This document shows positions 1 through 64,000 of a stretch of 64,000 nt of DNA, piece after piece. A program made the position numbers and the translations under genes. Location of the stretch: contig NZ_BMYK01000006.1 of NCBI RefSeq assembly GCF_014652235.1, positions 124,001 through 188,000 on the forward strand. The letters are read 5' to 3'. The notes under the pieces were generated by a model. It saw nothing but the letters and a program-made list of their open reading frames with translations, had not been told where the DNA came from and ran no database searches. Each line of letters starts with the position of its first letter. Position 1 is the first letter of the stretch. The DNA is from Pseudorhodoferax aquiterrae. GTDB taxonomy: Bacteria; Pseudomonadota; Gammaproteobacteria; Burkholderiales; Burkholderiaceae_C.

Positions 1-176
1 CCGGCGCGCCGCTGCTGGACGGCGCGGCCGCCGTCTTCGAGTGCTTCAACCGCAGCCGCTACGAGGAGGGCGACCATGTCATCTTCGTCGGCGAGGTGGA
101 GCATTGCGCGCACCGGCCGGGCGCCTCGCCGCTGCTGTTCCACGGCGGGCGCTTCTACACCGAGCATCCCCTGTGA
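1..176 (+). CDS. Flavin reductase family protein, C-terminal end only (5' truncated by window)
   Basis: The reading frame is open from base 3 to the TGA at 174-176 and runs off the left edge. The about 57 visible residues include FECFNRSRYEEGDHVIFVG and, near the end, PLLFHGGRFY. This is the closing part of the FMN-binding split-barrel flavin reductase domain, in which a conserved GDH is followed by a beta strand and a PLLF..GRY tail. Such proteins supply reduced FMN to a partner oxygenase or act as stand-alone reductases; the partner is not visible. The next gene starts 2 bases after the stop, so the two are probably co-transcribed. Family placement is fairly firm, specific role unknown. Confidence 0.75.
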   Translation, partial: GAPLLDGAAAVFECFNRSRYEEGDHVIFVGEVEHCAHRPGASPLLFHGGRFYTEHPL

Positions 177-178
177 GC

Positions 179-1078
179 ATGCCGGCGCAGCGCAAGGACC
201 ACCTGGACGGCCTGGCGGTGGTCCTGCTGCTGGTCTGCTGCGTGCTCTGGGGCGGCCAGCAGGTGCTGGTCAAGGCCACCATCGCCCACGTGCCGCCGGT
301 GCTGCAGGGCGCGCTGCGCTTCGTCGCGGCCACACTGTTGCTGATGGGCTGGTGCCGCTGGCGCGGCATTGCGCTGTTCGGGCGCGACGGCTCGCTCGCG
401 GCGGGCCTGGCTGCGGGCCTGCTGTTCTTCGGCGAATTCGTCTGCCTGTACCTGGGCCTGGTGCACACCACGGCCTCGCGCGCCACGGTGTTCCTGTACA
501 CCTCGCCGTTCTGGGTGGCGCTGCTGCTGCCCTGGTGGGTGCCCAGCGAGCGGCTGCGGCCGGCGCAGTGGACCGGCCTGGCCTTCGCTTTCGTGGCCGT
601 GGCCTTCGCGCTGCGCGAGGGCTTCGGCACCGGGCTAGACAGCTGGCGCGGCGACCTGCTGTCGCTGCTGGCGGCGCTGCTGTGGGGGCTGACCACCGTG
701 CTGATCCGCGCCACCGGCCTCACGCGGCTGGCGCCCGAGAAGCTGCTGTTCTACCAGCTGGTGGTCTGCGCGCTGCTGTTCCCGCCGCTGTCGCTGGCCC
801 TGGGCGAGCGCTGGGACCTGCAGCTCACGCCGTTCGTCGTGACCTCTCTGCTGCTGCAGACCGTGGTCGGCGCCTTCGCGAGCTACCTGGCCTGGATGTG
901 GCTGCTGGGCCGCTACCCGGCCACGCGGCTGTCGGCCTTCATCTTTCTGACGCCGCTGTGTGCGCTGGCGTTCGGCGCGCTGGCGCTGCACGAGCCGCTG
1001 ACGCCCAGCCTGCTGGGCGCCATGGCGCTCGTGGCGGCCGGCATCTGGCTGGTCAACCGCGCGCCGCTTCGGCGATGA
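179..1078 (+). CDS. DMT-superfamily (EamA) transporter
   Basis: A 299-residue inner-membrane protein with about ten hydrophobic segments arranged as two EamA repeats, the usual layout of drug/metabolite exporters. The first repeat starts with LLLVCCVLWGGQQVLVKAT and the second with LLSLLAALLWGLTTVLIRAT, the characteristic small-W-G motif in each half. The ATG at 179 is chosen because it lies two bases after the stop of the preceding flavin reductase and opens directly into the first membrane segment; an earlier in-frame start would give an arginine-rich non-homologous leader. The substrate cannot be told from sequence; members export amino acids, purines or other small metabolites. Confidence 0.85.
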   Translation: MPAQRKDHLDGLAVVLLLVCCVLWGGQQVLVKATIAHVPPVLQGALRFVAATLLLMGWCRWRGIALFGRDGSLAAGLAAGLLFFGEFVCLYLGLVHTTASRATVFLYTSPFWVALLLPWWVPSERLRPAQWTGLAFAFVAVAFALREGFGTGLDSWRGDLLSLLAALLWGLTTVLIRATGLTRLAPEKLLFYQLVVCALLFPPLSLALGERWDLQLTPFVVTSLLLQTVVGAFASYLAWMWLLGRYPATRLSAFIFLTPLCALAFGALALHEPLTPSLLGAMALVAAGIWLVNRAPLRR

Positions 1079-1109
1079 TCGCCCCTTTCCTCCCCTGCAA
1101 GGAAGCCCC

Positions 1110-1688
1110 ATGTCCCTGATCGAGATCCGCAAGCGCAGCCTGACCATCGAGACCACCTACCACGAGGGTGGTCCGCCGGTGGAGACGCCGCTCAAGCTGG
1201 CCGCGGCCTGCGCCGTGATCCGCAACCCCTACGCGGGCCGCTACGAACCCGACCTGATGCCCTTCATGGCCGAGCTGCGCAGCCTCGGCACGCTGCTCGC
1301 GCAGGAACTCGTGGACACGCTGGGCCGCGACAAGGTGGAGGTCTACAGCAAGGCCGCCATCGTCGGCGTGGACGGCGAGATGGAACACGGCGCCGTCTGG
1401 CACGAGGCCGGCGGCTGGGCCATGCGCACGGTGCTGGGCGAGCCCAAGGCCATCGTGCCGGCGGCCAAGGCCGTGGCCGGCGCGGGCTACCGGCTCATGG
1501 TGCCCGTGCACTACATCCACGCCTGCTACGTGCGCAGCCACTTCAACAGCATCGAGGTCGGCATCCAGGATGCCCCCAGGCCCAAGGAGATCCTGTTCGC
1601 CCTCGTGATGGGCACGGGCGGGCGCGTGCACTCGCGCCTGGGCGGCCTGCTCAAGGAAAACGTGTCCGTCCACGACGGACAGCGCTGA
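1110..1688 (+). CDS. Amino acid synthesis family protein (DUF1185)
   Basis: A 192-residue soluble protein without signal peptide. The sequence is typical of the DUF1185 family, with an early IRNPYAGRY segment, a central EMEHGAVWHEAGGWAMR stretch and a C-terminal VMGTGGRVHSRLGGL. Family members are described as amino acid synthesis proteins from structural genomics, but no reaction has been established, so the role here is unknown. It follows the EamA transporter by 31 bases on the same strand and has an AAGGAAG ribosome site upstream of its ATG, so it probably closes the flavin reductase-transporter operon. Its stop abuts the stop of the convergent DUF72 gene. Confidence 0.8.
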   Translation: MSLIEIRKRSLTIETTYHEGGPPVETPLKLAAACAVIRNPYAGRYEPDLMPFMAELRSLGTLLAQELVDTLGRDKVEVYSKAAIVGVDGEMEHGAVWHEAGGWAMRTVLGEPKAIVPAAKAVAGAGYRLMVPVHYIHACYVRSHFNSIEVGIQDAPRPKEILFALVMGTGGRVHSRLGGLLKENVSVHDGQR

Positions 1689-2735
1689 TCACGGCTGCGC
1701 CAGCAGCCGCGCCATGGCCTCCACGCTCAAAGGCGCCGAGCCCTCGGCCTTGTTGCCGACCGTGAGGTAGGCGTGGTGGCCCGCCGCCGTGGTCGCGCGC
1801 GCCACGCGGGCCAGCACCTCCCGCGTCTCCAGGTCCGGGTCGACCAGCTTGTCGAAGGGCAGGTACAAGGCCTTGGCGTCCTCGTAGCCATAGGCGCCGT
1901 GCAGGCGGTTCAGGTTCCAGCGGCAGACCATGGGGCCCGGCCACAGTGCGCGCAGCACGGGCAGCTGTTCGGCCATCGGCGGCAGCTTGGCATGGCCGCC
2001 CAGGCAATAGGTGGCCCCGCCCTCGCGCAGGGCCTGGGCGAAGGCCGGCGTCAACCACTCGGCGTTGCGCACCTCCACCGCGATCACGAGATCCGGCGCC
2101 TGGGCGCGCAGCTGGGCCAAGGGCGGCAGCGCGGCCAGCATGGCCTGCAGGCGTTCGATCCAGTGCGACATGCGGCCGAGCATGGCCGGTGCCAGCGGGC
2201 TCAGCTGGAACACCAGCGCGCCAGCCTTGGCGCCCAGGCCTTGCAGCGCCGGTTCGACGAAGGCCGACCAGGCCAGGCCCGGATCGAGGAAGCCGGTGTT
2301 GGCGCGCATGCCCTGCCCGTCCTCGCGCCGCACCAGCGCGTCGGCGACCACGCTGGGCGCCTTGACAACGAAGCGGAAGTCGGCCGGCACCTGCTCCGCA
2401 TAGGCCGCGTACTGGGCGACGGTCAAGGGCTGGTAGAAGGCCCGGTCCAACGAGACGGCGCGCATCAGCGGGTGCTGCGCGTAGGTCGCCAGGCCGCGCC
2501 GCGCGAGCATGGATTCGGTGTACTCGCCCTCCCAGACCAGCCCGTCCCAGCCCGGGAAGGACCAGGACGAGGTGCCCAGATGCAGCCGCGCGGGCAAACG
2601 CGCCGCGAGGTCGGCCAACGCGGCCGGCCAGGGCGCGGGCCTGACCTGGCGCAAGCGGGAGCGCGGCGCGGCCACGGCGGGCGGTGCCGCTGCGGGCGGC
2701 AGCGCCTCGGCCTCGGGAAACAGCCGGTCCTGCAA
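1689..2735 (-). CDS. DUF72 family protein (YecE-like TIM barrel)
   Basis: About 348 residues. After a proline- and alanine-rich leader of some 55 residues comes the DUF72 fold, starting LHLGTSSWSFPGWDGLVW and containing FRFVVKAPSVVAD and LVIAVEVRNAEWLTPAF. The function of the family is not established. No ATG exists before the domain. The TTG at 2735 lies 4 bases after the end of aacS and gives a protein beginning MQDRLFPE, a start seen in related proteins, so I prefer it; a GTG about 17 codons further in is the alternative. The tight spacing shows an operon with aacS. The start is uncertain, the family is not. Confidence 0.75.
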   Translation of the reverse strand: MQDRLFPEAEALPPAAAPPAVAAPRSRLRQVRPAPWPAALADLAARLPARLHLGTSSWSFPGWDGLVWEGEYTESMLARRGLATYAQHPLMRAVSLDRAFYQPLTVAQYAAYAEQVPADFRFVVKAPSVVADALVRREDGQGMRANTGFLDPGLAWSAFVEPALQGLGAKAGALVFQLSPLAPAMLGRMSHWIERLQAMLAALPPLAQLRAQAPDLVIAVEVRNAEWLTPAFAQALREGGATYCLGGHAKLPPMAEQLPVLRALWPGPMVCRWNLNRLHGAYGYEDAKALYLPFDKLVDPDLETREVLARVARATTAAGHHAYLTVGNKAEGSAPLSVEAMARLLAQP

Positions 2736-2739
2736 GCCC

Positions 2740-4749
2740 TCAACCCCGCGCCGCGTGTTGGCGCGCGAAGTCCTCGTACCAGGCCAGGCAGGCCGGGTTG
2801 GCCATGGTGCCGCGGTTGAGCACCTTGTCGGCGCTCTGGCCCAGCAGCAGCTTCTTGATCGGCAGCTCCTGCTTCTTGCCCGACAGGGTGCGCGGAATCT
2901 CGGGCACCTGGTAGATGGCATCGGGCACGAAGCGCGGCGACAGCGCGCGGCGCACGGCCTCGTTGAGCCGGCCCTTGAGCGCGTCGTCCAGCACCACGCC
3001 CTCGCGCAGCACCACGAACAGCGGCATCCAGCTCGGGCGGCCCAGGTACTCGAGATCGACCACCAGGGAGTCCAGCACCTCGGGCAGCGACTCGATCGCG
3101 CTGTAGATCTCGCTCGTGCCCATGCGCAGGCCGTGGCGGTTGATGGTGGCGTCGCTGCGGCCGAAGATCACGCAGCTGCCGTCGGCATCGATGCGCAGCC
3201 AGTCGCCGTGGCGCCACACGCCGGGGTACGTGTCGAAGTAGCTGGCCAGGTAGCGCGCGTCGCCCGCGTCGTTCCAGAAGTACAGCGGCATCGAGGGGAT
3301 GGGCCGCGTGCAGACCAGTTCGCCGACCTCGCCGATGAGCGGCTTGCCTTCGTCGCTCCAGGCCTCGACGGCCGAGCCCAGCATGCGGCACTGCATCTTG
3401 CCGGGCACCAGCGGCAGCGTGCGCAGCCCGCCGATGAAGCCGCCCGCGAAGTCGGTGCCGCCCGAGATGTTGCACCACCAGATGTCGTCCACGCCCAGCT
3501 TGCGGAACTGCGCCGTGCCCCAGCGCTGCACATCCTCGGCGAGCGGCGAGCCCGTGGTCCCCAGCGCGCGCACACGCGCCAGCCCCGGGTAGCGCGCCAG
3601 GTCCACGCCGGCCTTCATGCAGTTGGCGAAGTAGGCGGCACCGGCGCCGAAGAAGGTCACGCCCGTGCTTTCGGCGAAACGCCACAGCACCTCCCAGTCC
3701 GGCTGCTCGCGGCTGCCGCCCGGGCTGCCGTCGAAGATGCAGCAGGTGGTGCCGGCCAACAGGCCCGCGACCTGGCAGTTCCACATGATCCAGCCCGTGG
3801 TGCTGTACCAGAGGAAGCGCTCGCCCTTGCCCGGGCCCTCGTAGCTGCAGCCGATGTCGTTGTGCAGCGTGGACAGCGCCAGGGCCACCACGACGATGCC
3901 GCCATGGCCATGCACGATGGGCTTGGGCAGGCCCGTGGTGCCGCTGGAGTAGACGATCCACAGCGGGTGGTCGAAGGGCAGCCAGTCGGGCTCGAAGGCC
4001 GCTGTGGCGGCATCGTCGCGCGCCAGCACCGCGGCCAGCGGATGGCTGCCGGCCACCGGCGGCCGGCCGCCCAGGTTGTCCAGCACCAGCAGGTGGCGCA
4101 CGCTGGGCAGGGCCGCGCGCAGCTCGGCCACGGTCTGGGTGCGGTCCAGGTCGCGGCCGCCGTAGGTCACGCCGTCGCAGGCGATCAGCACCACGGGCTC
4201 GATCTGGCGGAAGCGGTCGAGCACGGCGGCCTGGCCCATGTCGGGCGCGCAGACGCTCCAGACCGCGCCGATGCTGGCCACGGCCAGGAAGGCCACCATG
4301 GTCTCGGGAATGTTGGGCAGGTAGGCGGCCACGCGGTCGCCGCGCTGCACGCCCTGGGCGCGCAAGTGCAGGGCCAGGGCCGCCACCTGGCGGCGCAGGT
4401 CGGGCCAGGACAGTTCGCGGCGCTGGCCGCGCTCGTTGTCGCTCACGATGGCCGGGCAGCCCGCGGCGTGGGCCGCGTCCACATGGCGCAGCACCTGGCG
4501 CGCGTAATTGGTCTGGGCGCCGGGGAACCACTCGGCACCCGGCATGCTGTCGTTGGCCAGCACGGCACGGTGCGGCGTGGGCGACTGCATGGCGAAGTGG
4601 TCCCAGATGCTTTGCCAGAAGCCCTCCAGGTCGGTGGTGGACCAGCGCCACAGCGCGTCGTAGTCGGCGAAGTCCAGGCCGCGCGTGCGCTGCAGCCAGT
4701 CGCGGTAATGGGTGATGTGCGGGATGCGCTCTGTCGGGTCGGGTCGCAT
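2740..4749 (-). CDS. aacS: Acetoacetyl-CoA synthetase
   Basis: A 669-residue adenylate-forming enzyme that activates acetoacetate with ATP and CoA to acetoacetyl-CoA, AMP and pyrophosphate in the cytoplasm. The length and order of motifs fit the family: the N-terminal acetyl-CoA-synthetase cap, the phosphate-binding loop IVYSSGTTGLPKPIVHGHGG, the hinge region GDWLRIDADGSCVIFGRSD and the C-terminal lysine loop RTLSGKKQELPIKK. The ATG at 4749 is preceded by a strong AGGAGGAG ribosome site and gives the protein start MRPDPTERIPH; an upstream in-frame start 17 codons earlier lacks this support. It would recover acetoacetate from ketone bodies, amino acid breakdown or polyhydroxybutyrate turnover. 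Confidence 0.93.
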   Translation of the reverse strand: MRPDPTERIPHITHYRDWLQRTRGLDFADYDALWRWSTTDLEGFWQSIWDHFAMQSPTPHRAVLANDSMPGAEWFPGAQTNYARQVLRHVDAAHAAGCPAIVSDNERGQRRELSWPDLRRQVAALALHLRAQGVQRGDRVAAYLPNIPETMVAFLAVASIGAVWSVCAPDMGQAAVLDRFRQIEPVVLIACDGVTYGGRDLDRTQTVAELRAALPSVRHLLVLDNLGGRPPVAGSHPLAAVLARDDAATAAFEPDWLPFDHPLWIVYSSGTTGLPKPIVHGHGGIVVVALALSTLHNDIGCSYEGPGKGERFLWYSTTGWIMWNCQVAGLLAGTTCCIFDGSPGGSREQPDWEVLWRFAESTGVTFFGAGAAYFANCMKAGVDLARYPGLARVRALGTTGSPLAEDVQRWGTAQFRKLGVDDIWWCNISGGTDFAGGFIGGLRTLPLVPGKMQCRMLGSAVEAWSDEGKPLIGEVGELVCTRPIPSMPLYFWNDAGDARYLASYFDTYPGVWRHGDWLRIDADGSCVIFGRSDATINRHGLRMGTSEIYSAIESLPEVLDSLVVDLEYLGRPSWMPLFVVLREGVVLDDALKGRLNEAVRRALSPRFVPDAIYQVPEIPRTLSGKKQELPIKKLLLGQSADKVLNRGTMANPACLAWYEDFARQHAARG

Positions 4750-4813
4750 GGGCTGGTATCTCCTCCTGGCGGCGCCGTGCGTGGCGCCTGCGGCCTGCAT
4801 GATAGGCAGCCCG

Positions 4814-5245
4814 TCAGTCCTCGCTGAGGTAGCCGCGCGCCAGCTGCGCCTCCTGGTTCTCGAAGATCGCCATGGCCGTCTTCATGCGCAGGAAACCGAA
4901 GCGGCGGTAGAACGGCTCCTTGCCCGGCACGGCGTAGAGCAGGATCTTCCTGTGCCCGCGCGCGGCATCCACCAGGTGCTGCACGACCTGCTTGCCCAGG
5001 CCCGTGCCCTGGTGCGCGGGCAGCACGGCGATGTCGCAGACATAGGCGCAGTCGGCGCCGTCGGCCAGCACCCGGCCCGCCGCGACAAGCCGCGCGCCGT
5101 CGTGGACGAAGCACTTGAACATGCTGTTGCCGAACACAGTCCGCAGCAGCTGCGGGCTCTTCTCGCCCAGCGGCGCGGCGCGGTACAGCGCGGACAAGGC
5201 GTCCCAGTCGACGCCTTCGGCGTCGTATTTCCACTCCAGCGGCAT
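4814..5245 (-). CDS. GNAT family N-acetyltransferase
   Basis: A 143-residue single-domain acetyltransferase. The acetyl-CoA pyrophosphate loop is visible as LPAHQGTGLGKQVVQHLVDA (QxxGxG type, about residues 78-97), followed by the C-terminal strand and YRRFGFLRM, the usual end of the GNAT fold. The acceptor is unknown; small members of this type acetylate amines of metabolites or protein N termini. It lies 64 bases upstream of aacS on the same strand, so co-transcription is possible, with no obvious functional link. Confidence 0.85.
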   Translation of the reverse strand: MPLEWKYDAEGVDWDALSALYRAAPLGEKSPQLLRTVFGNSMFKCFVHDGARLVAAGRVLADGADCAYVCDIAVLPAHQGTGLGKQVVQHLVDAARGHRKILLYAVPGKEPFYRRFGFLRMKTAMAIFENQEAQLARGYLSED

Positions 5246-5320
5246 GCGGTCCTCCTGTTTGCAGGACCGGCAGCGTAGCGCAGTGGGCCGTTCCCAGGGC
5301 TGGCGCCCAGGCCGCCCGTT

Positions 5321-6598
5321 TCAGCGCCGCGGCGCGGCCGCCGGCGCTTCGGGTGCGTCCCCGTCACCGCCCAGCATGCGCCCGATCGCGGCACCGATGG
5401 CCGTGCCTATGCCGGGCAGCACCATGGTGCCTGCGGCGGCACCGATGGCCGGGGCCTTGGAGACCTGCACCTGCAGTTCGCCGAGCGTCCCCTGCACCGT
5501 CATCGGCAGGCCGACCACGCCGTCGACCACGTCGACCGCGGCCTTGGCCTGCAGCCGGCGCTCGTGCAGCCGGGCCGAGCCCGAGGCCGTGAGGGCGCCG
5601 GCGTGGGCACGGATGTCGGTGAAGCGGATCTCCATGCCCTGGCCCGGTGTGTTCTGCGTTTCCACCTGGCCCTCAAGCAGGTCCAGCCGCGTCTGGCCTT
5701 GGTGTTCGCGGCCCAGCGTATCGACCGCGCGCTGCAGGTCGAAGCGCAGCAGCGTGGCAGGGCGCACCGTGAAGCGCGTGGACGTGCGCAGGCTCTGGGC
5801 CAGCGCCAGCGGGTTCTCGCCGCTGGCGGACAGCCGGGTCTGGCCATCGGCCTTGCCGCCCACGGGCGATGTCCGGTTGAAAGCGGCCAGCGCCTGCTGC
5901 AGCTCCACCCCGCGTGGCGCCAGCGCGCCCTGCAAGCGCAGCCCGCCGTCGGCCGCGGTGTGCAGCGTGGCTTCGCCCTCGGCGCTGCCGCCGGCCAGTC
6001 GCGCACGCAGGCTGAAACGCTGCGTGGAAGCATCCGGCGCCGGCGCCTGGCGCGTGACCTGCAGCTCGGCCACGGGCTCCAGGCCCGGCCGCCAGAACCG
6101 GGCTTCGCGCAGTTGCAGGCCGGCATCGAAGGCCAGATCGCCAGCGTAGACCACGGCCACGCCGCTGTGCGACACCCAGGTCAGGTCGCGGATCGCCAGA
6201 CCGTCCAGTTCGATGGCAAGTGGGGCCGTCGGCTTCTTCTGCTGGGATGTGCCGCGCCCCAGTTCGCGCAGCGTGCGTTGCACGATGGTGCCGCCATCGA
6301 GCTCCAGGCGGTGCAGTTCCACGCGGCCGGCCAGCAGCGGCAGCAGGCGGGGCTGCACCACCACCCGGCGCAGTTCCAGCGGGCGCTGCTGTTCGGTGGC
6401 GAGATCGCGCAGTTCCAGCGCCGGGCGCGGCAGCAGCCGCCAGTCGAGCGCGCCGATGTGCACGCCCACGCCGAGCGCGGCCTCGGCCTGCTGGGCGAGC
6501 CGCGCGGCCAGCTCCTGCCTGGACGGCAGCCACCACCATGCCGCCAGCGCCGCCGCGGCGGGCACGGCAACAGCCAGAGCGAGCAAGGTCTTGCGCAT
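5321..6598 (-). CDS. AsmA family protein
   Basis: A 425-residue envelope protein. One N-terminal membrane anchor (LLALAVAVPAAAALAAWWWL, about residues 4-23) is followed by a long beta-rich region with repeated amphipathic strands and the AsmA hallmark of N-terminal LEL/LRDLAT patterns, then a glycine/alanine-rich C terminus. AsmA-like proteins are known or proposed to move phospholipids between inner and outer membrane and affect outer-membrane assembly. The start at 6598 places the anchor right after the initiator; upstream in-frame codons do not look like coding sequence. It stands alone, between the GNAT gene and a divergent thioesterase. Confidence 0.8.
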   Translation of the reverse strand: MRKTLLALAVAVPAAAALAAWWWLPSRQELAARLAQQAEAALGVGVHIGALDWRLLPRPALELRDLATEQQRPLELRRVVVQPRLLPLLAGRVELHRLELDGGTIVQRTLRELGRGTSQQKKPTAPLAIELDGLAIRDLTWVSHSGVAVVYAGDLAFDAGLQLREARFWRPGLEPVAELQVTRQAPAPDASTQRFSLRARLAGGSAEGEATLHTAADGGLRLQGALAPRGVELQQALAAFNRTSPVGGKADGQTRLSASGENPLALAQSLRTSTRFTVRPATLLRFDLQRAVDTLGREHQGQTRLDLLEGQVETQNTPGQGMEIRFTDIRAHAGALTASGSARLHERRLQAKAAVDVVDGVVGLPMTVQGTLGELQVQVSKAPAIGAAAGTMVLPGIGTAIGAAIGRMLGGDGDAPEAPAAAPRR

Positions 6599-6737
6599 GG
6601 CGCGCAGTGTGCGCCACTGGCGCGCGCCGCCACAAGCCGGCGCGCCGCATGCGCGCGTAGGCGCATGTCGCCTGTGGGCCAGCGGCACCGCGGGGCGGCC
6701 CGTATAGTGGTGGACCGCCATCTCAGCCCGTGCCGCC

Positions 6738-7160
6738 ATGCCCATCTGGAAGAAGCCCGTTTCCGTCGACATCCTCACCGCGGGCAGCCGCGGCACGGCC
6801 GTGGAACACCTGGGCATCGAGTTCCTGGAGGTCGGCGAGGACTTCATCCGCGGCCGTGTGCCGGTGGATGCGCGCACGCGCCAGCCCTACGGCCTGCTGC
6901 ACGGCGGCGTGAGCGTGGTGCTGGCCGAGACGCTGGGTTCCTGCGGTGCGGCCTATGCCGTACCCGAGGACTGGCGCGCCGTGGGCCTGGACATCAACGC
7001 CAACCACCTGCGCGGCGCCACCAGCGGCTGGGTGATCGGCACGGCGCGGCCCGTGCACATGGGCCGCAGCACCCATGTCTGGCAGATCGACCTGGCCAAC
7101 GAGGCCGGCGAGCTGACCTGCGTGTCGCGCATCACGATGGCGATCCTGGCGCCGCGGTAG
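6738..7160 (+). CDS. Hotdog-fold acyl-CoA thioesterase (PaaI/EntH type)
   Basis: A 140-residue single hotdog domain. The signature PYGLLHGGVSVVLAETLGS carries the conserved HGG turn and the catalytic acidic residue of the central helix found in PaaI, EntH/YbdB and MenI thioesterases. Members hydrolyse acyl- or aroyl-CoA thioesters to the free acid and CoA, working as a tetramer in the cytosol. The exact substrate is not visible; aromatic acyl-CoA is common for this subfamily. It overlaps the end of the convergent TetR gene by 29 bases. Confidence 0.87.
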   Translation: MPIWKKPVSVDILTAGSRGTAVEHLGIEFLEVGEDFIRGRVPVDARTRQPYGLLHGGVSVVLAETLGSCGAAYAVPEDWRAVGLDINANHLRGATSGWVIGTARPVHMGRSTHVWQIDLANEAGELTCVSRITMAILAPR

Positions 7161-7746
7161 TCCCTGCGTCCAGCAGCGCCAGCACCGGCCGCACCATGCC
7201 GCGCAGCAGCGCGGGCTCAGGCCGGGCGCGCGCCAGCACGCGCAAGCCCATCAGCAAGCCCAGCAAGGTGCGCGCGAGGTCGGCCGCCGGCTGCGTGGGG
7301 TTCACGCTGCCGGCGGCCTGGCCGGCCTGCACGCAACGCAGGAAGAACGATTCCATGTCGCCGAGCACGGCGGCCAGCGCCGCCTGGAACTCCGCATCGT
7401 GCGGCGCGGTTTCCAGCGCCGCGTTCACGACCAGGCAGCCCTTGTGCTCGGTGTCGGCCAGTGAGAGTGCCACGATCTCATCGAAGAACGCGGCGATGGC
7501 GGCCAGCGGCGCCAGCTGGTTCTCGAACCGGCGCACACGGTCGCAAAAGCCGTTCTCCACATAGTGGTCGATGGCCCTCAGGTACAGAGCGCGCTTGTCG
7601 CCGAAGGCGTTGTACAGGCTGGGGCCGGTGATGCCCATGGCGTCGGCCAGGTCGCGCACCGAGGTGGCCTCGTAGCCGCGCGACCAGAAGCAGCGGATCG
7701 CCGCCGCCAGGGCGCTGGCCTCATCGAATTGCCGCGGCCTTGCCAT
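7132..7746 (-). CDS. TetR/AcrR family transcriptional regulator
   Basis: A 204-residue repressor-type regulator. The N-terminal DNA-binding domain contains the helix-turn-helix ATSVRDLADAMGITGPSLYN followed by AFGDKRALYLRAIDHY, the typical TetR third and fourth helices. The C-terminal two thirds is the variable ligand-binding helical bundle, of the type with a conserved GCLVVNAALE helix. Regulators of this subtype often control a neighbouring short-chain dehydrogenase, and indeed the upstream neighbour on the same strand is the remnant of such a gene. With that gene broken, its present target is unclear. Confidence 0.88.
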   Translation of the reverse strand: MARPRQFDEASALAAAIRCFWSRGYEATSVRDLADAMGITGPSLYNAFGDKRALYLRAIDHYVENGFCDRVRRFENQLAPLAAIAAFFDEIVALSLADTEHKGCLVVNAALETAPHDAEFQAALAAVLGDMESFFLRCVQAGQAAGSVNPTQPAADLARTLLGLLMGLRVLARARPEPALLRGMVRPVLALLDAGTTAAPGSPS

Positions 7747-7776
7747 GCCTGCCCACCTTTCTTGCCGACCGCGAGC

Positions 7777-8104
7777 TCACAGCGCGCTGTGGTCCTGCAC
7801 CGATTGTTCGAGCGCGGGCTTGAGGGCCAGGAAGCGAGCGTCCACGGCCAGCGGATCGGCGCGGTTGAGCACGATCATCTGCGCCCGCGCCAGCGGGGCC
7901 TGCCTGCCAGCGGGCGTGGCCACGTCGGCGCAGGCGCCCGCGCCCGCGGCCGCGCCCAGCGTGTGCAGCGCCGCATGGAGCGCCGGCTGGCGCCGCCCCG
8001 TGATGAACACGCGCGCACCGCGCATCTGCAGCGGCCTGGGCCAGCGCCAGACCGATGCCGCTGGTCCCGCCCGTGATCAAGACCCGTTTGGCGTTCAGTT
8101 CCAT
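7777..8104 (-). pseudogene. Short-chain dehydrogenase/reductase remnant (frameshift and internal deletion)
   Basis: From the ATG at 8104 the frame reads MELNAKRVLITGGTSGIGLA, a perfect SDR cofactor-binding start with TGGTSGIG. Near 8032-8036 one extra base shifts the frame; in the next frame the protein continues LQMRGARVFITGRRQPALHA and runs to the stop at 7777. Only about 108 codons remain against about 250 in the family. The NNAG and YxxxK catalytic segments are absent and the sequence jumps to a tail (IVLNRADPLAVDARF) like the end of DltE-like SDRs. I infer an internal deletion plus a frameshift. The gene cannot make an active enzyme. Confidence 0.8.
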
Positions 8105-8118
8105 GGCAGCTCCTGCGG

Positions 8119-8823
8119 TCAGACGATGGGGGCGTAGTTGGTGGGGAACAGCGCGCGCTTGGTTTCGTCGTCGTTGACGCTCTTGAAGGCGTGGCTCTTC
8201 AGCATGGCGCGGGCACGCGCCGTGGCCGGGCGCGCATCCACGGCGGCGAACCAGCGCTGCAGCGCGGGGAACGGCGCCAGCGGCTCGGCCTCGCCCTTGC
8301 GCACGCGCGCAGCCCGGTCGATCCACCCCCAGGCCGAAATGTCGGCGATGGTGTATTGGTCGCCCACGATGAAGTCGCGGCCCTGCAGGTGCTGGTCCAG
8401 CACCTGGTAATGGCGCTCGGCCTCGCGCCGGTAGCGCGTGACGGCGTAGTCCAGCCCGGGCGGCGCGGCATGCTGGAAGTGCACCGACTGGCCCGAGAAC
8501 GGCCCCAGGCCCGAGGCGATGAACATCAGCCAGGACAGCAGCTCGGGCCGGTCGGCAGGCAGGCCCATCAGCTGCCCGGTCTTCTCGCCCAGGTACAGCA
8601 GGATGGCGGTCGAGTCGAACACGCGCACCTCGCGCCCGCTCGGGCCTTCGGTGTCGATGATGGCCGGCACCTTGCCGTTCGGGTTGACCGCGCGGAACGC
8701 CGCCGTGTGCTGCTCGCCCTTGCTCGTGTCGACCGGCACGGTTTCGCAGGCCAGGCCGGTTTCCTCGAGGAACAGCGCGACCTTGGCCGGATTGGGCGTC
8801 GGGTGGAAGTAGAAGCGGATCAT
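8119..8823 (-). CDS. Glutathione S-transferase family protein
   Basis: A 234-residue cytosolic protein with an N-terminal thioredoxin-like domain (IRFYFHPTPNPAKVALFLEE) and the glutathione-binding element NPNGKVPAI followed by VFDSTAILLYLGEK, then an all-helical C-terminal domain with DQYTIADISAWGWI. The layout resembles the Ure2/YghU-type GSTs. The N-terminal active-site region has no cysteine at the beta-class position, so serine/asparagine-type chemistry is likely. Its ATG overlaps the stop of the upstream EamA gene in an ATGA, which implies translational coupling. Confidence 0.87.
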   Translation of the reverse strand: MIRFYFHPTPNPAKVALFLEETGLACETVPVDTSKGEQHTAAFRAVNPNGKVPAIIDTEGPSGREVRVFDSTAILLYLGEKTGQLMGLPADRPELLSWLMFIASGLGPFSGQSVHFQHAAPPGLDYAVTRYRREAERHYQVLDQHLQGRDFIVGDQYTIADISAWGWIDRAARVRKGEAEPLAPFPALQRWFAAVDARPATARARAMLKSHAFKSVNDDETKRALFPTNYAPIV

Positions 8824-9761
8824 GGTGTGCGGTCTCCGTGGGTGGTGGGGATGGAAGGGGCCCGGCGGGCCGACAGCAGCACGCCGCCCACCACGCAGGC
8901 CAGTGCCACGGCCTCGGCCGGGGCGGGCCATTCGCCGAGCACGGGAATGGCGGCCAGCGCGGCCACGGCCGGGATCAGCGCGATGATGGCCGAGGCCGCC
9001 GCGGGCCCCAGCAGCGCCACGGCCCGGTTGAACGAGACGATCGCCACGCCGCTCATGAGCACGCCCTGGTACAGCACCTGCAGCGCGATTTCGGCGCCCG
9101 AGGCCTGGCCCAGCCGGCTCAACCCGCCCAGCACGTAGACCGGCAGGAACAGCAGCGCCGACCACACGCAGATCAGCGCGGCCGACTGCACGGGCGTGAG
9201 GCTGCTGCGGCGGAACAGCAACGTGTAGACCGCCCACATGGACGATCCGCACGCCAGCGCCGCCAGCCCCAGCGGGTCGGCCATGCCGTGTGCCGCGGCC
9301 CCGGCGGCGACCATGCACACGATGCCTGCCACGATGATCCCGTGGCCCAGCCAGCGCAGCCGGCCCTGGAGCTCCTTGAGCACCACCCAGGCGAACAGCC
9401 CGGCGAACACCGGCATCAGCGTCGGCGCGATGGCGGCAGCCTGGCCGGCCGAGGTGCGCTGCAGGCCGAACGCCACCAGCAGCACGAAGGGCAAGCCCCA
9501 CAGGCAGGCATACAGCAGGCCTTCGCCCCAGCGCGCGGCCGGCAGCCGGTGGCCGCGGCGCAGCAAGGCCGGCGACAGCAGCAGTGCGCCGACGCCGAAG
9601 CGCAATGCGGTGACATCCCACAGGCGCAGTTCGCGCGTCACGCTGAAGCGCGTGACGACGAACCAGCCGGCGAAGATGGCCACGGTAAGGCCAGCCCAGA
9701 GCAAGCCCGTCAGCCACGGGTGCGTGGGTTCGTTGCGTGCGGGCATGGGGCTGTGCGGCAT
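8820..9761 (-). CDS. DMT-superfamily (EamA) transporter
   Basis: A 313-residue membrane protein with ten predicted hydrophobic helices in two EamA repeats. The first repeat contains WAGLTVAIFAGWFVVTRFSV and the second MWAVYTLLFRRSSLTPV. The C-terminal half ends PVLGEWPAPAEAVALACVVG, matching the standard closing helices of the family. Substrate unknown. It is coupled to the GST gene by a 4-base overlap, which suggests joint handling of a toxic compound or conjugate, though that is inference. Confidence 0.87.
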   Translation of the reverse strand: MPHSPMPARNEPTHPWLTGLLWAGLTVAIFAGWFVVTRFSVTRELRLWDVTALRFGVGALLLSPALLRRGHRLPAARWGEGLLYACLWGLPFVLLVAFGLQRTSAGQAAAIAPTLMPVFAGLFAWVVLKELQGRLRWLGHGIIVAGIVCMVAAGAAAHGMADPLGLAALACGSSMWAVYTLLFRRSSLTPVQSAALICVWSALLFLPVYVLGGLSRLGQASGAEIALQVLYQGVLMSGVAIVSFNRAVALLGPAAASAIIALIPAVAALAAIPVLGEWPAPAEAVALACVVGGVLLSARRAPSIPTTHGDRTP

Positions 9762-9855
9762 CCGGTGGTCGATGAAGAACGAATTCTAGATCGATCGATA
9801 CAAAACCGTCGCGACAGCCCCGTCGCAACGCCGCCCTGCGGGCAGCAGCCCGCCT

Positions 9856-10431
9856 TCAGTCGGCGCTGTCGCCCTCGGCGCGCGCCATGCGCTCGCTCTT
9901 CCAGTACACGTCGTCGCCGCCGTCCATGCGGTTGAGCACACGCGCCAGCACGAACAGCAGGTCCGACAACCGGTTCAGGTAGTGGCGCGGTGCCTCGCGC
10001 ACGGCCTCGGCGCGGCCCAGTGCGACCACGGCACGCTCGGCGCGGCGTGCCACGGTGCGGCAGACATGGGCCTGCGCCGCGGCGCGCGTGCCGGCCGGCA
10101 GGATGAACTCGGCAAGGCGCGGCAGCTCGGCGTTGTGGTCGGCCAGGGCCTGGTCGAGCTGCAGCACGGCCTCGGCCTTGAGCAGCGCGTAACCCGGGAT
10201 CGACAGCTCGCCGCCCAGGTTGAACAGCTGGTGCTGCACGTTCACAAGCAGCGCGCGCACGGCGGCCGGCAGCGGCTCGCACAGCAGCAGGCCCAGGTGC
10301 GAGTTGAGCTCGTCGACTTCGCCGATGGCGGTGATGCGCAGGCTGTCCTTGGCGACGCGCGTGTTGTCGCCCAGACCGGTGGTGCCGTCGTCGCCCGTGC
10401 GCGTGGCGATCTGCGTGAGGCGCTTGCCCAT
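9856..10431 (-). CDS. ATP:cob(I)alamin adenosyltransferase (PduO type)
   Basis: A 191-residue enzyme that transfers the 5'-deoxyadenosyl group of ATP to cob(I)alamin or cob(I)yrinic acid a,c-diamide, making the adenosylcobalamin cofactor. The N terminus has the PduO signature TRTGDDGTTGLGDNTRVAKD followed by GEVDELNSHLG, and the middle has CRTVARRAERAVVAL with the conserved arginine and glutamate. It is a compact five-helix-bundle protein acting as a trimer. The ATG at 10431 begins MGKRLTQIATRTG. It stands apart from other cobalamin genes here. Divergent from the EF-hand gene. Confidence 0.92.
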   Translation of the reverse strand: MGKRLTQIATRTGDDGTTGLGDNTRVAKDSLRITAIGEVDELNSHLGLLLCEPLPAAVRALLVNVQHQLFNLGGELSIPGYALLKAEAVLQLDQALADHNAELPRLAEFILPAGTRAAAQAHVCRTVARRAERAVVALGRAEAVREAPRHYLNRLSDLLFVLARVLNRMDGGDDVYWKSERMARAEGDSAD

Positions 10432-10591
10432 GCGGTGGTCCTCCTGGGGGTCAAAGCCGGGCATTGTGCCGCTTCCAAATGTGAAGTCGCGCGGCCAGAT
10501 GTGAGCCCGGCAACAGGGCGAAAGAGTGCTGGCGCGGCGCACGCGCGTTTGCTGCAATGGCCACCCTGCCACTCCACCGACCTTGTCCCGC

Positions 10592-10927
10592 ATGCGCAAG
10601 TCCCGCACCCTCGCCCGCTTCGAAGAACACAGCCTGGCCCTGTTCGCCGCCCTGGTGATGGGCGGCTCGGGTGCCGCCGTCCACGCGCGCGAACACGGCA
10701 GCCTGGTGCAGGCACAGTTGCAGCAACCTGCACCGCGCGCCGCGCGCGACGAAGCGCACCAGCGCGCGAACGCGGCTTTCGACCGCGCCGATGCCGACGC
10801 CGACGGCCGGCTCAGCCGCCAGGAGGCGCAACGCCTGCCGGCCGTGGCCGAACGCTTCGACGAGATCGACAGCGACCGCGACCGCTTCCTCTCGCGCGAC
10901 GAGTTCCACCAGGGCATCGGCCACTAA
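10592..10927 (+). CDS. EF-hand domain protein, probably exported
   Basis: A 111-residue protein with two EF-hand calcium loops. The first is DADADGRLSRQE and the second DSDRDRFLSRDE; both keep acidic residues at loop positions 1, 3, 5 and 12, so calcium binding is plausible. The N terminus MRKSRTLARFEEHSLALFAALVM looks like a signal peptide or membrane anchor, so the protein is probably periplasmic. The loops lie near the C terminus. The ATG at 10592 is preferred to an in-frame start 22 codons upstream because it places the basic n-region at the front. Partner unknown. Confidence 0.75.
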   Translation: MRKSRTLARFEEHSLALFAALVMGGSGAAVHAREHGSLVQAQLQQPAPRAARDEAHQRANAAFDRADADADGRLSRQEAQRLPAVAERFDEIDSDRDRFLSRDEFHQGIGH

Positions 10928-10967
10928 AGCCGCGCGGGCGCGATCGCACGCCGCGTCACGCGGTCCG

Positions 10968-11008
10968 TCGCATACCATCCGCGGGGGCGCGGCCCATCGC
11001 ATACCATC
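10968..11008 (+). repeat. Tandem 12-bp direct repeat in front of gltS
   Basis: TCGCATACCATC occurs at 10968-10979 and again at 10997-11008, 29 bases apart, each followed by a CG-rich run. The pair sits in the 160-base gap between the EF-hand gene and gltS. It may be a duplicated promoter element or a regulator site; no protein can be assigned. Confidence 0.45.
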
Positions 11009-11038
11009 GTCCGGGGCGGCACTGGTGCCGCACCTCCC

Positions 11039-11054
11039 CCGGCCGCGCGGCCGG
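11039..11054. other. 16-bp perfect palindrome upstream of gltS
   Basis: CCGGCCGCGCGGCCGG reads the same on both strands. It lies 33 bases before the gltS start and has no following T run, so it is not a convincing terminator. It may simply reflect the very high GC content. Confidence 0.3.
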
Positions 11055-11087
11055 CCGCGGGGATCCACCGAACGAAAGGTATCCCGC

Positions 11088-12290
11088 ATGACCGTGATCC
11101 AGCTCGACATCGCGCAGACCGTGGCCGTGGCCGCCGTGCTGCTAGCCCTGGGCGAATTCATCAAGAACCGCGTGCCGCTGTTCTCGCGGTACTTCATCCC
11201 CGCGCCCATCATCGGCGGCCTGGTCTTCTCCATCGTGGCCCTTGTCGGCCATCAGACCGGCACCTTCGGCTTCCAGTTCTACGAGAACTTCCGCAGCTTC
11301 CTGCTGCTGGTGTTCTTCACGACCATTGGTTTCTCGGCCAGCTTCGAGTTGCTCAAGAAAGGTGGCGTGGGCGTCGCGCTGTTCCTGTTTTGCGCGGTGC
11401 TGCTGGTCTGCATCCAGAATGGGGTGGGTGTGGTGTTGGCGCAAGCCATGGGCGCGCATCCGCTGATCGGCCTGGCCGCGGGGTCGATCTCGCTGACCGG
11501 CGGCCACGGCACTTCGGCCGCGTTCGGCCCGCTGCTGGAGCAGGCCGGCGCCGTCGGAGCGCTGCCCGCGGCCATTGCCGCGTCCACCTACGGCCTGGTG
11601 GCGGGCTGTGTGATCGGCGGCCCCGTGGGCACGCTGCTGATGCGTCGCCGCGGCCTGCGCGGTCCGCGCGACACCGACCCGGCCGGCGCGGCGGCAGTGG
11701 CGGTCATGACTGCGACCGAGACCAGCGAGACCAACGACGACACCATCCTGCGCGCCACCATCCTGCTGATGGTGGCGATCGGCCTGGGCACGGTGTTCGT
11801 GAACTGGCTCAAGGCCCTGGGCATGACGCTGCCGGCCTACCTGGGGCCGATGCTGGTGGCCGCCGTCATGCGCAACCTTATCGACTGGCGCAACTGGCAG
11901 CTGCCGCGCCGCCAGTTCGAGGTGGTCGGCAATGTCTCGCTGGCATTCTTCCTGACCATGGCGCTGATGGCGATGAAGCTCTGGGAGCTGGCGGCCGTGG
12001 CCGGGCCGCTGCTGGTGATCCTGCTGGTGCAGACGGCGATCATGTTCGCCTTCGCCTACTTCGTCACCTTCCGCGTCATGGGGCGCGACTACGACGCGGC
12101 CGTGATGGCCGCCGGCCACTGCGGCTTCGGCATGGGCGCCACGCCCAACGCTATGGCCAACATGCAGGCCTTCGCGCGCGCCAACGGGCCCTCGTTCAAG
12201 GCCTTCTTCGTGATCCCGCTGGTGGGTTCGCTGTTCATCGACTTCTTCAACGCGGTGATCATCACCAGCTTCATGGGTTTTTACCGCTAG
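11088..12290 (+). CDS. gltS: Sodium/glutamate symporter (GltS, ESS family)
   Basis: A 400-residue inner-membrane carrier that takes up glutamate with sodium ions. It shows the two pseudo-symmetrical halves of the ESS family, each with a glycine-rich re-entrant loop: SISLTGGHGTSAAFGPLLE in the first half and GHCGFGMGATPNAMANM in the second. These are the sites that line the substrate path in GltS. About ten further hydrophobic helices surround them, and the length is right for the family. The ATG at 11088 follows an ACGAAAGGT ribosome site. The gene is not in an operon; its last 4 bases overlap the end of the convergent RidA gene. Confidence 0.9.
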   Translation: MTVIQLDIAQTVAVAAVLLALGEFIKNRVPLFSRYFIPAPIIGGLVFSIVALVGHQTGTFGFQFYENFRSFLLLVFFTTIGFSASFELLKKGGVGVALFLFCAVLLVCIQNGVGVVLAQAMGAHPLIGLAAGSISLTGGHGTSAAFGPLLEQAGAVGALPAAIAASTYGLVAGCVIGGPVGTLLMRRRGLRGPRDTDPAGAAAVAVMTATETSETNDDTILRATILLMVAIGLGTVFVNWLKALGMTLPAYLGPMLVAAVMRNLIDWRNWQLPRRQFEVVGNVSLAFFLTMALMAMKLWELAAVAGPLLVILLVQTAIMFAFAYFVTFRVMGRDYDAAVMAAGHCGFGMGATPNAMANMQAFARANGPSFKAFFVIPLVGSLFIDFFNAVIITSFMGFYR

Positions 12291-12682
12291 ACGGGCGCCT
12301 CGACCACGGCCACGCATTCGATCTCGATCAGCATGCGCGGGTCGGGCAGCGCGGCGACCACGCAGGTGGTGCGCGCGGGGAACGGCGCCGGGCCGAAGGC
12401 AAGGGCATAGCGCACGTTCATCTCGGCCACGTCCTGCGCGCGCGTGAGCAGCACGTTGGCCTTGGCGATGCCGCGCAGGCTGCTGCCGGCCTCGGCCAGG
12501 ATGGCACGCAGGTTCACGAGGGCCTGGTCGAACTGGGCCGCGAAATCGTCCTCGTCGATGCGGCCGTCGTCGTGGTAGCCCGGCGTTCCCGAGACAAAGA
12601 CGAGGTTGCCCACGCGCGTGGCGGAGGACAGCGGCGGCGTCTTGGCGCGGACCGGGGCGAAGTAGTCGATGGTGCTGGACAT
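12287..12682 (-). CDS. RidA family protein (enamine/imine deaminase type)
   Basis: A 131-residue Rid-fold protein. The family pattern is present: VGNLVFVSGTPG near the N terminus, the central helix FDQALVNLRAILAEAG, and the C-terminal FPARTTCVVAALPDPRMLIEIE with the arginine that binds the carboxylate of the imine in active RidA. Such trimers hydrolyse reactive 2-aminoacrylate-like enamines, or act on other imines in catabolic operons. It lies 40 bases downstream of the split Bug gene on the same strand, so it is the last gene of the catabolic operon. The insertion upstream may reduce its expression. Confidence 0.87.
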   Translation of the reverse strand: MSSTIDYFAPVRAKTPPLSSATRVGNLVFVSGTPGYHDDGRIDEDDFAAQFDQALVNLRAILAEAGSSLRGIAKANVLLTRAQDVAEMNVRYALAFGPAPFPARTTCVVAALPDPRMLIEIECVAVVEAPV

Positions 12683-13223
12683 GGCGGCTTCCTTGGTTGC
12701 GTGACCCGCCATGTTCGCAGCCTCAATCCAGCGTGATGCCACCGTCCTGGATGGCCTTGCCCCAGATGGGTGTGTCGGTGCGCAGCATGGCGGCGAAGGC
12801 GTCGTAGGGATCGCCCGCGGGCACCAGGCCCATCTCCAGCATGCGCGCGTGGATGGGCGCGGCGCGCACGGCATCGACCCAGGCGGCCGAGAGCTTGCGC
12901 ACGACCTTCTCGGGCGTTCCGGCCGGCGCGAAGATGCCGTACCAGCCATAGGGCTCCAGGCCCTGGATGCCGCTTTCCGCGAAGGTCGGCACCTGGGGCA
13001 GGCTGGGGTGGCGCTGGCGGCCCGTGACGGCCAGCACCTTGAGCTTGCCGCCCTGCACCAGGCCCATGGCCGAGGCCAGGTCGGGCCAGGCCGCGCCGAT
13101 CTGGCCGCCCGTCACATCGGTCAGCATCTGGGCCGAACTCTTGAACGGCGCGTGCACGGTGTCCAGCCCCGTCTGACGGCGGAAGGTCTCGCCCCAGATG
13201 TGGGCCGTGGTGCCGTTGCCGGG

Positions 13224-13254
13224 AGAACGTGCTGACGCCCTATTCGGGGTCGCG
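13224..13254 (+). repeat. Left terminal inverted repeat of the element
   Basis: This 31-base repeat is the exact reverse complement of 13462-13492. It includes the core TGACGCCCTATTCGGGGTCG. The match ends at 13224; the next base outward differs. Confidence 0.9.
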
Positions 13255-13461
13255 CAAGCGCCTTTGCGGGATGGGATGCAAGGCGCAGCGCGCCGCCAAT
13301 AGCCTCGCTATTGGCAAGCGCTGCAACGCCGCAGACCGCCCGCAAAGACGCTTGCCCGAAGGGTTGGGGCGAAATCGGGCGATTTCTTCGCGCGATCGCT
13401 TGCATGGGCATGAGCCCATGCGGCGCGCCCACGCTTCGAACTCATCCCGATTGCGCCCCAA

Positions 13462-13492
13462 CGCGACCCCGAATAGGGCGTCAGCACGTTCT
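13462..13492 (-). repeat. Right terminal inverted repeat of the element
   Basis: Exact reverse complement of the left repeat. The adjoining base 13493 together with 13491-13492 forms the TAG codon that ends the N-terminal Bug fragment on the minus strand. Confidence 0.9.
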
Positions 13493-14010
13493 ACGTGCCA
13501 TACGCATGTTTGCCGGGCTGCGACTTCACGAGTGCGATGTATTCGGAAAGCGTGTTGACGGGCGCGTTCGCGGCCACCACGAGCGCATTGGGGCCGCGCG
13601 CGAGCAGCGCCACAGGCTGCAGGTCGCGCGAGAAGTGGTAGGGCAGCGACCGCATCAGGAACTGCGTCTGCACGAGGTTGGTCACGCCGATCAGCAGGGT
13701 GTGGCCGTCGGCCGGGCTCTTGGCCACGAAGTCCGCGCCCAGCGTGCCGCTGGCACCGGGCTTGTTCTCCACGACCACGGGCTGCTTCCACTGCTCGGCC
13801 AGGCGCGCGCCGATCTGGCGCGCGAGGATGTCGGTGGACACGCCGGGGCCCGAGTTCACGATGATGCGCACGGGCTTGCTGGGGAAATCGGGAGCGGGGT
13901 CGGCGGTCTGTGCGCTGGCGAATGCCCAGCCGCATGCCAGCGCGGCGCACAGCGTGCGACGCGCGAAAGAAGGTTTTGCCATGTCGTCTCCGGTTGTGGT
14001 CGTGCGTGGC

Positions 14011-15567
14011 TCAGGCCACGTTGCGGCCGCTGCCGGCCCATTCCTGCGCGCGCAGCGCCTTCTTGTCGATCTTGCCCAGCGCCGTCTGCGGCAGCGCTTC
14101 GGCGAACACGAGCTGCTTGGGCGCATGCAGCGCACCCTTGCGTTCGCGCACCAGCGCCATCAGCGTCTCGGCCTCGACCTGCTGGCCCGGCCGCAGCACG
14201 ACCACGGCCTTGACCGCCTCGCCCCACTTGGCGTCAGGCACGCCGATCACGGCGGCCTGGGCCACGGCCGGGTGGCTGCTCAGCACGTCCTCCACCTCGC
14301 GCGGGTAGACGTTGAAGCCGCCCGAGACCACCATGTCCTTCTTGCGGTCCACGATGTACAGGCGCCCCTCTTCGTCGCGGCGCGCCACGTCGCCCGTGTG
14401 CAGCCAGCCGCCGGCCAGGGCTTCGGCCGTGCGCTCGGGCTGGCGCCAGTACTCGGCCATGACCATGCCGCCGCGCACGCAGATCTCGCCGGCCTCGCCT
14501 TGCGGCACGGGCTGCAGCTGGTCGTCGAGCAGCGCGACCTCGCAGGCCGCACTCGCGAAGCCGCAAGCGGCCAGCAGGTGCGGGCGCGCGGGGTCGTGGT
14601 CGGCCTTGGGCAGTGCGGCAATCGGGTAGCACTCGGACTGCCCGTACAGCTGCGAGAACACGGGGCCGATGCGCTCCAGCGCCTCGCCCAGGCGCGCGGG
14701 CGACATGGGCGAGGCGCCGTACAGCACGAGCTCCAGCGACGAGAGGTCGTGCTTGCCCAGGCCCGGATGGTCCAGCAGCACGTAGACCATGGTGGGCACC
14801 ATGAGCGCGAAGTTGATGCGTTCGCGCGCGATGGTGGCGAGCAGCCGCTCGGGGTCGAAGCGGTCCAGCAGGTGCACGGTGCCGCCCTTGCAGAGCACGG
14901 GCAGCACGTTGGTGCCGGTCACGTGGCTGATCGGCGCCACGGCCAAAAAGCTCGGCCGGCGCGGCAGCTCGAACTCGGCCATCACGGTCAGCGACATCAG
15001 CGCATTGGCGGCCGAGGTCTTGACCACACCCTTGGGCTGGCCCGTGGTGCCGCCCGTGTAGTTCAGCGTGGCGATGCCGCTGGCCTGCGAGAGGTCCAGC
15101 GCACGGGCCGTGCCGTGCGCTTCGGCCAGACGCAGCAGGTCCCGGCCATAGTCGGCCGGCCCCAGCGTGAGCACCTGCAGACCGGGGCAGCGCGCGGCCA
15201 GTTCGCCGCCGCGCGCGCCGAAGCCATGGGCGTCGACGATGAGCAGGCTGGCTTCGGCATCGGCCAGCTGGTAGAGGTGGGCGTCGAGCGCGCCGAGCGG
15301 GTGCAGCGAGGTGACGACCGCGCCCAGGGCCTGGGCCGCGACGCCCGCGCACCAGCTGTCCCAGCGGTTGGCGCTGAGCAGGGCCACGCGCTGGCCGCGT
15401 TGCAGGCCGGCGGTCTGCAGCACGGCCTGGGCGCGGCCGATGAAGTCCGCGGCCTCGGCATAGCGCACGGGGCGCTCGGCGGTCTGGAAGGCCACGCGCT
15501 CCGGAAAGCGCGCGAGCGCGCGCAGCACGAGGCCGCAGTAGGTGGGGTGCTGGTGGGCCGCGTTCAT
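14011..15567 (-). CDS. AMP-dependent acyl-CoA synthetase (aryl/fatty-acid ligase type)
   Basis: A 518-residue adenylate-forming ligase that should activate a carboxylic acid with ATP and CoA. The core motifs are complete: phosphate loop LNYTGGTTGQPKGVVKT, the acyl-site motif QLYGQSE, the hinge GWLHTGDVARRDEEGRLYIVD with KDMVVSGGFNVYPREVE, and the catalytic lysine loop TALGKIDKKAL near the C terminus. The substrate is not fixed by these; the size suits aromatic or medium/long-chain acids. Its ATG overlaps the stop of the nitronate monooxygenase gene by 4 bases and the split Bug gene follows 28 bases on, so it belongs to the catabolic operon. Confidence 0.9.
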   Translation of the reverse strand: MNAAHQHPTYCGLVLRALARFPERVAFQTAERPVRYAEAADFIGRAQAVLQTAGLQRGQRVALLSANRWDSWCAGVAAQALGAVVTSLHPLGALDAHLYQLADAEASLLIVDAHGFGARGGELAARCPGLQVLTLGPADYGRDLLRLAEAHGTARALDLSQASGIATLNYTGGTTGQPKGVVKTSAANALMSLTVMAEFELPRRPSFLAVAPISHVTGTNVLPVLCKGGTVHLLDRFDPERLLATIARERINFALMVPTMVYVLLDHPGLGKHDLSSLELVLYGASPMSPARLGEALERIGPVFSQLYGQSECYPIAALPKADHDPARPHLLAACGFASAACEVALLDDQLQPVPQGEAGEICVRGGMVMAEYWRQPERTAEALAGGWLHTGDVARRDEEGRLYIVDRKKDMVVSGGFNVYPREVEDVLSSHPAVAQAAVIGVPDAKWGEAVKAVVVLRPGQQVEAETLMALVRERKGALHAPKQLVFAEALPQTALGKIDKKALRAQEWAGSGRNVA

Positions 15568-16541
15568 CGCGTCACCCCCGCAACCGCCGGCAGCCAGGCC
15601 AGGGCGGCCTGCGCAGCCGCCCGGTACTCAGTGGCCGTCTGTTCCACGAGTGCGGCGACGCTGCCGCGCCGGTCCACGCCCGAGACGCTGTGACCCGCGC
15701 TCCAGATGTCGCGCCAGCGCCGGATGCTGCTCTCGCCGCCGCTGCCGTACAGCGCGTTCGCGCGCTCGGCCGTCATGTCGGTCGGCAGCGCCTTGGGGTC
15801 CAGCCCAGCGGCGACGATGGACGGGATCAGCGTGTTGGTCTCCAGCCCCGTGAAGGCGCGCGAGAGCAGCACGTCGTCGAGCCGGCTGTCCACCAGCATC
15901 TGCTTGTGGCCGTCCTCGGCCATGCTCTCGTCGGTGGCGATGAACTTGGTGCCCATGTAGCCCAGGTCGCAGCCCGCCACCTGCGCGGCCAGCAGCGCCG
16001 CGCCGTCGGACACGCCGCCGGCCAGCACGATGGGCCCGTCGTAGAAGGCACGCACGGCGCGCACGAAGGCCAGGCCGTTGGCCCAGCCGGTCTGCCCGCC
16101 CGCGCCTGCCGTCAGCAGCACCAGGCCGTCCACGCCTGCCGCGATGGCCTTCCCGGCATGGCGCACCGAGGCCACGTCCGCGAACACCTTGCAGCCGATG
16201 TCGTGCAGCGGCGCCACCACGGGGTCGGGTGCGCCCACGCTCGTGATGACCAGTTCCACGCGGTGGCGCAGCAGGCAGGCCAGCTCCTCGCGCAGGTTCT
16301 CGCGCCGCATGATGAGGTTAGGGCAGAACGGCGCGTCCTGCGGGCCCAGTTCCTCCGAAAGGCGCGTGAGCCAGTGGTCGAGCTCGGCGATGCCGCGGCA
16401 GTTGACCGTGGGGAAGGAGCCGACCACGCCGGCGCGGCAGGCGGCCAAGGTCAGGTCCAGCCCCGACACGCGGAACATCGGGGCGGCGATCAGCGGCAGG
16501 CGCAGCCGCTCGCCGAACAGCGCGCGCAGCGCATGGTTCAT
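15564..16541 (-). CDS. Nitronate monooxygenase-like flavoprotein
   Basis: A 325-residue FMN-binding TIM barrel of the 2-nitropropane dioxygenase family. Visible are the N-terminal LPLIAAPMFRVSG, the phosphate-binding region IVLAGGVSDGAALLAAQVAG and GYMGTKFIATDES. The position usually read as AGGHxG, with the catalytic histidine, is here GAGGQTG, so a glutamine replaces histidine. That makes true nitronate oxidation doubtful; members of this family in acyl-CoA operons may be NAD(P)H:quinone-type or enoyl reductases. It sits between an acyl-CoA dehydrogenase and an acyl-CoA ligase, which suggests action on the same acyl substrate. Confidence 0.82.
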   Translation of the reverse strand: MNHALRALFGERLRLPLIAAPMFRVSGLDLTLAACRAGVVGSFPTVNCRGIAELDHWLTRLSEELGPQDAPFCPNLIMRRENLREELACLLRHRVELVITSVGAPDPVVAPLHDIGCKVFADVASVRHAGKAIAAGVDGLVLLTAGAGGQTGWANGLAFVRAVRAFYDGPIVLAGGVSDGAALLAAQVAGCDLGYMGTKFIATDESMAEDGHKQMLVDSRLDDVLLSRAFTGLETNTLIPSIVAAGLDPKALPTDMTAERANALYGSGGESSIRRWRDIWSAGHSVSGVDRRGSVAALVEQTATEYRAAAQAALAWLPAVAGVTR

Positions 16542-16579
16542 CTCTTGTCTCCGCTGTTGTTGTGGTCCGGCGGCTGGGA

Positions 16580-17731
16580 TCAGCTCGCGGCTTTGATCAT
16601 GTTCCGCGCGATCACCAGCTGCTGGATCTGGCTCGTTCCCTCGTACAGGCGGAACAGGCGCACGTCGCGGTAGAAGCGCTCGATGCCGTGGTCGGCCACG
16701 TAGCCCGAGCCACCGAAGATCTGCACCGCGCGGTCGGCCACCTTGCCGCAGATCTCGGACGCGAACAGCTTGCAGCACGAGGCTTCTGTGGAGACGTTCT
16801 CGCCGTTGTCGCGCCGGCGCGCGGCGTCGATGACCATGCAGCGCGCGGCATAGGCCTCCATCTTGCTGTCGGCCAGCATGGCCTGCACGAGCTGGAACTC
16901 GGCGATGGGCTGGCCGAACTGGCGGCGCTCCATGGCGTAGCGCAGTGCGTCGTCCAGCATGCGCTCGGCCGCGCCCACGCAGATCGCGGCGATGTGGATG
17001 CGGCCTTTCTCCAGCACCTTCATCGCGGTCTTGAAGCCCTGGCCTTCCTTGCCGCCGATGATGTTCTCGGCCGGCACGCGCACGTTGTCGAAGGTCACGT
17101 CGGCCGTGTGCGCGCCGCGCTGGCCCATCTTCTTGTCGGGCTTGCCGACCGTGATGCCGGGCGACTTGGCGTCGACGATGAAGGAGGAGACGCCGCCCGC
17201 GCCCTTGTTGTTCGGGTCGGTGCGCGCCATCAGCGTGAAGATGCCGGCCGTGGGCGCGTTGGTGATGAAGCGCTTGCTGCCGTTGACGAGGTAGTGGTCG
17301 CCCTCCCGACGCGCCGTGGTGCGCAGCGAGGCCGCGTCGGAACCGGCCTCGGGCTCGGTCAGCGCGAAGCTGGCGGTCAGCTCGCCGCTGGCCAGCTTGG
17401 GCAGCCAGTAGTCCTTCTGCGCCTGCGTGCCGTCGATCAGGATGCCCTGCGAGCCGATGCCCACGGTGGTGCCGAACAGCGAGCGGAAGGCCGGGGAGGT
17501 GCGGCCCATCTCGAACATGATCAGCGACTCTTCCTCCATGGTGACGCCCAGGCCGCCGTACTCCTCGGGCACGGTCAGGCCGAACAGGCCCATGGCCTTC
17601 ATCTCCTGGACGATGTCCTCGGGGATCTGGTCGGTCTCGGCCACGGTGTTCTCGGCCGGGATCAGGCGCTCGTTGACGAAGCTGCGCACGCTGTCGAGGA
17701 AGGCCTGGGTGATTTCGGGGTCGCGGATCAT
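16580..17731 (-). CDS. Acyl-CoA dehydrogenase
   Basis: A 383-residue FAD enzyme that introduces a trans-2,3 double bond into an acyl-CoA and passes electrons to ETF. The standard signatures are present: FALTEPEAGSDAASL for FAD/substrate contact, VNGSKRFITNAPTAG, the QRGAHTADVTFDNVRVP loop, and near the C terminus FRLYEGTSQIQQLVIARNM, where the glutamate of YEGTS is the catalytic base of short/medium-chain enzymes. The length is normal. It lies between Bug protein 1 and the nitronate monooxygenase gene on the same strand with gaps of 28 and 38 bases. Confidence 0.93.
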   Translation of the reverse strand: MIRDPEITQAFLDSVRSFVNERLIPAENTVAETDQIPEDIVQEMKAMGLFGLTVPEEYGGLGVTMEEESLIMFEMGRTSPAFRSLFGTTVGIGSQGILIDGTQAQKDYWLPKLASGELTASFALTEPEAGSDAASLRTTARREGDHYLVNGSKRFITNAPTAGIFTLMARTDPNNKGAGGVSSFIVDAKSPGITVGKPDKKMGQRGAHTADVTFDNVRVPAENIIGGKEGQGFKTAMKVLEKGRIHIAAICVGAAERMLDDALRYAMERRQFGQPIAEFQLVQAMLADSKMEAYAARCMVIDAARRRDNGENVSTEASCCKLFASEICGKVADRAVQIFGGSGYVADHGIERFYRDVRLFRLYEGTSQIQQLVIARNMIKAAS

Positions 17732-17759
17732 GTCGGGTCCATCAAGGGTCGGTTGAAAC

Positions 17760-18725
17760 TCATTCGTCCATCGAGAGACCGGCGGCCTCGACGGTCTTGT
17801 TCCAGCGCTGGCGCTCGGCGTCGATGAAGCGGCCGAACTCCGCAGGTGTGTTGCCCCCGGGTTCGGCGCCCAGGGCGCGCAGGCGCTCGGCGTTCTCGGG
17901 TGCCACCAGCACCTGGCGGGCGCTCTGCTGGATCTTGTTCACGATGGCCGGCGGCGTGCCGGCCGGGGCCATGAGGCCGAACCAGGCCGTGACCACCATG
18001 TCGGGCACGCCGGCTTCGGCCATGGTGGGCACTTCGGGCAGCTGCGGGCTGCGTGTGGCGCCGGTCACCGCCAGGGCGCGGAACTTGCCGCCCTGGATCT
18101 GCGCGATCGAGCTCGGCAGGTTGTCCACCATGAACAGATACTGGTTGGCCAGCAGCGCGGCCACGGCCGGACCGGCGCCCTTGTAGGCCACGTGCTCTGC
18201 ACGCGTGCCGGTGCGCTGCAGGAACATCTCGCCCGACAGGTGCGGCGACTGGCCCTTGCCCGAGGAGCCGAAGGCATGCTTGGCGGGCTCTGCCTTGAGC
18301 TTGGCGACCAGCTCCTTGGCGCTCGTAATGCCCGACCCAGCGTGGACCACGAGCACGTTGGGCACCGAGACGGCCAGCGTCACAGGCGCGAAGTCGCTCG
18401 CCTTGTACGGCAGCTTCTTGTACAGGCTGTAATTGATCGCGTTGGGGCCGATGTTGCCCATGATCAGCGTGTGGCCGTCGGGCGCCGAGCGCACCAGCTG
18501 CTGTGTGCCGATGATGCCCGCGGCGCCGGCCTTGTTGTCGACCACCACGCTCTGGCCCCAGGCCCGCGCGAGGCCGTCGGCCAGTAGCCGCGTGACGATG
18601 TCGGTGGTGCCGCCCGGCGCGGCCGGCACGATGATGGTGACGGGCTTGGTCGGCCAGGCGTCCTGCGCGAAGGCGGGTGCGGCGAGCGCCAGCGCGGCGA
18701 TCCAGGAGACGACGTGCTTGGACAT
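17760..18725 (-). CDS. Bug-family tripartite tricarboxylate transporter binding protein
   Basis: A 321-residue periplasmic binding protein. A signal peptide (VVSWIAALALAAPAFA, cleaved before QDAWP) is followed by the Bug motif PVTIIVPAAPGGTTDIVTRL, the mid-domain YKKLPYKASDFAPVTL and the hinge loop HAFGSSGKGQSPHLSGEMF. Bug proteins bind carboxylates and hand them to TctAB-type membrane proteins; none is in this window, so it is either an orphan receptor or uses a remote permease. It is the second gene of the operon, 8 bases after another Bug gene. Confidence 0.9.
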   Translation of the reverse strand: MSKHVVSWIAALALAAPAFAQDAWPTKPVTIIVPAAPGGTTDIVTRLLADGLARAWGQSVVVDNKAGAAGIIGTQQLVRSAPDGHTLIMGNIGPNAINYSLYKKLPYKASDFAPVTLAVSVPNVLVVHAGSGITSAKELVAKLKAEPAKHAFGSSGKGQSPHLSGEMFLQRTGTRAEHVAYKGAGPAVAALLANQYLFMVDNLPSSIAQIQGGKFRALAVTGATRSPQLPEVPTMAEAGVPDMVVTAWFGLMAPAGTPPAIVNKIQQSARQVLVAPENAERLRALGAEPGGNTPAEFGRFIDAERQRWNKTVEAAGLSMDE

Positions 18726-18733
18726 CGCGGCCC

Positions 18734-19705
18734 TCACTCGAACTTCATGCCCTGGGTGACGCCGCGCCACATCTCCAGATCCTTGCGCTGCTGCTCGGCC
18801 AGCACGGCGGGCGCGCCGCTCCACATGTCGTAGCCCTGCTCGGCCCAGAGCTTGCGCAGGCCTTCGTCGGCCAGCGTGCGGTTGACGGCGGTGTTGACCA
18901 GGGCCACCTGCTCGGTCTTCATCTGGGCCGGTCCGTAGACGCCGTACCAGCCGATCACCTCGTAGCCGGGCAGGCCGGCCTCGCGCATGGTCGGCACGTC
19001 GGGCAGCGAGGCGTTGCGCTCGCGCGAGGTCACGACCAGCGGGCGCACGCGCTGGGTCTGGATGTAGTTGCGCGCCGTGCTCACGATGTCGAACATCATG
19101 GTCAGCTGGCCGCCGATCACGTCGGCCATGGCCGGCGCGTTGCCCTTGTAGGGCACGTGCGTGAGCGTGATGCCGCTCTGCTTGGCGAACAGCTCGCCCG
19201 ACAGGTGGTTGGACGCACCCATGCCGGCCGAGCCGTAGGACACCTTGCCCGGGTTGGCCTTGGCGTAGGCGATCAGCTCCTTGAGGGTCTTGATCGGCAG
19301 GTCCTTGTTGATGACCAACGCGTTGGCGTAGCTCAGCACGGGGGCCAGCGGCGTCAGATCCTTCACCGTGTCGAAGGGCATGCTCTTGATCACGTGCGGC
19401 GTGATCGTGAGCGTGGGGCTGGCGCCGAAGTACAGCGTGCTGCCGTCCGGTGCCGAGCGCGCCACGGCCTCGCCGCCCAGCGCGCCGGCCACGCCGGGCC
19501 GGTTCTCCACGATCACCGTGCGGCCCAGCTCGCGGCCGAACACCTGGGCGAACTGGCGCGCCGCCGTGTCCACCGGGCCGCCGGCCGCATAGCCCACGAC
19601 CAGGCGCACGGGCTGCTGGGCCCAGGCGGGTGCGGCGGCACACAGCAGGCCGAGCAGGCTGGCCAGCACGCCTCGGCGGACGGAACGGTGAAGGGTCGGC
19701 AGCAT
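18734..19705 (-). CDS. Bug-family tripartite tricarboxylate transporter binding protein
   Basis: A 323-residue periplasmic binding protein with a signal peptide ending AAPAWA before QQPVRLVV. Family motifs include VRLVVGYAAGGPVDTAARQF, FDTVKDLTPLAPVL and GKVSYGSAGMGASNHLSGE. It is the first gene of the reverse catabolic operon and lies back to back with a LysR gene, the usual position for a substrate receptor under LysR control. It is diverged from the second Bug protein of the operon, so the two probably bind different ligands rather than being a recent duplication. Confidence 0.9.
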   Translation of the reverse strand: MLPTLHRSVRRGVLASLLGLLCAAAPAWAQQPVRLVVGYAAGGPVDTAARQFAQVFGRELGRTVIVENRPGVAGALGGEAVARSAPDGSTLYFGASPTLTITPHVIKSMPFDTVKDLTPLAPVLSYANALVINKDLPIKTLKELIAYAKANPGKVSYGSAGMGASNHLSGELFAKQSGITLTHVPYKGNAPAMADVIGGQLTMMFDIVSTARNYIQTQRVRPLVVTSRERNASLPDVPTMREAGLPGYEVIGWYGVYGPAQMKTEQVALVNTAVNRTLADEGLRKLWAEQGYDMWSGAPAVLAEQQRKDLEMWRGVTQGMKFE

Positions 19706-19775
19706 GGGGGTCTCCTGATGGTTGTGTGGTGGGTCTGTGCCCGAGCGGCGAGGATGGCACCGTGCCGCTGCCGCA

Positions 19776-19806
19776 GCCATCAGTTTTTGGCAAAGGGGGT
19801 GTTCAG
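19776..19806 (+). promoter_or_regulatory. 31-bp conserved motif in the Bug/LysR divergent gap (copy 1)
   Basis: The stretch begins GCCATCAGTTTTTGG and ends GGGGGTGTTCAG. It matches 30022-30052 at 25 of 31 positions, the second copy being in another divergent gap 10 kb away. It lies 30 bases before the LysR start at 19837 and 70 bases before the divergent Bug gene. The position suits an operator or a promoter for the LysR gene or the operon. The binding protein is not known; the adjacent LysR protein is the simplest guess. Confidence 0.5.
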
Positions 19807-19836
19807 CGGCTTGCGGTACGCTCGCGGCCCCACGCC

Positions 19837-20742
19837 ATGCACTTCGACCTGTTCGACCTTCGCCTGTTCGTCTACGTCGCCGAGGAATCCAACCTGCGGC
19901 GCGGGGCCGAGCGCGCCTGCATCTCGCTGGCGGCGGCCAGCACACGCATCAAGCAGCTGGAAGACAACATCGGCGCCAAGCTGTTCTACCGCAAGCCCCA
20001 GGGCGTGGAACTGAACCCGGCGGGCGAGGCCCTGCTGCACCACGCGCGCAAGGTGCTGCAGCAGGTGGACCACTTGAAGATCGACCTGCGCGACTATGCC
20101 CAGGGTGCCAAAGGACACGTGCGCGTGCTGGCCAACACCACCTCGATCACGAGCGCCCTGCCCTCCGCGCTGGCCAGCTTCCTGGCCCAGCACAAGGACG
20201 TCAGCATCGACCTGCGCGAGCGGCTCAGCCACGAGATCGTGATCGCGATCCACGAGGCCCATGCCGACATCGGCCTGGTGGCCGGCAACGTGGACACCCA
20301 GGGCCTGGAGGTGCGCGACTTCGTGGCCGACGAACTCGTGGTCGTGGTGCCGGCCCGGCATGCCATGGCCACCTTGGCGCAGATCGACTTCGTGCAGACG
20401 CTGGACGAGCCGCACATCTCGCTGGCCGAGGGCAGCGCGCTGGCCAACTTCCTGCCGCCGCTGGCCCGAAGCATCGGCCGCAACCTGGAGTTCCGCATCC
20501 AGGTGTCCAGCTTCGAGTCGATCTGCCTGCTGGTGGAGGCCGGCGTGGGCATCGGCATCCTGCCGCGCTCCTCGGCCGCGCGCCACGCGCGCACCATGAA
20601 GCTGGCCCTGGTGCCGCTCACCGACGCCTGGGCCCAGCGCGAAACCAAAATCGTCAACCGTGCCGGCCAGCCGCTGCCGCGGCTGGCGGCGGAGCTGGTG
20701 CGGCACCTGGCGAATTTCAGCTTCGCGGACCGGCTGCTGTAG
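19837..20742 (+). CDS. LysR family transcriptional regulator
   Basis: A 301-residue regulator with an N-terminal winged helix (residues about 1-65; LRRGAERACISLAAASTRIK is the helix-turn-helix, then QLEDNIGAKLFYR) and a C-terminal periplasmic-binding-like co-inducer domain. It is divergent from the Bug-acyl-CoA operon with 131 bases between the starts, so it most likely controls that operon in response to the imported acid or its CoA ester. The start at 19837 gives the common LysR opening FDLFDLRLFVYVAEE. Its end faces the nucleotidyltransferase gene with a 9-base gap. Confidence 0.9.
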   Translation: MHFDLFDLRLFVYVAEESNLRRGAERACISLAAASTRIKQLEDNIGAKLFYRKPQGVELNPAGEALLHHARKVLQQVDHLKIDLRDYAQGAKGHVRVLANTTSITSALPSALASFLAQHKDVSIDLRERLSHEIVIAIHEAHADIGLVAGNVDTQGLEVRDFVADELVVVVPARHAMATLAQIDFVQTLDEPHISLAEGSALANFLPPLARSIGRNLEFRIQVSSFESICLLVEAGVGIGILPRSSAARHARTMKLALVPLTDAWAQRETKIVNRAGQPLPRLAAELVRHLANFSFADRLL

Positions 20743-20751
20743 CCCGCGTGC

Positions 20752-21207
20752 CTACAGCTGGGACTTGAGGCGCTGCAGCACGTCCCGGTCGATGCGGTCC
20801 TTGTCGCGGTAGTCGGTCTTGGTCTTGAGCAGGCCTTCGATGTCCAGCGTGCGGATGTCCACGCCGTCCACCGTCACGGTGCGCACGTGGGGCTGCAGGC
20901 TTTCGTAGGTCTGGCCGTTCGCTGCGAACAGCAGGTCGATCAGCAAGGTGTCGGCCACCCGGATGTTCTCGGGCTCGTCCGGCGGCACCTCGAACCACTG
21001 GGGGTCCAGCTCCTGGCTGGACGGCAGGAAGGACAAGGCACGGATCACACGGTGGCCGTTGTCGATGGAGGAAGGCAGCAGCAGGTCGATGTCTTCGGTC
21101 GCCCGGACGAAGCCGTTCAGCCGCACGGCCTGCCCGCCGACGAGGATGTACTGCACCCCCTCGGCCTGCAAGCGGCGCAGCAGATCGAGCAGGCCATCGG
21201 CGTCCAT
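20752..21207 (-). CDS. Minimal nucleotidyltransferase (AbiEii/DUF6036-like)
   Basis: A 151-residue protein with the nucleotidyltransferase fold signature: YILVGGQAVRLNG (GG at residues 24-25) followed by ATEDIDLLL with Asp39 and Asp41, and a third carboxylate in LLIDLLFAANG at about Asp91. These would bind the metal and the NTP. The C-terminal part has LLKTKTDYRDKDRIDRDVLQ, typical of the AbiEii-like toxin class and related housekeeping proteins. It follows a 69-residue small gene by 7 bases. A toxin-antitoxin or defence role is plausible but unproven; substrate unknown. Confidence 0.75.
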   Translation of the reverse strand: MDADGLLDLLRRLQAEGVQYILVGGQAVRLNGFVRATEDIDLLLPSSIDNGHRVIRALSFLPSSQELDPQWFEVPPDEPENIRVADTLLIDLLFAANGQTYESLQPHVRTVTVDGVDIRTLDIEGLLKTKTDYRDKDRIDRDVLQRLKSQL

Positions 21208-21214
21208 GGTTCGC

Positions 21215-21424
21215 TCAGCGTCGGGCGTTCAGCAGGCGCGCCGTGGCCAGTTGGCGCGCGTCGTCGGCGGCGTTCATGGCGCGGTGCGTGGCGCGCGTGA
21301 CGCCGGGTGGGCGCGGGACGCGCAGACTGCCCAACATCGCATCGAGACTGCGGCCACGCCGCAGTGCCTCCGCCGGATCGAGGATCAGCTCGGAGCGGTC
21401 ACGCTGGCCAACGGTACGGGTCAT
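21215..21424 (-). CDS. Small hypothetical protein paired with the nucleotidyltransferase
   Basis: A 69-residue basic protein (start MTRTVGQRDRSELILDPAEA) rich in arginine and alanine, with predicted helices and no recognisable domain. It precedes the nucleotidyltransferase by 7 bases on the same strand, the arrangement expected of an antitoxin before its toxin. I do not recognise the family. Codon use fits its surroundings, and the ATG is the natural start. Confidence 0.6.
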   Translation of the reverse strand: MTRTVGQRDRSELILDPAEALRRGRSLDAMLGSLRVPRPPGVTRATHRAMNAADDARQLATARLLNARR

Positions 21425-21457
21425 GTTGATGATCCTAGCAGCCAGCCGGCTACGCGC

Positions 21458-22468
21458 TCAGCGTTGCGGGCCAGCCGCCACGCCTGCCGGCACCTCGACC
21501 GGCGCCTGCACGCGCTTCGCATAGCGCTGTGCCAGCACCGCGCAGACCATCAGCTGCATCTGGTGGAACAGCATGAGCGGCAGCACGATGGCGCCGGCCA
21601 CGTTGGCCGCGAACAGCACCTTGGCCATGGGCACGCCGCTGACCAGGCTCTTCTTGGAGCCGCAGAAGACGATGGTGATCTCGTCCTCCTTGGAAAAGCC
21701 CAGGCGGCGCGCGGTCCAGGTCGTGGTCACGAGCACCAGGCCCAGCAGCACGGCACAGCACACCAGCAGGCCGGCCAGTGCGCTGAGCGGCACCTGCGAC
21801 CACAGGCCATCGATCACCGCATGGCTGAAGGCCGCATAGACCACGAGCAGGATGGAGCCCTGGTCCACCACCTTCATGACGGACGCGCGGCGCTGCAGGA
21901 AGCCGGCCAGCCAGGGGCGCAGCAGATGGCCCGCGATGAAGGGCACGAGCAGCTGCAGGCCGATGCGGCCCATGGCGTCCAGCGGGTCGCCCATGCCGGC
22001 GTTCTGCGACAGCAGCACGCCGACCACGAGCGGCGTGAAGGCCACCCCCAGCAGCGTGGAAGCCGAGGCGCTGCACACGGCCGCCGGGATGTTGCCGCGC
22101 GCCATCGACACGAAGGCAATGGCCGACTGCACCGTGGCCGGCAGCGCGCACAGGAACAGGATGCCGGTGTACAGCTCGGGCGTGACCAGCGGCTGCAGCA
22201 GCGGCTTGAGTGCCCAGCCCAGCAGCGGGAACAGCACGAAGGTGGCGGCCACCACCACCAAGTGCAGCCGCCAATGGCCGATGCCCGCGAAGATGGCCTG
22301 GCGCGAGAGCTTGGCACCGTGCAGGAAGAACAGCAGGCTCACGGCCGCGGTGGTGACCACCTCCAGCACCTGGGCCAGGCGGCCGGAGGCCGGCAGCAGG
22401 CTGGCCAGGATGACCGTGGCGACGAGGTAGAGCGTGAAGTTGTCGGGCAGCAGGCGGGAGCGGGCCAT
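21458..22468 (-). CDS. Bile acid:sodium symporter family protein (SBF-like, YfeH type)
   Basis: A 336-residue membrane protein with about ten hydrophobic helices. The segments FFLHGAKLSRQAIFAG, ILFLCALPATVQSAIAFVSM and IVFCGSKKSLVSGVPMAKVL match the SBF-like family that includes YfeH and bile acid symporters; the two glycine/serine-rich motifs lie at the crossing helices that bind sodium. The natural substrate of bacterial members is mostly unknown, with organic anions likely. It is transcribed away from a LysR gene 93 bases upstream, which probably regulates it. Confidence 0.88.
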   Translation of the reverse strand: MARSRLLPDNFTLYLVATVILASLLPASGRLAQVLEVVTTAAVSLLFFLHGAKLSRQAIFAGIGHWRLHLVVVAATFVLFPLLGWALKPLLQPLVTPELYTGILFLCALPATVQSAIAFVSMARGNIPAAVCSASASTLLGVAFTPLVVGVLLSQNAGMGDPLDAMGRIGLQLLVPFIAGHLLRPWLAGFLQRRASVMKVVDQGSILLVVYAAFSHAVIDGLWSQVPLSALAGLLVCCAVLLGLVLVTTTWTARRLGFSKEDEITIVFCGSKKSLVSGVPMAKVLFAANVAGAIVLPLMLFHQMQLMVCAVLAQRYAKRVQAPVEVPAGVAAGPQR

Positions 22469-22530
22469 GAGAGGAAGACAGGAAACGGGAATGCCGTGAT
22501 TGGACCGCGCCGGGCGGCCAAAGAGAAATG

Positions 22531-22554
22531 GATTGATCTGATGGATCTATGATT
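22531..22554. promoter_or_regulatory. AT-rich promoter/operator candidate between the symporter and LysR genes
   Basis: In this GC-rich sequence the stretch GATTGATCTGATGGATCTAT followed by GATT stands out. It holds two GATC tetrads separated by 5 bases and lies 7 bases before the LysR ATG and 62 bases before the symporter start. It is a likely LysR autoregulatory site or promoter, by position only. Confidence 0.35.
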
Positions 22555-22561
22555 CCGCCGC

Positions 22562-23461
22562 ATGAATGTGAGCCTGCGCCAGTTGCGTGTGTTCCAGGCC
22601 GTGGCGGCGCAGGCCAGCTTCACGCGTGCCGGCGACCAGATCGGCCTGACCCAGCCGGCCGTGAGCCGCTGCGTGACGGAGCTGGAGCAGCAGCTGGGCC
22701 TGAAGCTGCTGGACCGCACCACGCGCGAGGTGGTGCTGACCGAAGCCGGCCGCAGCCTGGCCGCGCGGCTGGAGCGCGTGCTGGACGAACTCGACACCAT
22801 GCTGCTGGACGTGCGCGGCCTGGCCACGCAGCGCCAGGGCCGCGTGCGCGTGGCCAGCAGCCCCACGCTGTCGGCCAACCTGCTGCCCGCCTGCATCGCG
22901 CGCTGTCGCCTCGAACACCCCGGCCTGGAGCTGGTGCTGCTGGACCGCATCCAGCACGACGCGCTGGCCAGCGTGCTCGCGGGCGAGGTGGACTTCGGTG
23001 TGGTGATCGACCCCGTGCAGAGCGCCGACCTGCAGGCCGAGACCATCCTGACCGAGCCCTTCTGCCTGGTCTGCCCTGCCGATCACCTGCTGGCACGGCG
23101 CCGCAGCGTGCGCTGGACCGCGCTGGCCGGCGAGCCGCTGGTGCTGCTGGACCATGCCTCAGGCAGCCGCCGGCTCATCGACGAGGCGCTGCGCGCGCAC
23201 GGCGTGCAGGCGCCCGTGGCGCAGGAGGTCGGCCACCCCACGACTATCTTCCGCATGCTGGACGCCGGGCTGGGCATCTCGGTCGTGCCCCTGCTTGCGC
23301 TGCCGCCGGGCGGGTTGCCGGGCCTAGTGGCGCGGCCGCTGCTGCCGCGCGTGGAACGCCGCGTGGTGCTGGTGCGGCGCAGGCACCGCGCGCTGGCGCC
23401 GGTTGCCCAGCTGGCCTGGGATCTGGTGCGCCGGGTGGCGGGCGAGCGCGCAGGCGACTGA
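22562..23461 (+). CDS. LysR family transcriptional regulator
   Basis: A 299-residue LysR protein. The N-terminal helix-turn-helix reads SFTRAGDQIGLTQPAVSRCV followed by TELEQQLGLKLLDRTTREV, and the effector-binding domain starts with RVRVASSPTLSANLLPACI. It is of the common CynR/GltC-like type. Divergent from the SBF-like transporter and upstream of an orphan ABC binding protein on its own strand, so it could control either. The ATG at 22562 directly gives the canonical start NVSLRQLRVFQAV. Confidence 0.92.
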   Translation: MNVSLRQLRVFQAVAAQASFTRAGDQIGLTQPAVSRCVTELEQQLGLKLLDRTTREVVLTEAGRSLAARLERVLDELDTMLLDVRGLATQRQGRVRVASSPTLSANLLPACIARCRLEHPGLELVLLDRIQHDALASVLAGEVDFGVVIDPVQSADLQAETILTEPFCLVCPADHLLARRRSVRWTALAGEPLVLLDHASGSRRLIDEALRAHGVQAPVAQEVGHPTTIFRMLDAGLGISVVPLLALPPGGLPGLVARPLLPRVERRVVLVRRRHRALAPVAQLAWDLVRRVAGERAGD

Positions 23462-23582
23462 GGATCGATTGCGCCAATGCGCGTGATCGCTTCGGCCATG
23501 GTGCCGGGGCCGGCCGCCGGCCATAGTCCGCGTTCGCCCGCGCCGCAGGGCGCGCCAAAACCATTCCAAACCCGGAGACTCC

Positions 23583-24797
23583 ATGCGCATCACCCGCCGC
23601 ACGCTGGCGCTGTCCACCACCGCCCTGGCCGGCAGCTTGCTGGCCCCCCTCGCCTTCGCCCAGAAGCAGTACGACCCCGGTGCCAGCGACACCGAGATCC
23701 TGCTCGGCATCCCGATGCCGCTGTCGGGCCCGGTGTCGGGCTACTCCATCATCGGCAAGGTGGCCGAGGCCTATTTCGCGCGGGTCAATGCGCAGGGCGG
23801 CATCCACGGCCGCAAGGTCAAGCTGCTCATGGTCGACGACCAGTACTCGCCGCCCAAGACCGTGGAGGTGGCGCGCCGCCTGGTCGAGCAGGAGCAGATC
23901 CTGGCCTGGTTCAGCAGCCTGGGAACGGCCAGCAACATGGCGATCCAGCGCTACATGAACGCCAAGAAGGTGCCGCAGCTGTTCCTGCAAAGCGGCGCCA
24001 GCCAGTTCGACAACGCCAAGCAGTACCCCTGGACCACGCCCATGCTGGGCAGCTACCGTGGCGAGGGCAAGGTGTTCGCCAGCCACATCGCGGCCAACAA
24101 GCCCGGCGCCAAGGTCGCGATCCTGATGCAGAACGACGACCTGGGCCGCGAGATCCTGAAGGGCCTGCAGGAAGGTCTGGCCGGCAAGAATGCGAGCCTG
24201 GTGGCGCAGGCCACCTTCGAGGTGACCGACCCCACGGTGGACTCGCAGATCGTGCAGCTCAAGGCCTCAGGCGCCGACGTGCTGGTGCTGGCGTCCACGG
24301 CGCGCACCACGGCCCAGGCCCTGCGCAAGGCGGCCGAGATCGGCTGGACACCCGAGCGCTACGTGAACATCGCCGGCGCCTCGGTCAAGATGGCCATGGA
24401 GCCGGCCGGTGCCGACAAGGCCAAGGGCGCGATCACGCTGGCCTACACCAAGGACCCCGGCTCCAAGGCCTGGGACAACGACCCCGAGATGAAGGCCTAC
24501 AAGGACCTGCTCAAGACCTACGCGCCCGGCGTGGACCCGCTCAACAGCTCGGGCGTGACGGGCTACGTGGCAGCCCAGCTCATGGCCCACGTGCTGCGCG
24601 AGTGCGGCGACAAGCTCACGCGCGAGAACATCCGCCGCATCGCGAGCAACCTCCAGAACCCCAAGGTGGAGCTGCTGCTGCCCGGCGTGACGATCGCCAA
24701 CAGCGCCGAGGACCTGCATGCCGTGGCCGCCATGCAGCCGGTGCGCTACAACGGGGTGGACCTGGAGCCGATCGGGAAAGTGGAGAGCCTGAAGTAG
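23583..24797 (+). CDS. ABC transporter substrate-binding protein (branched-chain amino acid type, Peripla_BP_6)
   Basis: A 404-residue periplasmic receptor. A signal peptide with basic start RITRRTLALSTTALAGSLL is cleaved after PLAFA. The mature part has ILLGIPMPLSGPVSGYSIIG, GGIHGRKVKLLMVDDQYSP and AILMQNDDLGREILKGLQEG, the two-lobe leucine-binding-protein fold. It is an orphan here, with no permease or ATPase beside it, and is followed by a strong terminator. It may use the LivHMGF proteins of another locus, or act with the upstream LysR regulon; ligand unknown. Confidence 0.9.
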   Translation: MRITRRTLALSTTALAGSLLAPLAFAQKQYDPGASDTEILLGIPMPLSGPVSGYSIIGKVAEAYFARVNAQGGIHGRKVKLLMVDDQYSPPKTVEVARRLVEQEQILAWFSSLGTASNMAIQRYMNAKKVPQLFLQSGASQFDNAKQYPWTTPMLGSYRGEGKVFASHIAANKPGAKVAILMQNDDLGREILKGLQEGLAGKNASLVAQATFEVTDPTVDSQIVQLKASGADVLVLASTARTTAQALRKAAEIGWTPERYVNIAGASVKMAMEPAGADKAKGAITLAYTKDPGSKAWDNDPEMKAYKDLLKTYAPGVDPLNSSGVTGYVAAQLMAHVLRECGDKLTRENIRRIASNLQNPKVELLLPGVTIANSAEDLHAVAAMQPVRYNGVDLEPIGKVESLK

Positions 24798-24818
24798 TCA
24801 GCGCCCCACAAGCGTCAA

Positions 24819-24853
24819 GGCCGCGGTGACTGTGCGTGACCGCGGCCTCTTTT
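24819..24853 (+). terminator. Rho-independent terminator after the orphan binding protein
   Basis: A perfect 9-bp stem GGCCGCGGT/ACCGCGGCC with an 11-base loop is followed by TCTTTT. It sits 22 bases after the stop of the plus-strand gene and before the convergent SDR gene. Confidence 0.85.
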
Positions 24854-24890
24854 CATGGGCTGCCACGCCGGGCCGGCGCGGCATCGAAGC

Positions 24891-25811
24891 TCAGACCGGA
24901 TCCCAGGTGAACACGTCGCCCGAGCGGTCCAGGTCGAAGTAGCTGGCCTTCATGGCCGGCAGCGCGTGGCTCAGCACGGACTCGGGCGTCCAGCCTTCGG
25001 AGCGGTGCACCGAGCGCACCGGACGCGGCTGGCTGATCAGGAAGATCTCGTTGTTGCGCACGGCGAAGATCTGGCCGTTGGTGTCCTTGGACGCATCGCT
25101 GCACAGCGCCACGGCCAGCGGGGCGATCTTGGCCGGCGTCATCTGCTTGATGCGTTCCACACGCGCCTTCTCGGCCTCGGTCTCGGTCGGGATGGAGCCG
25201 ATCATGCGGCTCCAGGCGAACGGCGCGATGCAGTTGCTGCGCACGTTGAACTTCTGCATGTCCAGCGCGATGGACTTGGACAGCGCGGCCAGGCCCAGCT
25301 TGGCGGCCGCGTAGTTGGCCTGGCCGAAGTTGCCGATCAGGCCCGAAGTGCTGGTCATGTGCACGAACACGCCGGAGTTCTGCTCCTTGAAGTGCGTGGC
25401 GGCCGCGCGGCTCACGTGGTAGCTGCCGTACAGGTGGACCTTGATGACGGCGTCCCATTCCTCGTCGCTCATCTTGTGGAAGAAGCGGTCACGCAGGATG
25501 CCGGCGTTGTTCACGACGCCGTCGATGCGGCCGAAGCTGTCCAGCGCCGAGGTCACGATGCGCGCGCCGCCGCGTGCATCGGACACGCTGTCGGTGTTGG
25601 CCACGGCCTCGCCGCCCAGCGCCTTGATCTCGTCCACGACCTTCTGCGCGGGGCCGGCGTCGTTGCCTTCGCCGCTCACAGACGCGCCGATGTCGTTGAC
25701 CACCACGCGTGCGCCGGATCGGGCCAGCGCCAGCGCGATGTCGCGGCCGATGCCGCCGCCCGCGCCCGTCACGACCACGACCTTGCCGGCCATCAAAGTT
25801 TGCTCGCTCAT
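24891..25811 (-). CDS. SDR family 3-hydroxyacyl-CoA dehydrogenase-like protein
   Basis: A 306-residue NAD(P)-dependent short-chain dehydrogenase. Cofactor loop VVVTGAGGGIGRDIALALA, NNAG motif VVNNAGILRDRF, and catalytic ANYAAAKLGLAALSKSIAL (YxxxK) are intact. The closest type is the dehydrogenase domain of multifunctional enzyme 2, including the VVNDIGASVSGEG insertion after the second strand, so oxidation of a 3-hydroxyacyl-CoA is likely. The C-terminal 60 residues are longer than a minimal SDR. The ATG at 25811 is preceded by GGAG; an in-frame ATG 12 codons earlier is less likely. Last gene of the DUF35-thiolase operon. Confidence 0.88.
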   Translation of the reverse strand: MSEQTLMAGKVVVVTGAGGGIGRDIALALARSGARVVVNDIGASVSGEGNDAGPAQKVVDEIKALGGEAVANTDSVSDARGGARIVTSALDSFGRIDGVVNNAGILRDRFFHKMSDEEWDAVIKVHLYGSYHVSRAAATHFKEQNSGVFVHMTSTSGLIGNFGQANYAAAKLGLAALSKSIALDMQKFNVRSNCIAPFAWSRMIGSIPTETEAEKARVERIKQMTPAKIAPLAVALCSDASKDTNGQIFAVRNNEIFLISQPRPVRSVHRSEGWTPESVLSHALPAMKASYFDLDRSGDVFTWDPV

Positions 25812-25843
25812 CTTGTGTGCTCCTTCGTCTTGGAAATCCATGT

Positions 25844-27196
25844 TCACAGCAGCGCGGTGACGCGCGGCCACTCGGCCATGCGCCACACGCGTTCGGCCAC
25901 GCCGCGCGTTTCGTCCGCCGTGGCGCCGTTCGCATAGGCCGCCAGCTGCAGCGCCTTGGCTTCGATCTCGGCGCGGCTCAGCGTGTTGCCGGGGTCGCCC
26001 TTGGGCTCGTCCACGCGGCCGTGCAGCGTGCGGCCATCGGTGGTCCGCACCGTGACCTTGCCGATCCAGCGCCGAGGGTAGGCGCCGTCGACCTCGGGGT
26101 CGAGCACCATGGTGACTTTGTCGCGCAGCGCGACCACCTCGGGGCTGCGGAAATGCGCATCGAACTCGGCCAGGCCCGCGCGGTCGAACGCGCCGATCAG
26201 GCCCAGCACCGTGCCCATGGAGAACTTGCTCTGGTGCACCGTGCGCGGGTCGGTCACGGGGCCCAGCACGTCGATGGCGCCCTGGTGCACGTGGGTCGTG
26301 ACCTGGGCGATGTCGGCGGGCTTGAGGCCATGCGCGCGCACCACCTGCTGCAGCGCGTCGGCCGCGGGGTGCGTATGGCGGCACGAGGCGTGGTACTTGA
26401 ACGAGGTCTCGGCCAGCGTCCAGCGCGTGCCCAGGCCATCGGTCAGCTTGGCCGGGTCGGCGTCGGTGGACATGCCAGCGCCCATGCCCTGCGGGCCTTC
26501 GAGGATGCGCTGCGCACCCGTGAAACCGTCCTGCGCCAGGTAGGCGGCCAGCAGGCCGTCGCTGGCGGCCTTGGCCGTGTGCAGTTGCTTGCTGTCGGCC
26601 GCGTCGCGCAGGAACTCCCACAGGCCGGCGGCCTGGGTGCCGGCCGAGCCGAAGGCGTGCAGCATCTTCCCCGCGTCCAGGCCCAGCAGGCGGCCCACGG
26701 CGGCCGCGGCCGCCACGGTGCCGGCCGTGGCCGTGGTGTGGAAGATGCGGTAGTGCGAGCGGCCCAGGAACTCCCCGACGCGGATGCCGATCTCGTAGCC
26801 GGCCACCGAGGCCACGAGCAGGTCGCGGCCCGAGGCGCCGATGGCCTGGGCCACGGCCAGCGCGGGCGGGAACACCACGGCCGCGGGGTGGAACACCGAG
26901 CCGTTGTGCACGTCGTCCTGCTCGGCCACGTGCGAGGCCGCGGCGTTGACCATGGCGGCGAACAGCGGGCTGGAGCGCGTGCGCGAGATCAGCACCTCGC
27001 TTGCGCCGTCGCTCGGCCCCATGGCGCGCGCGACAGTGGCGATGGACTCGACCGCGCGCGAGCCCTTGCCGGCCAGCACCGAACCGAACCAGTCGAGGAA
27101 GAGGTCCTCGGTGCGGCGCAGCACGGGCGCGGGGATATCTTCGAACTGCAGGCCGGCGGCGAAGGCGGCCAGTTCCTTGCTGGGATGGTCACTCAT
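25844..27196 (-). CDS. MmgE/PrpD family protein
   Basis: A 450-residue protein of the 2-methylcitrate dehydratase/cis-aconitate decarboxylase family. It begins [19 protein letters not shown] and contains the family motifs [20 protein letters not shown] and [16 protein letters not shown], where the histidines and lysine of the active site lie. It probably hydrates or dehydrates a tricarboxylate or hydroxyacyl substrate, but the family has broad and often unknown specificity. It lies between the acyl-CoA dehydrogenase and SDR genes, 11 bases after the former, so it is likely to serve one step of the same pathway, perhaps as a hydratase replacement. Confidence 0.87.
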
Positions 27197-27207
27197 GGCT
27201 GGCTCCC

Positions 27208-28368
27208 TCAGAACGAGCGCGGCAGGCCGAGGATGTGCTCGGCCACGTAGGAGAGGATCAGGTTGGTGGAGATCGGCGCGACCTGGTACAGCCGCGTCTC
27301 GCGGAACTTGCGTTCCACGTCGTATTCGCAGGCGAAGCCGAAGCCGCCGTGGAACTGGATGCAGGCGTTGGCCGCCTCCCAACTGGCCTTGGCCGCCAGG
27401 TACTTGGCCATGTTGGCCTGCGCGCCGCAGGGCTGGTGCGCGTCGAACAGCTCGCAGGCCTTCCAGCGCATGAGGCTGGCGGCCTCGACCTCGATGTAGG
27501 CCTCGGCGATGGGGAACTGCACGCCCTGGTTCTGGCCGATCGGGCGGCCGAACACGATGCGGTCCTTCACGTACTTGGAGACGCGGTCGATGAACCAGTA
27601 GCCGTCGCCGATGCACTCGGCCGCGATCAGCGTGCGCTCGGCGTTCAGGCCGTCCAGGATGTACTTGAAGCCCTGGCCTTCCTCGCCGATCAGGTTCTCG
27701 GCCGGGATCTCCAGGTTCTCGAAGAACAGCTCGTTGGTCTCGTGGTTGACCATGTTGAGGATGGGCCGCACGGTCATGCCGCTCTTCTCGGCCTGGCGCA
27801 GGTCGACCATGAAGATGGACAGGCCTTCGCTCTTCTTCTTCACGTCCGCCAGCGGCGTGGTGCGCGCCAGCAGGATCATGAAGTCGGAGTGCTGGATGCG
27901 GCTGATCCAGACCTTCTGGCCGTTGACGACGTAGCGGTCGCCCTTCTTCACCGCCGTGGTCTTGATCTTGGTGGTGTCCGTGCCCGTGGTGGGTTCGGTC
28001 ACGCCCATGGACTGCAGCCGCCATTCGCCGCTGGCGATCTTGGGCAGGTAGAACTCCTTCTGCGCCTTGGAGCCATGGCGCAGCAGCGTGTTCATGTTGT
28101 ACATCTGGCCGTGGCAGGCGCCGGAGTTGCCGCCGGCGCGGTTGACCTCCTCCATGATCACCGAGGCCTCGGTCAGGCCCAGGCCGGAGCCGCCGTACTC
28201 CTGCGGGATCAGCGCGGCCATCCAGCCGGCCTTGGTCAACGCATCGACGAATTCTTCGGGGTAGGCGCGCTTCTCGTCGACCTTGCGGAAGTACTCGTCG
28301 GGGTACTCGGCGCACAGGGCGCGCACGGCGTCGCGGATGTCCTGGTACTTGTCTTGGGTGGTGCTCAT
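27208..28368 (-). CDS. Acyl-CoA dehydrogenase
   Basis: A 386-residue flavoprotein. The family signatures are SMGVTEPTTGTDTTKI (FAD/substrate loop), VVNGQKVWISRIQHSD, NHETNELFFENLEIP and, in the last third, AANACIQFHGGFGFACEYDV. The usual YEGTS glutamate is replaced by VAPISTNLI, so the catalytic base must lie elsewhere, as in the isovaleryl/long-chain-like subfamilies, or activity is altered. It follows the thiolase gene by 10 bases and precedes MmgE/PrpD. It should begin one round of beta-oxidation of the pathway substrate. Confidence 0.9.
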   Translation of the reverse strand: MSTTQDKYQDIRDAVRALCAEYPDEYFRKVDEKRAYPEEFVDALTKAGWMAALIPQEYGGSGLGLTEASVIMEEVNRAGGNSGACHGQMYNMNTLLRHGSKAQKEFYLPKIASGEWRLQSMGVTEPTTGTDTTKIKTTAVKKGDRYVVNGQKVWISRIQHSDFMILLARTTPLADVKKKSEGLSIFMVDLRQAEKSGMTVRPILNMVNHETNELFFENLEIPAENLIGEEGQGFKYILDGLNAERTLIAAECIGDGYWFIDRVSKYVKDRIVFGRPIGQNQGVQFPIAEAYIEVEAASLMRWKACELFDAHQPCGAQANMAKYLAAKASWEAANACIQFHGGFGFACEYDVERKFRETRLYQVAPISTNLILSYVAEHILGLPRSF

Positions 28369-28378
28369 GGCAGGGTTC

Positions 28379-29554
28379 TCACAGGGTTTCGGCCAGGCCG
28401 AGGATGGCGGTGGCCTGGCTGGACAGCGTGCCGCCGTTGCCATGCGCGAGTGCCGTCTTGGCACCCGCGATCTGGCGGTCGCCGCAGTTGCCGCGCAGTT
28501 GCCGCACGCCTTCGATCAGCGCGAAGATGCCATACATGCCGGGGTGCACGCACGAGAGGCCGCCGCCGTTGGTGTTGACGGCCAGGCGCCCGCCCGGGGC
28601 GATGGCGCCGTTCTCCACGAAAGGACCGCCCTCGCCCTTCTTGCAAAAGCCCAGGTCCTCCAGGAACAGCAGCACGTTGATCGTGAAGGCGTCGTACAGC
28701 GCGAGCACGTCGATGTCCTTGGGCGCCAGGCCCGCCATCGCGAAGGCGGCAGCGCCCGAGTCCTTGGCCGCCGTCACGGTCACGTCGTGCATGGACGAGA
28801 TCTGGCGGTTCCAGCAGGCCGTGCCGTTGCCCAGCACGTAGACGGGCTTGTTCGGCAGGTCCTTCGCGCGCTCGGCACGCACCAGCACGTAGGCGCCGCC
28901 GCCGTCGGTGACCAGGCAGGCGTCGCGCACCGACAGCGGATCGCTGACCATGCGGGCCTTCAGCACGTCCTCGATCGTGAGCGGGTCGCGCAGGAAGGCC
29001 TCGGGGTTCTTCTGCGCCCACTGGCGCGCGGCCACGGCGACCTCGGCCAGCTGGCGCCGCGTGGTGCCGTACTGGTGCATGTGGCGCGCCGCGGCGAGCG
29101 CATAGGCCGACAGCGGCATCATGGGCTCGTAGGGCATCTCGTAGGGCTGCGGGTCCAGGAACCTGCGGCTGGCCACGACCTCCTTGCGGCCGAAGGTGGC
29201 GGTGCGCTGCGTGCTGCCGTAGCAGACCAGCACCGCGTTGCACTGGCCCGATTCGAGCGCGTGCATGGCCGGCAACAGATGGGCGATGAAGCTGGAGCCA
29301 CCGATCATCGTGGAGTCGATGTACGAAGGCCGGATGCCCAGGTGCTCGATGACGGGCATGGCCCACATGGTGGCGGCGGCACTGGCCGTGCACAGGCCAT
29401 CGATGTCGCCCATTTTCAGGCCGGCATCGGCCACGGCCTGGCGGGCCGAGATGGCCAGCAGCTCCATGTCGGTGTAGCCCGGCGCTTCGCCGCAGCCGAA
29501 GGTGGCCACGCCGGCGATCGCGGCACGGCCGCGCAGTTGTTTCCAATCGCTCAT
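28379..29554 (-). CDS. Thiolase-like protein lacking the nucleophilic cysteine
   Basis: A 391-residue thiolase-fold protein of the SCP2/lipid-transfer group. The N-terminal half reaches the region where thiolases have a nucleophilic cysteine in a CxSG motif; here it reads STMIGGSSFIAHLLPAMHAL, with no cysteine. The C-terminal half keeps a histidine (GGGLSCVHPGMYG) and the closing AHGNGGTLSSQATAIL. It follows a DUF35 protein by 4 bases. Thiolase-like proteins that lost the cysteine and pair with DUF35 (Ltp2 with ChsH2) are retro-aldolases cleaving 3-hydroxyacyl-CoA. That is a reasonable inference here, but ordinary annotation would be acetyl-CoA acetyltransferase. Confidence 0.88.
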   Translation of the reverse strand: MSDWKQLRGRAAIAGVATFGCGEAPGYTDMELLAISARQAVADAGLKMGDIDGLCTASAAATMWAMPVIEHLGIRPSYIDSTMIGGSSFIAHLLPAMHALESGQCNAVLVCYGSTQRTATFGRKEVVASRRFLDPQPYEMPYEPMMPLSAYALAAARHMHQYGTTRRQLAEVAVAARQWAQKNPEAFLRDPLTIEDVLKARMVSDPLSVRDACLVTDGGGAYVLVRAERAKDLPNKPVYVLGNGTACWNRQISSMHDVTVTAAKDSGAAAFAMAGLAPKDIDVLALYDAFTINVLLFLEDLGFCKKGEGGPFVENGAIAPGGRLAVNTNGGGLSCVHPGMYGIFALIEGVRQLRGNCGDRQIAGAKTALAHGNGGTLSSQATAILGLAETL

Positions 29555-29558
29555 CGCC

Positions 29559-29957
29559 TCACCCCTGCACCGCATCGAACACCACGAGCGCGTCCGCGCC
29601 CTCGCGCTGCAGCACGCGCGCCTGCACGCGCTGGCCGATGCGCACGTCGCTGGTTGGCATGCCTTCGACACGGCCCATCAGGCGCACGCCCTCGTCCAGG
29701 TCGATCAGCGAGACGTTGAGGTCGCCGCCGGCCTCGGGTTTGCGCCGCACCGTGGTCACGGAATAGACGGTGCCGGTGCCGGCCGGCGCGACGAACTGCA
29801 GCGCGCCGCTGCCGCAGTGCGGGCAGAGTTCGCGCGGGTAGTAGACGTGCTGGCTGCAGTCGTCGCAGCGCTGGATCAGGAAGCGGCCTTCCTTCAATGC
29901 GGCCTGGTGGCGCGCCTGGACGCCGCCCGCCGCATCGGGTGGGAGGATGGTGGTCAT
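29559..29957 (-). CDS. DUF35 OB-fold / zinc-ribbon protein
   Basis: A 132-residue protein with an N-terminal rubredoxin-like zinc ribbon (RCDDCSQHVYYPRELCPHCG, a CxxC...CxxC pair near residues 31-49) and a C-terminal OB fold starting GTGTVYSVTTVRRKP. DUF35 proteins bind thiolase-fold partners and hold the CoA substrate; some form the active aldolase only as a complex. It is the first gene of the operon and precedes the thiolase-like gene by 4 bases, which strongly implies a complex. The start at 29957 faces the divergent flavoprotein gene. Confidence 0.88.
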   Translation of the reverse strand: MTTILPPDAAGGVQARHQAALKEGRFLIQRCDDCSQHVYYPRELCPHCGSGALQFVAPAGTGTVYSVTTVRRKPEAGGDLNVSLIDLDEGVRLMGRVEGMPTSDVRIGQRVQARVLQREGADALVVFDAVQG

Positions 29958-30021
29958 GGGAGGGGCTTGTCTCGCATCGGGTTTCGAACGGCCGCAAGCA
30001 TGCCGCCCGGGGCCGGCTGGC

Positions 30022-30052
30022 GCCATCCGTATTTGGTGAACGGGGTGTTCGG
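30022..30052 (+). promoter_or_regulatory. 31-bp conserved motif in the DUF35/flavoprotein divergent gap (copy 2)
   Basis: Starting GCCATCCGTATTTGG and ending GGGGTGTTCGG, it matches 19776-19806 at 25 of 31 positions. It contains the dyad GAAC-5-GTTC at 30038-30050. It lies 39 bases before the flavoprotein ATG and 64 bases before the DUF35 start. A hexamer TAGAAT at 30061 could be a -10 box for the flavoprotein. A common regulator for both loci is inferred. Confidence 0.5.
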
Positions 30053-30091
30053 GCCACTTCTAGAATGGCGCTCCCTCTCGGAGACACACCC

Positions 30092-31516
30092 ATGAACGCT
30101 CCCGCCAGCACCGCCCAGCTGATTCCCGAATTCCACCCGCGCGAGGTGCCCGCGGTGCTGATCGAAGCGCTCAAGGCGCGCTTCGGCGAGAAGTGTTCCA
30201 CGGCGCTCGTGGTGCGCGAGCAGCATGGGCGCGACGAGTCCTCGTTCACGGTGCCGCCGCCGGCGGCCGTGGTGTTCGCCGAAAGCACCGAGGACGTGGC
30301 CGAGGCCGTGCGCCTGGCCGCGGCGCACGCGGTGCCGGTGATCCCGTTCGGCGTGGGCTCCTCGCTCGAAGGCCATCTGCTGGCCGTCCAAGGCGGCATC
30401 AGCGTCGACGTGTCGCGCATGAACAAGGTGCTCTCGGTCAACGCCGAAGACCTCACGGTGACCGTGCAGCCCGGCGTCACGCGCAAGCAGCTCAACGAGG
30501 AGATCAAGAGCACCGGCCTGTTCTTCCCGATCGACCCGGGTGCGGACGCCTCCATCGGCGGCATGGCGGCCACGCGCGCGAGCGGCACCAACGCCGTGCG
30601 CTACGGCACCATGCGCGAGAACGTGTTGGCGCTGGAAGTGGTCACGGCCGCGGGCGAGGCCATCCGCACGGGCACGCGGGCCAAGAAGTCATCGGCCGGC
30701 TACGACCTCACGCGGTTGTTCGTGGGCAGCGAGGGCACGCTGGGCGTGATCACCGAGGTGACGCTGCGCATCTATCCGCTGCCCGAGGCGGTGTCGGCCG
30801 CGATCTGTTCGTTTCCCAGCATCGAGGCGGCCGTGCGCACGGTCATCCAGACCGTGCAGCTCGGCGTGCCGATCGCGCGCGTGGAACTGATCGATGCGAA
30901 CACCGTGCGCATGGTCAACGCCTACGCCAAGCTCACGCTGCGCGAGGAGCCCATGCTGCTCATGGAGTTCCACGGTTCCCCGGCCAGCGTGAAGGAGCAG
31001 GCCGAGACGGTGCAGGAGATCGCGGCCGAATTCGGCGGCAACGCCTTCGAGTGGGCCAGCACGCCCGAGGAGCGCACGCGGCTGTGGACGGCGCGGCACA
31101 ACGCCTACTTCGCGGCCGTGCAGTCGCGCCCGGGCTGCAAGGTGATCTCCACCGACACCTGCGTGCCGATTTCCCGCCTGGCGGACTGCCTGCTCGACTC
31201 CGTGGCCGAGGCCGACGCCAGCGGCATCCCCTACTTCCTGGTCGGCCACGTGGGCGACGGCAACTTCCACTTCGGCTACCTGCTCGACCCGAACCTGCCC
31301 GAAGAGCGCGTGAAGGCCGAGCAGCTCAACCACGACCTCGTGGCGCGCGCGCTGCGGCTGGAAGGCACCTGCACGGGCGAGCATGGCGTGGGGCTGCACA
31401 AGATGGGCTTCCTGGTCGACGAAACCGGCGCCGGCGCGGTGGAGATGATGCGCACGATCAAGCGGGCGCTGGATCCGCAGAACATCATGAATCCCGGCAA
31501 GATCTTTGCGCTGTAG
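30092..31516 (+). CDS. FAD-linked oxidase, D-lactate dehydrogenase (cytochrome) type
   Basis: A 474-residue flavoprotein of the GlcD/LDHD family that oxidises a 2-hydroxy acid, typically D-lactate, and passes electrons to the respiratory chain. The PCMH FAD domain shows IPFGVGSSLEGHL, DPGADASIGGMAATRASGTN and RYGTMRENVLALEVV, and the C-terminal FAD-oxidase domain ends with FLVGHVGDGNFHFG and GTCTGEHGVGLHKMGFL. These match the mitochondrial-type LDHD closely. The ATG at 30092 is preceded by TCTCGGAGACACACCC. It is divergent from the thiolase operon and shares the gap with the conserved 31-bp motif. Confidence 0.88.
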   Translation: MNAPASTAQLIPEFHPREVPAVLIEALKARFGEKCSTALVVREQHGRDESSFTVPPPAAVVFAESTEDVAEAVRLAAAHAVPVIPFGVGSSLEGHLLAVQGGISVDVSRMNKVLSVNAEDLTVTVQPGVTRKQLNEEIKSTGLFFPIDPGADASIGGMAATRASGTNAVRYGTMRENVLALEVVTAAGEAIRTGTRAKKSSAGYDLTRLFVGSEGTLGVITEVTLRIYPLPEAVSAAICSFPSIEAAVRTVIQTVQLGVPIARVELIDANTVRMVNAYAKLTLREEPMLLMEFHGSPASVKEQAETVQEIAAEFGGNAFEWASTPEERTRLWTARHNAYFAAVQSRPGCKVISTDTCVPISRLADCLLDSVAEADASGIPYFLVGHVGDGNFHFGYLLDPNLPEERVKAEQLNHDLVARALRLEGTCTGEHGVGLHKMGFLVDETGAGAVEMMRTIKRALDPQNIMNPGKIFAL

Positions 31517-31648
31517 GAGGTGCAGCCGGCGCCGCGGGGCGCTGGGCGGGCTCGGAGATTTCGTCAGAATTGGTTACCCTCCGACTTGACATGTGTGGAT
31601 TTATTGCAAAGCCCGACCTAAAGTCGCCTCCTTTTCGATGAGATTGCC

Positions 31649-32254
31649 ATGGTCCGATCGCTTTTGCCCCTTGCAGCCCTTGCGCTGGCCGCCTGCGTGC
31701 AGGCGCCGCCGGCCACACAGTCCGACCAAGTGCCCATGGTCCGCATCTGCGACGACAAGGGATGCTCCGACCGCCCGCGCAACAGCGCCAGCTTCGACGC
31801 CACGCGCGACACCAATCCCGAACAGACCCGCCGCATCGCCGCGCTGACCGCGCTTGCCGAAAAGGATCCGCGTGCCGCCTACGACCTGGGGCTGCGCTAC
31901 TTCCGCGGCGACGGCGTGCCGCAGAACAGCTACCAGGCGCTGCAATGGATGCGCAGCGCGGGCGAGCGCGGCCATGCGCAGGCCCAGCTCGCGCTGGGCC
32001 GCTTGTACCTGTCGGGCCTGCAGGAAATGGGCGCCGATCCGGCCGAGGCCGAGCGGTGGTTGTCGATGGCCGCCGGCCGTGGCGACAAGGAGGCCGGCAA
32101 GTTGCTGGCCGAGGCCTCCGCTGCCAGGAAGAAGAACCAGGACGAGTACAAGGCCTGGCTGGACCTGAAGCGCCAGATCGAGCTCGAGTCCTGGCAGACC
32201 CGCTACACCTACTACTGGGTCTGGCAACCGACCGGCTGGTCGTCACGCTATTGA
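31649..32254 (+). CDS. Sel1-repeat lipoprotein
   Basis: A 201-residue probable lipoprotein. The signal peptide MVRSLLPLAALALAAC gives the lipobox LAAC with cysteine at residue 16. The mature part has two to three Sel1 (TPR-like) repeats, for example AYDLGLRYFRGDGVPQNSYQ and AQLALGRLYLSGLQEMGADP, followed by a lysine/glutamate-rich tail ending WVWQPTGWSSRY. Sel1 proteins act as scaffolds for protein contacts. It precedes the CsgG-like lipoprotein gene by 48 bases, which suggests a joint envelope role. Confidence 0.82.
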   Translation: MVRSLLPLAALALAACVQAPPATQSDQVPMVRICDDKGCSDRPRNSASFDATRDTNPEQTRRIAALTALAEKDPRAAYDLGLRYFRGDGVPQNSYQALQWMRSAGERGHAQAQLALGRLYLSGLQEMGADPAEAERWLSMAAGRGDKEAGKLLAEASAARKKNQDEYKAWLDLKRQIELESWQTRYTYYWVWQPTGWSSRY

Positions 32255-32302
32255 GCGCCCCGCATTTCTTTCCCTTTCCATCCTTCTGCAGAAAGCCAAG
32301 CC

Positions 32303-33133
32303 ATGAACACCTCCTCCTTCCTGCGCCCCGCCGTGCTGGCCGCCTCCGTGCTGGCCCTGGCCGGCTGTGAAACGCCCGGCGGCGGCAAGATCACGACCGG
32401 CAGCGCCCCCACCGCCGTGACCGGCGGCGCGGCCGGCGGCACCAGCGCGGGTGCCAACCCCAACCTGGAGCGCTGCGATGCACCGCTAGGCACGCTGGCC
32501 GTGGACGACGGCCGGGGCAAGGAGTGGTACGCCAGCTTCGGCGCGGCCACCAAGGTCACCTCCATCGAGCCGCTGCTGCGCCTGGCCGTGCAGCAGTCCA
32601 ACTGCTTCGTGATCACCTCGATCGGCAACAACCGCACCGAGAGCAAGCTGTCGGCCATCACCGACAAGCAGCGCAACTCGGGCGAGTTCCGTGCGGGCTC
32701 CAAGCAGGAGAAGGGCCAGCGCGTGGCGGCCGACTACTTCCTGGAGCCGGCCATCATCATCGACAACGACTCCACCGGCAAAGTGGCGGCCGGCCTGGGC
32801 GCTTTCCTGCCCGGTGGCTTCGGCGCGCTGGCCGGCAGCATGGAGAGCAAGGCCTCGGTCGTGACCATGACGCTGTTCGACATCCGCTCGGGCGTGCAGA
32901 TCGGCATCTCCGAAGGCAATGCCACGGCCACCAACTTCGGTGCCGCCCTGGGGGCCTTCGGCGGCGGTGCGGCAGCCGGCCTGGGCGGCTTCTCGCGCAC
33001 GCCCGAGGGCAAGGCCACGGTGGCGGCTTTCATCGACGCCTGGAACTCCATGGTCGTCTCGCTGCGCAACTACAAGGCGCAGGAAGTCAAGGGCGGCCTG
33101 GGCCGCGGCGGCGTGCTCAAGGTCGGCCAGTAA
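32303..33133 (+). CDS. CsgG/HfaB-like outer-membrane lipoprotein
   Basis: A 276-residue lipoprotein. Signal and lipobox (VLAASVLALAGC, Cys22) are followed by a low-complexity linker of glycine and alanine, then the CsgG-type domain: LLRLAVQQSNCFVITSIGNN, ADYFLEPAIIIDNDS, VTMTLFDIRSGVQIGISEGN and a C-terminal FIDAWNSMVVSLRNYK. CsgG is the curli secretion pore and related proteins help attach or assemble surface structures. No curli genes are near, so it is CsgG-like rather than CsgG. A terminator follows. Confidence 0.8.
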   Translation: MNTSSFLRPAVLAASVLALAGCETPGGGKITTGSAPTAVTGGAAGGTSAGANPNLERCDAPLGTLAVDDGRGKEWYASFGAATKVTSIEPLLRLAVQQSNCFVITSIGNNRTESKLSAITDKQRNSGEFRAGSKQEKGQRVAADYFLEPAIIIDNDSTGKVAAGLGAFLPGGFGALAGSMESKASVVTMTLFDIRSGVQIGISEGNATATNFGAALGAFGGGAAAGLGGFSRTPEGKATVAAFIDAWNSMVVSLRNYKAQEVKGGLGRGGVLKVGQ

Positions 33134-33154
33134 GCCGGCACTGCGCCTGGGAGG

Positions 33155-33176
33155 AACCGCCTTCGGGCGGTTTTTT
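33155..33176 (+). terminator. Rho-independent terminator after the CsgG-like gene
   Basis: The 7-bp stem AACCGCC/GGCGGTT around a TTCG tetraloop is followed by six T residues in all. It ends on the last base of the convergent methyltransferase gene and may work on both strands. Confidence 0.88.
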
Positions 33177-33910
33177 CATGCCTTGTGGAACGGCATCTGG
33201 TACAGCCAGACCGGCCGGCCATCTGCGCCCTGCAGCCGGGCCGTGGGGCGCAGCGCCGTGGCCTCGAATTCCAGGCTGACCAGCCAGGCGCCCGGCGCGA
33301 GCTCGGCCTCGGCCTTGGCGACGGCGCGCGCCATGCTTTCGGGGCGTTGGAACAGGTAGACCAGCGCGTAGGGGCGCCAATCGGCGCGCCACATGTCACC
33401 TTGGCGAACGCGGGCCCAGGGGCAGCGCAGCGCGCAGACCAGACGCAGAGGCCAGCTCCACTCCACGCCGTGGAGCTGAACCTGTGGATATGTCCAGCGA
33501 AGTGCCTGCAGGCCATGGCCCAGGCCGCAGCCCGCGTCCAGCACCCGGGCGCCGGCAGAAAGTGGCGCGGCAGCGGCCAAGCCGTTCAATGCGGCGACCG
33601 GCGTCGGGAACAACGGCGCATCGCGCCAGGCGTTCAGAGGATAGACCATGGCCAGCAAGGCCAGCGGCAGCAGCCAGGCCCAGGCCGGCCAGTGGGCTGT
33701 CTGGCTCAGCAGCAAGGCCAGCGGAAAACCCAGCGCGATCAGTGCCCGGCGCCACCGTGTGCTGCCCAGCACGCTGGCCAGGGCGCCCGCGGCGCTGGCC
33801 GAGAGCAGCGCGGGCACCGGCGCCAGGCCCGCGCCCAGCAGCGCACGGAACAGGACCCAAGCCAGCGCCCAGGCCAGCACGGCGGGCAGCGGCCAGGGCA
33901 GGCGCGGCAT
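33176..33910 (-). CDS. SAM-dependent methyltransferase with N-terminal membrane segments
   Basis: A 244-residue protein with an unusual layout. The first about 90 residues form three or more hydrophobic helices (for example WALAWVLFRALLGAGLAPVP and ALIALGFPLALLLSQ), then a class I methyltransferase domain starts with VLDAGCGLGHGLQALRWTYP, the SAM-binding motif I. The substrate is unknown; the membrane part suggests a lipid or membrane-bound target. Its ATG overlaps the parB stop by one base, so it is translationally coupled to the partition genes. Such methyltransferase genes recur after parB in related bacteria as far as I recall; that needs checking. Confidence 0.78.
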   Translation of the reverse strand: MPRLPWPLPAVLAWALAWVLFRALLGAGLAPVPALLSASAAGALASVLGSTRWRRALIALGFPLALLLSQTAHWPAWAWLLPLALLAMVYPLNAWRDAPLFPTPVAALNGLAAAAPLSAGARVLDAGCGLGHGLQALRWTYPQVQLHGVEWSWPLRLVCALRCPWARVRQGDMWRADWRPYALVYLFQRPESMARAVAKAEAELAPGAWLVSLEFEATALRPTARLQGADGRPVWLYQMPFHKA

Positions 33911-34845
33911 CAGCGCGCGACCGTGGGCGACAGCTTCTCGATCAGGCCGTTGAGCTCTTCGAGCGAGCCGAACTGGATGCTGAGTTCACCGGCCTCCAGC
34001 ACACGGCCGCCGCGCTTGACCCGCTTCTTGATGCGGATCTCGACGTCGGCGGCGAACAGGTCGGACAGCTCCTCTTCCACCCGCTTCAAATCGCGCGACT
34101 TTTCCTTCTTGGGCTTGTTGGGAGAGGTCAGCGTGAACTCGGCCGAGAGCTTCTTGGCCAGGCTTTCGGCCTCACGGACGGACAGCTTCTTGGCCGAGAT
34201 CTGGTTGCCGGCCGTGATCTGCGTCGCCCGGTCCAGCGACAGGAGCGCGCGCGCATGGCCCATGTCGAGGTCGCCCGCCATGAGCATGGTCTGCACGGGC
34301 TCGGCCAGCTGCAGCAGGCGCAGCAGGTTGCTGGCAGCACTGCGCGAACGGCCGACGGCCTGGGCCGCCTGCTCGTGCGTCATGCCGAACTCGCGCACCA
34401 GGCGCTGCAGGCCCTGGGCCTCTTCGAGTGGGTTGAGGTCCTCGCGCTGGATGTTCTCGATCAGCGACATCGCGGCCGCGGACTCGTCGGGAACGTCGCG
34501 CACGAGCACGGGCACCTGGTCCAGGCCGGCCAGGCGCGCGGCGCGGAAGCGGCGCTCGCCCGCGATGATCTCGTACTTGCCGGCCTGCTCTCCCGCGGTC
34601 AGCTGGCGCACGAGGATGGGCTGCATGATGCCCTGGGCCTTGATGCTCTCCGCCAGCTCGTAGAGCGCGCCCTCGTCCATGCGCGTGCGCGGCTGGTACT
34701 GGCCCGGCACCATGGCGTCCAGGCTCAGCGTGCTGGGCTTGCCGTCGGCCGCGGCGCCGGCCTCGCTCACCGGGGTGTCGGCGACGGTGGGGCCCAGCAG
34801 GGCTTCGAGCCCGCGGCCCAGGCCCTTGGGGCGTTTGGTGACCAT
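33910..34845 (-). CDS. parB: Chromosome partitioning protein ParB
   Basis: A 311-residue CTP-dependent DNA clamp that loads at parS and spreads to organise the origin region. Seen in order: the ParA-stimulating N terminus KGLGRGLEALLG, the ParB/Srx nuclease-like domain with QYQPRTRMDEGALYELAESI and the CTP-site motif IAGERRFRAARLAG, the parS-reading helix-turn-helix THEQAAQAVGRSRSAASNLL, and the C-terminal dimerisation domain with RVLEAGELSIQFGSLEEL. It shares the block with parA, separated by a small hydrolase gene. Two parS sites lie within 4 kb. Confidence 0.96.
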   Translation of the reverse strand: MVTKRPKGLGRGLEALLGPTVADTPVSEAGAAADGKPSTLSLDAMVPGQYQPRTRMDEGALYELAESIKAQGIMQPILVRQLTAGEQAGKYEIIAGERRFRAARLAGLDQVPVLVRDVPDESAAAMSLIENIQREDLNPLEEAQGLQRLVREFGMTHEQAAQAVGRSRSAASNLLRLLQLAEPVQTMLMAGDLDMGHARALLSLDRATQITAGNQISAKKLSVREAESLAKKLSAEFTLTSPNKPKKEKSRDLKRVEEELSDLFAADVEIRIKKRVKRGGRVLEAGELSIQFGSLEELNGLIEKLSPTVAR

Positions 34846-34850
34846 AGGAA

Positions 34851-35393
34851 TCAGTCCTTCTTGAGTTCTTCGAGCAGCGCCCGTGCCACGGGCCAGTCGC
34901 CCAGGCCGGACTCGGCGTTCAGGTGGCCGCCGGCCCCCATGTCGTGGTAGGTGGAGCCCCAGTCCTCGGCCATGGTCCGGGCGCGCTCCTCGCTGCAAAA
35001 GGGGTCGTTGCGGCTGCCCAGCAGCACACTGGGAAACGGCAGCCGCCGGCGCACGATGGGTGCCCAGCCGGGCAGCAGCACGCGCAGGTCTTCGCGCTCG
35101 ACGTCACCGGGCGCCACCAGCAGCGCTCCGCGCACGCGCGCCGTCAGGCGGCTATGGTCCGCCCAGGCCGCGACCTGGATGCAGCCCAGGCTGTGGGCGG
35201 CCAGCACCACGGGCTGGTCCGCCGGCAAGCCGAGCAGCACCTCGTCCAGGCGCGCCAGCCAGTCGCCGCGCAGCGGCCGCATCCAGTCGTGCTGTTCGAC
35301 GCGGCGGTCGCCGTAACGCTGCTCCCAGAGGGTCTGCCAGTGGCAGGGGCCGGAGCTCTGCCAGCCCGGCAGCGTGAGCACCTGTACGCTCAT
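34851..35393 (-). CDS. Small serine hydrolase, RBBP9/YdeN family
   Basis: A 180-residue alpha/beta hydrolase. The nucleophile elbow is AAHSLGCIQVA, the acid is in GSRNDPFCSEE, and the histidine in GAGGHLNAESGLGDW, the RBBP9/YdeN arrangement. The N terminus QVLTLPGWQSSGPCHWQTLW is also diagnostic. The function of bacterial members is not settled; they are small esterases/peptidase-like proteins. It lies between parA and parB, its start overlapping the end of parA in a 4-base ATGA and its end 5 bases before parB. Confidence 0.88.
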   Translation of the reverse strand: MSVQVLTLPGWQSSGPCHWQTLWEQRYGDRRVEQHDWMRPLRGDWLARLDEVLLGLPADQPVVLAAHSLGCIQVAAWADHSRLTARVRGALLVAPGDVEREDLRVLLPGWAPIVRRRLPFPSVLLGSRNDPFCSEERARTMAEDWGSTYHDMGAGGHLNAESGLGDWPVARALLEELKKD

Positions 35394-36154
35394 CGTGCGC
35401 GCGCCACCATCTCGCGCGCGAAGCTCAGGTAGGCCTGGCTGCCGCGCGCGGCCGGGTCGAACACCACGCCCGGCAGGCCGTAGCTCGGGGCCTCGGCCAG
35501 GCGCACATTGCGCGGAATCACGGTGTCGAACACCTTGTCGCCGAAATGGCCCTTGAGCTGGTCGCTGACCTGCTGCTGCAGCGTGATGCGCGGATCGAAC
35601 ATGACGCGCAGCAAGCCGATGATCTTGAGGTCCTTGTTGAGGTTGGCATGCACCTGCTTGATGGTGTTGACGAGGTCCGTCAGCCCCTCCAGCGCGAAGT
35701 ACTCGCATTGCATGGGAACGACCACGCCGTGTGCGGCGCACAAGCCGTTCAAGGTCAGCATCGACAGCGACGGCGGGCAGTCGATCAGCACGAAGTCGTA
35801 ATCGCCCTGCACCGCTTCCAGGGCCTGTTTGAGCCGGCGTTCGCGCCGCTCGACGCTGACCATCTCGACCTCGGCACCAGCGAGTTCGCGGCTGGCACCG
35901 AGCACGTCGTAGCCGCACTTCTCGGACTTCACGCGGGCCTCGGCGATGCTGGCGGACTCCAGCAGCACGTCGTAGACCGAGAGCTCCAGCGCGCGCTTGT
36001 CCACGCCGGAACCCATGGTGGCGTTGCCTTGCGGGTCCAGATCGATCAGCAGCACGCGCTGGTCGGCGCGCACGAGGCCGGCGGCCAGGTTGACGGTGGT
36101 CGTGGTCTTGCCGACCCCGCCCTTTTGGTTGGCAATGCAGAAAACACGCGCCAT
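35390..36154 (-). CDS. parA: Chromosome partitioning ATPase ParA
   Basis: A 254-residue deviant-Walker ATPase that drives origin segregation with ParB. The N terminus has the deviant Walker A motif KGGVGKTTTTVNLAAGL with both lysines, followed by VLLIDLDPQGNATMGSG and the Walker B YDFVLIDCPPSLSMLTLN. No N-terminal DNA-binding extension is present, so it is the chromosomal Soj-like type. Its ATG overlaps the end of the lysE-like gene by one base, linking partition to the mnmG-rsmG unit. Confidence 0.95.
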   Translation of the reverse strand: MARVFCIANQKGGVGKTTTTVNLAAGLVRADQRVLLIDLDPQGNATMGSGVDKRALELSVYDVLLESASIAEARVKSEKCGYDVLGASRELAGAEVEMVSVERRERRLKQALEAVQGDYDFVLIDCPPSLSMLTLNGLCAAHGVVVPMQCEYFALEGLTDLVNTIKQVHANLNKDLKIIGLLRVMFDPRITLQQQVSDQLKGHFGDKVFDTVIPRNVRLAEAPSYGLPGVVFDPAARGSQAYLSFAREMVARAR

Positions 36155-36765
36155 CACTGCACCGCCAGCTTGATGCCGAAGCCGACCAGGAACATCCCGG
36201 CGATCTTCTCGAGTGCGCTGGAGATGCGGCGGTTGGCGCGCAGGCGCTCGGCCAGGCGGTGCGTCAACAGCACTGCGATCAGGCTGTAGGTGAAGCCCAA
36301 CACGGCAATCGTGGCCGCCATCACGCCAAAGGTCAGCAGGCCCTGGTGCCGCGCCGGGTCGATGAACAGCGGGAAGAAGGCCATGTAAAAGACGATGGCC
36401 TTGGGGTTCAGCAAGGTGATCGTGAGCGCCTGGCGCAGGAAGTGGCGCGGCTGCATCTGCAGCACAGGTGCATCGCCCGGCTTGGCGCGCAGCATGCGCA
36501 CCCCCATCCAGGCCAGATACGCCGCACCGAGCCATTGCACGGCATGGAAGGCGGCGGGATAGGCGGCCAGGACAGCGGCCACACCAGCCAGCGCCAGCCA
36601 CAGCAGGATCTGGTCGCCCAGGATGATGCCAGCGGCGCAGGCCAGGCCGCCGCGCAGGCCACCCTTGCTGGTCGAGGTGATCAGCGCCAGGTTGCCCGGT
36701 CCGGGAATCATCAGAAACACGACGATGGCGGCGACGAATGCGCCGTAGTCAGCAATGCCGAACAC
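36154..36765 (-). CDS. LysE family translocator
   Basis: A 203-residue inner-membrane protein with about six hydrophobic helices. The first helix AAIVVFLMIPGPGNLALITS carries the LysE/RhtB-family PGP motif, followed by GGLACAAGIILGDQILLWLA. Family members export amino acids such as lysine, arginine or homoserine. The start is a GTG with an AGGAG ribosome site 5 bases before it; no better in-frame ATG exists upstream. It lies between rsmG and parA and is tightly coupled to parA. Confidence 0.9.
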   Translation of the reverse strand: MFGIADYGAFVAAIVVFLMIPGPGNLALITSTSKGGLRGGLACAAGIILGDQILLWLALAGVAAVLAAYPAAFHAVQWLGAAYLAWMGVRMLRAKPGDAPVLQMQPRHFLRQALTITLLNPKAIVFYMAFFPLFIDPARHQGLLTFGVMAATIAVLGFTYSLIAVLLTHRLAERLRANRRISSALEKIAGMFLVGFGIKLAVQ

Positions 36766-36795
36766 GGGATCTCCTAGGGGAAGCAGGCCGCGAGT

Positions 36796-37440
36796 TTAAG
36801 CGGCAGCGGGTCGCATCCAGACGATGCAGCGCTCGGCGCCGAGGCCGGGAACCTGCAGATGTTCCACGTGAAACACCTGCACCTGCGGTGGCAGCGCGGC
36901 GATCTCCTCCAGGGGCTCCTTGCCTTTCATCGCCAGCCACACTGCGCCCGGTTTGAGCGCTGCGCGCGACCAGGTCGTGAAGTCGACCAACGAGGCGAAA
37001 GCCCGGCTGGAAACGATGTCGTAGCCCTGCCCCAGGCTTTCCACGCGCGCATGCAGTCCGCGCAGGTTAGGCAGCTTCAACTCCACCGCCACCTGTTGCA
37101 CGAAGGCGGCCTTCTTGGCCACGGTGTCCACGCAGTGCACCTGCAGTTGCGGGTGCAGGATGGCGAAAACCACCCCAGGCAGACCGGCACCGGCGCCGAC
37201 ATCGAGCAGCGCAGGCGCGTCAGCGCCCTGCTCTTTCAGCACCCGCCGCAGCGGCGGCACGGCCGCCAGGCAGTCGACCAGGTGCTGCGTGAGCATCTGT
37301 TCCGGGTGGCGCACGGCCGTCAGGTTGTAGACCTTGTTCCACTTGGCGATCAGACCCTGGTAGGCCAGCAAGGCCTCCAGCTCGGCATCCGACAGCGCCA
37401 GGCCCAGTGCCTGCGCCGCGTCGATCAAGCGGCCCTTCAC
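36796..37440 (-). CDS. rsmG: 16S rRNA (guanine-527-N7) methyltransferase RsmG
   Basis: A 214-residue enzyme that methylates G527 of 16S rRNA with SAM. It has the N-terminal helix [20 protein letters not shown], the strictly conserved YNLTAVR, and the SAM loop [17 protein letters not shown]. It starts with GTG and overlaps the mnmG stop in GTGA, the classical mnmG-rsmG (gidA-gidB) pair. Loss gives low-level streptomycin resistance in other bacteria. A parS site lies inside its 3' part, at codons reading VFHVEHL. Confidence 0.95.
36860..36875. promoter_or_regulatory. parS site inside rsmG
   Basis: TGTTCCACGTGAAACA, the ParB-binding consensus TGTTNCACGTGAAACA. It lies about 2 kb upstream of parB and in the coding frame of rsmG. 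Confidence 0.85.
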
Positions 37441-39365
37441 GCGCTGACGGCGCGGCCGCGCTTCTTGAGGTGCACCAGCAGCAGCGAGATCGCGGCCGGC
37501 GTCACGCCGGAGATGCGCGAGGCCTGGCCCAGCGTCTCGGGCCGCTGCTTCGCGAGCTTCTGCCGTACCTCGATGGACAGGGCCGGCACCGCCATGTAGT
37601 CGAAGTCTTCGGGCACGCGCAGCGTCTCGAGGTGTGCAGCGCGCTCGACCTCCTCCTTCTGCTTGCCGATGTAGCCGGCGTACTTGGCGGCGATCTCGAT
37701 CTGCTCCACCTCGCCCTCGCCTAGCGGCTGCTCGGGCAGGAAGCGGCCGCCGTCCAAGGACATCAGGCCGGCGTAATCCACACCGGGGCGGCGCAGCAGG
37801 TCGGCCAGGTTGTATTCGTGCTCGATGGCCTTGCCCAGCACGCGCTCGGCCTCGGCGGTCGGCAGGTTGCGCGGGTTCACCCAGAGCGAACGCAGCCGCT
37901 GTGTTTCACGTGAAACAGCATCGCGCTTGCGGCTGAAGGCATCCCAGCGCGCATCGTCCACCAGGCCCATCTGGCGGCCGATCTCGGTCAACCGCATGTC
38001 GGCGTTGTCCTCGCGGAGTTGCAGTCGGAACTCGGCCCGGCTCGTGAACATGCGGTAGGGCTCGCTCACGCCCTGGGTCACGAGGTCGTCCACCAGCACG
38101 CCCAGATAGGCCTGGTCGCGCGCGGGCAACCAGGGCGCGCGGCCCAGGCATTGCAGCGCGGCATTGGCACCGGCGAACAGGCCCTGGGCTGCCGCCTCCT
38201 CGTAGCCTGTCGTGCCGTTGATTTGGCCCGCGAAGAACAGCCCCTGGATGGCGCGCGTTTCGAAGCTGCTCTTCAGCGCGCGCGGGTCGAAGTAGTCGTA
38301 CTCGATGGCGTAGCCGGGCCGCAGGATGTGGGCATTCTCCAGACCGGGCATGGAGCGCACGAGTTCGTACTGGATGTCGAACGGCAGGCTGGTCGAGATG
38401 CCGTTGGGATAGAACTCGTTCGTCGTCAGGCCTTCGGGCTCCAGGAAGATCTGGTGGCTGTCCTTGTCGGCGAAGCGGTTGATCTTGTCTTCCACGCTGG
38501 GGCAGTAGCGCGGCCCCACCCCTTCGATCTTGCCCGTGAACATGGGGCTGCGGTCGAATCCGGAGCGGATGATCTCGTGCGTGCGCGCGTTCGTTTGCGT
38601 AACCCAGCAAGGCATCTGGCGCGGGTGCATGTCGGCCCGGCCCAGAAAGCTGAACACGGGCATGGCCGCGCGCTCGCCACCCGGCATGCCGTCGCCCGGC
38701 TGCTCGGTGCACTTGGAGAAGTCGATGCTGCGCCCGTCCAGCCGCGGCGGCGTGCCGGTCTTGAGCCGGCCCTGTGGCAACTTCAATTCCTTCAGGCGCG
38801 CGCTCAGCGACTGGGCCGGCGGATCGCCCGCGCGGCCGGCCGCGTAGTTGTTCAGGCCTACATGGATCTTGCCGTCCAGGAAGGTGCCGGCCGTCAGCAC
38901 CACGGCGCGGCTGCGGAACGCGATGCCGACCTGGGTCACGGCACCGACCACGCGGTCGCCCTGCACCATGAGGTCGTCCACGGCCTGCTGGAACAGCCAC
39001 AGGTTGGGCTGGTTCTCCAGCATGCGGCGGATCGCGGCCTTGTACAGCACGCGGTCGGCCTGGGCACGCGTGGCGCGCACGGCCGGGCCCTTGCTGGAGT
39101 TGAGGATGCGGAACTGGATGCCGCCCTCGTCGGTGGCCAGCGCCATGGCGCCGCCGAGCGCATCGACCTCCTTGACGAGGTGGCCCTTGCCGATCCCGCC
39201 GATGGATGGGTTGCAGCTCATCTGCCCCAGCGTCTCGATGTTGTGGGTCAGCAGCAGGGTCTTGCAGCCCATGCGGGCCGCGGCCAGCGCCGCCTCGGTG
39301 CCGGCATGGCCGCCGCCGACGACGATGACGTCGAATTCCTGGGGGTGGGTGTAGGGGGCGTTCAT
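37437..39365 (-). CDS. mnmG: tRNA uridine-5-carboxymethylaminomethyl modification enzyme MnmG
   Basis: A 642-residue FAD enzyme that works with MnmE to modify wobble uridine-34 of tRNAs. It begins with the dinucleotide fold [20 protein letters not shown], then has [35 protein letters not shown] and, later, [20 protein letters not shown], all invariant in the family. The C-terminal helical domain ends [20 protein letters not shown]. The start is one base after the PIN toxin stop, so the gene is probably transcribed from the toxin-antitoxin promoter. A perfect parS site lies in its 3' half. Confidence 0.97.
37902..37917. promoter_or_regulatory. parS site inside mnmG (perfect palindrome)
   Basis: TGTTTCACGTGAAACA, a perfect 16-bp palindrome identical to the canonical chromosomal parS. 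It lies about 1 kb from the site in rsmG and 3 kb from parB. Confidence 0.95.
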
Positions 39366-39366
39366 C

Positions 39367-39789
39367 TCAATTGACCTGCACGAGGAAGGTGGGGATGGCC
39401 AAGGCTTGCGCAGCCTGGGCCTGGCGCTTGTCGGCCGTCACGAACATGTCGACACCAGCGGCCTGGGCGGTCGCGATGTGCAGCGCATCCATGGCGCGCA
39501 GACGCGAGGCCGCCATCGCCTGGATCGACAGCGCCTCGATGCGCTCGTCCAGCGCCAGGACTTCGAAGCCTTCGAAATCCAGTGCCAGGGTCTGCAGGTC
39601 GGCATCGAATTCGGGGCGCGTCGTCGCGCCGTCGTACAGGTCGCGGCACAGGCTGGAGGCCACCTCCACGCGCGCATGGGCGGCCATCACGACCGCATCG
39701 GCACGCTCCAGCCACTGCTGCACCTGCTCATGGCCCTGCTCGTCGCGGTAGCGCTTGGCGATGGCCGAGGTGTCGAACAGGAGTCGCAT
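39367..39789 (-). CDS. PIN-domain ribonuclease toxin (VapC-like)
   Basis: A 140-residue PIN domain. The four acidic residues are visible: Asp6 in [12 protein letters not shown], the glutamate in [11 protein letters not shown], the aspartate in [11 protein letters not shown] and the aspartate in MFVTADKRQ. These hold the metal for RNA cleavage; VapC toxins cut tRNA or rRNA. It follows the antitoxin with a one-base TGATG overlap, the standard toxin-antitoxin coupling, and its stop is 1 base from the mnmG start. All catalytic residues are present, so it should be active. Confidence 0.88.
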
Positions 39790-40037
39790 CAGTACCTCGC
39801 CTGCTCACGTTCTTCGATGATGAGCTGGGCGATGGTCTTGCCATCCGCCCTCACCACCTTGCGCGGCGTGATGCGCTGTTTCCAGTGCGGCACCTGGCTC
39901 GGGGTGTCGGGACGCACCGGCACCAGGTCGGCCACAGGTTTGCCATGGCGCAGGATGCGCACGGTCTCGCCCTGCTCGACCAGGTCGAGCATGGCAGAGG
40001 CGTTGGCGCGGAATTCACTCAAGGGCAGGATCTGCAT
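39789..40037 (-). CDS. Phd/YefM-type antitoxin
   Basis: An 82-residue antitoxin. The N terminus [20 protein letters not shown] followed by [19 protein letters not shown] is the Phd/YefM DNA-binding fold, and the C-terminal tail ([11 protein letters not shown]) would be the flexible toxin-neutralising part. It would repress its own promoter. The ATG at 40037 is chosen because it starts the canonical fold; an upstream in-frame start would run through the promoter region. Its stop overlaps the toxin start by one base. Confidence 0.87.
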
Positions 40038-40038
40038 C

Positions 40039-40063
40039 TGTACAACTCTCAAGAATCTGTACA
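40039..40063. promoter_or_regulatory. Toxin-antitoxin operator: two TGTACA palindromes
   Basis: TGTACA at 40039-40044 and at 40058-40063, both inside the direct repeat ATCTGTACA, centred 19 bases apart just upstream of the antitoxin start. This spacing puts both on roughly the same DNA face. It is the probable autorepression site of the antitoxin. Confidence 0.6.
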
Positions 40064-40112
40064 TTTTATCGGCCGGGGCCAGACCGCGCCGACCGTGGCC
40101 GACAATCCCCGC

Positions 40113-40400
40113 ATGCCGCACCCGGACGCCCCACCCTCTTGCCGCAGCGGCTGCGGCGCCTGCTGCACGGCACCTTCGATCAGCTCACCCATCCCGGGCA
40201 TGCCCGCCGGCAAACCGGCCGGCGTGCCCTGCGTGCAGCTCGACGCGGACCAACGCTGCCGCATCTTCGGCTCGCCCGAACGGCCGGCGGTCTGCGCCGG
40301 CCTGCAACCCTCGCACGAGATGTGCGGCCGCGATGCGGTGGCCGCGATGGCCTGGCTCACGCGGCTGGAAACCGCGACGGCACCCGGCTCAATCGGGTGA
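40113..40400 (+). CDS. YkgJ family cysteine cluster protein
   Basis: A 95-residue small protein with the CxxxCxxCC cluster ([13 protein letters not shown]) near the N terminus and further cysteines in PCVQLD, RCRIFG, VCAGL and MCGRD. It binds a metal, zinc or an iron-sulfur cluster; the function of the family is unknown. The start at 40113 is the ATG that opens directly into the cluster. The end overlaps the convergent LysR gene by 12 bases. Confidence 0.8.
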
Positions 40401-41303
40401 CGCAGGCGGCGCCACATAGGGCGCCAGCACCTCGGCCAACCAGTCCATGAACACGCGCAGCCGTGCCGGCAACTGGCGCCGGTGCGCGTACAGCACCGTC
40501 ACCGGCAGGCTGGGCGCGCGCCATTGCGGCAGCACCTCGACCAGTTCGCCAGACGCCACATGGGGCCGCAGCGCGATGGTCGGCGCCTGGATCAGGCCCA
40601 GCCCCGCGAGGCAGGCCGCACCATAGGCCTCGGAGTTGTTGACGGTCACGCTGCCCTGCATGGGGATGCCCCGCACCACACCGCCCTCCTCCACCTCGAA
40701 GCCCGCGCTGCGCACACCCAGCCGCGTGGCGTAGTGCACGAGCCGGTGCCGGGCCAGGTCGTCCAGCGTCTGCGGCACGCCATGGGCGGCCAGGTACGCG
40801 CGGCTGGCCAGGTTGTGTTGCACCAGCATGCCCAGCGGCCGCGCCACCAGGTCGGAGGCGTCCAGCGGCCCCGTGCGCACCACGCAGTCGAAGCCGTCGG
40901 CCACGAGGTCGACGCGCCGGTCCGAACTGGACAGCTCGATCTCCAGCGCCGGGTGCAGGATCAGGAACTCAGGCAGGCGCGGCAGCACCACGCGGTGCGC
41001 CATGCCCAGCGACATGTCCACGCGCAAGCGGCCGCGCAGTGCCTCGCCCTGGCGGAACATGGCCTGCAGGTCGTCGAAGCTCGCCAGCATGTCCTTGCAG
41101 CGCTCATAGCAGGCCTGGCCATCGTGCGTGAGCACCACGCGCCGCGTGTTGCGGCGCAGCAGCTGCGTGCCCACGGCCTCCTCCAGCTGCTTGACCGACT
41201 TGGACACGCTGGCCTTGGGCAGGCCCAGGCTGTCGGCGGCCTGGGTGAAGCTGGACAGCTCGGCCACGCGGGTGAAGACCAGCAGCAGTTCGGGGCGGAC
41301 CAT
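40389..41303 (-). CDS. LysR family transcriptional regulator
   Basis: A 304-residue LysR protein of the CrgA/PA-type group. The helix-turn-helix is [20 protein letters not shown] followed by [19 protein letters not shown]. The effector domain shows [20 protein letters not shown]. It is divergent from the SDR gene with a 109-base gap holding a near-perfect dyad, so it is very likely the SDR regulator. Ligand unknown. Confidence 0.92.
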
Positions 41304-41314
41304 GACGCGCTCAC

Positions 41315-41333
41315 TGTTCGTTTTGGACGAACA
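41315..41333. promoter_or_regulatory. LysR-type operator (dyad)
   Basis: TGTTCGT-TTTGG-ACGAACA: two perfect 7-base arms around a 5-base spacer, 11 bases before the LysR ATG and 79 bases before the SDR ATG. This is a good candidate for the LysR binding site controlling both genes. Confidence 0.7.
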
Positions 41334-41412
41334 AATCTATCACTTTGCGCGTCTTTTTCTCATTTCAGCACATCAATAAAGTCATGCCCATCGCAACCAA
41401 CCGGAGTCCACC

Positions 41413-42186
41413 ATGACCACCACCCGCACCGACACCCCCATCGCCCTCATCACCGGCGGCAGCCGCGGCCTGGGCCGCAACGCCGCGCTGGCCCTGGCCC
41501 GCCAGGGCACGGACGTGGTGCTGACCTACCAGCGCAACGCCGACGAGGCCGCCGGCGCCGTGGCCGACATCCAGGCCCTGGGCCGCCGCGCCGTGGCGCT
41601 GCAGCTGGACGTCGCCGAGGTGCGCAACTTCGCTGCCTTCGCGGCCGCGCTGCGCAGTGCGCTCGGCCAAACCTGGGGCCGCGAGCGCTTCGACTTCCTC
41701 GTCAACAACGCGGGCACCGGCGTGCACACCCCGTTCGCCGACACCACGGAGGACCAGTTCGACCAGATGGTCGACATCCACCTCAAGGGCGTGTTCTTCC
41801 TGACGCAGGCGCTACTGCCGTTGATCGCCGATGGCGGGCGCATCGTCAACGTGTCCTCGGGCCTGGCCCGTTTCGCGCTGCCGGGCTACGCGGCCTACGC
41901 GACGATGAAGGGCGGCGTGGAGACGCTCACGCGCTACCTGGCCAAGGAACTGGGCCCGCGCGGCATCCGCGTGAACGTGGTCGCACCGGGCGCCATCGCC
42001 ACCGACTTCGGCGGCGGCGCCGTGCGCGACAACGCCCAACTCCACGCCTTCGTGGCTTCGCAGACGGCGCTGGGCCGCGTCGGCCAGCCGGACGACATCG
42101 GCCCCGTCATCGCCGCGCTGCTGGCCCCGGGCACGGGCTGGATCAACGCCCAGCGCGTGGAAGCCTCGGGCGGCATGTTCCTCTGA
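41413..42186 (+). CDS. SDR family oxidoreductase
   Basis: A 257-residue classical short-chain dehydrogenase. Cofactor loop ALITGGSRGLGRNAALALAR, NNAGTGVHTPF, the serine in NVSSGLARF, and the catalytic pair in GYAAYATMKGGVETLTRYLA are all present. The arginine/serine after the first strand suggests NADPH. The substrate is unknown. It is divergent from the LysR gene with a probable operator between them, an arrangement common for LysR-controlled detoxifying reductases. Confidence 0.9.
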   Translation: MTTTRTDTPIALITGGSRGLGRNAALALARQGTDVVLTYQRNADEAAGAVADIQALGRRAVALQLDVAEVRNFAAFAAALRSALGQTWGRERFDFLVNNAGTGVHTPFADTTEDQFDQMVDIHLKGVFFLTQALLPLIADGGRIVNVSSGLARFALPGYAAYATMKGGVETLTRYLAKELGPRGIRVNVVAPGAIATDFGGGAVRDNAQLHAFVASQTALGRVGQPDDIGPVIAALLAPGTGWINAQRVEASGGMFL

Positions 42187-42192
42187 GGCAGC

Positions 42193-44517
42193 TCAGCCGC
42201 CCGGCGGCGCCGGTGTGTGCCGGCGCTGCGCCGCGGTGTTCCAGCAGGCGTCGTGCACCACGTTGCGCAGCACGGCCGGGTCCACCGGCTTGGCCAGGAA
42301 ATGCGCAACGCCGCCGATGTTGATGGCATCGCGCAGCACCTGCGGGTCGTTGCTGGCCGTCATCAGCACGCGCGCGGTGTGCGGCATGCGCTTGCGGATC
42401 TCGCGCAGCAGCTCCAGGCCGCTGCTGCCCGGCAGCCAGTGGTCCACGAGGGCGATGGCGTAGTCGTGCTGGTGGAACATTTCCATCGCCTCTTCCGCAC
42501 TCTCGGCGCTGGCCACGCGCACACCGAAGGACTGCAGCAGGTGCTCCAGCAGCTGGCGCGTGATCGCCTCGTCCTCCACCAGCAGCACCACCGGCAGGGC
42601 CTCGCGCTGCAGGAACATGGCCGGCTCCAGCAGCAAGGGTTGGTCGAACATCTTCTCGACCACGTCGGCCGACTGCGGACGCGCCATCCAATAGCCCTGG
42701 ATCTCGTCCACGTCCAGCGCATAGAGCAGGATGGCCTCGTCCTCGCTCTCCACACCCTCGGCGATGGCGCGCATGTTCAGGTTGTGCGCGAGGCGCACCA
42801 CGGCCGCGACGATGGCCCGGTCCTGCGGGCTCTTGAGCAGGCCGCGCACGAAGGACTGGTCGACCTTGAGCCGGTCCGCCGGGAAGCGCTTGAGGTAGCC
42901 CAGGTTGGAGTAGCCCGTGCCGAAGTCGTCCACCGAGAGCAGGATGCCAATCGCCTTGAGCTCGTGCATAAGCACCAGCGCCGCGTCCGGATCGCGCATC
43001 GCCAGGCTCTCGGTCACCTCCAGTTCCAGCACGCCGGGCGGGATGCCGTAGCGCGCCATGGCCCCCTGCAACTCGGTCTTGAACTGCGGGTCGGAGAACT
43101 TGGTGGCCGCCAGGTTCACGGCCGTCCGAATCCAGCCGTGGCCCTGCTGGTGCCATTGCTGCATCTGGCGGCAAGCGGCGTCGACCACGTAGGTGTCGAT
43201 CGCGCCGATCAGGCCCGACTCCTCCGCCAGGCCGATGAACTTGCCCGGCATCAGGAAGCCGTAGTCGGGCGAGTCCCAGCGCACCAGCGCTTCCAGGCTC
43301 ACGAGCGCGCCGGTCTCGAAGTCCACCTGCGGCTGGTAGTGCAGCACCAGTTCCCGGCGCGCGATGGCATCGCGCAGGCGCGCCTCCTTCTGCACGCGCA
43401 CGTCGATCGCATCCTGCATTTCGCTGGAGAAGATGCTCACGCCGCCGTCGCTGCGGTTCTTGGACTGCACCATGGCCAGGTCGGCCCGTTTGACCAGCGT
43501 CTCCGGCTCGTCTCCATGGTCGGGAAACAGTGCCACGCCCACGCTGCCACCCAGCACCTGCGGTTCGCCGGCCAACAGCACCGGGGCCTGCAGCGCGGTC
43601 TGCAGGCGCGCGCCAAAGGGCTCGACCATGCTGCGCGGCAACCCCTCGCAGACCACGACGAACTCGTCCCCCGCCAACCGCGCCACCGTGTCGCCGCCAC
43701 GCGCCTCGTCCTGCAGGCGCCGCGCCATCTCCGACAACACCTGGTCCCCTGCGCCGCGGCCCAGGCTGTCGTTGAGCTGCTTGAAGCGGTTGAGGTTGAC
43801 AAAGTACACCGCCACCGGCCGCTGGCGGCTGCGGGCCCGCGCGATGGTGCGCGCCATGCGCTCCAGCAACAGGGTGCGGTTGGGCAGCTCGGTCAGCGCA
43901 TCGTGCGTCGCGCGGTAGTGCAGCGCGTCCTCCTGGCGCCGCTGCTCGGTGATGTCCACGCAGACCGCGATGTAGCGCTCCACCTGGCCTGCCGCGTCCT
44001 TCTGCGGCACGATGGCCATGTCCACCCAATACAGTTCGTCCGCCGCATTGCGGTTGCATACGACATCGCGCCAGATCTCGCCGCGCTGGATCGTGGCCCA
44101 CATGCGCTCGAAGAACGATGGGTCGTGGTAGCCCGACTTGAGCAGGCTGTGGTCCTGGCCCAGCAGCTCTTCGCGGCGGTGGCCGCTGGTCTGCACGAAC
44201 TTGTCGTTGACGCGCAGGATGCGGCCGGCGGTATCGGTCACCGACACCAGCGCATGCTGGTCGATGCCCTGCATGTAGGTGGAGAGTTCCGCGAAGGCCT
44301 GCTCCACGCCCTGCTTGGCCAGCAGCAGCTCGTTGGCATCGCGGGCCTGCTGCTCCGAGTGCGCCAGCGCGCTCAGTGCCTTGCGCAGTTGCCCACGCTG
44401 CAGCCCCAGGCGCCGGTGCAGCCACAACACGACCAGCGCGCAGCCAAGCCCGAGCACGGCGACGAGCAACGCCACCGCGACCAAGACCACACCTGTGCCG
44501 TCGGACCCAGCCGGCAT
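42193..44517 (-). CDS. PAS-GGDEF-EAL protein with C-terminal receiver domain (c-di-GMP phosphodiesterase candidate)
   Basis: A 774-residue signalling protein. One membrane helix (VVLVAVALLVAVLGLGCALV) is followed by a PAS domain (SVTDTAGRILRVNDKFVQTS), a degenerate GGDEF domain, an EAL domain and a C-terminal receiver. In the GGDEF domain, AGDEF replaces GGDEF, and the first metal aspartates of FxDLDxFK are asparagines (FVNLNRFK), so cyclase activity is doubtful. The EAL domain keeps LEALVRW, VTESLA, DDFGTGYS, the lysine in LKVDQSF and AEGVES, so it should cleave c-di-GMP. The receiver has VEDEA, the aspartate in ALVDHWLPG and the lysine in LAKPVD. Confidence 0.9.
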   Translation of the reverse strand: MPAGSDGTGVVLVAVALLVAVLGLGCALVVLWLHRRLGLQRGQLRKALSALAHSEQQARDANELLLAKQGVEQAFAELSTYMQGIDQHALVSVTDTAGRILRVNDKFVQTSGHRREELLGQDHSLLKSGYHDPSFFERMWATIQRGEIWRDVVCNRNAADELYWVDMAIVPQKDAAGQVERYIAVCVDITEQRRQEDALHYRATHDALTELPNRTLLLERMARTIARARSRQRPVAVYFVNLNRFKQLNDSLGRGAGDQVLSEMARRLQDEARGGDTVARLAGDEFVVVCEGLPRSMVEPFGARLQTALQAPVLLAGEPQVLGGSVGVALFPDHGDEPETLVKRADLAMVQSKNRSDGGVSIFSSEMQDAIDVRVQKEARLRDAIARRELVLHYQPQVDFETGALVSLEALVRWDSPDYGFLMPGKFIGLAEESGLIGAIDTYVVDAACRQMQQWHQQGHGWIRTAVNLAATKFSDPQFKTELQGAMARYGIPPGVLELEVTESLAMRDPDAALVLMHELKAIGILLSVDDFGTGYSNLGYLKRFPADRLKVDQSFVRGLLKSPQDRAIVAAVVRLAHNLNMRAIAEGVESEDEAILLYALDVDEIQGYWMARPQSADVVEKMFDQPLLLEPAMFLQREALPVVLLVEDEAITRQLLEHLLQSFGVRVASAESAEEAMEMFHQHDYAIALVDHWLPGSSGLELLREIRKRMPHTARVLMTASNDPQVLRDAINIGGVAHFLAKPVDPAVLRNVVHDACWNTAAQRRHTPAPPGG

Positions 44518-44609
44518 CGCCCGCCCTTTCCGCCATGTTCAGGGCGCCGAGCATCGCCTGCATGCGGCATGACCGCAAGGCGTGTTTTCCGCGGAACGGT
44601 GTAGGCGGA

Positions 44610-46064
44610 TCAGAATGGGTAGTGGCGCTCCCCGGTCTGCACCGTCACCCACCGCAGATCGGTGAACTCTGCGATGCCCGCCTTGCCACCGAAGCGGCCC
44701 CAGCCGCTGCCCTTGACGCCGCCGAACGGCATCTGCGCCTCGTCGTGCACGGTGGGGCCGTTCACGTGGCAGATGCCGGACGCGATGCGCTGGGCCACCG
44801 TGATCGCGCGCGCCGTGTCGCGCCCGAACACCGCAGCAGACAGGCCATAGGCGTTGTCGTTGGCCACGCGGATGGCCTCGTCCACGCCGTTGACGCGCAC
44901 GATGGCCTTCACGGGGCCGAAGGTTTCTTCGCCGTAGATCCGCATGGCCGGGGTCACATGGTCCAGCAGCGTGGCCGGCATCAGCGTGTTCTCGGCCTTG
45001 CCGCCGCACAGCAGCTTGGCGCCTTTGGCCAGCGCGTCGTCGATCAATGCGTTGCAGTGGCGCACGGTGCTGATGCCGACCACACTGCCCAGCACGACGG
45101 GGTCGGGGCCGCGCGGGTCGCCCAGCGGCAGCGCGCCGGCCTTGGCCGCGAACTTGGCGACGAAGGCGTCGGCGATGGCCGCGTCGACCACGATGCGTTC
45201 GGTGCTCATGCAGATTTGGCCCGAGTTCGCGAAGCTGCCGAAGGCTGCGCCGTCCACGGCCGCGTCGAGGTCGGCATCGTCCAGCACCACGAAGGGGGCC
45301 TTGCCGCCCAGCTCCAGCACCGCGGGCTTCAGGTGCTGGGCGCATTGCACGGCGATCAGCTTGCCCACGCGCGTGGAGCCCGTGAAGTTCACGCGGCGCA
45401 CGGCCGGGTGGGCGATCATCGCGTCCACCACGGCGGCCGCATCGGCCGGCGCGTTGGTGATGTAGTTGACCACGCCGGGCGGGAAGCCCGCGTCGATGAA
45501 GGCCTGCGCGATGAGCTGGTGCGTGTGCGGGCACAGCTCCGAGCCCTTGAACACCACCGTGTTGCCGCAGGCCAGCGGCGTGGCGATCGCGCGCACGCCA
45601 AGGATCACGGGTGCGTTCCAGGGCGCGATGCCCAGCACCACACCGGCCGGCTGGCGCACGGCCAGGGCCAGGCTGCCCGGCACGTCGGACGGGATCACCT
45701 CGCCCGCGATCTGGGTGGTCAGCGCCGCGGCCTCGCGCAGCATGCCGGCTGCCAGGTGCACGTTGAAGCCGGTCCACATGGCCGTGGCGCCGGTCTCGCG
45801 TGGCAGCGTGGCGATGAAGTCCGGCGTCTTGGCCTCCAGCGCATCGGCGGCCTTGAGCAGCAGCGCGCGGCGCGCGTTGGGGCCGGTCTGGCTCCAGGCC
45901 GGGAAGGCAGCGGCCGCAGCCTCCACGGCGCGGATGGCATCGGCCGGGGTGGCTGCCGGCGCGCGCGTGGCCAGGCTCTCGTCGAGCGGGTTGCGGCGCT
46001 CGAACGTGGCGCCGTTCTCGGCGGCCACGGCTTGGCCATTGATGAGCATGAACAGGTCGGACAT
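44610..46064 (-). CDS. NAD(P)-dependent aldehyde dehydrogenase
   Basis: A 484-residue aldehyde dehydrogenase. The catalytic cysteine is in SGQICMSTERIVV, the general base glutamate in AVLELGGKAPFVVLD, and the oxyanion asparagine in GIAPWNAPVILGV. The sequence resembles benzaldehyde/salicylaldehyde/vanillin dehydrogenases, so an aromatic aldehyde is a likely substrate, though not proven. It is the last gene of the ABC importer operon, 14 bases after livF, which implies that the imported compound is, or becomes, an aldehyde. Confidence 0.88.
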   Translation of the reverse strand: MSDLFMLINGQAVAAENGATFERRNPLDESLATRAPAATPADAIRAVEAAAAAFPAWSQTGPNARRALLLKAADALEAKTPDFIATLPRETGATAMWTGFNVHLAAGMLREAAALTTQIAGEVIPSDVPGSLALAVRQPAGVVLGIAPWNAPVILGVRAIATPLACGNTVVFKGSELCPHTHQLIAQAFIDAGFPPGVVNYITNAPADAAAVVDAMIAHPAVRRVNFTGSTRVGKLIAVQCAQHLKPAVLELGGKAPFVVLDDADLDAAVDGAAFGSFANSGQICMSTERIVVDAAIADAFVAKFAAKAGALPLGDPRGPDPVVLGSVVGISTVRHCNALIDDALAKGAKLLCGGKAENTLMPATLLDHVTPAMRIYGEETFGPVKAIVRVNGVDEAIRVANDNAYGLSAAVFGRDTARAITVAQRIASGICHVNGPTVHDEAQMPFGGVKGSGWGRFGGKAGIAEFTDLRWVTVQTGERHYPF

Positions 46065-46078
46065 GGGTTCTCCTTTTC

Positions 46079-46788
<710 letters not shown>

Positions 46789-46792
<4 letters not shown>

Positions 46793-47526
46793 GCCGCCAC
46801 CTCGTCGCCCAGGTAGGCCTCGATGACCTCGGCGTTGCGCGTGACCTCGGCCGGCGTGCCGTCCGCGATCTTGCGGCCCTGGTGCAGCACCAGCACGCGC
46901 TCCACGTGGCGCAGCAGCGTGGTGACCGCATGCTCGATCCAGACCACCGCCAGGCCCAGCTCGCCGCGCAAGCGGCCGATCAGCCGGGCCATGGCCTCGA
47001 CCTCGGCCTCGGTCAGCCCGGCCGCCACCTCGTCGAGCAGCAGCAGGCGGGGCCGCGTGGCCAGGGCCATGCCGATCTCCAGCAAGCGCTGCTGGGCCGG
47101 CGTGACGGCCGCAGCGGGCAGCTCCGCCTGGGCCGACAGGCCGATCAGCGCAAGAATGCTGGACGCATCGGCCAAGGCCGGCACGGCATGTCGGCCCCGG
47201 CCCGCGAACTGCAGGCCGAAGTCCACGTTCTCGCGCACGCGCAGGCCGCCGAACACGCGCGGCGTCTGGAAGGTGCGCGCCACACCCTGGGCCGCGAAGC
47301 GGTGCGGGCCCTGCCCTGCGAGGTCGTGCCCACCCAGCAGCAGCGCGCCACTGGTGGGTGGCTGCACGCCCGAGATCGCGTTGAAGAAGGTGGTCTTGCC
47401 CGCGCCGTTGGGGCCGATGATGCCGACCAGCTCTCCCGCGTCGAACGTGGCGTCCACCGCGTCCACGGCCGTCAGGCCGCCGAAGCGCACCGTGACGGCG
47501 CGGGCCTGCAGCAGTCGCTCAGCCAT
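46789..47526 (-). CDS. livG: Branched-chain-type ABC transporter ATP-binding protein LivG
   Basis: A 245-residue ATPase with Walker A IGPNGAGKTTFFNAISGV, the LivG-type ARTFQTPRVFGGLRVRENV, the unusual signature region AAAVTPAQQRLLEIGMALAT in place of LSGGQ, and Walker B PRLLLLDEVAAGLTEAEVE. The TPAQQ replacement is known in some LivG homologues. Two in-frame ATGs exist, at 47532 and 47526; the second has a GGGAG site 7 bases before it and is preferred. It overlaps the end of livM. Confidence 0.9.
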
Positions 47527-48445
47527 GGACATGCTCCCGGCGGAACCAGCCGCGCACCTGCGCCCAGCGCAGGCTGCCCAGGCCGTCGGGCAGGTACATG
47601 ACCGACAGGATCAGCAGCAGTCCCAGCGCCACCATGTAGGCCTGCGGCAGCTGCAGCCGCAGCGTCTCGGCCAGCACGCTGAACACCACGGCCGCGACCA
47701 GCGGCCCCCACAGCGTGGCCGCGCCGCCGATCAACGCGATCAGCACGGTCTGGAAACCGATGAAGGGGTTGAAGACCGTGACCGGGTCGATGTAGGTCCA
47801 GCGCACGGCCATCGCCGCGCCGATGGCACCGGCGAAGGCGGCGGTCAGCGCGAAGCCCAGCGTCTTCACGAACCGCGTGTCCACGCCCAGCGTCTGCGCG
47901 CGCTGCTCGTCGAAGCCGATGCCCGTGAGCGCGAGGCCGAAGCGCCGCCGCCGCACCACGATGGCCGTGGCCACGGCGCTGGCGGCGATCCCCAGCACCG
48001 TGTAGTAGACCGTCGTCTCCTCGGGCACCACCACCAGCACGCGGCCCACCGTGCCCGTGACCTGCTTTTCGAAGTAGGTCACGGCATGGCGGATCAGCTC
48101 GGTCATGCCGAAGGTCAGCACTGCGAAGTAGGTGCCGCGCAGGTGCAGCACGGCCAGGCCCATCACCAGCGCGATGGCCGCCGCCACCAGCGCGCCCAGG
48201 CCCACGGCCGCGAGCCAGGGCAGGCTCTCCAGCACCAGGGCGCTGGTGTAGGCGCCGATGCCGAAGAAGGCCGCGGTCGCCAGCGAGAGGTAGCGCGTGC
48301 TGCCGCAGAACAGGCTCCAGCTCGAGGCCAGCGCCACGTACATGAGGCAGGTCAGCGCCAGCGAGAGCAGGAACGCGCTCGCGATGCCGGGCAGCAGCGC
48401 CGCGGCCAGCGTGAGCCCCGCCAGAAGAATCCAGTCGCGCTTCAT
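47519..48445 (-). CDS. livM: Branched-chain-type ABC transporter permease LivM
   Basis: A 308-residue inner-membrane permease with about eight to nine hydrophobic helices. The family motif GQxAFxGIGAY appears as SLATAAFFGIGAYTSALVLE, and the cytoplasmic coupling loop as RRRFGLALTGIGFDEQRAQT with GVDTRFVKTLGFALTAAFAG. It pairs with LivH to form the transmembrane channel. Its start overlaps the end of livH in ATGA and its end overlaps the livG start. Confidence 0.92.
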   Translation of the reverse strand: MKRDWILLAGLTLAAALLPGIASAFLLSLALTCLMYVALASSWSLFCGSTRYLSLATAAFFGIGAYTSALVLESLPWLAAVGLGALVAAAIALVMGLAVLHLRGTYFAVLTFGMTELIRHAVTYFEKQVTGTVGRVLVVVPEETTVYYTVLGIAASAVATAIVVRRRRFGLALTGIGFDEQRAQTLGVDTRFVKTLGFALTAAFAGAIGAAMAVRWTYIDPVTVFNPFIGFQTVLIALIGGAATLWGPLVAAVVFSVLAETLRLQLPQAYMVALGLLLILSVMYLPDGLGSLRWAQVRGWFRREHVHG

Positions 48446-49320
48446 CGTTTTGCAAACAGTCCGTTGGGTTTCCAGAGCAGCACGGCGATGAACACGCCGT
48501 ACGACAGCAGCGACTTGAGCGAGGGGTTCGTGAAGTGCATGCCCAGGGCCTCGATCACGCCCAGCAGCAAGCCGCCCGCCAGCGCACCGCCCATGCTGCC
48601 GAAGCCCCCCAGCGTGATCACGATCAGCGCCGTCACCGTGTAGGGTTCGCCCATGGACGGCGTGATCGTGTAGGCCATGGACAGCAGGCAACCCGCCACG
48701 CCCGACAGCCCCAGGCCCACGCCGAACATCAGCGGGTGCAGCCGCCGGGTGTCGATGCCCACCAGCTGCGCGCCCGTGGGCGACTGCATCAGCGCGCGCA
48801 CGCCCTTGCCCAGCAGCGTGAAGCGCAGCAGCGCCATCAGCGCCAGCGCGAACACGAGAGCCAGGCCGAACACCACGAGCTTGTTGGCCGCGAACTGCGC
48901 GCCGCCGATCGCCACCGGCGTGGTCAGGTAGTCGTAGCCGCGCAGGTCGCCGCCCCAGGCCCAGCTGGCGAAGTTCTGCACCAGGAACATCAGGCCGAAG
49001 GCCACCATGAGCCCGCGGGCCTCGAACACGTCCACGTTGGGCGCCTGCGCCGCAAGCTTGCGGAAGGTCAGGGCGTGCACCACCAGGCCCACCAGCAGCA
49101 GGCCCGCGAAGGCCAGCGGCAGCACGGCCAGCGGCGACCAGCCCAGGAGCGTGTGCGCCATCCAGGTCGCGTAGGCGCCCAGCATCAGGAACTCGCCATG
49201 CGCGATGTTCAGGATGCGCATGAGGCCGTACTGCAGGTTCAGCCCCAGGCCCACGAGCGCGTAGATGCCGCCCGTGATGAGGCCGCTGGCGATCAGTTCG
49301 AACCAGGCTGTCGACGACAC
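48442..49320 (-). CDS. livH: Branched-chain-type ABC transporter permease LivH
   Basis: A 292-residue permease with eight or so hydrophobic helices. It begins ELIASGLITGGIYALVGLGL and has NIAHGEFLMLGAYATWMAH, the hallmark of LivH, and the coupling loop GKGVRALMQSPTGAQLVGID. The start is a GTG 1 base after the binding-protein stop, with GGAAG upstream; no closer ATG precedes the conserved start. It forms the channel with LivM. Confidence 0.92.
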   Translation of the reverse strand: MSSTAWFELIASGLITGGIYALVGLGLNLQYGLMRILNIAHGEFLMLGAYATWMAHTLLGWSPLAVLPLAFAGLLLVGLVVHALTFRKLAAQAPNVDVFEARGLMVAFGLMFLVQNFASWAWGGDLRGYDYLTTPVAIGGAQFAANKLVVFGLALVFALALMALLRFTLLGKGVRALMQSPTGAQLVGIDTRRLHPLMFGVGLGLSGVAGCLLSMAYTITPSMGEPYTVTALIVITLGGFGSMGGALAGGLLLGVIEALGMHFTNPSLKSLLSYGVFIAVLLWKPNGLFAKR

Positions 49321-49321
49321 G

Positions 49322-50521
49322 TCACTTCCACGCCGGCTTGTTCGGATTCAGCTTGGCCGTGGCCATGGACGCCGGCCACACCACCTCGAACTCGCCGTTC
49401 TGCCACTGGCCCACGCTGCCCGGCGTGGCGGTGTTCTCGCTGCCAGTGAACTTCACGTCGCCGATGATGGTCTTGTGCGTGGTGCCGGCCACGTAGTCGC
49501 GGATGGCCTTGCGGTCCAGCCCGGCCTTGGCCACAGCCGCCTGCAGGATCTCCAGCGCCGCCCAGCAATGGCCGCTGGCCCAGCGGTCCGGCTCCTTGCC
49601 CTCGAAGCGTTTGGTGTGCGCATCGAAGTAGGCCTTGGCGCCCGCGCTGGTCTTGCTGTTCCAAGAGCCCATGCCCAGCACGCCCTCGGCCCCCGGCGCC
49701 GTGATCACGTTGCGGTAGAGCTGGAACGCCGTGCCCACCGAGGCGTAGAAGAACTTCGGGTTGAAGCCCACCTCTTTGGCCTGCTTGCTTGCGAGGATGG
49801 TGTCGGGCGGGTAGGTGATGCCGATGAAGGCGTCGGGGTTCTGCTCCTTGATGCCGCGCAGCACGGGCGAGAGGTCCTTCACGCCCAGCGGGTAGCTCTT
49901 GCGCTCCAGCACCTGGATCGAGGTCTTCTTGAGCGCGTTGTTGAGCGCCGCGAAGTTCTCCAGCCCGAACAGGTCGTCCATGTAGACGATGGCGATGGTC
50001 TTCACGCCGCTGGCCACCAGCATGTCCACCAGCGCGCCCATCATGCGGTCGGGCTGCTGCAGGATGGAGAAGAAGAACGACAGGTTCATGTCGATCAGCT
50101 TGCGCGACAGCGCCGTGGGCGCCAGCATCGGGTAGCCGAACCGCTGCGCCAGCGGCGCGATCGCGAAGTTGGCGTTGCTGCCCCAGGGCGGCAGGATCAG
50201 GTCGACCTTGTCGCTGCCCATGAGCTTCTGGTAGCTGCGCACGCAGGTCTCGATGTCGCTGCGGTCGTCCACGCTCAGCAGCTCGACCGGGCGCTTGGTC
50301 CCCTTCACGTCCAGGCCGCCCGCGGCATTCACCTGCTCGGCCCACAGCAGGTAGTTGGGCTCTTGGCTGACCTGGGCACCGGGCGCCCAGGGGCCGGTGC
50401 GGGCCATGGCGTAGCCGATGCGCACGGGCGCGGATTGGGCGCGCAGCGCAGGCGCGAAGGCCGCGCTGGCGAGCGCGGCGGCCGCGCCTTGCAGCACGCG
50501 GCGGCGGGAGTGTGTGCTCAT
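49322..50521 (-). CDS. Branched-chain-type ABC transporter substrate-binding protein
   Basis: A 399-residue periplasmic receptor of the Peripla_BP_6 family. The N terminus STHSRRRVLQGAAAALASAA has twin arginines followed by a hydrophobic stretch and is probably Tat-exported, cleaved near PALRAQS. The mature part shows VRIGYAMARTGPWAPGAQVS, DVKGTKRPVELLSVDDRSD and a binding-lobe TIAIVYMDDLFGLENF. The ligand is not known; the aldehyde dehydrogenase and AraC neighbours point to an aromatic compound. First gene of the operon. Confidence 0.92.
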   Translation of the reverse strand: MSTHSRRRVLQGAAAALASAAFAPALRAQSAPVRIGYAMARTGPWAPGAQVSQEPNYLLWAEQVNAAGGLDVKGTKRPVELLSVDDRSDIETCVRSYQKLMGSDKVDLILPPWGSNANFAIAPLAQRFGYPMLAPTALSRKLIDMNLSFFFSILQQPDRMMGALVDMLVASGVKTIAIVYMDDLFGLENFAALNNALKKTSIQVLERKSYPLGVKDLSPVLRGIKEQNPDAFIGITYPPDTILASKQAKEVGFNPKFFYASVGTAFQLYRNVITAPGAEGVLGMGSWNSKTSAGAKAYFDAHTKRFEGKEPDRWASGHCWAALEILQAAVAKAGLDRKAIRDYVAGTTHKTIIGDVKFTGSENTATPGSVGQWQNGEFEVVWPASMATAKLNPNKPAWK

Positions 50522-50584
50522 GGTCTCGTCTCCTCAGGATCGGTGCCCCGGATCGTAGGAAGACGCCCCCGCGCGCGCTGTGCG

Positions 50585-50618
50585 CAGCGTGCACGCGATG
50601 CTGACACCAGCGTGCACG
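50585..50618. promoter_or_regulatory. Tandem 11-bp repeats, AraC operator candidate
   Basis: CAGCGTGCACG at 50585-50595 and again at 50608-50618, 23 bases apart, in the 181-base gap between the importer operon and the AraC gene. Direct repeats about two helical turns apart are the usual form of AraC-family sites. Confidence 0.65.
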
Positions 50619-50625
50619 GGCCCCA

Positions 50626-50635
50626 GGGTTAACCC
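50626..50635. promoter_or_regulatory. 10-bp palindrome GGGTTAACCC near the AraC gene
   Basis: A perfect palindrome 7 bases downstream of the repeat pair and 67 bases before the AraC start. It may be an extra operator or a promoter element; its role is unknown. Confidence 0.35.
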
Positions 50636-50702
50636 GGGATCATGCCCGCATGCCGGGCCGCGCCGCCTATCATCGCGGCCCGTTCCCTTGCCGGAGAAGC
50701 CG

Positions 50703-51665
50703 ATGACCCCGTCCCTGCTGCTGAGCACCGACGCGGTCGCCCCGCGCGACCGGGCGCCGCAATGGCGCGAATGGATCTGGCGCCATTTCGGCGGCCTGGA
50801 CTCCGACCTCTACGGCGACAGCGATTTCGACGGCCGGCTGTCGGCCTCGCGCGCCGGCGACGTGGTGCTCACGCGGCTGGAGGCCGGCCGGCACCGTGTG
50901 TTGCGCACACCGCAGATGGCGCGCCGCGACGCCGCCGGCTACCTCAAGATCGTCGCCCCCTGGCAGGGCAGCGCCGAGGTCGAGCAGCAGGGCCGCAAGG
51001 CCCGCGCCCAGGCCGGCGGCTGGATCATCTACGACACCACGCACGGCTACGCCATCGACAACCCCGCGCCCACCGAGCACCTGATCGTGATGCTGCCCAA
51101 GCGGCAGATGGCCGAGCGCGGCGTGCGGCTCGATCCGCTCATGGCCCGGCATGTGGGCGGGGCCCACGGCATCTCGCGCGTGGCGCTGGAGACCATGCGC
51201 AACACCTACCTGGAGTTGCCCGCGATGAGCGAGACGGCCGCGCGCGGCGCGGGCGAACTCATCATGCAGCTGGTGCAGCTCTCGCTGCTCGAACTCGCAG
51301 GCCAGGGCACGGCCGTGACGCTCAAGGAGGCGCTGCGCGACCGCATCCGCGACCATGTGGCGCGCCACCTGCGCGACCCGCTGCTGTCCATCGAGCAGAT
51401 CGCGGCCGCGCTCAACTGCAGCAAGCGCCATCTGCACAACGCCTTCGCCCAGGGCGACCAGACGCTGGCCAGCTACATCCAGCAGCAGCGGCTGCAGGCC
51501 TGCATCCAGGAGTTGCGGCAAAGCCCCGCGGCAGGCCGTTCGATCACCGACATCGCGCTGTCCTGGGGCTTCTCGAACATGTCGCACTTCGCGCGCGTGT
51601 TCCGCGAGCACGCGGGCATGAGCCCGAGCGCGTTCCGCCAGGCCGCGCGTGCGGCTGGCGGCTGA
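50703..51665 (+). CDS. AraC family transcriptional regulator
   Basis: A 320-residue activator. The N-terminal two thirds is a cupin-like AraC-binding domain of the FeaR type (GYLKIVAPWQGSAEVEQQGR, GGWIIYDTTHGYAID); the C-terminal domain has two helix-turn-helix units, LSIEQIAAALNCSKRHLHNA and SITDIALSWGFSNMSHFARV, ending FREHAGMSPSAFRQ. Divergent from the binding protein of the ABC operon, with tandem repeats between them, it most likely activates importer and dehydrogenase together. FeaR-type members respond to aromatic amines or aldehydes, which fits. Confidence 0.92.
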   Translation: MTPSLLLSTDAVAPRDRAPQWREWIWRHFGGLDSDLYGDSDFDGRLSASRAGDVVLTRLEAGRHRVLRTPQMARRDAAGYLKIVAPWQGSAEVEQQGRKARAQAGGWIIYDTTHGYAIDNPAPTEHLIVMLPKRQMAERGVRLDPLMARHVGGAHGISRVALETMRNTYLELPAMSETAARGAGELIMQLVQLSLLELAGQGTAVTLKEALRDRIRDHVARHLRDPLLSIEQIAAALNCSKRHLHNAFAQGDQTLASYIQQQRLQACIQELRQSPAAGRSITDIALSWGFSNMSHFARVFREHAGMSPSAFRQAARAAGG

Positions 51666-52499
51666 TCAGGCCACGGCGCGCAGCAGCGGCTGGCCTGTCG
51701 GCGCGGCAGTGGCCCCGGCACTCTCGCGCACGACGATGTCCTTGCGCGTGAGGCTGGCCTTTCCGAACAGCGTGGCGAAGGCCACGTCCTTGGCGTCGCG
51801 GCCCGTGCCCACGCGCACCAGGCGTTCCACGGGCGCCATGCGCGTGGGATCGAACAGCACCCAGCGGCCATCCAGCCAGGCCTCGAAGACGGCGTGGAAA
51901 TCCTGCGGCGGCTCGTCGAAGTAGACGTAGCCCGCCACCAGGCGCGCGGGGATGTTGAGCGCGCGGCAGAAGGTCACGCCCAGGTGGGCGAAATCGCGGC
52001 ACACCCCCTGGCGCTGCACGAAGATCTGCTGCGCCGTGGTGGTCGCGTCGCTGGAGCCCGGCGTGTAGGCGATGTTGTCGTGGATCCAGTCGCTGATGGC
52101 CTGCACGCGCGCGAGGCCCGCCGGCGCCTTGCAGAACAGCTGCTGCGCGGCATTGCCCAGCAGGTCGGATTCGCAATAGCGCGTGGGCGACAGGAAGTGC
52201 AGCACCTCGTCGGGGATGCGGTTCACAGGGGACTCGCCCAGGTCCGGCGCCGGCAGCGCATAGTGCAGCTCGACCTCGGCCTGGTAATGCACGTGCACAG
52301 GCCCCTTGGGCGCATCGAAGCGCACGAAGCGGTTGCCCTTCACCGGATCGCGGTAGTCGTGCAAGGGCAGCGCAGGCTCCACCTGCAGGCGTTCCTCGCG
52401 CAGATGCTGGTCGGGATGGTCGGCCACCTGCAGGTGCAGGCACAAATGCGTGGGCTCTTCCACCTCGTAGACGAGCTGGACGTCGATGGACGACAGCAT
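51666..52499 (-). CDS. Transglutaminase-like cysteine protease domain protein
   Basis: A 277-residue cytosolic protein. The N-terminal beta domain (IDVQLVYEVEEPTHLCLHLQ) precedes a transglutaminase-like core: the catalytic cysteine in QRQGVCRDFAHLGV, the histidine in PQDFHAVFEAWLDG and the aspartate in VLFDPTRMAP. Such proteins act as peptidases or amide-bond enzymes on unknown targets. The ATG at 52499 is preferred to one 18 codons upstream, because the N-terminal domain starts at it. Third gene of a three-gene reverse operon; convergent with araC. Confidence 0.85.
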   Translation of the reverse strand: MLSSIDVQLVYEVEEPTHLCLHLQVADHPDQHLREERLQVEPALPLHDYRDPVKGNRFVRFDAPKGPVHVHYQAEVELHYALPAPDLGESPVNRIPDEVLHFLSPTRYCESDLLGNAAQQLFCKAPAGLARVQAISDWIHDNIAYTPGSSDATTTAQQIFVQRQGVCRDFAHLGVTFCRALNIPARLVAGYVYFDEPPQDFHAVFEAWLDGRWVLFDPTRMAPVERLVRVGTGRDAKDVAFATLFGKASLTRKDIVVRESAGATAAPTGQPLLRAVA

Positions 52500-52506
52500 G
52501 GGAAGC

Positions 52507-52728
52507 TCAGGCGTGGCGGCGGCCGCGCAGCGTGCGCGCATGCTCGCGTTCACGGTGCGCGCGGGCCGCGCGCCCGGCGTCCTTGCGCGTCTGCGGCACC
52601 TGCCCGTCGGGCCACCAATCGGCAGCCGTCACGAGCAGGATGCGCTGCACGCGCTGCAGCGGGCTGTGCAGCCACTGCTGCAGCTGCGCGTAGCGCTGGT
52701 TGCCCAGGCCTTCGGGAACAGATTGCAC
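52507..52728 (-). CDS. Small hypothetical protein
   Basis: A 73-residue basic protein starting at a GTG (MQSVPEGLGNQRYAQLQQWL) and ending with an arginine-rich tail. It fits exactly between the DUF1328 gene (3 bases) and the transglutaminase gene (7 bases) on the same strand, which supports it as a real gene. No known domain; conserved function unknown. Confidence 0.5.
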   Translation of the reverse strand: MQSVPEGLGNQRYAQLQQWLHSPLQRVQRILLVTAADWWPDGQVPQTRKDAGRAARAHREREHARTLRGRRHA

Positions 52729-52731
52729 GGC

Positions 52732-52917
52732 TCAGTCCAGGATCTTCTTGGCCGCGCCCACGCCCAGGGCGGCCAGCACGACGAACACCACGGCCAGGAT
52801 CAGGAACAGGCCGAACAGCACCTTGGCGATGCCGGCCGCACCCGCAGCCACACCACCGAAACCCAAGCCCCCGGCAACCAATGCGATCAGCGCAAAGATG
52901 ATGGCCCACTTCAACAT
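52732..52917 (-). CDS. DUF1328 small membrane protein (YtjA-like)
   Basis: A 61-residue protein with two hydrophobic helices ([16 protein letters not shown] and [19 protein letters not shown]) and a basic tail, matching the DUF1328/YtjA family of inner-membrane microproteins. In many proteobacteria these respond to stress, but no function is established. Start ATG at 52917. Confidence 0.88.
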
Positions 52918-53100
52918 GTCGACTCTCCTCGAATGGCGGCGGCGCCGCGCTTGGAGGCAATGTAGAAACACGGGCTTTGCGCCTGCATCAGCCTCCGTCA
53001 ACGGGGGGTGTAGGACAATCGCGCGGCCCTTTTTCGGGCGCCGCCACGCGGTCTCCCGGTGCTGGCGGCACAACGCTTCCAAACCTTTCGGAAACACGCC

Positions 53101-53709
53101 ATGAAGCTGTATTACTCCCCTGGTGCCTGCTCGCTGTCCCCGCACATCGTGCTGCGCGAAGCCGGCCTCGCGTTCGAAGCCGTGAAGGCCCCGACCAAGA
53201 CGCACAAGCTCGACGACGGCACCGATTACTACACCATCAACCCGCTGGGCTATGTGCCGCTGCTGGAGCTGGACGACGGCACGCGCCTGGCCGAAGGCCC
53301 GGCCATCGTGCAATACATCGCCGACCAGGCCCCGCTCAAGAACCTGGCCCCGGCCAACGGCACGCTGGCACGCTACCGCCTGCAGTCGCTGCTGACCTTC
53401 ATCGGCACCGAACTGCACAAGGGCTACAGCCCGCTCTTCTATCCCACGACGCCCGAGGAATACAAAACCACGGTGCGTGAGAAGCTGGTGTCCCGCTACA
53501 AGTGGGTCGACGAGCAGCTGGCCGGCAAGGACTACCTGACGGGCGAAAACTTCACGGTCGCCGACGCCTACCTGTTCACCGTCACCAACTGGGCCAAGCC
53601 CACCGGTGTGGACCTCTCGGCCTTCCCCAACGTGGCCGCCTTCATGGCCCGCGTCGCTGCGCGTCCCGCCGTGCAGGAAGCGCTCAAGGCCGAAGGCCTG
53701 GCCAAGTAA
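53101..53709 (+). CDS. Beta-class glutathione S-transferase
   Basis: A 202-residue enzyme with the beta-class signature: [20 protein letters not shown] with Cys10, [14 protein letters not shown], and His106 in [12 protein letters not shown]. Both Cys10 and His106 line the glutathione site in E. coli GstA, which has the same length. It conjugates or reduces electrophiles in the cytosol. The ATG at 53101 is the standard start; an in-frame ATG 14 codons earlier would add an unsupported leader. A strong hairpin follows. Confidence 0.93.
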
Positions 53710-53719
53710 GTCGATGTAA

Positions 53720-53758
53720 CGGGGCGGCCGCCATCTTGAAGATGGCGGCGCCGCCCCG
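53720..53758. other. Long GC-rich hairpin after the GST gene
   Basis: A 39-base inverted repeat, CGGGGCGGC then CGCCATCTT, pairs with AAGATGGCG and GCCGCCCCG, with a 2-base bulge and almost no loop. No T run follows, so it is not a classical terminator; it may stabilise the mRNA end or act as a rho-dependent stop. Confidence 0.6.
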
Positions 53759-53822
53759 ATCTGCACGCCTCGTCCGCTCCGGCACTCTGGGGTGGCCAAG
53801 AATCAAATCCAACGGAGAGTGC

Positions 53823-54926
53823 ATGTCTTCCTTGTTCGAGCCCACCCATGCGGGCAGCCTGGCGCTGGCCAACCGCATCGTCATGGCCCCGCTCACGCGC
53901 AACCGTTCCCCGCGCGCCGTTCCCGGCCCGCTGGCCGTGGAGTACTACCGCCAGCGCGCCAGCGCCGGCCTGATCGTCAGCGAGGGCACGGCCATCAGCC
54001 AGCAGGGCCAGGGCTATGCCGACGTGCCGGGCCTGTACGCGCCCGAGCAGTTGGAAGGCTGGCGCAAGGTCACGGCCGCCGTGCATGCCGCAGGCGGCAA
54101 GATCGTCACGCAGCTCTGGCATGTGGGCCGCGTCTCGCACACCGAACTGCAGGCCGACGGCCAGGCGCCCGTGGCGCCATCGGCCATCCCCGCCGCCACC
54201 AAGACCTACCTGATCCGCAATGGCCAGGGCGGCTTCGAGGCCACCTCCACGCCGCGCGCGCTGGCGGCCGAGGAATTGCCCGGCATCGTCGATGACTTCC
54301 GCAAGGCCGCGCGCGCTGCCCTGGACAGCGGCTTCGACGGCGTGGAGATCCACGGTGCCAACGGCTACCTGCTCGACCAGTTCATGAAGCTCGGTGCCAA
54401 CCACCGCACCGACCACTACGGCGGCAGCATCGCCAACCGCATCCGCTTCCCGCTCGAGGTGGTGCGTGCGGTGGCGGCCGAGATCGGCGCCGGCCGCGTG
54501 GGCCTGCGCATCTCGCCCGTCACGCCGGCCAACGGCATTTCCGACCCCGATCCGCAACCGCTGTTCGAAGCCCTGTTGGCCGAGCTCGCGCCGCTGGGCC
54601 TGGCCTACATCCACGTGATCGAGGGCGCCACGGGCGGCCCGCGCGAGATCGACGACCGGCCCTTCGACTACCGCAAGCTCAAGGCCGCCTACCGGGCTGC
54701 AGGCGGCAAGGCCGCCTGGATGGTCAACAACGGCTACGACCGCCATCTCGCCGATGAGGCCCTGGCCGACGGCGCCGACCTCGTGGCCTTCGGCCGGCCC
54801 TTCATCGCCAACCCCGACCTGGTGCGCCGCCTGCGCGAGCGCGCCCCGCTGCAGGTGCCCGACCGCGCCACCATGTACGGCGGCGGTGCCGAAGGCTACA
54901 CCGACTACCCCACGCTGCCGGCCTGA
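53823..54926 (+). CDS. Alkene reductase, old yellow enzyme family
   Basis: A 367-residue FMN enzyme of the NemA/OYE type, which reduces activated C=C bonds and some nitro groups with NAD(P)H. FMN/ligand elements: MAPLTRNRSP with the conserved threonine, QLWHVGRVSHTELQ, the HxxN pair in GVEIHGANGYLLDQFM, HYGGSIANRIRFPLEVV and the phosphate loop ADLVAFGRPFIANPDL. The C terminus TDYPTL is also typical. It lies 113 bases after the GST gene on the same strand. Confidence 0.93.
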   Translation: MSSLFEPTHAGSLALANRIVMAPLTRNRSPRAVPGPLAVEYYRQRASAGLIVSEGTAISQQGQGYADVPGLYAPEQLEGWRKVTAAVHAAGGKIVTQLWHVGRVSHTELQADGQAPVAPSAIPAATKTYLIRNGQGGFEATSTPRALAAEELPGIVDDFRKAARAALDSGFDGVEIHGANGYLLDQFMKLGANHRTDHYGGSIANRIRFPLEVVRAVAAEIGAGRVGLRISPVTPANGISDPDPQPLFEALLAELAPLGLAYIHVIEGATGGPREIDDRPFDYRKLKAAYRAAGGKAAWMVNNGYDRHLADEALADGADLVAFGRPFIANPDLVRRLRERAPLQVPDRATMYGGGAEGYTDYPTLPA

Positions 54927-54946
54927 CGCGGCCACCGCCCAACGAA

Positions 54947-54972
54947 AAACGCCGACCCGAGGGTCGGCGTTT
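54947..54972. terminator. Bidirectional rho-independent terminator
   Basis: A perfect 12-bp stem AAACGCCGACCC / GGGTCGGCGTTT around GA. The plus strand ends in TTT and the minus strand in a T-rich tract (from AAAAA), so it can stop both the OYE gene and the convergent bactofilin gene. Confidence 0.88.
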
Positions 54973-54995
54973 GCCGTTGGAGAAGGCCGAGAAGA

Positions 54996-55553
54996 TCAGG
55001 CCGCAGCCAGTGCCGGCTTGCTGCTCTTGGCAGCGCCCGCGCCGAAGCTGATCTCGCCCGAGATCTGGCCGCCTTCCTCGATCACGACCTTGCCGTAGCG
55101 GATCTTGCCGTTGACCTTGCCCGTGGCGTACACCACGAGCTTCTCGCGCACCACGAGGTCACCGTCGAAGGCGCCGCGGATCTCGGCCAGGTCGACCTCG
55201 GCCGAGCCCTTGAATGCGCCCTGCTCCGCGATCTGCATCATGCGCGAGTCCATCGTGGCCTCGACCGTGCCCTCGACCACCAGCGTGTCGCAGTCCGTGA
55301 TCTCCACGCCCTTGAGCTTGATGTTGGGGCCGACGATGAGCTTGCTGCCGGGCTCCTGCGTGGCGGCGCTGACGGGGGCGCTGGCGCTGCTGCCGGGCGC
55401 CGACGGGGTGGTCGCGGAAGAGGCCATGTTGCTGCTGGACGAAGTGGTGGAAGAGGACGAGGGCTGCAACGCCGAGGTGTTGTTGAACGTGCTCGGCCGG
55501 GTGTTCAGGGGCTCGTTCTCACGCTTGCCGAAAAAGGGGGATTGCAGGGCCAC
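54996..55553 (-). CDS. Bactofilin family cytoskeletal protein
   Basis: A 185-residue bactofilin. A long serine/threonine/proline-rich N-terminal tail is followed by the beta-helix domain (about residues 75-170; KLIVGPNIKLKGVEITDCD, TLVVEGTVEATMDSR, LAEIRGAFDGDLVVREKLVV) built of short strands, and an alanine-rich C terminus. Bactofilins polymerise without nucleotides and place cell-wall or appendage proteins. The GTG at 55553 has a GGAG ribosome site; a TTG at 55571 and an ATG inside the serine-rich tail are weaker choices. Confidence 0.87.
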   Translation of the reverse strand: MALQSPFFGKRENEPLNTRPSTFNNTSALQPSSSSTTSSSSNMASSATTPSAPGSSASAPVSAATQEPGSKLIVGPNIKLKGVEITDCDTLVVEGTVEATMDSRMMQIAEQGAFKGSAEVDLAEIRGAFDGDLVVREKLVVYATGKVNGKIRYGKVVIEEGGQISGEISFGAGAAKSSKPALAAA

Positions 55554-55688
55554 TGGGCGTTCTCCGATCAAAACTCCATCCTAGGGGAAGCTGCCGGAGA
55601 AACCGCAAAAGACGCATGCAACTTCTGTAACCCGAAGAAAGCAGCACCAAGGCGGACAGCACGCACCAAGCGCGCGTGCGCTGGCGGC

Positions 55689-55772
55689 TTTGTACGCACT
55701 TCTTCGGGTGCTCTTTGTACGCATTTCGGTCCGGTCCTTGCGTACAAACATGGCATGGGCTTTGCGTACGGC
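55689..55772. promoter_or_regulatory. Array of four GTAC-centred operator-like sites
   Basis: TTTGTACGCA occurs at 55689-55698 and 55714-55723, its inverse TGCGTACAAA at 55739-55748, and a variant TGCGTAC at 55763. Spacing is 25, 25 and 24 bases. They lie upstream of, and slightly into, the ABC importer operon. The GntR regulator encoded at the end of the operon is the natural candidate binder. Confidence 0.65.
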
Positions 55773-55778
55773 CTGCCC

Positions 55779-56801
55779 ATGCCTCCTGCCGCCCCCTCCC
55801 CCAGCAGCGCGCCCCGGCCCGTGGCCGTGGAACTCGTGGCCCTGACCAAGCGCTATGCGCAGGGGCAGCCCGCCGTGGACAGCATCGACCTGCGCATTGC
55901 CAGCGGCAGCTACTGCTGCCTGCTGGGGCCGTCGGGCTGCGGCAAGAGCACCACGCTGCGCATGATCGCGGGCCACGAAACCGTGAGCAGCGGCGACGTG
56001 CTGCTGGAGGACCGCAACATCACCGACCTGCCCGCGGCCGCACGCGGCACGGCCATGATGTTCCAGAGCTTCGCGCTGTTCCCGCACCTCACGGCGCTGG
56101 ACAACGTGGCCTTCAGCCTCAAGATGAAGGGCGTGGCCAAGGCCGAGCGCCAGGCCAAGGCGCAGGACCTGCTGGAACGCGTGGCCATGGGCCACCTCGC
56201 GCAGCGCAAGCCCGGCGAACTCTCGGGCGGCCAGCAGCAGCGTGTGGCACTCGCACGTGCGCTGATCACCCAGCCCAAGGTGCTGCTGCTGGACGAGCCG
56301 CTCTCCGCGCTCGACCCCTTCCTGCGCATCCAGATGCGCGCCGAGCTGCGCCGCTGGCAGAAGGAGCTGGGCCTGACCTTCATCCACGTGACGCACTCGC
56401 AGGAAGAGGCGATGGCGCTGGCCGACACCATGGTCGTCATGAACCACGGCCTGATCGAGCAGGTCGGTTCACCGCACGAGGTCTACAACAAGCCGGCCAC
56501 CGAATTCATCGCACGCTTCATGGGCGGGCACAACGTGCTGCAGACGCCGACCGGCAAGATCGCCGTGCGCAACGACCACATGCGCATCGAGGTCGATGGC
56601 GAGGGCATCGCTGCCACCGTCACCGATGTCGAGTACCAGGGCACCTACGTGCTGCTGGGCCTGGATGCCGAGAACGCCGACGCGCGCACCGGCGTCTCGG
56701 TGATGCTGCCCGAATCGGTCTTCGCCGACCGCCCCTACGCCCTGGGCGAACACGTGCGCCTGTCCTGGGCCACGTCGCACGCGCACGCACTCGCCGCCTG
56801 A
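55779..56801 (+). CDS. Polyamine-type ABC transporter ATP-binding protein (PotA-like)
   Basis: A 340-residue ATPase. Walker A LLGPSGCGKSTTLRMIAG, Q-loop AMMFQSFALFPHLT, signature LSGGQQQRVALARAL, Walker B VLLLDEPLSALDPF and the H-loop HVTHSQEEAMAL are complete. The C-terminal TOBE domain (residues about 240-340) is of the PotA/FbpC type. The ATG at 55779 or 55755 could start the protein; both lack a clear ribosome site, and the operator array favours 55779. It is the first gene of the importer operon. Confidence 0.9.
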   Translation: MPPAAPSPSSAPRPVAVELVALTKRYAQGQPAVDSIDLRIASGSYCCLLGPSGCGKSTTLRMIAGHETVSSGDVLLEDRNITDLPAAARGTAMMFQSFALFPHLTALDNVAFSLKMKGVAKAERQAKAQDLLERVAMGHLAQRKPGELSGGQQQRVALARALITQPKVLLLDEPLSALDPFLRIQMRAELRRWQKELGLTFIHVTHSQEEAMALADTMVVMNHGLIEQVGSPHEVYNKPATEFIARFMGGHNVLQTPTGKIAVRNDHMRIEVDGEGIAATVTDVEYQGTYVLLGLDAENADARTGVSVMLPESVFADRPYALGEHVRLSWATSHAHALAA

Positions 56802-56844
56802 TTCCCCTTTCATCCACCCCCGCCATCGATTGGAGAGACGACCC

Positions 56845-58110
56845 ATGTCCGAGAACACCACTTCCTGCGGCCTGCAGCGCCGCGCCCTGCTCAAGGGCAC
56901 GGCCGGCATCCTGGCCACGGGCACCGCGCCCTTCGTGCACGCGCAGGAGCCCATCGTGCTGCGCTACCTGGGCACGGCCGTGAACCAGGACAAGGCCATC
57001 GCCGAGAAGTTCAAGGCCGACACCGGCATCACCATCCAGTACGTGGCCGTGACCACCGACGACGTGACCAAGCGCGCCGTCACCGCGCCCAACAGCTTCG
57101 ACCTGATCGACACCGAGTACTTCTCGCTCAAGAAGATCGTGCCCACCGGCAACCTGAAGGGCATCGACACCAAGAAGATCAAGAACGCCGACAAGATCAC
57201 CACGCTGTTCACCACCGGCACCGTGGGCGGCAAGGCCGTGGGCGACCAGGGCACGGCACCCAAGAAGGTGATCTTCCTGGAGGGCGAGAAGAGCAAGGTG
57301 TTCGCCAAGAGCCCCACGCAGTTCATGAGCCTGATCCCCACGGTCTACAACGCCGACACGCTGGGCATCCGACCCGACCTGATCAAGCGCCCGATCGACT
57401 CCTGGGCCGAACTGCTGAACCCCGAGTTCAAGGGCAAGGCCGCGATCCTGAACATCCCCTCCATCGGCATCATGGACGCGGCCATGGTGGTGGAGGCCAA
57501 GGGCCTGTACAAGTATCCCGACAAGGGCAACATGACCAAGAAGGAGATCGACCTCACGATCAAGACCTTGATCGAAGCCAAGAAGGCCGGCCAGTTCCGC
57601 GCGCTGTGGAAGGACTTCAACGAGTCGGTCAACCTGATGTCCTCGGGCGAGGTGGTGATCCAGTCCATGTGGAGTCCCGCCGTGACAGCCGTGCGCACCA
57701 AGGGCATCGCCTGCAACTTCCAGCCGCTCAAGGAAGGCTACCGCGCCTGGGCCGCCGGCTTCGGCCTGCCGTCCACGCTGTCGGGCAGGAAGCTCGACGG
57801 CGCCTACGAGTTCATCAACTGGTTCCTGGACGGCTGGGCCGGCGCCTACCTGAACCGCCAGGGCTACTACAGCGCCGTGCTCGACACCGCCAAGGCCAAG
57901 ATGGAAGCCTACGAGTGGGCCTACTGGATGGAAGGCAAGCCAGCCGAGAAGGACATCAAGGCGCCCAACGGCGAACTGCTGGCCAAGGCCGGATCGGTGC
58001 GCGACGGTGGCTCCTACGAGCAGCGCATGGGCGGCATCGCCTGCTGGAACGCGCTCATGGACGAGAACACCTACATGGTCCAGAAGTGGAATGAATTCGT
58101 AGCCGCGTGA
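56845..58110 (+). CDS. Polyamine-type ABC transporter substrate-binding protein
   Basis: A 421-residue periplasmic receptor of the spermidine/putrescine group. The N terminus CGLQRRALLKGTAGILATG carries a twin-arginine-like signal (QRRALLKG) with cleavage after FVHA. The mature part reads IVLRYLGTAVNQDKAIAEKF, then SFDLIDTEYFSLKK and a hinge segment AGFGLPSTLSGRKLDGAYEF. The ATG at 56845 has a GGAGAG site; an upstream in-frame ATG 5 codons earlier is unlikely. It is larger than PotD, so ligand may differ from polyamines. Confidence 0.9.
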   Translation: MSENTTSCGLQRRALLKGTAGILATGTAPFVHAQEPIVLRYLGTAVNQDKAIAEKFKADTGITIQYVAVTTDDVTKRAVTAPNSFDLIDTEYFSLKKIVPTGNLKGIDTKKIKNADKITTLFTTGTVGGKAVGDQGTAPKKVIFLEGEKSKVFAKSPTQFMSLIPTVYNADTLGIRPDLIKRPIDSWAELLNPEFKGKAAILNIPSIGIMDAAMVVEAKGLYKYPDKGNMTKKEIDLTIKTLIEAKKAGQFRALWKDFNESVNLMSSGEVVIQSMWSPAVTAVRTKGIACNFQPLKEGYRAWAAGFGLPSTLSGRKLDGAYEFINWFLDGWAGAYLNRQGYYSAVLDTAKAKMEAYEWAYWMEGKPAEKDIKAPNGELLAKAGSVRDGGSYEQRMGGIACWNALMDENTYMVQKWNEFVAA

Positions 58111-58114
58111 CCCC

Positions 58115-59041
58115 ATGAGCGCACCTGCCACCCCCTCCCACGGTGCCCCCGCGGCGGCGCCAGGCCGCGCGATCGCGGCCTGGTGGCAGGCTGCGCCGTT
58201 CACGCTGGTCTTCGCCCTGTTCTTCCTGGTCCCGCTGGCGCTGATCGGCATGGTCAGCCTGTGGGATTTCAACGAGTACGAGCTGATCCCGGACTTCACC
58301 TTCAAGAACTACGCCACCGTGTTCGAGGGCTGCCTGGCCAGCATGGCCGGCAGCGAGGACCTGTGCGTCACGCTCAAGACCTACCTCTCCACGCTCAAAT
58401 TCTCGTTCCTGGTCTGGGCCATCACGCTGGTGCTGGGCTTCGCGGTCTCGTACTTCCTGGCCTTCCACGTGCGCAGCGCGGGCATGCAGACGGCGCTGTT
58501 CGTGCTGTGCACCATCCCGTTCTGGACCAGCAACGTGATCCGCATGATCTCGTGGGTGCCGCTGCTGGGCCGCAACGGCCTGGTCAACCAGGGCCTGCAG
58601 GGCATCGGCCTCATCGACCAGCCGCTCGAATGGCTGCTGTTCTCCGACTTCTCGGTCACGCTGGCCTTCGTGCACCTCTACACAATGTTCATGATCGTGC
58701 CCATCTTCAACAGCATGATGCGCATCGACCGCAGCCTGCTGGAGGCCGCCAGCGACAGCGGCGCCAACGCCTGGCAGACGCTGTGGAACGTGATCGTGCC
58801 GCTGTGCAAGACCGGCATCCTCATCGGCTCCATCTTCGTCATCACCATCGTGATGGGTGACTTCGTGACCATCGGCGTCATGGGCGGCCAGCAGATCGCC
58901 TCGGTCGGCAAGATCATCCAGGTGCAGACCTCCTACCTGCAGTTCCCGCTGGCCGCGGCCAACGCGGTGATCCTGCTGGCGGCCGTGCTCATGATCATCT
59001 GGGCGCTGACGCGCATGGTCGACATCCGCAAGGAACTGTGA
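58115..59041 (+). CDS. Polyamine-type ABC transporter permease (PotB-like)
   Basis: A 308-residue inner-membrane protein with six hydrophobic helices. The start ATPSHGAPAAAPG is followed by FTLVFALFFLVPLALIGMVS, and the coupling loop EAASDSGANAWQTLWNVIVP carries the EAA motif of ABC permeases. It follows the binding protein by 4 bases and overlaps the next permease by 1 base, showing translational coupling. It forms the channel with the PotC-like protein. Confidence 0.92.
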   Translation: MSAPATPSHGAPAAAPGRAIAAWWQAAPFTLVFALFFLVPLALIGMVSLWDFNEYELIPDFTFKNYATVFEGCLASMAGSEDLCVTLKTYLSTLKFSFLVWAITLVLGFAVSYFLAFHVRSAGMQTALFVLCTIPFWTSNVIRMISWVPLLGRNGLVNQGLQGIGLIDQPLEWLLFSDFSVTLAFVHLYTMFMIVPIFNSMMRIDRSLLEAASDSGANAWQTLWNVIVPLCKTGILIGSIFVITIVMGDFVTIGVMGGQQIASVGKIIQVQTSYLQFPLAAANAVILLAAVLMIIWALTRMVDIRKEL

Positions 59042-59925
59042 TGCAGGCAAGAATCTCCGATGCCCGCCCCGCCGGCTTCTGGCCGCTGGCCGCGGTCTTC
59101 GCCCTGTTCGTTCTGTTCATGTACGGCCCCATGGCCGTCATCGTGGCGCTGAGCTTCCAGGGCCCCGAGGGCGGCCTCACCTTCCCGATGCGCGGCCTCT
59201 CACTGCACTGGTTCCGCCAGCTGGCCGAAGGCCTGGGCGTGGTCGACATCGGCGCCGCGCTACGGCGCTCGCTGGGCCTGGGCGCGGCCGTGATGGTGTG
59301 CACCGTCGTGCTGTCGGTGCTGGCGGGCCTGGCCTTTCGCAAGAAGCTCAAGGGCGGCAACGCGCTGTTCTACATCGTCGTGGCAAGCCTCATCATGCCG
59401 TCCATCATCGTCTCGCTGGGCATCGGCCTGGAGTTCCGGCTGCTGGACACCGGCATCAAGTGGTTGCTCGGCGCGTTGGGCATGGAAGGCCTGCTGGAGA
59501 ACTACGGCACGGCGCTGGGCCTGTTCACCTCGGCCCTGGGCGCGCACCTCACGTGGACGCTGCCCTTCGGTTTGCTGATCATGTTCGCCGTGTTCAACCG
59601 CTTCAACACCAGCTACGAGGAAGCCGCGCGCGACCTCGGTGCCACGCCCTGGCAGAGCTTCAGCCAGGTGGTGCTGCCGCTGATCGCGCCCTCGGTGGTG
59701 GGCATCGGCATGTTCGGCTTCACGCTGTCGTGGGACGAGATCGCGCGCACCTCGCAGGCCATCGGCGACGTGAACACCCTGCCGCTGGAGCTGCAGGGCC
59801 TGACCTCCACCGTCACCACGCCCGCCATCTATGCGCTGGGCACCGTGACCACGGTCGTGTCCTTCCTCGTGATGGGCCTGGCGATCGGATTGGCCCTGCT
59901 GCTGGCACGCCGGCGCAAGGGATAG
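59041..59925 (+). CDS. Polyamine-type ABC transporter permease (PotC-like)
   Basis: A 294-residue permease with six hydrophobic helices. The start is the ATG at 59041 in a TGATG overlap with the preceding gene; a GTG one codon earlier would also be possible. The EAA loop reads EEAARDLGATPWQSFSQVVL, as in PotC. Its second half includes MFGFTLSWDEIARTSQAIGD. It completes the importer. Confidence 0.92.
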   Translation: MQARISDARPAGFWPLAAVFALFVLFMYGPMAVIVALSFQGPEGGLTFPMRGLSLHWFRQLAEGLGVVDIGAALRRSLGLGAAVMVCTVVLSVLAGLAFRKKLKGGNALFYIVVASLIMPSIIVSLGIGLEFRLLDTGIKWLLGALGMEGLLENYGTALGLFTSALGAHLTWTLPFGLLIMFAVFNRFNTSYEEAARDLGATPWQSFSQVVLPLIAPSVVGIGMFGFTLSWDEIARTSQAIGDVNTLPLELQGLTSTVTTPAIYALGTVTTVVSFLVMGLAIGLALLLARRRKG

Positions 59926-59934
59926 AGTCGCGCC

Positions 59935-60642
59935 ATGCCTGCCCCCGACACGGCGCCCACAGTCTCCGACAGCGAGATCTACGAGCGCATGGTTTCCGCC
60001 ATCCTGGACCACAAGCTGTTGCCCGGCACCAAGCTCGTGGAAGACAAGATCGCCAGCGCCTTCGGCGTCTCGCGCACGCGCGTGCGGCCCGTGCTCGTGC
60101 GCCTGGCCAACGAGCAGATCGTCACACTCACGCCCAACCGCGGCGCCTCGGTGGCCCAGCCCACCGAGCAGGAGGCGCGCGAGGTGTTCGAGGTGCGCCG
60201 CCTGATCGAGCCCACGCTGGTGCAGCGCTTCATCGCGGTCGCGCAGCCGGCCGACATCCAGCGCCTGGCCGACTGCATCGCGGCCGAGGAAACCGCGCGC
60301 CACGCCGGCGACATGCGCCGTGCGATCCGCCAGGCCGGCGACTTCCACCTGCACATCGCGCAGGCGGCCGGCCACCAGACGCTGGGCCGCATCCTGCGCG
60401 AACTGGTCTCGCGCACCTCGCTCGTGCTCATGACCTTCAGCAGCCTGCATGCGCAGGAGCGCGAAGAAGCCACGGCCTGCGGCTGCCGCGAGCACCGCGT
60501 GCTGCTCGACGCGATCCGCCTGCGCGATGCGCGCGAGGCCAGCCGCTGCATGCGCAAGCACCTGGACCTGCTCGAGGCGCGGCTGGAGTTCACGCCACCC
60601 GTGGACGCGCCGATCGATCTCGCAGCCGTGCTCGCTGCCTGA
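59935..60642 (+). CDS. GntR family regulator (FCD subfamily)
   Basis: A 235-residue regulator. The N-terminal winged helix (GTKLVEDKIASAFGVSRTRV followed by VRLANEQIVTLTPNRGASV) is of the FadR type, and the C-terminal helical FCD domain has GDFHLHIAQAAGHQTLGRIL with the metal-binding histidines. Such regulators usually repress a nearby transport or catabolic operon until a small acid or amino acid binds. It lies 9 bases after the permease gene and is likely to control the operon through the four-site array. Confidence 0.92.
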   Translation: MPAPDTAPTVSDSEIYERMVSAILDHKLLPGTKLVEDKIASAFGVSRTRVRPVLVRLANEQIVTLTPNRGASVAQPTEQEAREVFEVRRLIEPTLVQRFIAVAQPADIQRLADCIAAEETARHAGDMRRAIRQAGDFHLHIAQAAGHQTLGRILRELVSRTSLVLMTFSSLHAQEREEATACGCREHRVLLDAIRLRDAREASRCMRKHLDLLEARLEFTPPVDAPIDLAAVLAA

Positions 60643-60647
60643 GCACC

Positions 60648-61382
60648 ATGCGCCAGCTGCTCGTCGTCAATCCCAACACCTCGGCCGCTGTCACGGCCTT
60701 GCTGCAGCAGCATGTGCAGCGCGAGGCCGGTTCCGGCGTGGCGGTGCGGAGCGTCACGGCGCGTCTGGGCGCACCCTACATCGCCTGCGAGGCCAGCTAC
60801 GCCGTCGCCGCGCACGCCGCGCTCGATGCCTGGGCGGCGGCCCTGGCCGCGCCCGACGGCGCCGCGCCCGACGCGGTGCTGATCGGCTGCTTCGGCGACC
60901 CTGGCCTGTTCGCGCTGCGCGAGGCCAGCCCGGTGCCCGTCACGGGCCTGGCCGAGGCCGCGTTCGCCGAGGCCGCCGCGCATGGCCGCTTCGCCATCGT
61001 GACCGGCGGTGCGCGCTGGGTGCCCATGCTCGAACGCCTGGCGCTGGCGCTGGGCCACCAGAGCCTGGCCGGCATCCACACCGTGGCCCCCACGGGCGCG
61101 CAGCTCATGGCCGATCCCGCTGGGGCGCGGGCGCTGTTGGCGCGGGCCTGCCAGGAAGCCGCCGGGCGCTGGAACGCGCAGGCCGTGATCGTCGGTGGGG
61201 CCGGCCTGGCCGGCGTGGCCGCCGCCATCCAGGACCAGGTCGGCGTGCCGCTCGTCGACAGCGTGGGCGCCGGCACGCGCATGGCCTTGCGCCTGCAGCC
61301 GCAGCCCGGTGCGCGTGCCCAGCCCGGCTTCGACGTGGCCTGGCAGCAGGTGGCGGCGGAACTGCAGCAGCTGGGCCGGTGA
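60648..61382 (+). CDS. Asp/Glu/hydantoin racemase-like protein, second cysteine missing
   Basis: A 244-residue protein of the Asp/Glu racemase superfamily, closest in pattern to hydantoin racemase. The start RQLLVVNPNTSAAVTALL is typical and the first active-site cysteine is present in VLIGCFGDPGLFAL. The second cysteine of the G-C-x-G motif is replaced: it reads VIVGGAGLAGV. Two-cysteine racemisation is therefore unlikely; a one-cysteine isomerase, lyase or decarboxylase reaction is possible. It lies 5 bases after gntR. Substrate unknown. Confidence 0.8.
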   Translation: MRQLLVVNPNTSAAVTALLQQHVQREAGSGVAVRSVTARLGAPYIACEASYAVAAHAALDAWAAALAAPDGAAPDAVLIGCFGDPGLFALREASPVPVTGLAEAAFAEAAAHGRFAIVTGGARWVPMLERLALALGHQSLAGIHTVAPTGAQLMADPAGARALLARACQEAAGRWNAQAVIVGGAGLAGVAAAIQDQVGVPLVDSVGAGTRMALRLQPQPGARAQPGFDVAWQQVAAELQQLGR

Positions 61383-61421
61383 AGCGTGCGCCCGCACAAT
61401 GCGGGCGAAAGGAGCTTCCCC

Positions 61422-62276
61422 ATGCACAGCATTCCCCTGCCGGGCACCGGCCCGGCCCTTCCCGCCCTGGGCCTGGGCACCTGGCGCATCGGCGAATCCA
61501 AGGTACGCCGCCCCTTGGAGGTCAAGGCCGTGCGCAGCGCGCTCGAGATGGGCTGGCGCCTCGTCGACACGGCCGAGATGTACGGCGAGGGCGGCTCCGA
61601 GGAAGTGATCGGCCTGGCCCTGGCCGAGGCCCAGCGCGGCGGTCTGCGGCGCGAAGAACTGTTCCTCGTCAGCAAGGTCTATCCGCACAACGCGAGCCGC
61701 CAGGGCACGGTGGCGGCCTGCGAGCGCAGCCTGCGCCGCCTGGGCGTGGACCGGCTCGACCTGTACCTGCTGCACTGGCGCGGCAGCGTGCCGCTGGCCG
61801 AGACCGTGCAGGCCCTGCAGGCGCTGGTCGCGGCCGGCCGCATCGCGCGCTGGGGCGTCAGCAACTTCGACGTGGACGACATGCAGGCGTTGTGGTCCGT
61901 CCCCGGCGGCGACACCTGCGCGGCCAACCAGGTCTACTACTCGATCACCGAGCGTGGCCCGGCCCACAGCCTGCTGCCCTGGCTGCGCGCGCACGGCGTG
62001 GCGCTGATGGCCTACAGCCCGCTGGACCAGGGCGCGCTGGCCGAGGATGCGGCATTGCAGGCCCTGGCCGAACGGCAGGGCTGCAGCACGGCGCAACTCG
62101 CACTGGCCTGGTTGCTCGCGCAGCCCGGCGTCAATGCACTCCCCAAGGCCGTGGGCGAGGCCCATCTGCGCGAGAACCTGGCCGCGGCTGAGATCGTTCT
62201 GACGGACGAGGTGAAGGCGGGCTTGGCGCAGCGCTACCCCGCACCCGCGCGCAAGCCCCCGCTGGCGATGATCTGA
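61422..62276 (+). CDS. Aldo/keto reductase
   Basis: A 284-residue NADPH-dependent aldo/keto reductase. The catalytic tetrad is visible: Asp in LVDTAEMYGEGGSE, Tyr in the same segment, Lys in LVSKVYPHNA and His in LYLLHWRG. The later AANQVYYSITERG and LALAWLLAQPGVNALPKA motifs position the cofactor. The ATG at 61422 has an AAGGAG ribosome site. It follows the racemase-like gene by 39 bases and probably ends the importer operon; substrate unknown. Confidence 0.92.
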   Translation: MHSIPLPGTGPALPALGLGTWRIGESKVRRPLEVKAVRSALEMGWRLVDTAEMYGEGGSEEVIGLALAEAQRGGLRREELFLVSKVYPHNASRQGTVAACERSLRRLGVDRLDLYLLHWRGSVPLAETVQALQALVAAGRIARWGVSNFDVDDMQALWSVPGGDTCAANQVYYSITERGPAHSLLPWLRAHGVALMAYSPLDQGALAEDAALQALAERQGCSTAQLALAWLLAQPGVNALPKAVGEAHLRENLAAAEIVLTDEVKAGLAQRYPAPARKPPLAMI

Positions 62277-62279
62277 CGC

Positions 62280-63248
62280 TCAGAACGGCGCGTCTTCCGT
62301 GTCCGGCTGCGCGGCCGGTGCCGCCGCTGCGGGCAGCGGCGTGTCCACCGCGGCCTTGAGCTCGATCTCGCCGCCCAGCGCCTCGAGCAGGCCCGGCAGC
62401 AGGCGGCCGATCTCGCCTGTGGAGATGGCAGCGTCGGCGTCGAAGCTGTCTTCCTTTTCCTGCGAGGTCTTCTCGAACACGCCGTCCTGGAACTGCAGCT
62501 TGCGCAGCTGCATGCTCTCGGTCAGCACGAAGGACACGCGCTCGTCCCAGGTCATGGCCAGCTTGGTCGGCAGCTTGCCCTCGGCGATGTGCTGGCGGAT
62601 CTCCTCGATGTCCAGCGGGTGGTGGGCGTAGCGGATCGCAGCCTTGGACGCGTCGGTCGCCTTGAGCTCGCATTCGCGGTCGATCGTGAAACCGGCCGGC
62701 GGCTCCTGCGTGCTGAGCCATTCGGACATCGCGGCCGTGGCCGAGGTGGCCGTGTGCACCTCCTGCACCACGAAGCCGTCCAGCACCTTCACGAGCAGGC
62801 TGATGATCTCGTCCACACGGTTCTGGCTGCCCGCGTCGACCACGAAGCGGCGCGCCTGCGGGTCGATCCAGACCCAGGTGGCGCCGCGCTTGGAGAAGGC
62901 CACGGGCAGCAGCGCCTGCTTGGCTTCCTCGCGCAGGTCGCGGATCTCCTTCTTGCCGGGCTTGCGGCCGGTCGTGGCCTCGATCTGCTGGGCGCGTTCC
63001 TCGGCCTTGCGCTTGACCACCGAGGCCGGCACGGCCTTGCTCTCGACCATCAGGCGCAGCAGGTACTGGCCGCCCACGGACTCGACCAGCGGGCCGTGTT
63101 CCTCGCCGCGCGGCGGCACCCAGCCGGCCGAACGTTCCTGCGTCGGGCCGCATTCTTCGAAGCGCTGCGTGCCGAGCGCCTCCTCGATCTGCTCCCAGGT
63201 GGCGGTCCAGTCGCCACCGAGCTTGTAAACCATCACGTTCTTGAACAC
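62280..63248 (-). CDS. rdgC: Recombination-associated protein RdgC
   Basis: A 322-residue nucleoid-associated protein that forms rings on DNA and limits RecA-dependent recombination. It starts with the RdgC signature FKNVMVYKLGGDW and has VGGQYLLRLMVESKAVPAS, RATWVWID-type strands and DIEEIRQHIAEGKLPTKLAM, followed by a C-terminal low-complexity tail. The GTG at 63248 is the start that makes FKN begin the protein; no ATG lies upstream without losing homology. It is convergent with the aldo/keto reductase gene. Confidence 0.93.
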   Translation of the reverse strand: MFKNVMVYKLGGDWTATWEQIEEALGTQRFEECGPTQERSAGWVPPRGEEHGPLVESVGGQYLLRLMVESKAVPASVVKRKAEERAQQIEATTGRKPGKKEIRDLREEAKQALLPVAFSKRGATWVWIDPQARRFVVDAGSQNRVDEIISLLVKVLDGFVVQEVHTATSATAAMSEWLSTQEPPAGFTIDRECELKATDASKAAIRYAHHPLDIEEIRQHIAEGKLPTKLAMTWDERVSFVLTESMQLRKLQFQDGVFEKTSQEKEDSFDADAAISTGEIGRLLPGLLEALGGEIELKAAVDTPLPAAAAPAAQPDTEDAPF

Positions 63249-63438
63249 TGTTCGCTCTCGTTGCACGGAAAGCCGCGTATTGTCGTTGCAGGCCGGCACC
63301 GCATCGCGCAGCAAACTTCCTTGCGAGAACTTTACAAACAAGTGGACAAGCGGCACGGGGCCGATACATGCGCGTCCGACACTGGACCCACAGCAGAGCA
63401 ACACGCCGCTGTGGTTCTCCGACAGAAAGGAAGTCTCG

Positions 63439-63960
63439 ATGACCCGCTCTTCTCTCTTCTCCTTGCGCCGCATCGTGCTGGCCAGCAGCCTGGCCGCCCT
63501 GGGCGCCACCGCCATGGCGCAGACCCCGCCGGCCTCCCCGCCGCCCGCCGAGGCGCCCGCTCGCCATGCCGGCGAGCACGTGCGCCCCGACCCGGCCAAG
63601 CGCATGGAGCGCCGTGAAGCCCGGCTCAAGCAGGAGCTCAAGATCACGGCCGAACAGGAACCCGCCTGGAACCAGTTCACGGCCAGCATGCTGCCGCCCG
63701 GCCCGCCCAAGGAACGCATGGACCGCGAGGGCTGGCGCAAGCTGACCACGCCGCAGCGCATCGAGCGCATGCGCACCATGCACGCCGAGCGCTCGGCCGA
63801 GATGGAGCGCCGGGCCGAGGCCACGCTGCGCCTGTATGGCGCGTTGACGCCCGAGCAGCAGAAGGTGTTCGACGAGCGCATGGCCATGGGCCCGCGCCAC
63901 GGCCCGCACCACGGTCCGCACCAGCACGGCATGCCGCCCAAGCCCGAACCGCGCGGCTGA
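63439..63960 (+). CDS. Spy/CpxP-like periplasmic protein (LTXXQ motif)
   Basis: A 173-residue probable periplasmic chaperone-like protein. Signal peptide (LRRIVLASSLAALGATAMA) precedes a proline-rich linker and a helical domain. It has the LTXXQ-type motif twice: ELKITAEQEPAWNQF and YGALTPEQQKVFDE. The C terminus is rich in histidine (RHGPHHGPHQHGMPPK), which suggests metal binding. Such proteins guard envelope proteins under stress. The start follows an AAGGAAG site. The remaining 40 bases of the window show nothing further. Confidence 0.85.
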   Translation: MTRSSLFSLRRIVLASSLAALGATAMAQTPPASPPPAEAPARHAGEHVRPDPAKRMERREARLKQELKITAEQEPAWNQFTASMLPPGPPKERMDREGWRKLTTPQRIERMRTMHAERSAEMERRAEATLRLYGALTPEQQKVFDERMAMGPRHGPHHGPHQHGMPPKPEPRG

Positions 63961-64000
63961 GGAACCCGGGGGCGCCGGCCGGCTCTATCGGGTCTCGCAG

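Follow-up and report, generated by a model that had tools for sequence, protein, structure and literature searches.

A MITE with a conserved two-hairpin body and differing ends, inserted in a Bug gene of Pseudorhodoferax aquiterrae

The usual way to group MITEs is by their ends, since these are read by the transposase. Correia/NEMIS and ERIC elements, which are short, have inverted ends and are dispersed in bacterial genomes, are not known to share the ends, length or target of the family described here. A MITE was also reportedly found by Mattes et al. (2008) in the genome of Polaromonas sp. JS666. The record of that title holds 11 near-full and at least two partial copies of the present family; given the 2008 report, the end-type of the element studied here (type A) may therefore already be in print, and the two may be the same element. 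The review PMC10969869 cites a 2008 paper for a MITE in JS666 and includes Correia and ERIC elements. According to this review MITEs are typically AT-rich, and the bacterial MITEs with an IS partner resemble ours in being small and without transposase, in their terminal inverted repeats and target duplication, and in the existence of an IS with similar ends. Our family differs from those of the review in being GC-rich and in having an interior more conserved than its ends across end-types. Among eukaryotes, the piggyBac-type CMITEs of corals (PMC2872659) are a precedent: in them a conserved internal region is flanked by differing, less conserved ends. They are set apart from our family by being eukaryotic and about 100 bp long, with a TTAA target and a piggyBac partner. 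Searches of open-licence literature, outside which most subscription journals lie, gave no bacterial description of the present family, which is weak evidence of absence.

The stretch of DNA analysed (hereafter the window) is 64,000 nucleotides long and comes from contig NZ_BMYK01000006.1 of P. aquiterrae. The features discussed below are, in window coordinates:

13224..13492, + strand: the MITE in full; its strict ends are at 13225 and 13491 (267 bp), with a terminal A and T outside them
13224..13254, + strand: left terminal inverted repeat (31 bp), to which the right repeat is identical when reverse-complemented
13462..13492, - strand: right terminal inverted repeat, 31 bp
13254..13355, + strand: inner hairpin 1, holding the core module (13266-13341) common to elements with other end-types
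13363..13462, + strand: inner hairpin 2, in which the segment ACTCATCCCGATTGC is invariant; in inverted orientation it is no more than weakly similar to the core module (E 0.075)
13222..13224, + strand: left 3 bp, the expected TNA site; GGA, no match to TNA
13492..13494, + strand: right 3 bp; TAC, with TAG at the same place in uninterrupted relatives
13491..13982, - strand: 5' half of the Bug (TctC) gene, 163 codons and then a stop created at the junction
12723..13221, - strand: 3' half of the Bug (TctC) gene

A sequence-only reading of this locus had claimed exact inverted ends of 31 bp and no transposase. The outer 31 bp indeed pair at 31 of 31 positions, both on direct reading and in a repeat search; the latter also gave longer arms (13224-13296 and 13420-13492) of 73 nt that are 75% complementary. 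The family alignment places the strict ends at 13225-13491 (GAAC...GTTC), the outer A (13224) and T (13492) being each present in 91 of 93 family copies. None of the four ORFs overlapping 13224-13492 has a Pfam match at E 0.01, thus no transposase is encoded. Folded as single-stranded DNA the element reaches -117.8 kcal/mol, against -63.3 for shuffled sequences (z -14; 0 of 200 shuffles as good). Judged by its sequence, the element at 13224-13492 is a MITE.

Both halves of the interrupted gene match TctC (PF03401, 2.4e-27 and 3.5e-26). Within the genus (six genomes, P. aquiterrae, G000, included) and among the matches listed, the Bug gene is uninterrupted in three of the five congeners, G002, G003 and G004. 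In these the two flanks adjoin and a net 270 bases are absent, i.e. the 267-bp element plus 3 bp; the orthologous protein is intact in G002 (329 aa) and G003 (330 aa), and the frame is uninterrupted in G004. For G001 and G005 the matches listed comprise only distant relatives of the interrupted gene. The empty sites that the sequence-only reading had advised looking for in the orthologous gene are thus found, and the 269 bases, far from being present at this locus in all relatives, are missing from three congeners. Its claims of a genuine insertion, and of a non-autonomous element, agree with these empty sites and with the two TctC halves. Its figure of 270 bases for the in-frame rejoining is right. 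Where it gave the junction GT|PGNG, G002, G003 and G004 all have GTYGNG; their junction residue being Tyr and not Pro, bases at the junction have changed. The flanks of the window copy differ (GGA versus TAC) and form no target duplication, so that it does not seem to have been inserted recently. The insertion lengthens the Bug gene by 270 bp and gives it a stop codon at the junction, which makes it a pseudogene here.

The element is matched at least in part in 18 of 60 genomes (its own included). Full or near-full copies occur in G004, G008, G012, G018 and G023, besides P. aquiterrae, whose one full type-A copy is that of the window. A contig scan found the 25-base inner pattern at at least 120 loci in named genomes, and the family counts are accordingly lower bounds. 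The loci examined, with a plasmid copy and the window, contain 123 instances of this conserved inner 25-mer, of which 93 have paired ends; the copies, full or near-full, sit at unrelated places and make up the MITE family anticipated in case relatives carried copies. Of the 30 instances with no end pair about 20 are clipped by the locus edge and 10 have enough flank, three of these (L042, L043 and L068) having a pair of other ends. The length is 267 bp in 41 of the 93 paired copies and 264-270 bp in 78. Hosts among 80 loci listed are Comamonas, Acidovorax, Paracidovorax, Curvibacter, Polaromonas, Xenophilus, Hydrogenophaga, Rhodoferax, Roseateles, Paucibacter, Simplicispira, Ramlibacter and others; the copies come from Burkholderiales, mostly Comamonadaceae. 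The element matched none of the phage records searched and one plasmid record, NZ_CP083452.1 of Comamonas odontotermitis, at three places. The 32-base consensus end gave weak matches in 44 plasmid records, the best one (E 0.2) again on NZ_CP083452.1.

Several copies deserve mention individually. The closest relative copy found (L035/L006, G004:C109:44613-44880) is 89% identical to the window element; it adjoins sequence matching the Bug gene at 70% which belongs to another gene, probably because Bug genes are so numerous. Copies also occur in records that bear the labels of quite different bacteria, L039, L065, L087 (MAG titled Desulfovibrionaceae) and L108 (record titled Pantoea sp. 18069), for which misbinned or mislabelled contigs, or else transfer, may be suggested. 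Comamonas composti (G060) has 352 end-like sites, against 3 for the reversed pattern, and its end pairs, among the matches listed, span 267, 158, 63, 55 and 51 bases. These graded spans, together with short forms of about 55, 70 and 158 bp having the same ends (e.g. G060 C1:143275-143329 and C1:98543-98700; also L117:5634-5703), are a deletion series down to near-bare hairpins. At G018:C9:19039-19077 two type-A ends lie 3 bases apart, making a bare hairpin of 39 bp. An 838-bp end pair in L117 was considered as an autonomous element and rejected, its main ORF being an FMN reductase; by eye, a short form of about 70 bp stands at the left of this pair.

Identical 3-bp flanks surround 52 of the 93 paired copies. 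All are TNA, usually within CTNAG (TTA 21, TAA 19, TCA 8, TGA 4), and agreement never extends over 4 bp (0/93); the remaining 41 copies have no identical flanking 3-mer. Position by position, C is found at -4 in 60 copies and G at +4 in 69, while T stands at -3 in 78 and A at +3 in 74. The terminal A and T of the element vary less than the two bases last named, with which the duplication begins and ends; this is a hint that the terminal pair moves along with the element.

A full-length IS sharing the ends had also been proposed as a check. Ends of the GA(A/G)nnTG kind were sought at 14 transposase loci. Ten of these have them in pairs, and no ends were found at L282, L279, L280 and L283. The same TNA lies on both sides in eight of the ten ISs, C precedes nine and G follows all ten:

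L168, Paracidovorax wautersii: 841 bp, TCA on both sides
L177, Comamonas composti: 848 bp, TGA / TCA, unequal
G020, five ISs (all strong hits there): 845-846 bp; TCA, TTA, TAA, TTA and TTA, each on both sides
G049: 859 bp, TAA on both sides
G056: 870 bp, TGA / TAA, unequal
G030: 1182 bp, TTA on both sides

The second ORFs of L177 (155.5 bits) and L168 (134.3 bits) exceed the 110-bit cut-off of NF033580 (IS5); PF01609 is found at both loci, and PF13340 in the first ORF of L177 and at L168. The TNA-duplicating partners may belong to the IS1031-like subgroup of IS5. In C. composti the left IS end equals both MITE ends at 17 of 18 bases, and the figure for the right IS end is 14 of 18, while the interiors of IS and MITE do not match. 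The ends of the window copy agree with this C. composti IS end at 13 of 18 bases only, which is also the highest value reached by random 18-mers in 100,000 trials. On these sequence grounds the partner of the family is of the IS5 type.

The full-length ISs with similar ends lie in other genomes, none with type-A ends being found in the P. aquiterrae assembly. There, the transposase search gave no close autonomous partner, just fragments of 39% identity where two contigs end, and the end-pattern search, whose pattern misses the ends of the window copy itself, gave no long pair among the matches listed. The IS5-like fragments (G000:C15:2-430 and C16:2-430; L280 and L283) probably come from a repeated IS at which the assembly broke. 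One of them runs into an end that reads, inverted, GAGGGTGTATCTAAAATG and then TCAG; by eye this end has 15 of 18 bases in common with the GAGGGTGTTTCCGAAATG ends of six other P. aquiterrae elements, and does not agree with type A. The end of one fragment was also noted to resemble the ends of GAGGGTGT elements. By eye again, the GGCAACGCTGAA kind has an IS with similar ends at L184 of G018, and the GGGCCTGTTARCG kind has such ISs in G023. The PF13340 copies of G023 were considered as type-A partner and rejected, since they carry other ends (CTAGGGCCTGTTCACG; about 835 bp).

Pieces of the interior alone match many genomes. In G030 the interior lies in elements of about 165 bp with quite different ends, GGCAACGCTGAAYAAG, and still other ends are found elsewhere. 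When 14 representatives were compared (91 pairs), the interiors reached z of 5 or more in 47 pairs and the ends in 3; 34 pairs combine such an interior with an end z below 2. The core motif AAGGCG, sought between 40 and 70 bp from the end with one mismatch allowed, stands at 54-56 bp in 14 of 14 representatives. When compared with the window interior, types I, J and L give no more than z 4.3, 1.8 and 2.7; for I and J the opposite arm may have been read. Across 43 typed loci, the core is 49-57 bp from a found end in 29 (three of them via a second, outer repeat); eight have it at another distance, two have no repeat and four no core.

The core model matches at least 38 of 60 genomes at E 0.01, the E-values of this RNA model (R1) being rough, with its apical stem missing through alignment gaps and one training row, L265, misaligned at the flank. 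In P. aquiterrae it matches 71 places (e.g. C25:19589, C2:140556 and C2:486402), which reduce to 64 clusters, some elements being matched in each of their two hairpins. The window copy apart, four of the 29 best core loci of this genome are at contig ends; among the other 25, typed by ends of the GA(A/G)...TC kind, 22 have a TNA duplication and three do not. These 22 bounded copies keep TCA or TGA duplications and so look recently mobile. The end kinds in own-genome copies are GAGCTTGAGAGG, GAGCTTGTGRAG, GAGGGTGTTTCCG, GAACGTGTGAAYG, GAAGCTGTGAAYG and, once, GGAGCGTGGACGG. In some elements the two hairpins match the core model in opposite orientation, e.g. at G000:C46:24612-24689 (+) and 24724-24798 (-), which suggests an inverted duplication as the origin of the two-hairpin body.

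The reading that we favour, with a probability of roughly 0.86, is that of a MITE moved in trans by an IS5-family transposase and inserted at CTNAG, with TNA duplication, into the Bug gene, its two-hairpin body being kept. The sequences themselves show that the element was inserted, that empty sites and a family of copies exist, and that this family has the duplication and ISs with similar ends; that the IS5 transposase moves the element is what we infer. The transposase would be supplied by an IS of about 840-870 bp, would recognise GARCSTGTTYACG-like ends and would duplicate 3 bp on insertion; landing in the Bug gene, the MITE would have lengthened and stopped it as described above. Its interior would be, instead of a shrunken transposase gene, a palindromic body of two hairpins whose length and register are retained; this body may matter for transposition or survival, and its first hairpin is met again in elements with other ends. 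An ordinary deletion MITE, i.e. an IS5-family IS that lost its middle and whose conserved interior is leftover IS sequence, seems to us improbable. The kind of ends and the target are indeed those of extant ISs, but when three ISs were compared the sole good match was in the terminal 17 bases (E 3e-5), followed by matches at E 0.008 (also an end) and 0.03, and the interior is common to elements with other ends instead.

The pairing of the two arms bears on a further alternative, a structured RNA gene or RNA regulatory element with a selected fold that is carried by transposition. In alignment A1 (from 85 copies of 255-275 bp, 38 less than 90% alike were kept and the least similar, L049, dropped) 95.8% of cells pair across the 37 diverse copies, and double changes affect 59 of 97 pairs (502 cells versus 139 in shuffles). 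The covariation score is 0.389 versus 0.131 when shuffled, with 0 of 500 shuffles as high, a contrast that kinship can inflate; slid versions of the structure score 0.05-0.09, the true register being favoured since it was derived from the same sequences. This strong covariation, like the RNA fold of the element (z -16.9), is what a structured RNA would give. An RNA is nevertheless expected to tolerate G-U on its own strand, and among 3589 cells G-U (66) and A-C (71) show no overall strand bias (222 and 217 expected from column composition), hairpin 1 leaning to G-U (40:22) and hairpin 2 the opposite way, to A-C (10:30). Thus overall both strands count alike, which argues for a DNA palindrome rather than an RNA. 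The Rfam search of 12900-13800 gave no family match, its two matches (E 0.7) lying far below gathering. We disfavour the structured RNA and regard it as very improbable. In type A, 27 nearest-neighbour comparisons gave 217 double pair changes and 204 others; we read the double changes as arms correcting each other or as strong selection for the palindrome, which the data do not separate. Such frequent joint change speaks against a diversity of ends created by recombination that pasted one interior between the ends of different ISs, and so do possible intermediates: the GAACTTGTCCGTG ends of L137, for instance, bridge type A and L068 (end z relative to the window, 4.8 and 3.8). Recombination would account well for types B, C, E, F, G and H, with end z of at most 1.2 against the window and interior z from 8.8 to 19.5; we consider it unlikely, with a real share of the odds, compared with gradual joint change of the arms. 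Under our favoured reading of movement by an IS5-family transposase, the ends may change over time to suit different IS5-like transposases. A wider and more tentative proposal, to which we give a little under even chances, is a Burkholderiales-wide MITE superfamily with one hairpin body and its core about 50-57 bp from the ends, in which the ends would repeatedly have changed to match different IS5-like transposases and the body, not the ends, would define the lineage. Through hairpin template switching one arm would rewrite the other; both ends could then change jointly, and the element could pass to another transposase.

To interpret the element as a MITE is ordinary. Less ordinary is an interior hairpin at a near-fixed distance from many unrelated ends, including those of the 22 well-bounded copies in its own genome. 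The interior seems to outlive the ends, here in bacteria and with IS partners identified for some end-types. With this population within one genome, and with the partners, the way in which non-autonomous elements change masters and the role of the inner hairpins become open to test. For P. aquiterrae it would unite the 71 core-module places (64 clusters) as one kind of mobile element, 22 of them with boundaries established.
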